From: Actinomycetota bacterium
GTDB lineage: Bacteria > Actinomycetota > Geothermincolia > Geothermincolales > RBG-13-55-18
NCBI GenBank assembly: GCA_028697145.1
Contig: JAQVFR010000014.1
Location: 1 to 33,305, forward strand
Direction of reading: 5' to 3'
DNA: 33,305 nucleotides
Shown here: piece after piece, positions 1-33,305 of the stretch
Numbering within the stretch: the stretch's first letter is position 1
Layout: the number at the start of each line of letters is the position of its first letter
The notes under the pieces: generated by a model
Seen by the model: only the letters and a program-made list of their open reading frames with translations
Databases searched by the model: none
What the model was told of the DNA's origin: nothing
Position numbers and translations under genes: made by a program

Positions 1-138
1 TCGACCTTTTCCCGACCCCTTCATGCATAGCAACCTCTATCCGTAAAAACGCAGCTCAAGGTATATTGTGTAGCGAAGAAAGAACACCGTTCCGCCAGAT
101 GTTTTGCCAAGCACAACGCCTTTCGAGGGGAAGCGCCT
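1..138. other. Left-edge intergenic stretch with no recognised gene
   Basis: This stretch lies downstream of the leftward epimerase gene and holds no reading frame with a convincing ribosome-binding site. I see no hairpin with a T-tract that would serve as a terminator. The neighbouring gene to the left is outside the window, so this may be a 3' intergenic region. Confidence 0.4.
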
Positions 139-1092
139 CTATTCCCGCCGCCGCGGAGCATGTTTCTGGCCGGCCTCCAGGACCAGTTCGAAGAGCTCCT
201 GCGAGGTATACGAGGGCTGCCAGCCCAGCTCGCGTCCTATCTTCTCGTTGCTGCCCACCATGGAATGGCGGAACATGTTGACCCAGTGTGAGGAGATGGG
301 GGAGAGCCGGAGGCGGTAGGCGGCGTCCACCAACAGGCACATGAGGTCCGCCGGGATGGCGGGCGCCTTCATGCCCGCGCGCCTGGCCATCTGCGAGAAA
401 GCTATGGTGTCGTCGCTGGTGACGTGGAAGATGCCCTTCGCCTCGCGTATGAGCACCAGCCGTACCGCTTCAGCCAGGTCGTCCTCATGGATATACTGCG
501 TGTGCGGGTCGCATTCGCGCATGCTCAGGGCCATCCTGCGGCTGAACAGCCAGGATATGGTGTTGTCCAGGTGCCTGCCGACGATGACGCAGGGGCGCAG
601 GACGGTCACCTCCAGCTCGGGGTACAGCTGGCCCAGGCGGTAGAGGTAATGCTCGATCTCCGCCTTGGCGTAAGAGTAATAGCAGCGCCAGTCCCCGCGC
701 GGGTAGTCGTCCTCGCTCAAGGGGAAGGGGTTGTCGGGATGTGCCCCGAAGGCGGCCATGCTGGACATCTGGATGAGCCAGGGGGTCGCGGTATCCAGGC
801 AGGCGTGGAAGACATTCCTGGAGCCGTTGACGTTTATATCGTAGGTCTTCTTCTTGTCCCTGATCTCGTCGAGGATGAAGGCCATGTGCAGCACCACGTC
901 GCAGCCGCGCATGGCGTCCCGGATGCCCGCGTGGTCGCGCACGTCCACCGCGTGGAACTCGAGTTTAGGCGATCCCTCCCGCGGCGGCTTTATGTCCACT
1001 CCGACGATGTCGCTTACGGCGGGCTCGTCCTCCAGCGCTTTCAGTATCAAGGTTCCCAGGTATCCAGACACGCCGCTGATGAAAAGGCGCAA
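139..1092 (-). CDS. NAD(P)-dependent sugar epimerase/dehydratase (extended SDR)
   Basis: The 317-residue product is an extended short-chain dehydrogenase. It starts with the NAD-binding Rossmann fingerprint (FISGVSGYLG, a GxxGxxG variant). It carries an acidic residue after beta-2 (VGVDIKPP) that favours NAD, and a YxxxK catalytic pair in YSYAKAEIEHY near residue 143. The family oxidises, epimerises or dehydrates nucleotide sugars and related substrates in the cytoplasm; the substrate cannot be told here. The start codon is TTG at 1092, supported by a strong GAGGAGGTGA ribosome-binding site nine to ten bases upstream and by the Rossmann strand beginning at once. The gene diverges from a glycosyltransferase across an AT-rich gap, which fits a role in glycan or glycolipid synthesis, but that link is inferred only from position. 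Confidence 0.85.
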   Translation of the reverse strand: MRLFISGVSGYLGTLILKALEDEPAVSDIVGVDIKPPREGSPKLEFHAVDVRDHAGIRDAMRGCDVVLHMAFILDEIRDKKKTYDINVNGSRNVFHACLDTATPWLIQMSSMAAFGAHPDNPFPLSEDDYPRGDWRCYYSYAKAEIEHYLYRLGQLYPELEVTVLRPCVIVGRHLDNTISWLFSRRMALSMRECDPHTQYIHEDDLAEAVRLVLIREAKGIFHVTSDDTIAFSQMARRAGMKAPAIPADLMCLLVDAAYRLRLSPISSHWVNMFRHSMVGSNEKIGRELGWQPSYTSQELFELVLEAGQKHAPRRRE

Positions 1093-1331
1093 GGCCTGTC
1101 ACCTCCTCGAGTTCGCTTCCAGGAAGATTGTATCAAAGTACCTCCCGACACCCGATACTAATTATGACTAATTGTTTTAGTAAGATAATTGATATTGAGA
1201 CAGCAGCTAAAGTCGAAACCGCTCCTGTGTGGCCTTGCTGTTCTCGGCCGACGGGTTGGGTTAGAATCTTGCACAGATCAGGGGAACGCGGCTCTCGCGC
1301 ACCGCGGGGCGAGCCACAGAGAGGGGAGGAA

Positions 1332-2537
1332 ATGGACATACTTTTCATCTGCAAGACCTTGCCACACGAGAAGGTCATAGGCGGCCCCATCATCATCTAT
1401 AACCGCGTGCGCATACTGTCGCAGAGGCACAACGTCTCGCTCCTCTGCTTCGTCTCCCCGGAGGAAAGGGAGTTCGAGGGGACCGTCTCCCGTTTCTGCC
1501 GCGATTTCGAGGCCGTGCCCATGCCCGCCCGCGACAACCCGTTTCGCAAGGCCAGGGACTGGCTCTTCTCCCCCGTGCCCGTCTACTTCCTCAACAATTA
1601 TTCGGCCGAGATGTACGCGCGGCTGCGGGAGATGGTGGCGAGATACCGCTACGACGTGGTCATCAGCGAGTACTCCATGGTAGCCCAGTACCTCTTCCGC
1701 AACCCGGACCTGGCGGGGATGAAGAGGGTGATGTCGGTGCACGAGTGCTATTTTCTCGCGCGCCGCAAGGCCTGGAAGGTGCAGGGGCTCTCGCGCGCGG
1801 GCCTCTCGGCGCTCTTCAACCTCAAGGGACTGAAAAAGTTCGAGTTCGACATGTACGCCGACGCCGACAAGGTGCTCGTCCTCACTCCCGAGGGCAGGGA
1901 CGAGCTGCTGGACATACGTCCCGACCTGGACGTAGCGGTGGTGCCCCACGGCGTTGACGTAGACCATTTCTGCGTCTCCGGGGAGTGCGCGAGGGAGACG
2001 GCGGTGATGTTCCTCGGCAACTATCCCCACGATCCCAACCGCGATGCGGTGCTCTGGTTCCACGAGAACGTGTGGCCGCGCGTGAAGAAGGAGGTGCCGG
2101 AGGCCCTCTTCTACGTGGTGGGCAAGGACCCAACCCCGGACCTGCTGGAGCTGGCGCGCTCGGATCCCTCGGTGATCGTGACCGGGACCGTGGAAGACGT
2201 GCGTCCCTATTTCGAGAGGGTCAAGGTCTTCGTCAACCCCGTGCGCATCGGCGGGGGTTTCCGGGGCAAGATCCTCGAGGCCATGTCCATGGGGCTGCCC
2301 ATCGTCACCACTTCTCTGGGGGCCGAAGGGGTGAACGCCGAGGACGGACGGGATATGCTCATCGCCGACGACCCCGCGGATTTCGCCGCCGCCACCGCAC
2401 GCCTGCTGCGCGACGACGGCCTGTGCGACGGCCTGGGCGAGCGGGTCCGCGCCATGGCGCTGGAGTGCTTCTCCTGGGAAAAAGGTGTAGAGGAACTCGA
2501 GCAGGTCCTGCTCGAACTGTTATCGAACGCCCGATAG
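1332..2537 (+). CDS. Glycosyltransferase, GT4 type (GT-B fold)
   Basis: The start at 1332 follows a GGGGAGGA ribosome-binding site and gives MDILFICKTLPHEKVIGG, a normal GT-B N-terminus; the open frame extends upstream but without support. The 401-residue product has an N-terminal acceptor domain and a C-terminal nucleotide-sugar domain. The latter contains the family signature GGGFRGKILEAMSMGLPIV near residues 310-330, whose Glu contacts the donor sugar nucleotide. The overall pattern (early glycine motif, SLLCFVSPEE, VVPHGVDVDHF) resembles sugar transferases of exopolysaccharide or PEP-CTERM-type loci. It would transfer a sugar from an NDP-sugar on the cytoplasmic side of the membrane. Donor and acceptor are unknown. 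It diverges from the epimerase and converges on the hydrolase gene. Confidence 0.87.
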   Translation: MDILFICKTLPHEKVIGGPIIIYNRVRILSQRHNVSLLCFVSPEEREFEGTVSRFCRDFEAVPMPARDNPFRKARDWLFSPVPVYFLNNYSAEMYARLREMVARYRYDVVISEYSMVAQYLFRNPDLAGMKRVMSVHECYFLARRKAWKVQGLSRAGLSALFNLKGLKKFEFDMYADADKVLVLTPEGRDELLDIRPDLDVAVVPHGVDVDHFCVSGECARETAVMFLGNYPHDPNRDAVLWFHENVWPRVKKEVPEALFYVVGKDPTPDLLELARSDPSVIVTGTVEDVRPYFERVKVFVNPVRIGGGFRGKILEAMSMGLPIVTTSLGAEGVNAEDGRDMLIADDPADFAAATARLLRDDGLCDGLGERVRAMALECFSWEKGVEELEQVLLELLSNAR

Positions 2538-2577
2538 CCCGCAGGCGCACCCCCGCCCTCTCCCCAACCCGCCACAC

Positions 2578-2601
2578 CGGCTCGGTTTTGCGTCCGAGCC
2601 G
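2578..2601. terminator. Inverted repeat between convergent genes (possible bidirectional terminator)
   Basis: An eight-base-pair perfect stem (CGGCTCGG pairing with CCGAGCCG) encloses the loop TTTTGCGT. It lies 40 bases after the glycosyltransferase stop and 73 bases before the stop of the convergent hydrolase. There is no T-tract on either side, so intrinsic termination is uncertain; it could instead be a 3'-end stabilising hairpin. Confidence 0.35.
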
Positions 2602-2673
2602 CAGGCGAGGAATGACAAGACCGAGCCTTGCCCACCCCCAAGGCCAGCGACGCGAAGCGCTGCGGGACAGGAT

Positions 2674-3480
2674 TTATCCTGGCCCCGATTGTTCGAAGTC
2701 CCTTTCCAGCACTTCGAGGAGGCACGCCAACAGGCGGGGGCCGTATCCCTGCTCGGCGTGGCCGAAATCGGGAAAGGTCACGAGGCGGCAGCCGTCCCCG
2801 GCGCGGCGCTGCAGCTCCCTGGCCTGTTCCACCTCGAAGATGAAATCGTCCTCCCCCTGGATGATGGTCAGGGGCTGGGGCGGGATGAGGTGCGCGAGGC
2901 TCGCGGGCGGCGCCTGCAGCTTCCATGACTTATCGACGCTGACCCCGTATCGCCGGGCCGCATAGAGCCTTCCCAGGGGGTTGCCCATGAGCCTGCGGAT
3001 GAGACGGGCGCCGGGGGCGCGGGCGGTGCGGATGTCCGCGGGCACGCTGATGGCCGTCACCGAGTCCAGCCCCCCGCGAAGGGCCGCGTATCTCATGGCC
3101 ACCACGCCGCCCATGGAGAAACCGATGACGGCGACGGCCTCGTTGCCGTCCGAGCGCGCCATCTCGATCACCGCCTCGAGGTCGTTGACCTCCATGTAGC
3201 CGAAGGTGGAACGGCCGGGGGAGAGACCGTGGCCGCGGAAGTCGAACGTATATACCGAGAAAAAGTGCGACAGGTCCTGCGCCAGTGCCACGAAATCGCG
3301 GATGTTCTTGTTCCCCCCGAAGCCGTGGCAGAGCACCACCCCGCGCGACGGCTTCCCGCCCAGGCGGACGGTGTGCAGGGGGACGCCGTCGGCGCCCTCG
3401 GCGGCGCGGATCAACATCGGCAGGGTATAAGGCGCGAACATATCGCCCGCGTGGAGTCCCTCGTTTGCCGTAGCGTCCAT
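2674..3480 (-). CDS. Alpha/beta hydrolase
   Basis: The 268-residue product is an alpha/beta-hydrolase. The oxyanion-hole motif is HGFGGNK. The nucleophile elbow is GFSMGG (Ser in the centre), the acid is probably in QGEDDFIF, and the catalytic His is in DFGHAEQG near the C-terminus, so the full triad is present in order. The family hydrolyses esters, thioesters, lactones or amides; the substrate is not evident. There is no signal peptide, so it should act in the cytoplasm. ATG at 3480 is preferred over an in-frame TTG six bases upstream because the purine-rich AGAGGGG lies at a better distance from the ATG. It stands alone, convergent with the glycosyltransferase. Confidence 0.85.
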   Translation of the reverse strand: MDATANEGLHAGDMFAPYTLPMLIRAAEGADGVPLHTVRLGGKPSRGVVLCHGFGGNKNIRDFVALAQDLSHFFSVYTFDFRGHGLSPGRSTFGYMEVNDLEAVIEMARSDGNEAVAVIGFSMGGVVAMRYAALRGGLDSVTAISVPADIRTARAPGARLIRRLMGNPLGRLYAARRYGVSVDKSWKLQAPPASLAHLIPPQPLTIIQGEDDFIFEVEQARELQRRAGDGCRLVTFPDFGHAEQGYGPRLLACLLEVLERDFEQSGPG

Positions 3481-3557
3481 ATCCAAGAGCCCCTCTTCAC
3501 GCAGGGAGAGACCCGGGCCGCCGCCCGCATTCCATCCCCGCCGCGGTCAAGCAGGTG

Positions 3558-5546
3558 TCACTCCGCCCGGGATTCCCGCCCGGAAGCCCGGCGGTGCTTG
3601 CGCATGGAAAGAAACACCATACCCAGCACGAGCAGTATCAATGCGCTCAAGAGGATCAGCACCAGCAACGTGCGGTGGGTCGAGATGGAGATTCTCACCT
3701 CGGCACCATACGTCCCGGGTATGTGGTCGTACCCGGGGTACGTGGACGTCACGACCACGGTCGCTGTGCTGGACCCGCTGGTCCTGCCCTCGAGGCTCCA
3801 CGTCACCTTCGCGCTGGAACCCGGCTCCAGGTCTCCCAGCCCGACTTCCTTTTCGGCCATGGACGAGAACTTCAGTCCGCTGTCCTCGGGGAGGATAAGG
3901 CGGGCCGTGACGTTGGGAAGGGCTCTCTTCCCGCTGACCGTTATCTCCACCACCGCGTCGATGGGCACGTTCACCTCCACCTCGATCTCGCTGGTCATGA
4001 TATCCACTGCGAGGTACGACTGAAGGTTCTCCATGAGAAAGGAGATGGCCTCGCGGTGCTGCGGGTAAACGGAAAGAAGGCCGCCGTTGTCATCGGCCAA
4101 CTCTCCCTCCGCCGGTCTGTGCATGTAGAGGTCGAAGCATATGGGGGAGGATGCACCGTTGCCCTCGTAGGCCCAGTCGGTGGACGATCCGGTGAAGGGT
4201 GCGGCAGAGGCCCCTATGCCGTACGGGAACGGAAACGTTTGTGAGAGGTCGGCGAGCAGGCCCTGGTAGAAGGACCGCTCGGGGTTCGACCCCGGGTCCT
4301 CGCTCCAGTTCCAGGGTGCGTTGATGAGGTCGCCTCCCGTGTGCAGGCTCAGATAGAGGTCCGCTGGGACGTCTTCCAGGAGCCTGCCTATGGCCTGGCT
4401 CTCCGGCTCGGAGAAGGCGGCTGGGCCGGCGTAATCCCAGGTCGAGGGGTCGCGACTCCCCTCCTCCCACCTCATATCGAAGTTACGGTTGATATTCACC
4501 AGGTTGCCGTTGCGGGGGGCCTGGCCCGCGATCAGGAGGCTTTCGGCAGGGTCCGGCATGGCCAGCCAGCGCCGTGCTCCATCCGGGTTGACCAGCGGCA
4601 CCACGTAGATGCTGAGCTGGCGTAGAAGGTCCAGCGACTCCTCGCCCTCCCCGGCCTCGCGAACGAGTTCCTCCAGGAACTCGAGGAGGAAAGAACACCC
4701 CTCCGGCGCGTCCCCCTCGGCGGCGGCGTCCATTACCACTGTTCTCTTGGGCTCGTTCGAGGTGAAGTCGGTGACGTGAGCCACCCAGATATCCCTGCCC
4801 TTGGCGCTCTTGCCTAGTGAACTCACCTCGACCAGGTCGGGGTATTCTTCCGCCAGGTCGGCCAAACTGCCGCCCACCGCGGCATCGTCCAGGCAATATC
4901 CCCAGGCGGGATAGTGGGCCAGCATGTTCGTGTCCTCTATCTGCAGGGTTTCGCCGCCCTCCCGCGCGATGCGGAACACGAGGCCGGTGCGGCGCTCGAC
5001 CAGGAGCTCGACTCCCGATCCGCTCATCTTTGCCACCCCGTAGACGTTGCCCCTGAAATCGAAATCCTGTACCTCGACGACCTTCAGTTCCGTAGCCGAC
5101 TCCACGTTGGCGGTGTCGTCCTTGTCAAGTCCGGGAGCCAGCCAGTATAACCAGTACCCTTCTTCAGCGCCGTCCTGGCTGCTGTAGATGCGGTCGTTGG
5201 TCTGAAGCGAGAACGTGCGCGAGGAAACGACCTCGCCTTCGGGGCCGGTTTCGGTAACGGCAGCGTCCAGCACCTTGCCGTCCGGGGGGGCTCCGGGGGG
5301 GAATTCATAGGTTACGCGCAGCGAGAACGCCTGCGGTTGGGGTTCACCGGCGACGGTCCTCTCGCCCCGGTAGGTCATCCATGCTCCCGCGACCGGGTCG
5401 ATGGGCCCCGTGGCCGCGTTTCCCTGATCTTCCTGGCTCCGCGCGGGATTTGCCCAGGTCGCCGACGCGATGAACAACGCCGCCGCCAGCAGCAGGCATA
5501 CGGCCACGCGTATGCCGCGCGTTATCGCAAACCCCATTACATGCAT
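3558..5546 (-). CDS. Membrane-anchored M14 carboxypeptidase homologue, probably catalytically inactive
   Basis: The 662-residue product has an N-terminal signal peptide (residues about 1-38), a novel domain to about 215, a peptidase M14 domain (about 225-500), a beta-rich domain, and a C-terminal transmembrane helix (about 625-648) with a basic tail. It should be anchored in the membrane with the bulk outside. M14 hallmarks are seen: LVNPDGARRW, NINRNFD, FSEPESQAI and the third zinc ligand in LSLHTGGD (His402). However, the HxxE motif that supplies the first two zinc ligands reads EGDA at residues 277-280 inside an otherwise family-like GDxPEG context, and the expected catalytic Glu near 472 is Asp. 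Peptidase activity is therefore doubtful; a binding or structural role is more likely. ATG 5546 is seven bases from AAAGGAG. Confidence 0.88.
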   Translation of the reverse strand: MHVMGFAITRGIRVAVCLLLAAALFIASATWANPARSQEDQGNAATGPIDPVAGAWMTYRGERTVAGEPQPQAFSLRVTYEFPPGAPPDGKVLDAAVTETGPEGEVVSSRTFSLQTNDRIYSSQDGAEEGYWLYWLAPGLDKDDTANVESATELKVVEVQDFDFRGNVYGVAKMSGSGVELLVERRTGLVFRIAREGGETLQIEDTNMLAHYPAWGYCLDDAAVGGSLADLAEEYPDLVEVSSLGKSAKGRDIWVAHVTDFTSNEPKRTVVMDAAAEGDAPEGCSFLLEFLEELVREAGEGEESLDLLRQLSIYVVPLVNPDGARRWLAMPDPAESLLIAGQAPRNGNLVNINRNFDMRWEEGSRDPSTWDYAGPAAFSEPESQAIGRLLEDVPADLYLSLHTGGDLINAPWNWSEDPGSNPERSFYQGLLADLSQTFPFPYGIGASAAPFTGSSTDWAYEGNGASSPICFDLYMHRPAEGELADDNGGLLSVYPQHREAISFLMENLQSYLAVDIMTSEIEVEVNVPIDAVVEITVSGKRALPNVTARLILPEDSGLKFSSMAEKEVGLGDLEPGSSAKVTWSLEGRTSGSSTATVVVTSTYPGYDHIPGTYGAEVRISISTHRTLLVLILLSALILLVLGMVFLSMRKHRRASGRESRAE

Positions 5547-5579
5547 CTCCCATCTCCTTTAACGCAAAAGCTAGAGAAC

Positions 5580-5585
5580 ATTATA
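5580..5585 (-). promoter_or_regulatory. -10 element for the M14 homologue
   Basis: A perfect TATAAT reads on the minus strand about 34 bases before the M14 start codon, which would give a leader of roughly 27 bases including AAAGGAG. No good -35 hexamer is seen at 16-18 bases upstream, so this rests on the -10 alone. Confidence 0.45.
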
Positions 5586-5668
5586 CTAGAGATGGTTGAC
5601 GGCATGAGTCGGGGTATGTGTACACGCCCGGATCGTGTATTGCGCATGCGGGGAGGGGAGGAGGAACG

Positions 5669-6445
5669 ATGTCCCTTCAGGGTCGTTGCCGCTTGGCGGC
5701 TGCTGCGATGCTGGCGCTGGCAGCCTTGCTGGTGGTCGCGTGCCCGGGCTGCGGCGATGACGGGGAGGGGGCGTACGGCGAAGAGGCGGAAAACCGCGAT
5801 GAGGTCTTTTGCGAAGAGCGGGATGGCGGTGCCGGTGGCGGAGAGACCGGCGTGCGCGGGGCGGACGTCGTGCACATGTGCGGGCGGTCCGTGCTGGGGG
5901 GGTGGTTCGATTATTGGGGGTGGGATTACGACCCGGAGAACCCCGTGCGTTTCGGCTCCCGCTGCCTCGTCTATCACGAGATGGAGGTCCCGCCGGAGAT
6001 AGTGGACAGCGCGCGGGACGCGGCCCGCGAGGCGGCGGAGGGCGGCGGCGACATGTTCTTCAAGCTCTGCTTCGACGACTTCACGGGGGGAGACGAACCC
6101 GGCGCGCGCGAGAACCTTCGCTCCAACCGGGAGATCGTCCGCGAGGTCGTGGAGAACGCGGTGGAGGATAAGGGCCTGACCCTCATCCTGGGGAACGCCC
6201 TGCCCAAGGTGCGGGAGTACACGGACGAGTGGCTGGTGTGGAACCAGCGCGAGTACAACCGTTTCCTGGACGAGCTCGCGCGGGAGTACGGCGAGAGAGC
6301 CGTCGTCCTCGACCTGTACGGCGTCCTCGCGGCTTCGGGAGGCTGGCTGCGTCCGGAATACACCGATGACCCGTACGACTCGCACCTCAACGCGGACGCC
6401 TACCGGGCGCTGGACGGGGAATTGAGTAAGGCCCTGGGCGAGTGA
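5669..6445 (+). CDS. Probable lipoprotein, SGNH/GDSL-hydrolase-like
   Basis: The 258-residue product starts with a lipoprotein-like signal: a positive N-terminus, a hydrophobic stretch (AAAAMLALAALLVV) and Cys in VVAC, followed by an acidic linker. The mature part resembles SGNH hydrolases. A block-I-like CGRSVLGGW carries a candidate Ser, a later GNALPK could be the Asn block, and the C-terminal DSHLNADAYRAL matches the DxxHxN...GY-type block with catalytic Asp and His. SGNH enzymes deacylate or deacetylate lipids, sugars and glycans, here probably at the outer face of the membrane. Assignment rests on the C-terminal block and the order of motifs, so it is moderate. The start is the ATG behind GGGGAGGAGGAACG. 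Confidence 0.65.
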   Translation: MSLQGRCRLAAAAMLALAALLVVACPGCGDDGEGAYGEEAENRDEVFCEERDGGAGGGETGVRGADVVHMCGRSVLGGWFDYWGWDYDPENPVRFGSRCLVYHEMEVPPEIVDSARDAAREAAEGGGDMFFKLCFDDFTGGDEPGARENLRSNREIVREVVENAVEDKGLTLILGNALPKVREYTDEWLVWNQREYNRFLDELAREYGERAVVLDLYGVLAASGGWLRPEYTDDPYDSHLNADAYRALDGELSKALGE

Positions 6446-6514
6446 CCCCTTACCCCCGGGTGAGGCCTTCGCCGCGAGGCCGTCCTCGCCACATGGGCCG
6501 GGGAGAGGGCTCGA

Positions 6515-7141
6515 TCATGCGGGCCCCGTGTAAATGACGCCCTCGCTGCGCTCCAGGTACTCGGGCAAGCCCACGTGGCCCCAGAAGTCCTCGACGAAGC
6601 GCCCCTCGACCATCCCGCTCTGTACGCCCTCGACGAGCAGCTTGACACTGGCGACACCCTCGAACTCCGTGAGGGTGTTGGCGATGGCGGCGAGGGCGAG
6701 CCCCTCGCCGGAGGCGCTCACTCCCACCTGGTTGGCGTCGGTCAGTATCTCCGCGCTGAAGTCCACGGTGCACACCCCGTCCGCGACCGCGATATCGATC
6801 ACCTTCACGCTATCGGGGAGGACGGGATGCAGCTGCGAGCCCGCTTCCGGTCCCTGGATGAGCAGTTCCATGGCGGCGCGATAAGGGTCGGAGGCGCCGG
6901 AAAGCGTCCTTCTTTCCGGGGAGAGCCATTCCTGCGACTCGACGCTGCGCCGGAAGTAGAGGGTGACGGTCGTGGCCTCCTCCGCTCCATTTTCCCCGCT
7001 TTCCTTCCCCGCCCCCTCCTGCTCCTGCGGCGGGGCGGTCGTGGTCTTCTCGCAGCCGGACGCCGCGATGGCGCCGGCGAGCAGCAACAGGCACAGTAGC
7101 GATATCGCCACGACGGCCGTGACCCTGCCCTTCACGAACAT
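6515..7141 (-). CDS. GerMN-domain lipoprotein
   Basis: The product (about 208 residues from ATG 7141) has a basic N-terminus, a hydrophobic stretch (AVVAISLLCLLLLAGAIA) and a lipobox ending in ASGC, then a disordered Glu/Gly/Pro linker. After it comes a single GerMN domain: VTLYFRRSVESQEWLSPERR, then AMELLIQGP, then VKVIDIAVADGVCTVDFSAEI, which is the characteristic order. GerMN domains were described in spore germination proteins and occur widely in actinobacterial lipoproteins such as LpqB; no enzymatic role is known. ATG 7141 lies nine bases after AAGGAG; ATGs at 7147 and 7150 sit too close to that site. It converges with the SGNH-like lipoprotein. Confidence 0.8.
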   Translation of the reverse strand: MFVKGRVTAVVAISLLCLLLLAGAIAASGCEKTTTAPPQEQEGAGKESGENGAEEATTVTLYFRRSVESQEWLSPERRTLSGASDPYRAAMELLIQGPEAGSQLHPVLPDSVKVIDIAVADGVCTVDFSAEILTDANQVGVSASGEGLALAAIANTLTEFEGVASVKLLVEGVQSGMVEGRFVEDFWGHVGLPEYLERSEGVIYTGPA

Positions 7142-7325
7142 CCTCATCATCTCCTTACATCTATGGACACTCCCCGCGACCGCGAGGTTCCGCGCCCGCG
7201 TCATTACATTTGTTCCTCGCCCATGGGGAGTTTCCCTGCGTGAAAGCGATGACGAGGCACGGCGTCCATGTGCTAACATTCACCATAGCGAGGAGAGCGA
7301 GGGCCCACGGGACGGGAGAAGGCGC

Positions 7326-8006
7326 ATGCAGGGCGAACCCATCGGGAGCGAAGGCGGTCCAGCGACCGGCAAGGCAGGCCTCTTGCAGAGGCTGCACGGC
7401 GAGTGGCTGGAGATCCTCGCCACCATCCTTCTCGCCCTTGCCACGGTGGCGACGACGTGGTGCGCATATCAGGCGTCGCGCTGGAGCAGCCGTGAGGCGG
7501 TGCTTTTCAACGAGGCCAACGCCGCCAGGGTGCATGCGGCGGAGGCGGATGACCTGGCCGACACGCAGCTGGATATCGACGTGGAGGTCTTCCTCGCGTA
7601 CGTAATGGCGCTCCGCAAAGGGGACGCCGCTGAGGCGGAATACATCGAGGCCGGCTTGTTCCGGGACGAGATGAAGGACGCGGTGGAGGCATGGATTGCT
7701 GCCGACCCCATGAACGACCCCGCCGTTCCCTCCACCCCTTTCGAGATGCCGCAATACGTGAACGCCAGCCGGGAGGAGGCCGACAGGCTGGAGGCCGAGG
7801 CCAGCGCAAAGGTCGAGGAGGCGAAGGAGGCCATCGAGATCTCGGATTTCTACGTCCTGCTCACGGTGCTCTTCGCCTCCGTGCTTTTTTTCGCGGGCAT
7901 CTGCACCAAGTTCAAGAATCCCGCCATCAGGATCACGGTGCTGGTCATCGGGGCCACCTTCTTCATCGCCAGCCTCGTAGTGACGGTCATGAAACCCGTA
8001 CTCTAG
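7326..8006 (+). CDS. Hypothetical membrane protein with coiled-coil middle
   Basis: The 226-residue product has one N-terminal transmembrane helix (LEILATILLALATVATTWCAY, about residues 24-44), a long Ala/Glu-rich helical segment (about 50-175) and two closely spaced C-terminal helices (FYVLLTVLFASVLFFAGI and ITVLVIGATFFIASLVVTVM). The layout and the WCAYQASRWSSREAVLFNEAN segment recall small DUF4337-like membrane proteins, which have no known function. It diverges from the GerMN lipoprotein. ATG 7326 follows GGGAGAAGG. No enzymatic motif is visible. Confidence 0.75.
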   Translation: MQGEPIGSEGGPATGKAGLLQRLHGEWLEILATILLALATVATTWCAYQASRWSSREAVLFNEANAARVHAAEADDLADTQLDIDVEVFLAYVMALRKGDAAEAEYIEAGLFRDEMKDAVEAWIAADPMNDPAVPSTPFEMPQYVNASREEADRLEAEASAKVEEAKEAIEISDFYVLLTVLFASVLFFAGICTKFKNPAIRITVLVIGATFFIASLVVTVMKPVL

Positions 8007-8111
8007 GCCGCCTCTGCCCCCACCCCTTCGAAGCACTTGAAGAAGGGGCACGCTATGTGAAAGAATATGCACGCCTGCCCGTTTCGGGGCGGCACGAGGA
8101 GGCAATAACGT

Positions 8112-8762
8112 ATGTTGGTCGATCTGCACGTGCACACCGCCGTGTCCTCGCCGTGTTCCCAGATAGACCCGCGTCTCCTGGTCGAGGTGGCCGCACAGGT
8201 CGGCCTGGATGCCATCTGCGTGACCGAGCACGAGGAGATCGAGGGTGCGGAGGTGGCCCGGCGCCTGGGAGAGGAGGCGGGCTTTCCCGTCTTCCGAGGC
8301 GTGGAGGTCTATACGGAGCTGGGGGACATGCTCGTGTTCGGGCTGTACCGCCCGCGGTTTCCCCTGACCACCCCGTTCGCGGAGCTGCTCCGCGACGTAA
8401 GGGAGGCGGGCGGAGCCATCATCCCCGCGCACCCCTGCCGGGGGTCGCACGGTTTCCACCATACCCTGGGGGACGAGGGCGCGGAGTTCCTGCTGGCGAA
8501 CGTGGATGCCATCGAGACCCGCAACGGGGGCTCGAGCCCGGAGTCGAACGCGGCGGCACAGGCCTACGCGGAGAAGTACGGCATCCCGGGAGTGGGAGGG
8601 AGCGATGCGCATTTCCTCATGCAGGTCGGGCGCTGCCTCACCGCCTTCGAGCGCGATATACGGGATGAGGCGGAGCTGGTGGAGGAGATCAAGGCGGGAA
8701 GGTGCCGCGCGTCGTACGCCTCCGAGGTGGAGAGCGTGAGGCTGTCGGGGATCTGGAGATAG
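8112..8762 (+). CDS. PHP-domain metal-dependent phosphoesterase, copy 1
   Basis: The 216-residue product is a single PHP domain. The metal ligands can be followed: HVH at residues 6-8, TEHEE near 40, the Glu of RGVEVYTE, the His of PAHPCRG, and GSDAH near the C-terminus. PHP proteins use a two- or three-metal cluster to hydrolyse phosphoesters, for example histidinol phosphate, 3',5'-bisphosphonucleotides or DNA ends; this short cytoplasmic form lies in the YciV/TrpH-like range but the substrate is unknown. The start at 8112 follows GAGGAGG with nine bases of spacing. The next gene is a close paralogue starting two bases after this stop, so the pair is a tandem duplication in one transcript. 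Confidence 0.88.
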   Translation: MLVDLHVHTAVSSPCSQIDPRLLVEVAAQVGLDAICVTEHEEIEGAEVARRLGEEAGFPVFRGVEVYTELGDMLVFGLYRPRFPLTTPFAELLRDVREAGGAIIPAHPCRGSHGFHHTLGDEGAEFLLANVDAIETRNGGSSPESNAAAQAYAEKYGIPGVGGSDAHFLMQVGRCLTAFERDIRDEAELVEEIKAGRCRASYASEVESVRLSGIWR

Positions 8763-8764
8763 AA

Positions 8765-9406
8765 TTGATTATAGACCTGCATATCCACACCAACCTGGGC
8801 TCCATCTGCTCGCAGCTGGGACCGGACGAGCTGCTGGAGAGGGCGCAGCAGATGGGCATCGATGCCGTATGCGTCACCGAGCATCATTCCCACCGCGGGG
8901 CGAACAAGATGGTGGAGTACGCCGCCGCCAGCGGATACCCCGTCTTCCGCGGCGTGGAGATCTACACCGAGCTGGGAGACATGCTCGTCTACGGGCTAAA
9001 GCACGAGACGCGTTATCACCTCACTACCTTCGAGGAGTTGACGGAGATGGCGCAAGAGGACGGCGCGGTCATCGTGCCCGCTCACCCCTGCCGCGGGTGG
9101 GGCCGCAAGCACAAGCACGCCCACGTCTTCCCGCGCGAGCTGATCGGCCAGGTGGCGGCCATCGAGACCATGAACGGCGCGAACACGTTGCGCAGCAACG
9201 AGGCCGCGATGGCCATCGCGGAGGAATGCGGGCTGCGCGGGACCGGTGGTAGCGATGCCCATGCCATCTGGCAGGTGGGGAAGTGCGTGACCGTCTTCGA
9301 GAAGGAGATCACCAGCGAGGAAGAGCTGGTGCACGAGCTGCGGGAAGGAAGGTTCGTCGCAGCGTACCTCGATGACCTGCGCAAGAAAGAGGAAGAGAGC
9401 GCCTGA
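8765..9406 (+). CDS. PHP-domain metal-dependent phosphoesterase, copy 2
   Basis: The 213-residue product repeats the ligand set of its upstream neighbour: HIH, TEHHSH, GVEIYTELGDMLVYG, PAHPCRGWG and GSDAH. The two share long identical stretches (VYTELGDMLV-like, PAHPCRG, GGSDAH), so they arose by gene duplication. The TTG at 8765 is preferred because it aligns exactly with the start of copy 1 and lies behind CTGGAG at normal spacing; an ATG at 8702 would overlap copy 1 by 61 bases. This copy carries an extra His/Lys-rich loop (GRKHKHAH) where copy 1 has GSHGFHH, and a charged tail. Translational coupling with copy 1 is likely. Confidence 0.87.
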   Translation: MIIDLHIHTNLGSICSQLGPDELLERAQQMGIDAVCVTEHHSHRGANKMVEYAAASGYPVFRGVEIYTELGDMLVYGLKHETRYHLTTFEELTEMAQEDGAVIVPAHPCRGWGRKHKHAHVFPRELIGQVAAIETMNGANTLRSNEAAMAIAEECGLRGTGGSDAHAIWQVGKCVTVFEKEITSEEELVHELREGRFVAAYLDDLRKKEEESA

Positions 9407-9464
9407 TAACGCTCGCCCCGACTTCAAGTACTGCCGGCTGGATACGTGGACTGCCGCAATCTGA

Positions 9465-9479
9465 TCCCGGCGGCCGGGA
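9465..9479. terminator. Palindrome between convergent genes
   Basis: TCCCGGC and GCCGGGA are perfect complements around one base, so an RNA would form a five-base-pair stem with a five-base loop. It sits between the PHP copy 2 stop and the stop of the convergent hypothetical gene, where a bidirectional transcription end is expected. There is no T-tract. Confidence 0.3.
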
Positions 9480-9487
9480 CGGCCAGC

Positions 9488-9994
9488 CTATTCGCCCTCG
9501 GTTATGCGGAAGCGGCACCTCTCGTCCCCGCGGGGCAGGGATTCCATGACCTCTATCGCGAAGTTCCCGCGGAGATGGGAGATCAGGCCGGAGAACTCAT
9601 AGCGCGAACAGCACTCCTCGCAGTTTATGCCGATATGCTTGAAGTACCAGTCATACCACGGATCCCTGCGGATGGTGAGGTATCCCGTATTTCCGTCCAT
9701 CTCCGCATAGATCTGCTTGAGCTTGGGCAGATATGCGAGGGACTCGTTGTTGAGCAGCAGCAGCAGTTTCATGGCGTCCTCGACGGTAGGCTTCAGGCGA
9801 TAGACCTTTACCAGCCGCTTGCCCGCGCTCCAACCTACTCCGTGCATGGCGGCGTTGATGAGGTCCTGCATCTGCTGCTTCGAAAGGTTGGAGCCCGCAT
9901 ACTGGGCGATGTCGTTGAACACTCCCATGAGGGCGGCGTAAAGGGTACGGTACTTGTCGTCCACTGACATGGCGGGGCAGACCAGCATATCCAA
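9488..9994 (-). CDS. Hypothetical protein with cysteine cluster, V4R-like C-terminus
   Basis: The 168-residue soluble product is not confidently recognised. It contains a helical N-terminal half (YRTLYAALMGVFNDIAQYAGS, LINAAMHGVGWSAGKRLVKVYRL), a CEECC cluster near residue 126 and the C-terminal pattern LRGNFAIEVMESLPRGDERCRFRI. That ending, with its GDxxCxFxI form, recalls V4R/4-vinyl-reductase-like ligand-binding domains and ATC-hydrolase-type proteins, but the match is by eye only. The TTG at 9994 is preferred over ATG 9988 because GGGAGGTGA is nine bases from the TTG. The cysteines could bind metal or be redox-active. Confidence 0.7.
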   Translation of the reverse strand: MDMLVCPAMSVDDKYRTLYAALMGVFNDIAQYAGSNLSKQQMQDLINAAMHGVGWSAGKRLVKVYRLKPTVEDAMKLLLLLNNESLAYLPKLKQIYAEMDGNTGYLTIRRDPWYDWYFKHIGINCEECCSRYEFSGLISHLRGNFAIEVMESLPRGDERCRFRITEGE

Positions 9995-10170
9995 ATCGCA
10001 TCACCTCCCGGAGAACCATTCTAACACTATCGGGCGCCGGCCGGAAAAGCGGGCCGAAGCTCGAAAGGGAGGGCCGCAGGCCTTCCCGGAGGCGGCGATC
10101 CCGGGGAGCCTGCGCCGCGATGCGGATGCGGTCCCGCGGGCGTGGTGCTCCCGCCGCGACGCGGGCCCGT

Positions 10171-11046
10171 TCACTCTTCAAAAGAGATGTTATCCCTCAG
10201 GAACTCGATGGCCTCCGAGCCGGAGTCCAGGCCTTCGACCAGTATGAAGAAGGCCGTCCCCTCCTTGATCACCCACAGCGTGTCCACCATGAAAGGGGTG
10301 CCCAGGGCGTCTATGCGCGTGGTCATGTGGAGAGCGGCGTCTCCAGCCGTCAGCCGTTCCACCTCGTAGATATCGATATCGACGGGGATGCCCGCGCCCT
10401 CGACGATGCCCGCGTTGAAGGCGCCCACCCACTCGTCCTTGTATTCGTGGAACCACCTCTCCATGGCCTCCGGATCGTCCACCGGCGGCTTGTCGGATCC
10501 GAAGGTGATGGGGATGTCCTGATGGGCCACGATGATGAAGTTGGTCATCGTGGCGTCGACGTAGAGCTCGTCCAGGTCGATCCCCTCCGAGCCGGCTTTC
10601 ATCGTATCCTTCAGATCGTCCACGAGGTCCCCTTCCGCCGCCGTGAAGCCCGGGGGCGCGGGCGCGACGATCTTGACCGGTTCGGTCCGCAGGAAGAAGT
10701 ACAGGCCTACACCCACGAGCGCGATCAGCAACACCACCAGGATCCCGATGACGATCTTGACCTTGGCGGGTCCCTCGGGCGCAGGAGGCGTAGGTTGAAA
10801 GCCGGCGGGGTAGGCCCCCGGGGGAGGAGGCTGGTATCCTCCCGGCCCCATGGGAGGCGGGGAGACCGCCTGCGGTCCGGAAGGGCCCATATCCCCGCGG
10901 ATGTCCTGGGGCGGGTATTGCTGTCCTGCGGCGGTATCGCGAGCCGGCGCCGCCGCTTGTGGCGGCTCCGGATCCAACGGGTTCTGGCAGAGATAGCAGC
11001 TCTCGGCGCGCTCGGAATTATCCGCTCCGCACAGCGGACATCTCAT
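10171..11046 (-). CDS. Zinc-ribbon single-pass membrane protein
   Basis: The 291-residue product opens with a CPLC...CYLC zinc ribbon (residues 3-20). A long Pro/Gly/Gln-rich disordered linker follows (about 25-95), then one transmembrane helix (VKIVIGILVVLLIALVGVGLYFFL, about 96-119) and an extracytoplasmic domain of about 170 residues. The zinc ribbon should face the cytoplasm. This ribbon-linker-helix-sensor layout is common in Gram-positive membrane proteins of unknown role. The outer domain (DDLKDTMKAGSEGIDLDELYVDATM, RIDALGTPFMVDTLWVIKEG) has a beta-rich look and no catalytic motif that I recognise. The gene is preceded by a GGGGGTGAT ribosome-binding site. Confidence 0.8.
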   Translation of the reverse strand: MRCPLCGADNSERAESCYLCQNPLDPEPPQAAAPARDTAAGQQYPPQDIRGDMGPSGPQAVSPPPMGPGGYQPPPPGAYPAGFQPTPPAPEGPAKVKIVIGILVVLLIALVGVGLYFFLRTEPVKIVAPAPPGFTAAEGDLVDDLKDTMKAGSEGIDLDELYVDATMTNFIIVAHQDIPITFGSDKPPVDDPEAMERWFHEYKDEWVGAFNAGIVEGAGIPVDIDIYEVERLTAGDAALHMTTRIDALGTPFMVDTLWVIKEGTAFFILVEGLDSGSEAIEFLRDNISFEE

Positions 11047-11205
11047 GCTATCACCCCCGGTGCTCGTATTCCTTCGTTTTCCTCTATTTTCGTCCCCCGC
11101 GCCGAAATCTTTACGCCGGACGACCGGGCCGGTGCCACCGTCCCCCTCCCGGGAGAAAGGCGGGCATGTGCGAGCGGGGTGCCGCGGCGCCCGGGTCCCG
11201 GGATC

Positions 11206-12255
11206 TCAATAGCGGGTGATGTGCTGTTCGCACAGTCCGAAGATATCGCGTACCTCGACCGCGCCCTCTCCCTCCCCCACGCTCCCCCGGAAGAGCCCGA
11301 ATGGTTGGTGAAAGTCCGAGAGTATGGGCCCCACGCGCATGCGCTCGGCCCTCTCTCCCTGGGGGCGGAAGTCCACGTCCACCATCCCGTCCGTGGTCTT
11401 GACGAACCAGGGGCCGAGGATGTCGTCCTCGCTGTAGCCGAAGCGAGCGGCCCCGGTAAGGTTTATCCCGCCGTCCACCCAGTAGCAGTTCTCGCTGTAT
11501 TCCTCGTCGTCCGCGATGATGTTGTGGCAGAGGTTGGCGGCGATGAGCTTTCCGTCGGGGCCGAACCCCCCGAAGCACAGCCACCTCCAGAAGCTCTTGT
11601 ACGGGTAGAACGCCTTCTGCTCGTCGAGGAGGCACACGTCCCGCGACGGGTCCAGCTCGATGGTCTCACCGCCCACGCTCATCCTGCCCTCCACCGGGCA
11701 GGCGGCCTTGTGGGTGTAGAGGGGGCGGTTGGGCGAGAAGGGGCTGACCACCACCAGGGGCCGATACCTGGATATGTCCTCCAGCATGCGGAACTCGCCG
11801 CCGACGGCCGGGAGCCTGCCCGTCTGCGCGGCGTCCACGCGCACGCGGTGATACCCTTCCTCCAGGCGGTTTTCGAAGGTGAGGGAGTAACCCCTGGCCG
11901 CGAAGGAGCATTCTCCGCGCCACATGGTCTCGGCGACCTCCGCCTTGCCGCCCGGCGCCTGGCGGGAGTGCTCCTGCATGCCGCCGTTCACGCGGTCGAA
12001 GTGATAGACGAAGGAGATGGCCATGAACTTGGCGTCGAAGATGACCATGCCGAAGTAATGGCGGGGATGTATCAACCCGTAGTGCTGCCATTCCTTGAGG
12101 CGGAAACGGCCCAGGCCGCGCAGGGCCTTGCCGCATCTTCCGAAGATCTCGGCCTCGCCCAGGTTCAATTCCCTGAACGGCTCCTCGAAGGCCCCGAACT
12201 CCACCACCCTGCCGTCGTCAACGAGACGCGGCGGGGTCTTCTTTATCGTGCGCAA
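11206..12255 (-). CDS. DUF2804 family protein
   Basis: The 349-residue product matches the DUF2804 pattern along its length: FRLKEWQHYGLIHPRHYFGMVIFDA early, then HKAACPVEGRMSVGG, DEQKAFYPYKSFWRWLCFGGF, NLCHNI...SENCYWVDG, and a C-terminal HQPFGLFRGSV...GLCEQHITRY. The family is large, probably all-beta, and has no proven function. No signal peptide is seen. The TTG at 12255 is chosen because AAAGGAGGA is immediately upstream and conserved sequence begins soon after; an open frame extends to 12525 but is compositionally unlike protein. The gene diverges from the VOC/FmdE operon across a 317-base gap that holds a candidate operator. Confidence 0.8.
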   Translation of the reverse strand: MRTIKKTPPRLVDDGRVVEFGAFEEPFRELNLGEAEIFGRCGKALRGLGRFRLKEWQHYGLIHPRHYFGMVIFDAKFMAISFVYHFDRVNGGMQEHSRQAPGGKAEVAETMWRGECSFAARGYSLTFENRLEEGYHRVRVDAAQTGRLPAVGGEFRMLEDISRYRPLVVVSPFSPNRPLYTHKAACPVEGRMSVGGETIELDPSRDVCLLDEQKAFYPYKSFWRWLCFGGFGPDGKLIAANLCHNIIADDEEYSENCYWVDGGINLTGAARFGYSEDDILGPWFVKTTDGMVDVDFRPQGERAERMRVGPILSDFHQPFGLFRGSVGEGEGAVEVRDIFGLCEQHITRY

Positions 12256-12409
12256 GGCTCCTCCTTTCCTTTCGGGCCGCCAACACTTACATTCTAATAC
12301 CTTTTCGCCGGCGGGGATGAAGGCGGGCGCCCCGGGGGACGCGCCGCTGCCCTTCCCTTCCGAACGGTCCCGGACCGGCAGTCGCCGCTCCCGCCCCCGT
12401 CCCCCGCGC

Positions 12410-12437
12410 TTGCGCCGCCGGCCCGGACGTGTAATAT
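12410..12437 (+). promoter_or_regulatory. Candidate sigma-70-type promoter for the VOC-FmdE operon
   Basis: TTGCGC (12410-12415) and TAATAT (12432-12437) are separated by 16 bases, giving a predicted start near 12444. It is the best -10 in the gap and reads toward the VOC gene, leaving a leader of about 130 bases. Confidence 0.45.
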
Positions 12438-12448
12438 GGGGACAGGAC

Positions 12449-12463
12449 GGCTGCCTGGCAGCC
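12449..12463. promoter_or_regulatory. 15-bp palindrome, candidate repressor operator
   Basis: GGCTGCC and GGCAGCC are perfect complements around a single T. The site begins about five bases after the predicted transcription start, the position typical of a repressor operator. It could act on the VOC-FmdE operon and perhaps on the divergent DUF2804 gene. No regulator gene lies next to it. Confidence 0.4.
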
Positions 12464-12572
12464 TGAGCAGGGGTATTCGGGGTGCAAGCGCGCCTTGCCG
12501 TGGGAAGCTCCTGCGCAAAGGGCACGAGGGAAGGAAGGGGCCGGAGCAGGTTAAAAGCGAGGAGGGATTACT

Positions 12573-13586
12573 TTGATCACCGCTTTTCAGCACGTGGGGA
12601 TGGGGGTGCGCGACACTGACCGCAGCTACGAGTTCTACCGCAAGCTCATGGGCTTCCGCCTCAAGCTGAGCGATATGACCAGCTACATGGAGGAGATGAC
12701 CGCTATCATCGGGGCCCTGGTTGAGCTGCGGGCGCTGATGGCCGCCAACATCAGGGGCGGAGCGGTAATCGAGCTCATAGAGCACGTCTCCACGCGCCCC
12801 ATGGAGCCGCCGGATCCCGTGCAGTGGGGCGACTACGGTTACCTGGAGCTGGGCCTCAAAGTCTTCAACCTCGACCAGCTCTACCTCGACCTCAAGAGCG
12901 GGGGAGTGGAGTTCCTGACCCCGCCGCGCAGTGTGGAGCTGAGCAGCGGAGGGCGGGAGCGTTACGCCTACCTGCGCGACCCCGACGGCCTGCTGTTGCA
13001 GATGGTGGAGGAGAAGGGCGGGAAAAAGCCGGCCGTCGGGGGCGTCAGGCACGTGGCCATCGGGGTCAAGGACATGGAGAGGGCAAGGGAGTTCTACCGC
13101 GACGTGCTGGGTTTCACCGACGTGCTGCACGAGTTCGAGGGACGCTTGCCGGAGATGGACGAGATAACGGGAGGCAAGGAGATGGAGATCGCCGTTCTGG
13201 GGCACAAGCCGCAGGGCGAGAGCCTGTTCGCCGCCGTGCTCGACCGGGCCATCGTAAAGCTCGTCCACACGCCGGAGTACAAGGGCAAGGTTATATACGA
13301 GGGGCGGAGGTGGGGCGATATCGGCCTCATGGAGATGGCCTTCGACGTGAACGATGTCGCGGATACGACGAACCAGCTTATCTCGAGGGGTGCGGAGCTC
13401 TATCATCCTCCTACCCTGGTTGACATGGGCTCGGGCACCATGGGGTCCTTCTCGTATATCAAGGACCCGGAAGGCAACGTGGTGGAGTTGGTGGAGGTCG
13501 TGAAGGCGCTGCACGCGCCCCCCGGGGTGGTAAAGCCCGTGCTGCAGATGTTGATCAAGACCTCCAGGGCCTTGCGACTTATCTGA
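12573..13586 (+). CDS. Two-domain VOC (glyoxalase/dioxygenase-fold) protein
   Basis: The 337-residue product holds two VOC modules. Module 1 starts AFQHVGMGVRDTDRSYEFYRKLMGF and ends DPDGLLLQMVEE. Module 2 starts GGVRHVAIGVKDMERAREFYRDVLGF and ends DPEGNVVELVEV. Each has the opening His and closing Glu that serve as metal ligands in this superfamily (glyoxalase I, methylmalonyl-CoA epimerase, extradiol dioxygenases). Module 1 has QM in place of the usual VE-type ending (LLQMVEE), so its ligand set is less sure. The reaction is not predictable. The TTG start at 12573 is supported by GAGGAGGGA. It is 37 bases ahead of the FmdE-type gene and probably cotranscribed. Confidence 0.83.
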   Translation: MITAFQHVGMGVRDTDRSYEFYRKLMGFRLKLSDMTSYMEEMTAIIGALVELRALMAANIRGGAVIELIEHVSTRPMEPPDPVQWGDYGYLELGLKVFNLDQLYLDLKSGGVEFLTPPRSVELSSGGRERYAYLRDPDGLLLQMVEEKGGKKPAVGGVRHVAIGVKDMERAREFYRDVLGFTDVLHEFEGRLPEMDEITGGKEMEIAVLGHKPQGESLFAAVLDRAIVKLVHTPEYKGKVIYEGRRWGDIGLMEMAFDVNDVADTTNQLISRGAELYHPPTLVDMGSGTMGSFSYIKDPEGNVVELVEVVKALHAPPGVVKPVLQMLIKTSRALRLI

Positions 13587-13623
13587 GGGCGATTCCAGAC
13601 GTCGCCCGGAGGAGGTTGAGAAG

Positions 13624-14184
13624 ATGGATATTCCGGAGGAACTGAGGAAGGCCGCCGCCTTCCACGGCCACCTGTGTCCGGGCCTGACCATAGGTTACCG
13701 GGCGTCCAGGGCGGCCATGGAGCGCATGGGCCTTGCCCGCGCCTACGACGAGGAGCTGGTCTGCGTGGTGGAGAACGATTCCTGCAGCGTGGACGCGGTG
13801 CAGTTCCTCGCCGGCTGCACCTTCGGCAAAGGCAACCTCGTCTTCGAGGACCACGGCAAACAGGTCTTCACCTTCGCCTCGCGGCGGCGGCCGGGAAAGG
13901 CTTTGCGGGTGAGCCTGAAGGCCGGCGCCATACCGCCCCCGGGCGGGGACCTGGACCCGGCCGCGCGCAGGGAGGAAGCTCTGCGCATCTTGATCACGGC
14001 GCCCCTGGAGGACCTTTTCTTCGTGGACGAGATAGACTTCGAGCTACCCGGGCAGGCGCGCATACACCAGTCGGTCCTCTGCGACAACTGCGGCGAGCCG
14101 ACCATGGAGACCAGGATCGTGGAGTCAGGCGGGCGCCGCCTCTGCATCCCCTGCTCTCGGGGCTGGAACCCCCCGCCGAGATAA
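13624..14184 (+). CDS. FmdE-domain protein with C-terminal zinc finger
   Basis: The 186-residue product has the FmdE signature FHGHLCPGLTIGYRA at residues 13-27, with the conserved His and Cys, and the second conserved segment CVVENDSCSVDAVQFLAGCTFGKGNL. The family is named after a subunit associated with molybdenum formylmethanofuran dehydrogenase, but it is widespread in non-methanogens, often near molybdopterin or redox genes, with no settled function. The C-terminus carries a CDNC...CIPC zinc finger (about residues 155-180). This is the usual two-part architecture. It follows the VOC gene closely with the ribosome-binding site GGAGGTTGAG, so both are likely expressed together. Confidence 0.87.
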   Translation: MDIPEELRKAAAFHGHLCPGLTIGYRASRAAMERMGLARAYDEELVCVVENDSCSVDAVQFLAGCTFGKGNLVFEDHGKQVFTFASRRRPGKALRVSLKAGAIPPPGGDLDPAARREEALRILITAPLEDLFFVDEIDFELPGQARIHQSVLCDNCGEPTMETRIVESGGRRLCIPCSRGWNPPPR

Positions 14185-14200
14185 TAACCCTCCCGGCTTG

Positions 14201-14285
14201 GGGGTCAGGTCTTGTTTTTTGCATACCCCGGTATGTTGCCTGTTGGCACCAGGGATTCTACTGCGTGCGTGCAAGAAGTGACCCC
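14201..14285. mobile_element. 85-bp REP/MITE-like element with imperfect terminal inverted repeats
   Basis: The left end GGGGTCAGGTCTTG (14201-14214) is matched in inverse orientation by CAAGAAGTGACCCC (14272-14285), 12 of 14 positions pairing. Between them lie a CATACC-CC-GGTATG hairpin (14222-14235) and a short TGCC...GGCA hairpin, so the element is strongly structured. It is non-coding, sits 16 bases after the FmdE stop, and is less GC-rich than its surroundings. GGGGTCA-bounded elements of this kind are, from my recollection, moved by Y1 (REP-associated, IS200-like) transposases in trans. No transposase gene is in the window. Confidence 0.6.
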
Positions 14286-14435
14286 GCCTGGGTGAAATGC
14301 TGGCGGGCGAGACTTTCATCTGCTTGACCGTCTCCGGCCCGGCGAGCAAGGTGCTCGGAGGAGCTTGCGACGACGACCAGCCTTGCCGCCGGGCCTTTAC
14401 GGAAGACCGCTGCCGCTGAGGCCCGGGCGATCACC

Positions 14436-15299
14436 CTACGCCAGGATGATGCGGCTGCGCTCACGCCAGTCCTCGTCGAGGGTGCCCTCGAAGACGCGCC
14501 GCGCCGGGCCGCGGGTGACGATGTCGCCGTCCGGCCTCACCTCGACCTCCATCAGCCCACCCGGTTGGCGCACGTGCATCTTCCTCTTGCACCTGTGGGT
14601 GCGCAGGGCGGCGGCCACGGCCGCGCAGGCGCCCGTGGCGCTGGCCATGGTCTCCCCGGCGCCCCTCTCCCAGGAGCGCAGGCGCATCTCCGAGACGTCG
14701 ATAACCTGCGCGAACTCGACGTTCACGCGCAGGGGGAAGAGGGGGTGGTTCTCGATAGCGGGGCCCAGCTCGCTTACCAGCGCATCATCGATATCCTCCA
14801 GGAAGAGGACACAGTGGGGATTGCCGACCGCAAGGCAGGTGGCGCTTACCGTCCTCCCCGCCGCCGCGATGGGGACGTCCACGGCCTCCTCTTCCCCGCC
14901 CCGCATGGGGATGGACGAACAGCGGAAATCCGGGCTGCCCATGTGCACCTCCACCGAGCTCACCTTGCCCATGGTGGTCTGGACGTTCAGCCTCTTGATC
15001 CCCGAAGGGGTGTCCACCAGCATCTCTTCACGCGGGTGGATGCCCATCTCGTAAAGGTGCTTGGCCAGGCAGCGCAGGCCGTTTCCGCTCACGTCGGCCT
15101 GGCTGGCATCGGGATTGTAGTTGACCATGCGGCAGACGGCCCGGTCGGAGGGCTCCATGACGATGATGCCGTCCCCGCCGATGCCCAGGTGGCGGTGGCA
15201 CAGCATCTGGATGTCCGCCGGCGCGAGCTTGAGCGGCGCCTCCAGCGCGTCGAGCAGGATGTAGTCGTTTCCGAGGCTGTGGTACTTGAAGAACCGCAT
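14436..15299 (-). CDS. dapF: Diaminopimelate epimerase homologue with both catalytic Cys replaced by Ser
   Basis: The 287-residue product is a full-length DapF-fold protein: FFKYHSLGNDYILLD at the start, then GNGLR, TPSGIKRL, VGNPHCVLF and ERGAGETMA...TGACAA. DapF interconverts LL- and meso-diaminopimelate for lysine and peptidoglycan with two opposed cysteines. Here the first (normally the Cys of CGNG) is Ser71 in DVSGNG, and the second (normally the Cys of ACGTGAC) is Ser220 in MASATGAC; both codons read AGC on the coding strand. The DGS of the first site is also DAS. The substrate-binding ERG and GNG remain. Either the enzyme is altered or inactive, or it acts on another substrate. ATG 15299 follows GCGGAGG. 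Confidence 0.88.
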   Translation of the reverse strand: MRFFKYHSLGNDYILLDALEAPLKLAPADIQMLCHRHLGIGGDGIIVMEPSDRAVCRMVNYNPDASQADVSGNGLRCLAKHLYEMGIHPREEMLVDTPSGIKRLNVQTTMGKVSSVEVHMGSPDFRCSSIPMRGGEEEAVDVPIAAAGRTVSATCLAVGNPHCVLFLEDIDDALVSELGPAIENHPLFPLRVNVEFAQVIDVSEMRLRSWERGAGETMASATGACAAVAAALRTHRCKRKMHVRQPGGLMEVEVRPDGDIVTRGPARRVFEGTLDEDWRERSRIILA

Positions 15300-15362
15300 C
15301 GTTCCTCCGCGTTCCGCCGTGGGCCGCGCTCCCCGCAGGGCGCGCGGGCCTCGGCCCTTCGT

Positions 15363-15391
15363 TTGACCTCCACCGTCCCCCACATTATAAG
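15363..15391 (+). promoter_or_regulatory. Sigma-70-type promoter for the HEPN-like gene
   Basis: TTGACC (15363-15368) and TATAAG (15386-15391) are separated by exactly 17 bases. The predicted start point, about 15398, falls on or next to the GTG at 15399, so that start would be leaderless. Alternatively translation begins at TTG 15432 or ATG 15441 with a short leader. A TATAAT also reads leftward across the same bases toward dapF. Confidence 0.5.
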
Positions 15392-15398
15392 GTAGTAG

Positions 15399-15815
15399 GT
15401 GACGATTGGCACCGCGAGAGATGGGACGGCCTTGCTGCAAATGGATGAAGACCGCAGAGACTGGCTGGATCAGGCCGGTTATACCCTGCTGACGGCCGAG
15501 GGCCTGCTGTCAGGCGGGCTTTCCGGGGAGGCGATATCCAGCGCCTTTCTCGCCATGATCTACGCGGCGAGGGCGGCCCTGGAAGGGCAAGGAGACGACC
15601 TTTCCGGATGGCAGGACGTGGCGGCGCGTTTTCAATCGGATGCCTTGCCCGCCCTGGGGCTGAGCAAGGAGAACCAACGAGCGCTGCCCATTGTCGCCGA
15701 CCTCTACCGGCGTATCGGCGGCGGAGAGATGGAGGCCGACCCCGTAACGGCCGCTGCGTGCCTCGAGGATGCCCGGTCGTTCCTGGGCGAGGTGGAAAAG
15801 AAGCTGCGGGGCTAG
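15399..15815 (+). CDS. HEPN-like small protein
   Basis: The product (138 residues from GTG 15399, or 124 from ATG 15441) is helical with the pattern of a HEPN domain: DWLDQAGYTLLTAEGLLSGGLSGEAISSAFLAMIYAARAALE, then a loop, then LPIVADLYRRIGGGEMEADPVTAAACLEDARSFLGEVEKKL. HEPN domains occur in nucleotide-binding and RNase modules of toxin-antitoxin and defence systems, but the Rx4-6H RNase motif is not seen, and no nucleotidyltransferase (MNT) partner is adjacent. It stands alone, divergent from dapF. The start is uncertain because none of the candidates has a good ribosome-binding site and the promoter lies very close. Confidence 0.65.
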   Translation: MTIGTARDGTALLQMDEDRRDWLDQAGYTLLTAEGLLSGGLSGEAISSAFLAMIYAARAALEGQGDDLSGWQDVAARFQSDALPALGLSKENQRALPIVADLYRRIGGGEMEADPVTAAACLEDARSFLGEVEKKLRG

Positions 15816-15843
15816 TCCCCGTCACCATGCGGAACGCGGGATT

Positions 15844-16572
15844 TCATCCCGTGCGCTGCTGCCAGATCTCGAGGAAACGCTGGGAATCCTCCCACATGTA
15901 GACGTTGTTGAAGAGCACGTAGGCTTTCCTTTTCTTGCTCTTGCGCAAGATGGTTACCAGTTTACCCAGCTCCTTGTCGGTATAGCGGTGGCGGAAATTG
16001 CCGACCCCGTGCAGGCGCCAGTAGATGACGGAGCCCGCCTTCTCCCTGCCCTGGAAGGGGTCGACGACGTGCAGGAGGTCGAGCTCGCGGCACAGCTTTC
16101 CCGCCTCGTCCAGGCTCCATTGCCCCCGCGGCTCCCAGGCCATCTGCAGGCCGTCCCGCTCGATGGTCGAGAAGAACTCGCGCATCTGGGCGATGTTCTT
16201 CGGCCCCGGCCCGAAACTCGGCTGGGACTGGAAGACGACTATCTCGGCCTCCAGGGCCCTCGCCACCTCGAGGGTCTCCTTCCAGGCTTTGAAGTTCTCC
16301 GGGGTGGGTTTGAAGGAGCCGTAAGCATCCCGCAGCTCATCCGGGATGGGATGCGAGAGCCGGCTGTAGGTGGGGCTGGAGGGAAGGTGGGTCATGAGCT
16401 GCCAGGCCTTGAGGGTGAACTCGAAATGAGCGGGGGCTTCCTGGCGCCACTTCAGGGACGTCTTTACCCTGGGCAGCTGGTAAAACGTCCGTTGTATCTC
16501 CACCAGGGGTAGGGTCCTATAATAGATCTGCCGTGCCTGGGGGAAACCGCAACAACCTACCTTGAGCTCCAA
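15844..16572 (-). CDS. DUF72 family protein
   Basis: The 242-residue product matches DUF72 (YecE-like), a TIM-barrel family of unknown function: VGCCGFP at the N-terminus (normally IGTSGW), EIQRTFYQLP, FTLKAWQLMTH, VVFQSQPSFGPGPKN, MAWEPRGQW, YWRLHGVG, and the C-terminal YVLFNNVYMWEDSQRF (family FNN segment). No enzymatic activity is established for the family. The TTG start at 16572 follows TGAGGTG. The gene is transcribed leftward, downstream of the radical SAM gene but separated from it by 185 bases. Confidence 0.83.
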   Translation of the reverse strand: MELKVGCCGFPQARQIYYRTLPLVEIQRTFYQLPRVKTSLKWRQEAPAHFEFTLKAWQLMTHLPSSPTYSRLSHPIPDELRDAYGSFKPTPENFKAWKETLEVARALEAEIVVFQSQPSFGPGPKNIAQMREFFSTIERDGLQMAWEPRGQWSLDEAGKLCRELDLLHVVDPFQGREKAGSVIYWRLHGVGNFRHRYTDKELGKLVTILRKSKKRKAYVLFNNVYMWEDSQRFLEIWQQRTG

Positions 16573-16657
16573 GTCAGCACCTCAATACAGCGATTCCAAC
16601 CCCCGCCATGCGGGCCTCTTCTCGGCCTTTCCCTAATAAATCGACCCGAACGGGACT

Positions 16658-16673
16658 ATTCTATATATAGAAT
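16658..16673. promoter_or_regulatory. 16-bp AT-rich perfect palindrome upstream of the DUF72 gene
   Basis: ATTCTATATATAGAAT is its own reverse complement and stands out in a GC-rich region. It lies about 86 bases before the DUF72 start, in the gap following the radical SAM gene. It could be a -10 region, an operator, or both; no good -35 hexamer is placed to decide. Confidence 0.4.
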
Positions 16674-16757
16674 TCCAGATAAACCGCTGGCTTCCTCCCC
16701 TGAAACGAGGATAGTATGGTATATGCCCCCTTGACTCCCGGATTCCCGGGCGATGAC

Positions 16758-18194
16758 TCAGGCGTCGTTTTCGAGGCCGCCCAGGCGTCGGGGGGGGACC
16801 TTCGCCCGTACCCGGCCCCACCGCTGTTTCAAGTCTTTGAGGAAGTCCTTGTTGCGGGAGCGGAAGCGGTGGATGGCATGGTGCGCATAGGCGTAGGTGA
16901 ACATGTTCCACCAGCGAAAACGCATGCCCTGCATCCAGCACCGCCACAGGGAGTAGAACCGCCGCATTGAACGTATCGACCCCTCTTTCTGGAGCTGGTA
17001 GGGGGTCATTTGCAGGGGGTCGAAGACCACGTGGTGACCGCTGTACTTGGACCAGTCCTCGAGCAGGATGCGATCCTGCGCGGCGAGCTCCTCGTAGGTC
17101 TCGGTGCCGGGGAAGGGCGTGAGCACCATGAACTGCACGGTGTCTATCCTGAAGCTCCGCGCGAACCGCACCGTATCCTTGATGGTATTCACGTCATCCT
17201 CGTCCGAACCCAGCACGAACATGCCGTGCACCTTGATGCCGTACTTGTGCAGGATCTTTACCGCATCGGCGATGTCCTGCACCGTCTGTTCCTTGCGGTA
17301 GCTCTCCAGGGTGCGGGGATTTATGGATTCCAGCCCCAGGTAGAGGAACATGCATCCGCTGTCGCGCATGAGGTCCAGCATCTCCTCGTCCCTGACCACG
17401 TCCACCCGGGCCTGTGCCGTCCAGCGTATCTTGAGGTCCCTGTCGATGATGCCACGCAGCAGATCCTTCGTCCTCCTGGGATTGGCGGTGAAGTTGTCGT
17501 CGTAAAAAAAGATGGAATGGCGGGAGCGCTTATGCAGCACCTCGAGTTCATCCAGTACATCGGCGGTATCGCGGAAGCGGTAGCGGCGCCCGAACATCTT
17601 GGTGACAGAGCAGAACTTGCAGTTATAAGGGCAGCCCCGGCTGGTCAGGACCGGTACGACACGGATCTTCTCGTGGTTCCTGATCAGGGTGAGGTCCGGC
17701 CAGGGCAGGTCGTCCAGGTGCTGCACTCTCGGAGTGGAGGGGTTGTGGACGAACCCGTCTCCGCTGGGGTAGGAGAGGCCGGGAATGGACGCGAAGTCGT
17801 CGTCCCCCGCCCTTATGCGTTTGACCAGCTCGATGAAGGCGAACTCGCTCTCCCCGCGCATGACGAAATCCGCGCCCCTCTCCAGAGCCTCCTCCGGGAG
17901 GAAGGTCACGTGCGGCCCGCCCATGACCACGGGGATGTCGCCCGCCTGCTTCACGCGCTCGAGGATGGCGTAGGCCTCGAGGGCGGTGGTGGTGATGGTG
18001 GATATCCCGACCAGGTCGGAGGAGGCCACGTCTTTCCAGTCCAATCCGCCTAACTCCTGGAAGTATATGGTTGGCCTGATCCCGAGGTCGCGTTGCAGCA
18101 TCGCCCCCAGCAGGGGAAGGCCGAGGCGCGGCAGCTTGAACTTGGAATACACGTGGATCCCGGGCGCTTTAGGTTCGATCAAGGTCACTTTCAA
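16758..18194 (-). CDS. B12-binding-type radical SAM protein
   Basis: The 478-residue product has an N-terminal cobalamin-binding-like Rossmann domain (about 1-150; VVMGGPHVTFLPEEAL, VMRGESEFAF) and a radical SAM domain with the [4Fe-4S] motif CPYNCKFC (Cys188, 192, 195). FYDDNFTANPRRTKDLL, the YLGLES segment and the GTETYEEL region follow in normal order. Such proteins, related to MiaB/BchE/HpnP-type enzymes, cleave S-adenosylmethionine to drive methylations, cyclisations or lipid modification. The B12 domain lacks the classic DxHxxG base-off motif, as is usual in this class. The TTG start at 18194 is seven bases after GGAGGGG. It diverges from a response regulator across tandem repeats. Confidence 0.88.
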   Translation of the reverse strand: MKVTLIEPKAPGIHVYSKFKLPRLGLPLLGAMLQRDLGIRPTIYFQELGGLDWKDVASSDLVGISTITTTALEAYAILERVKQAGDIPVVMGGPHVTFLPEEALERGADFVMRGESEFAFIELVKRIRAGDDDFASIPGLSYPSGDGFVHNPSTPRVQHLDDLPWPDLTLIRNHEKIRVVPVLTSRGCPYNCKFCSVTKMFGRRYRFRDTADVLDELEVLHKRSRHSIFFYDDNFTANPRRTKDLLRGIIDRDLKIRWTAQARVDVVRDEEMLDLMRDSGCMFLYLGLESINPRTLESYRKEQTVQDIADAVKILHKYGIKVHGMFVLGSDEDDVNTIKDTVRFARSFRIDTVQFMVLTPFPGTETYEELAAQDRILLEDWSKYSGHHVVFDPLQMTPYQLQKEGSIRSMRRFYSLWRCWMQGMRFRWWNMFTYAYAHHAIHRFRSRNKDFLKDLKQRWGRVRAKVPPRRLGGLENDA

Positions 18195-18239
18195 CGTGGT
18201 TCCCCTCCGGTGTCTACAGCATGAGTGGGTTCGTGTCTC

Positions 18240-18391
18240 ATTACATTATGCCCAGGCATGGCAGCTGTTAAAACATCCGTACGGCGCAAAGGTTACGGAC
18301 GGTTGCCGGTCGGATTTATTACATTATGCCCAGGCATGGCAGCTGTTAAAACATCCGTACGGCGCAAAGGTTACGGACGGGTGCCGGTCGG
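18240..18391. repeat. Two-copy tandem repeat, period 78 bp
   Basis: A 74-base unit (18240-18313) is repeated at 18318-18391 with one mismatch (T against G at the 62nd base) and a four-base variable spacer. Each unit holds ATGCC-CA-GGCAT, the palindrome CCGTACGG, and TCCGTA...TACGGA with a 12-base loop. It fills most of the divergent gap between the radical SAM and response-regulator genes and ends against the predicted -35 position of the latter. Confidence 0.9.
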
Positions 18392-18411
18392 CGCCCTGGC
18401 CTGGTGTGGTT

Positions 18412-18417
18412 TATAAT
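18412..18417 (+). promoter_or_regulatory. -10 element for the response regulator gene
   Basis: A perfect TATAAT lies 60 bases before the response-regulator start. No good -35 hexamer is present at 17 bases; the expected position (18389-18394) covers the last bases of the second tandem-repeat unit. This arrangement suggests activator-dependent transcription with the repeats as binding sites. Confidence 0.45.
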
Positions 18418-18477
18418 ATTGCCAGCGGGCGACGCGCCCGCTACCTGGCGGTGAAGCAGGCGCGACAGGCAGGTGAC

Positions 18478-18849
18478 ATGAAGGGCAAGATCCTGATCGT
18501 AGATGACAACGCGGCCATCGTGGAGATGCTCCAGCGCAAGCTGGAGAGGGAGGAGTACGAGGTTGTAGGCTGCGTGGAGAGCACGCAAGCCTTGGGTACG
18601 TGCCGGGAGACAAGGCCGGACCTTCTGATCCTGGATATCCTGATGCCGGGCAAGAACGGCTGGGAGATCCTGGAGGAGCTCAAGGCGGACCCCGCGACGC
18701 GGGATATCCCGGTCATCATCTCCACGGTAAAGAACCGCCCCGAGGATATCGAGCGGGGAAAAGAGCTGCAGGCGGCGGACCATATCGCCAAGCCATACGT
18801 GTTCAGTGACCTCCTGGAAAAGGTGCAGGCTATACTGGGCGGATCCTGA
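18478..18849 (+). CDS. CheY-like single-domain response regulator
   Basis: The 123-residue product is one receiver domain. It has the acidic pair in LIVDDN (about residues 8-9), the phosphoacceptor Asp in LILDILMPG (near 53), the Thr/Ser switch in VIISTVKN, and the Lys of AKPYVF. No output domain follows. It would be phosphorylated by a histidine kinase, and none is encoded in the window. A long open frame runs upstream through the tandem repeats, but the start at 18478 behind CAGGCAGGTGAC matches the normal receiver N-terminus MKGKILIVDD. Confidence 0.88.
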   Translation: MKGKILIVDDNAAIVEMLQRKLEREEYEVVGCVESTQALGTCRETRPDLLILDILMPGKNGWEILEELKADPATRDIPVIISTVKNRPEDIERGKELQAADHIAKPYVFSDLLEKVQAILGGS

Positions 18850-18951
18850 CGCCGGCCAGGGTCGATAGCCGGAAAAACTCTCGTGGCGCCCCGCGGGTAA
18901 TCGCAGCTGCTGGGCGTGTCGCCAGGCTGGAGGCCACGTCGCCGCCGTCCG

Positions 18952-21225
18952 TCATCCTCCGGCATCTTCCCCGGCTGCCACCTTCTTCTTCCCGCGGCGG
19001 CCGCGCATCCGCCCGCGCCTTCCCGCCGCCGTCTCCTCAGCCTCCTCCGGCGCGGCGGGTTTCGCGGCCCCACCGGTACCCGCGCCGCCGCCGTAGGGGC
19101 GCTCGCCGCAAAGCTCGCGCGCAGCGACGATGCCGCTCAACGCGGCCCCCTCGACTCCTCCCCCGAACCTGCTCCAGGCCCCCACCAGGTAGAGGTTGGG
19201 CAGGGGCAGCCTGGGGCCGGGGCGGCGGTAATACCACTGGTCGATCATGGGAGCGAACCCGAAGGCGGCGCCCTGGCCGTTGGAGGTGAGGCGGCTGAAA
19301 TGGGAGGGAAGGGTCACGAATTCCCTGACGGCGTGCTTTATCGCGGGAAGGACCGAGGAGACCTCCTCCTTCACCAGGTAGGTGAGCTCGGCCCCCATCT
19401 CAGCGCTCTCCCGCTCGTCCTCGAAGACGTGGTAACACTGGCTGGGTATGTTTATCCTGGCCAGGAGCACGCAGCCGTGCTGTTCTAGTTGCGTGCTCCT
19501 CTCCTTGGTGAGCAGGATGGAGTCCACCTCGAGGTAGGTGTCCCCCGTCCTGACCCGGCGGGGCTTTGGCGGGAAGAGGAATACCCTCTCGGGGATGCGC
19601 AGGTCCTCATGGAATATGAGGTGGAGCACGAATGCCGACCCCGACACCTTGAGCTTCTCCGTCTCCCGGAGGAATTCGATGCCCAGCGCCGTGGGCTGGA
19701 GGAGCCCGGTCAGCGCACGCCGGGGGTCCATGTCCAGCACCACCACGCCCGAGCGGACCTGCGAGCCATCCGCGAGACGCAGCCCGATGGGACGCCGCCT
19801 GGCCCCCTCCCCCTGGATGAGGACCTCCTCGGCGGCGCAGGAGGCCAGGACCTCCCCTCCCCCGCTGCGCACCACCCCGGCCAGCTTCTGGCTGAGATGC
19901 GAGAGGTGGTTTACGGGGTAATAAATGCCGTCCAGCAGGAGCGCGGTCAGGATGCGGGCGCCCTCGTACGCCGGGAAGCGACGCGGGTCTCCGCCCAGAA
20001 GGGACGCGGTCTTGAGCAGCATGGATCCCAGCTGTTCGTCCAGCAGGTATTCGTCGAGCATCGCCTGGAAGCTCAGGTTCTGCCAAAGGGCCGAGATGGG
20101 ATGCCGCACGAACTGCTCGTGGTATTCCTCCAGGTTGGAGGGAAGGGGGGAGGTCAGTGCGTCGTGCCTGTCCATGAGTTCTCCCCGGAAGCGGCGCAGG
20201 TCTCCCAGGAGGCGCCTCAGGCCCTCCCGCGCCGTGGGGAACTTCGTCTCCATTTTCAGCAGGTCCTCGTCTATCCCCACGCCCAGCCGCAGGGCTATCC
20301 TGCCGTCCGCGACCCCCCAGTGCATGCGCCGCATGGGCACCTCTTCCTCGAGTCCCAGGCGGCGCAGGAGGGCGTTGATGGTCCCTCCCTCGCCTCCGCC
20401 CAGCAGCACGGTGGGGCCGGAGTTCAGGGGGAAGCCTTCCCAGTCGTAGGTCTGGCAGTATCCCCCTATGAGGCGCCCTTTCTCCGCGACCAGTACCTTC
20501 ATCCCCGCCTGGGAGAGCAGGGAGGCGCACGACAGGCCCCCTATGCCGGAGCCCACCACCACGACGTCGTACTCGTTCTTGCGCAGGGAACCACCGGGCT
20601 GCAGGAGAGGCGGGTCCCATTTAATGGCAAGGGGGCCTTTTTCCACCAGGCCTGATTCCATGCGTCGCGGCAGGAAGATGATGATGAAAGGTGTCACCGT
20701 CATGCCGGCCGCCATGAGGGCCGCGGAGGCGATGGTCGCGGTGGAGGTTGAGGTGTCCCCGCGCAGGACAAGCATGCTGACCAGGTTAACCGCCAGCCCG
20801 GCCAGGAAGACGGCGTCCCAGGCGATGGTCAGGATCCACAGGGTCTGCCTGAGGATCGGGCTTTCCCGCATGCTCTCCGGATAGTCCAGGTAGACGTATT
20901 GGGCCGGAAAAAATATCCCCTCTATGGCGCCGTACCCGGCCATGATGGTAAGACAGGCGAAGCCTCCCGCCAGCAGGTTGGGGATACGGCTCGAGATGTC
21001 GTCTCCGAGCACGATGACGGCGGCGCATGCCACCACGAAGAACAGGAGGGAAAAGGCCTGCAGTATCCCCCATCTCCTCCCGGAGGGCATGAGCAGGAAC
21101 ATCGCCAGGATTATCGCCAGCCCGGCCGCCGCCCCCCACAGGGTGAGGTCCAGGTAGGCGAACACGGGAAGTATCAACCAGGGCACGCAGGCAAGAAAAA
21201 AACGCAAAAGGCCCGACATGCGCAT
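18952..21225 (-). CDS. CrtI/phytoene-desaturase-type FAD oxidoreductase fused to a six-helix membrane domain
   Basis: The 757-residue product begins with about six transmembrane helices (residues about 6-186), ending in the hydrophobic VTPFIIIFL. A linker and then a complete FAD/NAD(P) amine-oxidase-like domain follow: YDVVVVGSGIGGLSCASLLSQAG (219-241), the EKGRLIGGYCQTYDWEGFPLNSGP segment typical of CrtI/CrtISO, and the C-terminal NLYLVGAWSRFGGGVEGAALSGIVAAREL. A basic, Glu/Ala-rich tail (RGRMRGRRGKKK) ends it. CrtI relatives desaturate or isomerise carotenoids or saturate prenyl chains. The ATG at 21225 follows GGGGAGGTGG. The fusion would tether the flavoenzyme to the membrane that holds its lipid substrate. 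Related reductases of unknown substrate are also possible. Confidence 0.85.
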   Translation of the reverse strand: MRMSGLLRFFLACVPWLILPVFAYLDLTLWGAAAGLAIILAMFLLMPSGRRWGILQAFSLLFFVVACAAVIVLGDDISSRIPNLLAGGFACLTIMAGYGAIEGIFFPAQYVYLDYPESMRESPILRQTLWILTIAWDAVFLAGLAVNLVSMLVLRGDTSTSTATIASAALMAAGMTVTPFIIIFLPRRMESGLVEKGPLAIKWDPPLLQPGGSLRKNEYDVVVVGSGIGGLSCASLLSQAGMKVLVAEKGRLIGGYCQTYDWEGFPLNSGPTVLLGGGEGGTINALLRRLGLEEEVPMRRMHWGVADGRIALRLGVGIDEDLLKMETKFPTAREGLRRLLGDLRRFRGELMDRHDALTSPLPSNLEEYHEQFVRHPISALWQNLSFQAMLDEYLLDEQLGSMLLKTASLLGGDPRRFPAYEGARILTALLLDGIYYPVNHLSHLSQKLAGVVRSGGGEVLASCAAEEVLIQGEGARRRPIGLRLADGSQVRSGVVVLDMDPRRALTGLLQPTALGIEFLRETEKLKVSGSAFVLHLIFHEDLRIPERVFLFPPKPRRVRTGDTYLEVDSILLTKERSTQLEQHGCVLLARINIPSQCYHVFEDERESAEMGAELTYLVKEEVSSVLPAIKHAVREFVTLPSHFSRLTSNGQGAAFGFAPMIDQWYYRRPGPRLPLPNLYLVGAWSRFGGGVEGAALSGIVAARELCGERPYGGGAGTGGAAKPAAPEEAEETAAGRRGRMRGRRGKKKVAAGEDAGG

Positions 21226-21279
21226 AGAATCCACCTCCCCGGTCGTTACGCCGATCATGTGCGAACGAAACTCCAACTA

Positions 21280-21285
21280 AATATA
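21280..21285 (-). promoter_or_regulatory. -10-like element upstream of the CrtI-type fusion gene
   Basis: TATATT reads on the minus strand about 55 bases before the start codon, in an AT-rich patch of an otherwise GC-rich gap. No clear -35 accompanies it. Confidence 0.3.
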
Positions 21286-21363
21286 CCCCACAAGGCAAGC
21301 CCATCCCTTTATTGCCCTTGGGGCGGGCCGCGGTCCCGGGAGGCCTTGCGTCTGCCTGCCGCC

Positions 21364-21783
21364 TCAACCCGAACGCCGTTCCCCGTCCAGGAGGCTGGCG
21401 ATGTGGCGTGGTATGTCCCGCAGCAGGACGATGCTCACGTACAAAGAGATGAGAAAGACGCAGAATCCCGAGAGCGCCAGGCTCGCTTCGGGAAGCGTGG
21501 ACATGATGGTGAGGACAAGGCATACGGCGAGGACCGCGGCGAGCAGCCCGCCTACCACATACAAGGCCCGCCGCAACCGCGCTTCCAGTTCGGAGAGTCC
21601 CTCGCGCAGCTCGGGTTCTTCGGCGTCATCCTCCCCGCTGACGCTGCGAGACAGGGCGGCGCGTAGCCTCTCCGCGCCCATGGAAAAAGCGCGGCGCCGG
21701 AAGTGAAGGGCATAGAGGACAGCCAGTATCCCCAGGAGGGCGAGGAATATGAAGGCGATCAGAGACACCGCCAACTGTACCAT
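21364..21783 (-). CDS. Small membrane protein, three predicted helices
   Basis: The 139-residue product has a helix at residues 3-26 (LAVSLIAFIFLALLGILAVLYAL), a charged cytoplasmic-type segment with an acidic patch (GEDDAEEPELREG), and two C-terminal helices (ALYVVGGLLAAVLAVCLVLTI and LALSGFCVFLISLYVSIVLL). I do not recognise a family. It lies upstream of the CrtI-type fusion on the same strand, with 138 bases between, and could be cotranscribed. GAGAAAGG is close to its ATG. Confidence 0.65.
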   Translation of the reverse strand: MVQLAVSLIAFIFLALLGILAVLYALHFRRRAFSMGAERLRAALSRSVSGEDDAEEPELREGLSELEARLRRALYVVGGLLAAVLAVCLVLTIMSTLPEASLALSGFCVFLISLYVSIVLLRDIPRHIASLLDGERRSG

Positions 21784-21842
21784 CCTTTCTCGCCGGCCTC
21801 ACGGTCGGGGCGGGCCCGCTTTATCTCGAGAGACGAAATCAT

Positions 21843-21848
21843 TATAAT
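21843..21848 (+). promoter_or_regulatory. -10 element before the 66-residue gene
   Basis: A perfect TATAAT lies 86 bases before the GTG start of the small gene. The -35 position 17 bases upstream reads TTTATC, a poor match, so the promoter is tentative. Confidence 0.35.
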
Positions 21849-21933
21849 CCAGCCTGCGGGAATGCCGCTCCCGGGACGGTCCCGCGCGATGAGGCCGCGC
21901 GCCGAGCGGCGCATGAGGCGAGAGGAGGAGGCC

Positions 21934-22134
21934 GTGAACGGCGGGATTCTTTCCAAGAGCCAGGCGGAGGTGGCGCTGGAGCTGGTGACCAGGTACCTGG
22001 AGTTCGCCGGCGAGGAGGAGCGTTCCAGGTATCGCGAGGCGGACGCCTATCTGGGGCTCTACGAGAAGGCCTACCGCCTGATACTGGAGACGGCGGAAAG
22101 GGAAGGGAAATCACCCACCGGCTTCAAGCCCTGA
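21934..22134 (+). CDS. Small helical protein, 66 residues
   Basis: GTG at 21934 follows AGAGGAGGAG closely and gives a 66-residue product that is mostly amphipathic helix: KSQAEVALELVTRYLEFAGEEERSRYREADAYLGLYEKAYRLILETAEREGK. It has no signal peptide, cysteines or membrane helix. The family is not recognised. An open frame continues upstream to 21703, but that part is a shadow of the leftward membrane-protein gene. Small size and the good ribosome-binding site support a real gene; function is unknown. Confidence 0.6.
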   Translation: MNGGILSKSQAEVALELVTRYLEFAGEEERSRYREADAYLGLYEKAYRLILETAEREGKSPTGFKP

Positions 22135-22166
22135 CCACACGGTGCTCGGGCGGGTACGCCGGCGGC

Positions 22167-22559
22167 TCATCCCGTGCCGGAGGCCTCCACGACCTTCTTG
22201 CCGAGCCTGCTGCTCCCCAACTCCTTCCCGGCCATCTCTATCTGCTGCGAGATGAACTTCTTCCCGGCCGCGAGGATTGCGAAGCGGATCAGCTGCTCCG
22301 CGACGGACCTGTCCTTTTTGCCCTTTTTGCTTTTTTCCTTCCTGGCCGCCTTCCTGGCGCCCTTTTCGCGCTCTTTTCTCTCCCTGATGCGCCGCTCTAT
22401 CTCCCGCGTCTTCGCCCTCGCCCGCGCCTTCGCCTGCGCCTTGAGCAGCTTTTTCTCCTTGCGTCGCTTCCTCAAGCGGCGCAGGACGAGAAGGGCCGCC
22501 AGGACGCCCACGACGGTACCTGCACGCTGCGCAAGGTTCTCTCCACCTGCCTCACTCAT
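22167..22559 (-). CDS. Lys/Arg-rich protein with an N-terminal hydrophobic segment
   Basis: The 130-residue product has a short hydrophobic segment at residues 12-26 (AGTVVGVLAALLVLR). A very basic helix follows (about 27-85, with RRLRKRRKEKK, RARAKTREIERRIRERKEREK and KKGKKDR), then a more ordinary C-terminal helix (SVAEQLIRFAILAAGKKFISQQIEMAG). The basic stretch could touch nucleic acid or the inner membrane surface. I see no known domain. ATG 22559 follows GAGGAGGTGG. A TATAAT reads on the minus strand at 22607-22612, about 48 bases upstream. Confidence 0.65.
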   Translation of the reverse strand: MSEAGGENLAQRAGTVVGVLAALLVLRRLRKRRKEKKLLKAQAKARARAKTREIERRIRERKEREKGARKAARKEKSKKGKKDRSVAEQLIRFAILAAGKKFISQQIEMAGKELGSSRLGKKVVEASGTG

Positions 22560-22723
22560 TTAAGAGCCACCTCCTCCGAGACTGTTTGTCCACGTACGAT
22601 GCAAGTATTATAACCTCCCGGGCGCCGCGCCGTTAGTGAGGATTAGCCGGGATAACGCAGAAGCGGGACCTTAACGCGCCTGCGGCGCCGCGGCGTGACA
22701 GGGGCCGCGTGCGCTCCTCGCGG

Positions 22724-22752
22724 TTGACGATGCATTTTGCTGTGCTTATCTT
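22724..22752 (+). promoter_or_regulatory. Sigma-70-type promoter for the 310-residue membrane protein gene
   Basis: TTGACG (22724-22729) and TATCTT (22747-22752) are separated by 17 bases, 38 bases before the TTG start. The predicted transcript would have a leader of about 30 bases ending in AGGAGGAGAT. Confidence 0.55.
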
Positions 22753-22790
22753 GGAGTAGCGTCTTTTTCATGCGCATGTGAGGAGGAGAT

Positions 22791-23723
22791 TTGGCGTCGC
22801 AAGAACGCAGCCTGGTCCGCGGCATGGCCATCGATGCCTGGAAGGACGTGTGGGGGCATCCGGCCATATGGCTGCTGCTGGCCGCCTCCTCCATACCCCT
22901 CGCCTTCCTGGATAACTTCTTTCTCCCCAGCCTCTACACCATCCCCGCCTTCTCGCAGACCGTTTACATGGCCCTGCAGCTGATCGGGTACTGCCTGTGC
23001 TTCGCGGTGCTCTTCCTTTTCTGGTGCATGGCCGTCTTCTTCTTCGATGACGAGGTCAGGGGGAAGGGCAAGCTCTCCTACCGCGGTGCCTATGCGCGGA
23101 TGACGGGATGGGCCAGGCCTTCGCTGTGGAGTGGCCTGGTCGTCGGGCTGGTGAGGGTGTTCGCCCTCATGGCCGCCCAGATCGTTCTGAGCATCGTCAT
23201 GAGCTTCCTGGTCAGCGGCGGGACCACGGACACCAGCCTTCGCATCCTCTATTACGTCTACTCGTTCCTGAACTTCGTCGTCGCCGACCTGGTCATCGTG
23301 CTGGTCGTCCTCGTCCCCCAGATGCTGTGCCTGGAGGGTGGGATGAAGGTGGAGGAGGTGCTGCGCGCGAGCTATCGCCTGGTGAGGGAGAGATACCGCG
23401 ACGCCTTCATACTTCTCATAATCCCCGACCTCATCGCGGGAGTCTTTTACCTGGGAGCGGCCATGCTCCTGGGCGAATTCACCCTTGGGATATACGTCGC
23501 CCCCCTCCTGCTGCTGGTCGTGGCCCTGCTCGAGGGCGGCAAGACCGCTTTCCTGGCCGCGGCCTACAACCGGCTCTACTACCACATATTGGAGGAAGAG
23601 AAGAAGAAGAAGAAATCCAAGGGAGGGAAGAAGTCCGGTGCGGGCAGACCCGCCGCGAAAAAGCCCGCCGGGAAAGGTTCCGGCGGGAAAGGTTCCGGCG
23701 GGAAACAGGTCAGGAAGAAATAG
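22791..23723 (+). CDS. Polytopic membrane protein with Lys-rich C-terminal tail
   Basis: The 310-residue product starts at TTG 22791 behind AGGAGGAGAT. It has about six transmembrane segments, including AIWLLLAASSIPLAFLDNFFL, YCLCFAVLFLFWCMAVFFF, VVGLVRVFALMAAQIVLSIVM, VVADLVIVLVVLVPQMLCL, FILLIIPDLIAGVFYLGAAML and VAPLLLLVVALLEGG. Cytoplasmic loops carry GRASYRLVRERYRD-like basic patches, a layout seen in DUF4013-like or glycerophosphodiester-phosphodiesterase-associated membrane domains, but I cannot assign a family. The tail (about 275-310) is a low-complexity Lys/Gly/Ala run with the 15-base direct repeat GGGAAAGGTTCCGGC at 23670-23699 encoding GKGSG twice. Confidence 0.72.
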   Translation: MASQERSLVRGMAIDAWKDVWGHPAIWLLLAASSIPLAFLDNFFLPSLYTIPAFSQTVYMALQLIGYCLCFAVLFLFWCMAVFFFDDEVRGKGKLSYRGAYARMTGWARPSLWSGLVVGLVRVFALMAAQIVLSIVMSFLVSGGTTDTSLRILYYVYSFLNFVVADLVIVLVVLVPQMLCLEGGMKVEEVLRASYRLVRERYRDAFILLIIPDLIAGVFYLGAAMLLGEFTLGIYVAPLLLLVVALLEGGKTAFLAAAYNRLYYHILEEEKKKKKSKGGKKSGAGRPAAKKPAGKGSGGKGSGGKQVRKK

Positions 23724-23841
23724 GCGAGGGCGGCGGCTTCGCCCCGCCGGCATCGAGGAGCGCTTCTATCCCGGCTTCGTGTGCCGCAGCGCTCACCGCG
23801 CCGATCGAACAATGGGCCCGAACCGGCCCGCTTCCGAGGCC

Positions 23842-23943
23842 TCAGGTTTCTCCGCTGCAGCCGCGAGCCCTGAACAGCAGCACGGCCGCGATCACGAGGA
23901 CGATCAGGACGATAACCTGCAGCCATTTCCTGTAATCTCTCAT
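23842..23943 (-). CDS. 33-residue single-pass membrane protein
   Basis: ATG 23943 follows a canonical GGAGGG with eight to nine bases of spacing. The product runs from MRDYRKWLQ through a hydrophobic helix (VIVLIVLVIAAVLLF) to a short tail with GCSGET and a TGA stop. The basic N-terminus and uninterrupted helix make a small N-in membrane protein likely. It is downstream of the CoA-transferase gene on the same strand, beyond a terminator-like hairpin, so it may be an independent unit or a read-through partner. The function is unknown. Confidence 0.5.
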   Translation of the reverse strand: MRDYRKWLQVIVLIVLVIAAVLLFRARGCSGET

Positions 23944-24039
23944 GGCTTTATCCCTCCACCATCATCATCGTGCGCGGGCCCCTCGAGCTTGAATCGCGGG
24001 CGGTCACGACCGCCGGCTAACACGAGCGGGGACATGAAG

Positions 24040-24066
24040 AGCGGAGCCGGACGGGCCGGCTCCGCT
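24040..24066 (-). terminator. Terminator-like hairpin downstream of the CoA-transferase gene
   Basis: An 11-base-pair perfect stem (AGCGGAGCCGG with CCGGCTCCGCT) encloses a five-base loop, 20 bases after the CoA-transferase stop. On the minus strand it is followed by CTTCATGT, a weak T-tract, so the hairpin is strong but termination may be partial. Confidence 0.6.
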
Positions 24067-24086
24067 TCTCGGGCGCCGGATGTTCC

Positions 24087-25427
24087 CTAGGCTTTGCAGG
24101 CTTCCTCGTGTTCGGGAAATATGAAGTACTTGACGTCCTTGGCGTACTGTATCAACTCTCCCTTGAAGTCGGGGTGAGCGATGGAAGTGAGGGCCTGGGC
24201 CCGCTCCCGCATGGTCTTGCCCTTGAGGTTGACCACGCCGTACTCGGTGGCCACGTACATGGTATCGGTACGGGTGAGGGTGACCGTGGCACCTTCCCTG
24301 AGGTGGGGCACTATCTTGGACACCATCTCGCCCCTGGCCTTGTCGAAGGCGGTGGAGTGGGTCGCGATGAAGGCCCTGCCGCCCTTAGCCATGTAAGCGC
24401 CGCGCGTGAAGTCGACCTGCCCGCCGGTCGCGCTGTACTGGTAGGGGCCGATGGACTCCGAGGCGCACTGCCCGGTGATGTCTATCTCCAGGGTGGAGTT
24501 TATGGCCACCATGTTGTCGTTTCTGGCCACGTTGTTGGGATCGTTGTTGTAGGAGATGGGGGAGAGGTAGACCATGGGGTTCCCGTCCAGCCACTGGTAG
24601 AGCTCGTTGGAGCCGGCGGAGAAGAAGGCGTTGAACTGGAACGGGTACCAGGTCTTCCTGCTGTTGTCCAGGGCCCCCGCCTCGAAGAGCTTCATTATGG
24701 CGTCGGGGATCATCTCCGTGTAGCAGCCCAGGTGCTTTTTCTCCAGGAGACACTCGCCGATGGCATTGGGCACGGCCCCGATGCCCAGCTGGATGGTGTC
24801 GCCGTCATGAATGTACCCGGCGATGTTCTCGGCGATGGCCCGGTCGACGTCGATGACGGGCTCGGGGGGGACGGGGAATAGCGGGGCGTGGTGCTCGACC
24901 ACCGTCTCTACCTGGGAGATATGCCAGAAATTGCGTCCGTACACGGTGGGCACGTTCTCGTTCACCTCTACGATCAGGCGGTCCAGGGTATGCACCACGT
25001 CCAGGAAGTTGCCGGATACCCCGCAGCTCATGTATCCGTGCCGGTCCATGGGCCCCGCCTGGGTGATGACCGTCTTATAGCCCGCGTACTCCGAGGCGAG
25101 GCGCGGGAGGTCGGAGAAGTGGAAGGGGGTGTGCTCGCTTATGCCCTCATGCAGCGCCTGCCGGTCGAGGGGAGTCGCGTAGAGGTTGTTGAACTTGATG
25201 TGCCTGCTCATCTCCTCGGAGAGGATCTTGTACGTGGGCGCGAGCATGATCAGGCCTCCGAAGACGACGTCTTTCAGTTCCTCCGCCCGGTCGAATAGGG
25301 CGTCCAGGATGCCGGTCGGCGCCATGGAGCCGCTGCCGCAGAACAGCTTGTCGCCGTCCCTGATGCTCTTCGCCGCCTCCTCGGCGGTGGTCAGCTTCCT
25401 CTTGTATTCCTCTCCCCATTTGTTCAC
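24087..25427 (-). CDS. Acetyl-CoA hydrolase/transferase family protein (probable CoA-transferase)
   Basis: The 446-residue product matches the class-I-type CoA-transferase family that includes 4-hydroxybutyrate CoA-transferase, butyryl-CoA:acetate CoA-transferase and acetyl-CoA hydrolase. The CoA-binding loop GIGAVPNA is at residues 215-222. The catalytic Glu that forms the glutamyl-CoA intermediate is Glu238 in CYTEM. The GGQVDF and ATEYGVVNLKGKTMRERA segments are typical. It would exchange CoA between short acyl groups in the cytoplasm, in fermentation or acyl salvage; the substrate is not decided by sequence alone. GTG 25427 follows AGAAGGAGGG with six bases of spacing. The transcript seems to have a leader of about 260 bases. 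Confidence 0.88.
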   Translation of the reverse strand: MNKWGEEYKRKLTTAEEAAKSIRDGDKLFCGSGSMAPTGILDALFDRAEELKDVVFGGLIMLAPTYKILSEEMSRHIKFNNLYATPLDRQALHEGISEHTPFHFSDLPRLASEYAGYKTVITQAGPMDRHGYMSCGVSGNFLDVVHTLDRLIVEVNENVPTVYGRNFWHISQVETVVEHHAPLFPVPPEPVIDVDRAIAENIAGYIHDGDTIQLGIGAVPNAIGECLLEKKHLGCYTEMIPDAIMKLFEAGALDNSRKTWYPFQFNAFFSAGSNELYQWLDGNPMVYLSPISYNNDPNNVARNDNMVAINSTLEIDITGQCASESIGPYQYSATGGQVDFTRGAYMAKGGRAFIATHSTAFDKARGEMVSKIVPHLREGATVTLTRTDTMYVATEYGVVNLKGKTMRERAQALTSIAHPDFKGELIQYAKDVKYFIFPEHEEACKA

Positions 25428-25605
25428 CGGAGCCCTCCTTCTGCTCTTGATGACGTGTGCACTTCACCCGTTGCGGGACGGGACGGCTATGGGAACGGCG
25501 GAGCCCGCCAGGGTGAACCGCCGCATTAAACGGAACGGGGGCGGGCTTGAACCAGCCCTGCCGGAAAGCCCCCGCAAGGAAAAGGCGAGGCAGGTATGCC
25601 ACGCC

Positions 25606-25680
25606 TTACTCGTGCCGCGATCCCTGCTCCCACTGGAAAACGTACGTTGCTACGAACAGCCATATTAAGTCCAGATTCAT
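25606..25680 (-). CDS. Possible 24-residue leader peptide
   Basis: ATG 25680 lies only about nine bases after the predicted transcription start and opens a 24-codon frame reading MNLDLIWLFVATYVFQWEQG before a short polar end and TAA. The hydrophobic N-terminal half could be a small membrane peptide or leader peptide. There is no ribosome-binding site, so it may be chance. Confidence 0.22.
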   Translation of the reverse strand: MNLDLIWLFVATYVFQWEQGSRHE

Positions 25681-25695
25681 ACTTAGTACGCACAC

Positions 25696-25724
25696 ATTCT
25701 ACAATAGCGCTCAGGCTCTGGCAA
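25696..25724 (-). promoter_or_regulatory. Sigma-70-type promoter for the CoA-transferase gene
   Basis: On the minus strand TTGCCA (25719-25724) and TAGAAT (25696-25701) are separated by 17 bases. The predicted start near 25689 leaves a leader of about 260 bases before GTG 25427. It lies about 60 bases after the sigH-like stop, so the two genes can be expressed separately. Confidence 0.55.
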
Positions 25725-25785
25725 CCCGGACGGGACGCGTATTCCGGAGTATGAGGTCTCGGATGGGCGCAGGAAAGAGAGCGGG

Positions 25786-26445
25786 CTAGTTCAGCAGCGG
25801 CTCGACGTGGTTCTTGATCTTCACCTTGATGCGGCAGAGGGCGTTGTCCACCACCTTGGTGTCGCGCCTGATCTCTTCCGCGATCTCCTTGTAGCTCTTT
25901 CCCTCGAGGTAGGAGACCAGGACCTTCCATTCCAGGCCGCTCAGCTTCTCCTTGAGGATGCAGATGATGCGCGATACCTCGTCCTCGAAGATGTAGAGTT
26001 CCAGCGGGTCCTCCGCCTTCGTGCTCACCCCGCCCCCGGCGTAGTACACCACGTCCCCGCTCTCGTCGAAGACGTTGGCCTCGAGGGAGCGGTAGCAGCT
26101 CAGGGGGTTATGTTTTTTGCGGGTATGGGTCTTTACCGCCGTTATTATCTGGCGGGTGATGCACAGCACGGCGAAGGAGCGGAAGGAGCAGATGTCGTTG
26201 AACTTGTAGTCACGGATCGCCTTGTAAAGGCCGATCATGCCCTCCTGGATGGTGTCGTCATGCTCCGCTCCATCAAGGAAGTAAGACTTGGCTTTAACGT
26301 GCACCAGGTACTGGTATTTGTTGAGCAGGTAAGCTTCCGCGAGCGAGTCGCCCCGCCGGGTGCAGGATATCAGGTCCTCATCGCTCATCTCGTCGTAGGT
26401 GGCTTCCAGGCAATAGACAGGTCTGGTCTTTTCCTTTACCGGCAA
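25786..26445 (-). CDS. sigH: Sigma factor of the SigH/Spo0H type
   Basis: The 219-residue product aligns by eye along its length with Bacillus subtilis SigH. Region 2.1/2.2 is AYLLNKYQYLVHVKAKSYFLDGAEHDDTIQEGMIGLYKAIRDYK. Region 2.3/2.4 is SFRSFAVLCITRQIITAVKTHTRKKHNPL, and region 4.2 is VLVSYLEGKSYKEIAEEIRRDTKVVDNALCRIK with its helix-turn-helix. SigH directs RNA polymerase to transition-phase and early sporulation or competence genes in Firmicutes. Here the targets are unknown and no sporulation gene is nearby. The TTG at 26445 follows AAGGAGGGG; the ATG one base before it is out of frame and soon stops. The promoter sits in an AT-rich block. Confidence 0.88.
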   Translation of the reverse strand: MPVKEKTRPVYCLEATYDEMSDEDLISCTRRGDSLAEAYLLNKYQYLVHVKAKSYFLDGAEHDDTIQEGMIGLYKAIRDYKFNDICSFRSFAVLCITRQIITAVKTHTRKKHNPLSCYRSLEANVFDESGDVVYYAGGGVSTKAEDPLELYIFEDEVSRIICILKEKLSGLEWKVLVSYLEGKSYKEIAEEIRRDTKVVDNALCRIKVKIKNHVEPLLN

Positions 26446-26468
26446 GCCATCCCCTCCTTAATTCCAGC

Positions 26469-26570
26469 AGCCCACATCTGGTATATTTTCAGCTATAATA
26501 ATCCATATATATAGGTTATGTCAATATCTTGTGGAGCTATTGTTCAAATAGACACAACATAATGTGGGCT
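26469..26570. repeat. 9-bp inverted repeats flanking an AT-rich promoter island
   Basis: AGCCCACAT (26469-26477) and its exact complement ATGTGGGCT (26562-26570) enclose 84 bases that are far richer in A and T than anything around them. The island contains the sigH-like promoter and several TATATA runs. Confidence 0.5.
26495..26524 (-). promoter_or_regulatory. Promoter of the sigH-like gene
   Basis: On the minus strand a perfect TTGACA (26519-26524) is followed after 18 bases by TATTAT (26495-26500). This gives a start about 40-45 bases before TTG 26445. It lies in the AT-rich island bounded by the AGCCCACAT inverted repeats. Confidence 0.55.
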
Positions 26571-26669
26571 CCAGGCGCCCCCTCCGCCCGGTCCCCGCTT
26601 GCGTGCGTCCGTGCGCCTTCTGCGCGGTGGGGGGCGCCTGCGAGCGGGGGATAGGCGGCCGAGGGGGGT

Positions 26670-26675
26670 TATAAT
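26670..26675 (+). promoter_or_regulatory. -10 element before the UDG-like gene
   Basis: A perfect TATAAT lies 56 bases before GTG 26732, with no recognisable -35 hexamer in the G-rich sequence upstream. Confidence 0.35.
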
Positions 26676-26731
26676 GGTCATGGCGTTAAGGAAGCCGCTC
26701 GAGGGACGAAACCTGTGAGGAGACGTTTGAC

Positions 26732-27322
26732 GTGCATGGGGACAGCGTAAACCGGTCTATCAGGGAAAAGCTCCATGCCGACCTGCGCGCCCTATCCACC
26801 GCCGTGGCTGGTTGCCGGTCCTGTCCGGGCGGGGGAAAGGGGATTGCCGGCGCGGGCGATGCGGGCGCGGACCTATTCCTCCTGGCGGGGATGCCCGGTC
26901 CTGGCGCCGCCGCGGGAAATCCCTGGGGAAACTGGCGTGGACAGCTCCTGGCGAAGGTCTGCGGCGAGTGGGGCTGGGACGCGGAGGGGGCATATTTCTC
27001 GACCGCTCTGCGCTGCCGCCTGCCGAAGGTGACGCGCCGGGAGGTGCGCCGCTGCGCCCCCTTTCTCGCGGACGAGATCTTCCTGGTGGGCCCGCGCCTC
27101 GTGGTGGTCTCCGGCAAGGTGGCCGCCGTGGCGCTGCGCGAGGCCCTGGGCGGCGAGATACCAGATAATCCCAGGGCAGGGGATACCTGCTCGCTTTATG
27201 CGACTACCTTCCTCTTCGAGCTCGACGTGGCCAGGGTGGAAAAGGAGAAGGACGCGGCGGAGACGTTCTGGCATATCCTGCGCCGGGTGGAGGAGATCCT
27301 TGCCGTGCGGGCGGCGCCGTAG
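26732..27322 (+). CDS. Degenerate Fe-S uracil-DNA-glycosylase-like protein
   Basis: The 196-residue product keeps the frame of family-4/5 uracil-DNA glycosylases. It has CRSC near the N-terminus (Cys28, Cys31), a strand ending ADLFLLAGMPG, GNWRGQLLAKVCGEWGW, then ALRCRLPKVTRREVRRCAPFLADEIFLVGPRLVVVSGKVA with Cys95 and Cys108. These four cysteines match the [4Fe-4S] ligands. But the catalytic GEAPGxxED motif reads AGMPGPGAAAG and the C-terminal HPS motif is absent (TCSLYATTFLFEL). Base excision is therefore unlikely; it may bind DNA or RNA, or be a related phosphoribosyl-type enzyme. The GTG 26732 start follows TGAGGAGA. It is transcribed away from sigH. Confidence 0.68.
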   Translation: MHGDSVNRSIREKLHADLRALSTAVAGCRSCPGGGKGIAGAGDAGADLFLLAGMPGPGAAAGNPWGNWRGQLLAKVCGEWGWDAEGAYFSTALRCRLPKVTRREVRRCAPFLADEIFLVGPRLVVVSGKVAAVALREALGGEIPDNPRAGDTCSLYATTFLFELDVARVEKEKDAAETFWHILRRVEEILAVRAAP

Positions 27323-27444
27323 CTCCAGCCGCGGGCCCGGAGCCGGGCGTCCCTCGCGGGCGGGAGATGCCGGGGGTAGATCTGTTGAACGCTTTCGAGT
27401 TATCTGTTTTACTTAAGCGGACGAGAGGGGCGGAAGGAGGGAAG

Positions 27445-28362
27445 ATGGACAGAAGGGCTCGCCTGGAAAGGTTCCTGCACAAGTACTATATCCTTTTCCG
27501 ACTCAAGACCATGTTCATCTATATCTTCCCCACCACCCTCGGGTTCGCCACCTCCGCCGCCACGGGCGGGAGCATACCGGGATACAAGATAGCCCTTATG
27601 TACCTGGGGTTTCTCTGCGGGTCCTTCTTCTCCAGCTCCCTCAACTTCTATGCCGACGTAGAGTCGGACCGCCTGCACAACGACATGTACAAGGGAGACC
27701 TGCACATGTCCGACCAGCCCTTCGCCACGGGGGACATGAGCGGGCTGGAGACGGTACTGCTCTTTACGCTGACGGGCCTGGGTTGCATCGGCTTCTCGCT
27801 GCTGGTCAACGTGGAGTTCACCATCTTCATGATCGCGTCGGTGCTCATCCTCGGCGTCCTCTATTCCCACCCCTGGTTCCACTTCAAGAACAGGCCGGTG
27901 CTCGACATCGTCACCAACGGGGTGGGAGCCGTCGTCCTGCTCGTCGCGGGTTGGAAGGCGGTCAACCCCGCCACCTGGCCCCCCGCCTGGCCGCTGGTCT
28001 TCGGCTTCCTCTTCTCGGCCACCCTGTACATGCCCAGCATGGCCAACGACGTGCCCTTCGACGAGGCGGCGGGATACCGCACCTCGGGGGTGGTCTTCGG
28101 GGCCAAGCGCACCATAGACGCCATGATCCCCATGTGCGTGCTCATGTTGCCGGTGGTGGTCCTGAGCCTCGTCCTGCCGGCACCGGGTGTCTTCAAGCTC
28201 TTCATCGCCCTGGCCTATCCCGGGGCCATCGTCTTCACCATCGGCATGCACCTGCTGTGGCGGCCGCCCCACATCCGCTTCAATGCCGGTCTGCTGGTCT
28301 ATCCCATCCTGGCCATGCTCGTGTTCTATTTCGTCTACGGGGTCAACGCCGTGCTCGATTAG
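27445..28362 (+). CDS. UbiA-family prenyltransferase
   Basis: The 305-residue integral membrane product has about eight or nine helices. The two Asp-rich motifs that bind Mg2+-diphosphate are present: NFYADVESD (Asn67, Asp71, Asp75) in the first cytoplasmic loop, and NDVPFDEAAGYRT (Asp202, Asp206) in the second. UbiA enzymes move a prenyl chain onto an aromatic ring, a heme, a chlorophyll or a glycerol phosphate; the acceptor is not evident here. Roles in quinone, archaeal-type ether-lipid or carotenoid-linked pathways are possible. The ATG at 27445 follows GGAAGGAGGG. The gene precedes dnaK but is separated by a 226-base promoter region. Confidence 0.85.
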   Translation: MDRRARLERFLHKYYILFRLKTMFIYIFPTTLGFATSAATGGSIPGYKIALMYLGFLCGSFFSSSLNFYADVESDRLHNDMYKGDLHMSDQPFATGDMSGLETVLLFTLTGLGCIGFSLLVNVEFTIFMIASVLILGVLYSHPWFHFKNRPVLDIVTNGVGAVVLLVAGWKAVNPATWPPAWPLVFGFLFSATLYMPSMANDVPFDEAAGYRTSGVVFGAKRTIDAMIPMCVLMLPVVVLSLVLPAPGVFKLFIALAYPGAIVFTIGMHLLWRPPHIRFNAGLLVYPILAMLVFYFVYGVNAVLD

Positions 28363-28498
28363 GGCCGGAGAACGTCCCGACGGGTCCCGCTTATCCCTGG
28401 CGCCTGTCCCTGCGGCGCCCGCGCTGTGGATTCCCCATGCGGTAAAAAGCCTGCTCATGGCCATTTTAGAATAAGTTAATGTACCTATATTAAGATTC

Positions 28499-28527
28499 TT
28501 GACAACATGATTATAAAGAGTTATATT
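28499..28527 (+). promoter_or_regulatory. Promoter of the dnaK operon
   Basis: TTGACA (28499-28504) and TATATT (28522-28527) are separated by 17 bases, 62 bases before dnaK. The region is AT-rich. No CIRCE element and no complete HAIR (CTTGAGT-N7-ACTCAAG) is seen; CTTGACA overlapping the -35 is the nearest half-site. Confidence 0.7.
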
Positions 28528-28588
28528 AATAGAGGATTTGCCCGATCAATAGGGAAACCCCATATTTTCATGAAGGAGGAAGAGAGAT

Positions 28589-30427
28589 ATGGCGAAAACA
28601 GTAGGAATCGACCTGGGCACCACCAACTCGGTCGTTGCCGTCCTCGAGGGCGGCGAGCCCGTTGTCATACCCAACAGCGAAGGCGGGAGGACCACGCCGT
28701 CCGTGGTCGCCGTGTCCAAGACGGGTGAATGGCTGGTGGGACAGGTGGCAAAGCGCCAGGCTGTGACCAACCCCGATAACACCGTCGCGTCCATCAAGAG
28801 GAAGATGGGCACCACCGAGAAGGTCAAGCTGGGGGATGCCGACTACAGCCCGCAGGAGATCTCGGCGAAGGTCCTGCAGAAGATGAAGGCGGACGCGGAG
28901 GAGTACCTGGGCGAGAAGATCACCGACGCCGTGGTCACCGTCCCCGCTTACTTCAATGATTCCCAGCGGACCGCTACCAAGGAGGCCGGCCGCATCGCCG
29001 GGCTCAACGTCCTGCGCATCATCAACGAGCCCACCGCGTCAGCCCTGGCCTACGGCCTGGACAAGGAGAGCGACCAGACCATCCTCGTCTTCGACCTCGG
29101 CGGCGGGACCTTCGACGTGTCCATCCTGGACATCGGCGAGGGAGTCTTCGAGGTGAAGTCCACCGCCGGCAACACTCAGCTGGGAGGCGATGACTGGGAC
29201 CAGCGCATCATCGACTGGATGGCCGACGACTTCAAGTCAAAGAACGGCGTCGACCTGCGCGAGGACAAGATGGCCCTGCAGAGGTTGAAGGAGGCGGCGG
29301 AGAAGGCCAAGATAGAGCTTTCCACCACCAACTCGACCAACATCAACCTGCCCTTCGTCACCGCGACGCCGGACGGGCCGCTGCACCTTGACATGACCCT
29401 CTCGCGCTCGGAGTTCGAGAAGATGACCGCCGACCTGCTGGAGAAGTGCGTGGGTCCCTTCAAGCGCGCCCTCAAGGACGCCAACCTGGACCCCAAGAAC
29501 ATCGACCACGTCATCCTGGTGGGCGGCTCAACGCGCATGCCCATGGTGCAGGACATGGTACGCAAGCTCAGCGGCGGCAAGGAGCCCCACAAGGGGATCA
29601 ACCCCGACGAGGTGGTGGCCATGGGGGCCGCCATCCAGGCGGGCGTGCTCAAGGGCGAGGTCAAGGACATCCTGCTCCTGGACGTGACGCCGCTTTCCCT
29701 GGGCATCGAGACCCTGGGTGGGGTGTTCACCAAGCTCATCGAGCGCAACACCACCATCCCCACGCGCAGGAGCGAGATCTTCACCACGGCGGCGGACGGC
29801 CAGAACAGCGTGGATATCAAGGTCTATCAGGGCGAGAGGGAGATGGCCGCTTACAACAAGCTCATCGGTAACTTCAACCTCGTGGGTATACCGCCCGCGC
29901 CGCGCGGCGTGCCCCAGATCGAGGTGGCCTTCGACATCGACGCCGACGGGATCCTGCACGTCTCGGCCAAGGACCTGGCCACGGGCAACGAGCAGAAGAT
30001 CACCATCACCGCCTCGAGCGGCCTGGGCGAGGACGAGATCGAGAAGATGGTCAAGGACGCCGAGGCCCATGCCGAGGAGGACCGGCGCAAGCGCGAGGAG
30101 GCGGACGTGCGCAACAACGCGGACAGCCTCGTATATACCACAGAGAAGAGCCTGCACGAGCTGGGCGATCAGGTATCGCCCGACGACCGCAAGGCCATCG
30201 AGACGGCGCTGGAGGAAGTGAAGGAAGCCCTCAAGGGCTCGGATATCGACGACATCAGGCGCAAAACCGAGATCCTCACCCAGGCCTCGTACAAGCTGGC
30301 CGAGCACATGTACGCGCAAGCCAAGACCGAGGGCGCCCACATGGGCCCCGAGGGAGACGGCAGCTACGGCGCCACCGAGGAAGCCGAGGGAGAGGTCATC
30401 GACGAAGCGGAATACGAGGAGATGTGA
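28589..30427 (+). CDS. dnaK: Molecular chaperone DnaK (Hsp70)
   Basis: The 612-residue product is a complete Hsp70. The ATPase domain begins [13 protein letters not shown], with phosphate-binding [13 protein letters not shown] near residue 170 and the adenosine motif GGSTRMP. The linker [13 protein letters not shown] leads to the substrate-binding domain and helical lid, and the tail ends in EYEEM. The short form near residues 80-100, lacking the segment present in proteobacterial DnaK, fits Gram-positive and actinobacterial types. It folds and remodels client proteins in the cytoplasm with ATP, aided by DnaJ and GrpE encoded downstream. The ATG follows AAGGAGGAAGAGAGAT. It is the first gene of the chaperone operon, under the TTGACA/TATATT promoter. 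Confidence 0.97.
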
Positions 30428-30492
30428 TCCCCCTGGGATCGAGCGTAATGCCGCATGGCGGCGTGATCTCGAAAAGAGAGGAGGTGTGTCAC

Positions 30493-30954
30493 ATGGCTAT
30501 AGTGAGATGGGATCCGTTCCGGGACCTGATGAACCTGCAGGACGAGGTCAATAGCCTTTTCCGACGCAGCTTCTTCAGGGGAGCGGAGACTCCGGCGGCA
30601 GCGGAGACCGCGGCGGTATGGGCCCCCGCGCTCGATATGCACGAGAGCGAGGACAAGCTCACCGTGGAGGTTGAGCTGCCCGGCCTCGAGGCCAAGGACA
30701 TCGACATCTCGCTCGATGACGGTATCCTGCACATCAGGGGCGAGCGCAAGTTCGCCAGCGATGTCAAGGAGGAGAACTATCACCGCATCGAGCGGGCCTA
30801 TGGCTATTTCGAGCGCAACGTGCCCCTGCCGCGCAAGGTGGATCAGGACAAGGTTTCCGCGTCCGTCCAGGGAGGTGTGCTCAGGATAGAGCTGCCCAAG
30901 GCGGAGGAAGCCAAGCCCAAGCAGATCCCCATAAAGGTGGAGGAGGAGAAATAA
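30493..30954 (+). CDS. Hsp20-family small heat-shock protein
   Basis: The 153-residue product begins MAIVRWDPFRDLMNLQDEVNSLFRR, the usual Hsp20 N-terminus. It carries an alpha-crystallin domain (about 45-140) with WAPALDMHESEDKLTVEVELPGLEAKDIDISLDDGILHIRGER and the later VQGGVLRIELPKAEEAKPKQIPI ending, including the IPI (IxI) anchor for oligomer assembly. It would bind unfolding proteins without ATP and pass them to DnaK. ATG 30493 follows GAGAGGAGGTGTGTCAC. The gene sits between dnaK and grpE, which is unusual. Confidence 0.93.
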   Translation: MAIVRWDPFRDLMNLQDEVNSLFRRSFFRGAETPAAAETAAVWAPALDMHESEDKLTVEVELPGLEAKDIDISLDDGILHIRGERKFASDVKEENYHRIERAYGYFERNVPLPRKVDQDKVSASVQGGVLRIELPKAEEAKPKQIPIKVEEEK

Positions 30955-30978
30955 CCTCCTCCCCGGACGAAGCCATGA

Positions 30979-31005
30979 GGGGGCTGGCCGGATGGACCAG
31001 CCCCC
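30979..31005 (+). other. Intercistronic hairpin between hsp20 and grpE
   Basis: A nine-base-pair perfect stem (GGGGGCTGG with CCAGCCCCC) surrounds a nine-base loop in the 90-base gap between hsp20 and grpE. There is no T-tract, so it is more likely an RNA-stability or processing element than a terminator. Confidence 0.55.
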
Positions 31006-31044
31006 GCGCATGGGGAGCCCGGGAGGATAAGAGGTGAAAAACGA

Positions 31045-31638
31045 ATGAGTGAAGATAAGAGAGAGGCAAAGGAGAAAAAAGCCAGGACGGCCGGCGAGGA
31101 AGGCACCGCGGCCGATCCCGGGGAGAAAAGGCGCCGGCAGCTGCACGGCCTCACCAAGAAGGAGCTCGAGGACAGCGTGCTCGAGCTGGAGGGGCGCCTC
31201 GAGGAGTCACTTGCCAAGGCCGGGGAATACCTCGACGACGCGCAGAGGCAGAGAGCGGAGCTGGATAACTACCGCAAGAGGATGGTACGGGAGCAGACCC
31301 GCATCATCGAGAGCGCCAACCGCGCCCTCATGGCCGAGATGCTCCCGGTGATAGACAACCTGGAGCTGGCACTGGAGTCCAGCGGCGGCCGCGACGACAA
31401 GCTCGCGCAGGGCGTGCGCATGGTCTACGAGCAGCTCATGGAGATGCTGCGGAAAGAGGGGCTGGAGGAGATCAATCCGCAGGGCCACCGTTTCGACCCC
31501 GAGGTATGCGAGGCGGTGATGGCCGTGGTGAGCGATGACCACGAGGACGAGACCGTGGTCGAGGTGCACCAGAAGGGGTACAGGTACAAGGGCAACCTGC
31601 TGCGCCCCGCGCGGGCGACGGTGAGCCAGTGTAGTTAG
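31045..31638 (+). CDS. grpE: Nucleotide exchange factor GrpE
   Basis: The 197-residue product has a charged disordered start (about 1-30), a long coiled coil (about 30-95; LEDSVLELEGRLEESLAKAGEYLDDAQRQRAELDNYRKRM), and the C-terminal beta-rich domain ending GHRFDPEVCEAVMAVVSDDHEDETVVEVHQKGYRYKGNLLRPARATVSQ. GrpE dimers release ADP from DnaK. The ATG follows AAGAGGTGAAAAACGA. It lies in the chaperone operon. Confidence 0.95.
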   Translation: MSEDKREAKEKKARTAGEEGTAADPGEKRRRQLHGLTKKELEDSVLELEGRLEESLAKAGEYLDDAQRQRAELDNYRKRMVREQTRIIESANRALMAEMLPVIDNLELALESSGGRDDKLAQGVRMVYEQLMEMLRKEGLEEINPQGHRFDPEVCEAVMAVVSDDHEDETVVEVHQKGYRYKGNLLRPARATVSQCS

Positions 31639-31646
31639 GGCGCAAG

Positions 31647-31665
31647 ACCCCCACCCTGCGGGGGA
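31647..31665 (+). other. GC hairpin between grpE and dnaJ
   Basis: CCCCC and GGGGG with a seven-base loop can pair in the 65-base gap between grpE and dnaJ, followed by the AT-rich GAATATATAAGA. It could be a processing site, or the AT-rich run could be part of an internal promoter. Support is modest. Confidence 0.3.
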
Positions 31666-31703
31666 CAGATCGAACGTGAATATATAAGAAGAGGCGGTTT
31701 TAG

Positions 31704-32843
31704 GTGAACGGGACGAAGGATTATTACAAGCTGCTGGGAGTGGACAAAAAGGCGTCGGAGAAGGAGATAAAGGACGCCTACCGCAAGCTTGCGCGCAAAT
31801 ATCACCCCGACGCCAATCCGGGAGACAAGGGCTCGGAGGAGAAGTTCAAGGAGATCTCCGAGGCCTACGAGGTGCTTTCCAACGCGGAGAAGCGCAAGCA
31901 ATACGATTCCGGCGGCATGTTCTCCGGCGCGGGCGGCCCGGGCCCGGGGTTTTACCCCGGGGGTGTCGGGGGCGCGCGCCCCGGATCGCGCTCCTATTCC
32001 TACTCCGGGGATATCGGAGACCTCGGGGACCTGGGGGATATCTTCAACCTTTTCAGTGGCATGGGAACGGGCGCGGGCGCGGGGCGCCGCCGGGAGGCGC
32101 GCAAGGGGCGGGACCTCCAGACGGACGTCACCGTCTCCTTCGAGGAGGCCCTCTCCGGCGTCACTATCCCCCTCACCGTCACCGGGAAGACGGTCTGCCC
32201 CACCTGCAAGGGGAGCGGGGCCAGGCCGGGCACCCTGCCCAAGACCTGCCCCACCTGCGGCGGCAGGGGGTCCGTCTCCCAGAACCAGGGCCCCTTCGCC
32301 TTTTCCCGGCCTTGCCCCAACTGCGGCGGCAGGGGCACGGTGATCGAGGAGCCTTGCGAGACCTGCCGGGGCGCGGGTGCGGTGGAGATGCCGCGCAACA
32401 TCAAGGTGAAGATCCCGGCCGGGATCAACGACGGCGGCAAGGTGCGTTTTCCCGGCAAGGGAGAGGCGGCGCCCCTGGGTGGAACGCCGGGGGATCTGTA
32501 CGTTAACGTGCACGTGAAGCCGCATAAATATTTCAAGAGGAAGGACTCAGGCATACTTCTCGACCTGCCCATAACCTTCCCCGAGGCGGCGATGGGAACG
32601 ACGGTGGAGATACCTACCCTCAATGGCAAGGTCAAACTCAAGGTGCCGGCAGGCACAGCGGACGGCCGTAAGTTCCGGCTGCGGGGCAAGGGAGCGCCCA
32701 AGCCCAGGGGCAAGGGCCACGGCGACATGATCGTGACCGCGCGCATCGTCGTCCCCAAGAAGATGACGGCCAAGGAGAAGGAGCTGGTGAAGAAGCTAAA
32801 GGAGCTGGAGAAGGAGGACCCCCGTGCCTTCCTGGGGGAGTAG
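31704..32843 (+). CDS. dnaJ: Co-chaperone DnaJ (Hsp40)
   Basis: The 379-residue product has the J domain ([33 protein letters not shown], with HPD), a Gly/Ser-rich linker, and a zinc-binding region with four CxxCxGxG motifs: [24 protein letters not shown] and CETCRGAG. C-terminal peptide-binding domains follow. It is a complete type-I DnaJ that stimulates DnaK ATPase and delivers clients. The start is GTG 31704 with a weak AGAGGCGG upstream. A perfect CCCGGGG...CCCCGGG hairpin falls in the linker coding region. It is followed within 11 bases by hspR. Confidence 0.95.
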
Positions 32844-32853
32844 GTGATGGACG

Positions 32854-33273
32854 ATGGACGCAAAAAAGCTGAATGAAGAGCCGGTTTACGTCATCAGCAT
32901 CGCGGCGCGCCTGGCCGACGTGCACCCCCAGACCCTGCGCATCTACGAGCGCAAGGGGCTGATCAACCCCGCAAGGGTGCACAACCGCCGGCGTTATTCC
33001 GAGGCCGACATCGAGCGCTGCCGGTTGATCCAGGAGTTGACCCAGGAGATGGGGGTGAACCTGGCCGGGGTGAAGATGATCATGGACATGCGCTCCCGCA
33101 TGGAGCGCATGCGCGAGCGTGTGGAGTCCCTGGAGGAGGAGCTGGAGGGGATGCGGGCCGACATCGAGGAGCGGGTGCGGCAGGTGAGGGAGAGCTTCCG
33201 CAACGATATCGTGCCGGTGCCGCGGGGAGAGATCGTGATCAAGCGTGGAGTCCGACGTGGACCGGGTATGTAA
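32854..33273 (+). CDS. hspR: HspR, MerR-family heat-shock repressor
   Basis: The 139-residue product has a MerR-type winged helix at its N-terminus ([45 protein letters not shown]) and continues with [25 protein letters not shown] and a coiled coil. The [13 protein letters not shown] and NLAGVK segments match HspR, which represses dnaK operons with DnaK as co-repressor and normally binds HAIR sequences. The ATG follows GGGGGAGTAGGTGATGG. It ends the operon, giving the autoregulatory loop known in Streptomyces and mycobacteria. Confidence 0.93.
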
Positions 33274-33283
33274 GTAATGGCTC

Positions 33284-33289
33284 TTGACA
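33284..33289 (+). promoter_or_regulatory. -35 hexamer at the right edge
   Basis: A perfect TTGACA, preceded by C as at the dnaK promoter, lies 11 bases after hspR. Its -10 partner would fall at about 33307, just outside the window, so this is only a candidate start of the next transcription unit. Confidence 0.3.
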
Positions 33290-33305
33290 TCCCTCGCCAG
33301 CGGCT

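What the first reader, a model, noticed from the sequence alone, without database searches (positions are those of the whole stretch)
14436..15299. DapF homologue with serine at both catalytic cysteine positions
Ser71 (DVSGNG) and Ser220 (MASATGAC) occupy the two positions that carry the acid/base cysteines in diaminopimelate epimerase; both are AGC codons in clean sequence. Substrate-binding GNG, GNPH and ERG motifs are intact. From enzymology, Cys-to-Ser changes in DapF abolish or greatly reduce epimerisation, and single Cys-to-Thr/Ser changes in the related proline racemase family go with dehydratases. A two-Ser enzyme may therefore do another reaction, or this lineage may make meso-DAP by another route and have a repurposed DapF.
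Basis: partly seen in the sequence, partly recalled or inferred. Interest (0 to 1): 0.78.

Follow-up and report, generated by a model that had tools for sequence, protein, structure and literature searches.

The report
DapF-like epimerase with two catalytic serines
This is a real, strongly conserved second copy of a cell-wall and lysine-pathway enzyme in which both catalytic cysteines are serines, and related bacteria that rely on a serine/serine version alone suggest that the cysteine pair, thought to be essential, may be replaceable in nature.

Summary
Window 14436-15299 (-) encodes an intact 287-aa DapF-family protein with Ser71 and Ser220 (both AGC) at the two catalytic Cys positions. It is not a sequencing error: 12 of 12 orthologues in the order are Ser/Ser (61-83% identical), including all 11 family genomes that are at least 90% complete. 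They are under purifying selection and are better conserved than the genome's second, canonical Cys/Cys DapF, which sits next to dapL. No ddh was found.

Ser at one catalytic position recurs across Actinomycetota (for example, Rubrobacter is Cys/Ser). An entire order, identified through Conexibacter woesei (Solirubrobacterales, meso-DAP wall), has a Ser/Ser protein as its essentially only DapF; ddh is found in 3 of 121 genomes and lysA in 114 of 121. So a Ser/Ser DapF probably works in vivo there.

The window clade also changes carboxylate-contacting residues (Gly218 to Ala in all, Asn157 to Thr/Ser in most). I favour a Ser/Ser proton-transfer enzyme acting on DAP or a DAP-like amino acid. A different reaction, or a non-catalytic paralogue, remains possible. 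I found no report of it in the searches made. It is directly testable in a cultivated species.

The parts
14436..15299 (-). dapF2: Ser/Ser DapF-family protein, 287 aa, including stop
15087..15089 (-). Ser71 codon AGC, at the position of catalytic Cys73 (E. coli/H. influenzae numbering)
14640..14642 (-). Ser220 codon AGC, at the position of catalytic Cys217
14637..14639 (-). Ala221 (GCC) replacing Gly218, whose position contacts the reactive carboxylate in H. influenzae DapF; Ala in 12/12 orthologues
14820..14822 (-). Asn160 of GNPH (= Asn157); Asn here, but Thr or Ser in 9 of 12 orthologues
14439..14474 (-). C-terminal tail 276-287 (EDWRERSRIILA), predicted helix 276-286, with group-specific invariant residues D277, E280, R283
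15399..15815 (+). HEPN-domain gene between dapF2 and the DUF72 gene; in 10 of 12 loci; contains no histidine, so no Rx4-6H RNase motif
15844..16572 (-). DUF72 protein; next to dapF2 in 12 of 12 loci (same strand, adjacent without HEPN in L063)
16758..18194 (-). B12-binding radical SAM protein, syntenic in 10 of 12 loci
13624..14184 (+). FmdE-domain protein with dksA/traR zinc finger, downstream neighbour in 8 of 12 loci

Best explanation
dapF2 encodes a folded DapF-type enzyme that binds DAP or a close DAP-like diamino acid and moves its alpha proton (1,1-proton transfer, i.e. epimerisation or racemisation) with a Ser71/Ser220 pair sitting at the helix N-termini where DapF has Cys73/Cys217. 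It runs alongside the housekeeping Cys/Cys DapF that works with DapL. Shown: intact gene, conserved Ser/Ser, purifying selection, retained pocket, high-confidence DapF fold, second canonical copy. Inferred: that it is catalytic, the substrate, and the proton-transfer role of the serines. A possible benefit, untested: a Ser pair cannot form the inactivating disulfide described for the Cys pair.
For: Ser (never Ala or Gly) at both positions in 12/12 orthologues; 14 of 16 pocket positions invariant against 119 of 287 overall; N11, N64, G74, N75, N190, E208 and R209 all kept (residue roles in PMC8225329). dN/dS about 0.09-0.20. Better conserved than canonical DapF in 45 of 45 genome pairs, 71% against 62%. 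AF2 pLDDT 93.5; closest PDB match is a ligand-bound cyanobacterial DapF, 9mro, TM 0.90. Independent precedent: the order that includes Conexibacter woesei has a Ser/Ser DapF (31 of 31 sequences read, plus 8), one copy per genome, ddh in 3 of 121, lysA in 114 of 121, and meso-DAP walls (PMC3035278; PMC10722151). The Cys/Ser form occurs in Rubrobacter, and the Ser/Cys form in the dapL-linked dapF of G003. Natural Ser/Cys 4-hydroxyproline epimerase: PMC4113996.
Against: Engineered Cys-to-Ser enzymes keep under 0.1% activity or little (PMC8225329, PMC11602996). The window clade, unlike the Solirubrobacterales proteins, also loses Gly218 and mostly Asn157, which contact substrate carboxylates. A canonical DapF already does the pathway job in these genomes. 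No operon links dapF2 to DAP metabolism. No activity of any Ser/Ser DapF has been measured as far as I could find.
Confidence: 0.45

Rival explanations
1. Non-catalytic paralogue: it has lost epimerase activity and is kept for binding (a DAP sensor, a partner of the canonical DapF, or a protein-binding regulator like E. coli DapF acting on RppH).
For: Both thiols are gone and two carboxylate-contacting positions are altered; a canonical copy is always present; it is more constrained than the enzyme copy. E. coli DapF with both Cys changed to Ala still binds and stimulates RppH (PMC4227774).
Against: Dead enzymes usually lose pocket residues, but here 14 of 16 pocket positions are invariant and both catalytic positions are always Ser. 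Ser/Ser occurs as the sole DapF elsewhere. No partner gene was identified; RppH was not searched for.
Confidence: 0.27
2. Repurposed enzyme: the Ser pair deprotonates a different substrate, giving beta-elimination/dehydration or racemisation of another amino acid.
For: Asn157, which binds the distal carboxylate, is Thr/Ser in 9 of 12 and Gly218 is Ala in 12 of 12. A Ser/Thr member of the proline racemase superfamily is a dehydratase (PMC4113996). DapF relatives act on other amino acids: PddB on Dab, HisR on His, the latter with a Cys-Ala-Ser-Gly motif that also has Ala after the Cys.
Against: The distal-end residues N64, N190, E208 and R209 are invariant, unlike in PddB. Neighbours (DUF72, HEPN, radical SAM) do not point to a pathway.
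Confidence: 0.26
3. Artefact or decaying gene: sequencing error, or a pseudogene drifting after duplication.
For: None found.
Against: 12 independent assemblies agree at both positions; dN/dS is about 0.09-0.20; the reading frames are open.
Confidence: 0.02

Closest known systems
Diaminopimelate epimerase DapF (TIGR00652/PF01678; H. influenzae 1BWZ/2GKE, E. coli 4IJZ, cyanobacterial 9MRO)
   Same: Fold (TM 0.90 to 9mro), length, substrate-amine and distal-group residues N11, N64, N190, E208, R209, GNG loop
   Different: Ser instead of both catalytic Cys; Ala instead of Gly218; Asn157 variable within the clade; paralogue beside a canonical copy
Ser/Ser DapF of the order of G172 (includes the genome identified as Conexibacter woesei, Solirubrobacterales)
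   Same: Ser at both catalytic positions, otherwise DapF-like pocket
   Different: Sole DapF of the genome, keeps Gly218 and Asn157, has GNPQ instead of GNPH; only about 33-35% identical; common origin neither shown nor rejected (AU p 0.486)
Proline racemase superfamily Ser/Cys 4-hydroxyproline epimerase and Ser/Thr trans-3-hydroxyproline dehydratase (PMC4113996)
   Same: Natural replacement of catalytic Cys by Ser in the same fold class
   Different: Different superfamily branch and substrates; only one position is Ser there
PddB (Dab racemase), HisR and CntK (His racemases), O-ureidoserine racemase (7VDY)
   Same: DapF-fold racemases with altered substrates; HisR has Ala after the second Cys
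   Different: PddB and HisR use two Cys; PddB lacks the distal-carboxylate residues that this protein keeps

Membership tests
DapF sequence family (PF01678/TIGR00652) | Scores above the curated cut-offs over the whole protein | tested here: met
   180.5 bits (cut-off 34.7) and 245.7 bits (cut-off 114.65)
DapF sequence family (PF01678/TIGR00652) | DapF two-domain fold | tested here: met
   AF2 pLDDT 93.5; best PDB match 9mro_A TM 0.90/0.93
DAP epimerase (thiolate-thiol enzyme) | Two catalytic cysteines (Cys73, Cys217) | tested here: not met
   Ser/Ser in 12/12 orthologues
DAP epimerase (thiolate-thiol enzyme) | PROSITE-type signature N-x-(DN)-(GS)-...-C-(GI)-N-(GA)-x-R (as quoted in PMC8225329) | tested here: not met
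   Window reads N-P-D-A-S-Q-A-D-V-S-G-N-G-L-R: Ala for G/S and Ser for Cys
DAP epimerase (thiolate-thiol enzyme) | DAP-contacting residues N11, N64, N157, N190, E208, R209, G74, N75, G218, S219 | tested here: inconclusive
   7 kept in 12/12; N157 kept in 3/12; G218 changed to Ala in 12/12; S219 is Ala or Thr (roles)
DAP epimerase (thiolate-thiol enzyme) | Epimerises LL-DAP to meso-DAP | not testable with these tools
   Needs an enzyme assay
Proline racemase superfamily dehydratase/epimerase with catalytic Ser | Sequence match to that family | tested here: not met
   Only PF01678 matched; proline racemase structures are distant fold matches, TM about 0.6-0.7

The most novel reading that the evidence does not exclude
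DapF does not need cysteines in nature: Ser/Ser DapF is the working meso-DAP epimerase of a whole bacterial order with meso-DAP walls, and the window clade keeps a second Ser/Ser form beside a Cys/Cys one. This would be a hydroxyl-hydroxyl two-base alpha-epimerase, against the view that a thiolate-thiol pair is required.
Probability: 0.5. Interest if true: 0.8.

Novelty: new variant of a known kind. Interest (0 to 1): 0.62.

Why it matters
Two-base cofactor-independent racemases are explained by the special acidity and desolvation of thiols; Ser mutants are used as dead controls and to aid crystallisation. If Ser/Ser DapFs work, the mechanism and the Cys-directed inhibitor strategy need revision, automatic annotation by the Cys signature misses real enzymes, and cultivated organisms (Conexibacter, Rubrobacter) let the question be tested at once. 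If they do not work, a meso-DAP-walled order lacks any known DAP epimerase, which is equally notable.

Tried and rejected
Sequencing error or pseudogene: rejected (12 independent orthologues, purifying selection). DapF2 as a recent copy of the genome's own DapF: rejected; the canonical copies of the order form their own starred clade. One shared origin of the two Ser/Ser groups: not rejected (AU p 0.486) but not supported, with long branches. Alternative meso-DAP route (ddh): none in the 16 genomes tested. Gene neighbourhood as a functional clue: DUF72 and HEPN are constant neighbours but uninformative; a paper search for DUF72 gave nothing useful. Rfam: no RNA family in the window. Genome-wide scan of GTDB contigs found only 3 close relatives. 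Paper searches for natural Ser DapF or for Solirubrobacterales DapF found no report.

Full report
OBSERVATION. The ORF at 14436-15299 (-) is intact and encodes a 287-aa protein that passes the Pfam and NCBIfam DapF cut-offs. Aligned with E. coli DapF, Ser71 and Ser220 fall exactly on Cys73 and Cys217; both codons are AGC. It missed that the residue after the second Ser is Ala (Gly218 in all Cys/Cys proteins compared) and that the Asn of GNPH, present here, is Thr or Ser in 9 of 12 orthologues.

GENOME. The window lies in a 2.98-Mb, 97.6% complete Actinomycetota assembly. Named relatives are Candidatus Solincola tengchongensis and Candidatus Geothermincola primus. The genome has a second DapF, Cys/Cys (EMCGNG...ACGTG), at G000:C38:37928-38782, between miaA and an LL-DAP aminotransferase that passes the dapL models. 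lysA is present and ddh is absent (the control found it in C. glutamicum). So ordinary meso-DAP synthesis is covered by DapL plus the canonical DapF.

CONSERVATION. Orthologues occur in all 11 family genomes that are at least 90% complete and in one genome of a sister family (G016), but not in G015 or the rest of the class; identity is 61-83%, against at most 46% for other DapFs. Both serines and Ala221 are invariant in 12 of 12. Of 16 pocket positions 14 are invariant, against 119 of 287 overall. N11, N64, G74, N75, N190, E208 and R209, whose roles in H. influenzae DapF are given in PMC8225329, are kept. NG86 dN/dS for close pairs is about 0.09-0.20. In 45 of 45 family genome pairs the Ser/Ser copy is more similar than the canonical copy (means 71.1% and 62.5%). 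This is not a decaying duplicate.

ORIGIN. The Ser/Ser clade is monophyletic (100/100) and lies outside the clade of the order's canonical copies, so it is an old paralogue, not a recent copy of the local gene.

STRUCTURE. AlphaFold2 gives mean pLDDT 93.5. The nearest solved structure is a cyanobacterial DapF solved with aziDAP or alpha-methyl DAP (9mro, TM 0.90), ahead of other DapFs, O-ureidoserine racemase and, far behind, PhzF and proline racemases. The helices after both Ser-containing loops are predicted as in DapF.

NEIGHBOURHOOD. A DUF72 gene lies next to dapF2 in 12 of 12 loci, a HEPN gene in 10, a B12 radical SAM gene in 10. In L063 the DUF72 gene and dapF2 are adjacent on one strand. 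None of these names a pathway.

SER AT DAPF CATALYTIC POSITIONS IS NOT UNIQUE. Pattern scans of 396 Actinomycetota genomes found Ser in the second catalytic motif in 19 (AGY) and 58 (TCN) genomes (the reversed-pattern control matched once in each scan). Sequences read show Cys/Ser DapFs in families f18, f31, f40 and f47. f18 includes contigs of exactly 3,225,748 and 3,022,875 bp, the published sizes of Rubrobacter xylanophilus DSM 9941 and AA3-22 (PMC6706694). Ser/Cys DapFs are the only copy in three f29 genomes and the dapL-linked copy in G003.

A SER/SER ORDER. In the order of G172, 119 of 121 genomes have a match, nearly always one. All 31 sequences read and the 8 are Ser/Ser, with GNPQ for GNPH. 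G470 is one contig of 6,359,369 bp, the published size of Conexibacter woesei (PMC3035278). Its only PF01678 gene is the Ser/Ser one. ddh is found in 3 of 121 genomes and lysA in 114. PMC3035278 states that meso-DAP is the diagnostic wall diamino acid of all Solirubrobacterales and of C. woesei itself; PMC10722151 reports meso-DAP in Solirubrobacter. Unless an unknown epimerase exists, the Ser/Ser protein makes this meso-DAP.

MECHANISM. Studied enzymes lose activity on Cys-to-Ser change: PddB under 0.1%, HisR greatly reduced (PMC8225329, PMC11602996), explained by thiol acidity and desolvation (PMC8142540). Yet natural Ser/Cys 4-hydroxyproline epimerases and Ser/Thr dehydratases exist in the proline racemase superfamily (PMC4113996), so context can activate a Ser. 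For the window protein I favour Ser-based alpha-proton transfer on DAP or a DAP-like substrate (0.45), over a non-catalytic binding role (0.27; DapF with both Cys changed to Ala still activates RppH, PMC4227774) and a different reaction or substrate (0.26; motivated by Ala221 and Thr/Ser160). The Gly-to-Ala change is not fatal in principle: HisR, an active racemase, has Cys-Ala-Ser-Gly, as read from its mutagenesis primer. One possible advantage of Ser/Ser: C. glutamicum DapF is inactivated by a disulfide between the two Cys (PMC5296763), which serines cannot form; this is inference only.

VERDICT. But Ser/Ser does not by itself argue against epimerase activity. The stronger and testable finding is that natural Ser/Ser and Cys/Ser DapFs are common in Actinomycetota and, for Ser/Ser, are the only DapF in an order that contains meso-DAP.

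Noticed in passing
L130 (G470, contig length equal to Conexibacter woesei), L096, L100-L129, L131-L137: Whole order (G172 and relatives) has Ser/Ser DapF with GNPQ instead of GNPH, nearly always as the only DapF, despite meso-DAP walls in the order.
   Followed up: yes
L139-L167, L091-L094, L168-L169: Cys/Ser DapF as the typical form in several Actinomycetota families, including contigs whose lengths equal Rubrobacter xylanophilus DSM 9941 and AA3-22.
   Followed up: partly
L021, L022, L023, L098, L099 (G085, G195, G062): Ser/Cys DapF as sole copy in three small genomes (1.0-1.4 Mb) without lysA; dapL found in two of them.
   Followed up: partly
L045 (G003:C63:31970-32788): In G003 the dapL-linked DapF is itself Ser/Cys, with a TCA codon, beside its Ser/Ser paralogue, so this genome has no Cys/Cys DapF.
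   Followed up: partly
window 18240-18391: Near-perfect tandem duplication of 74 nt (99% identical, spacing 78) upstream of a response-regulator-like ORF; no Rfam match even at a loose threshold.
   Followed up: partly
window 15399-15815: HEPN-domain protein without any histidine, inserted between dapF2 and the DUF72 gene in most loci; function unclear.
   Followed up: no
L147 (G392, family f47): A Cys/Ser DapF with Ser-Ala-Thr-Gly, the same Gly218-to-Ala change as the window clade, in another family.
   Followed up: no
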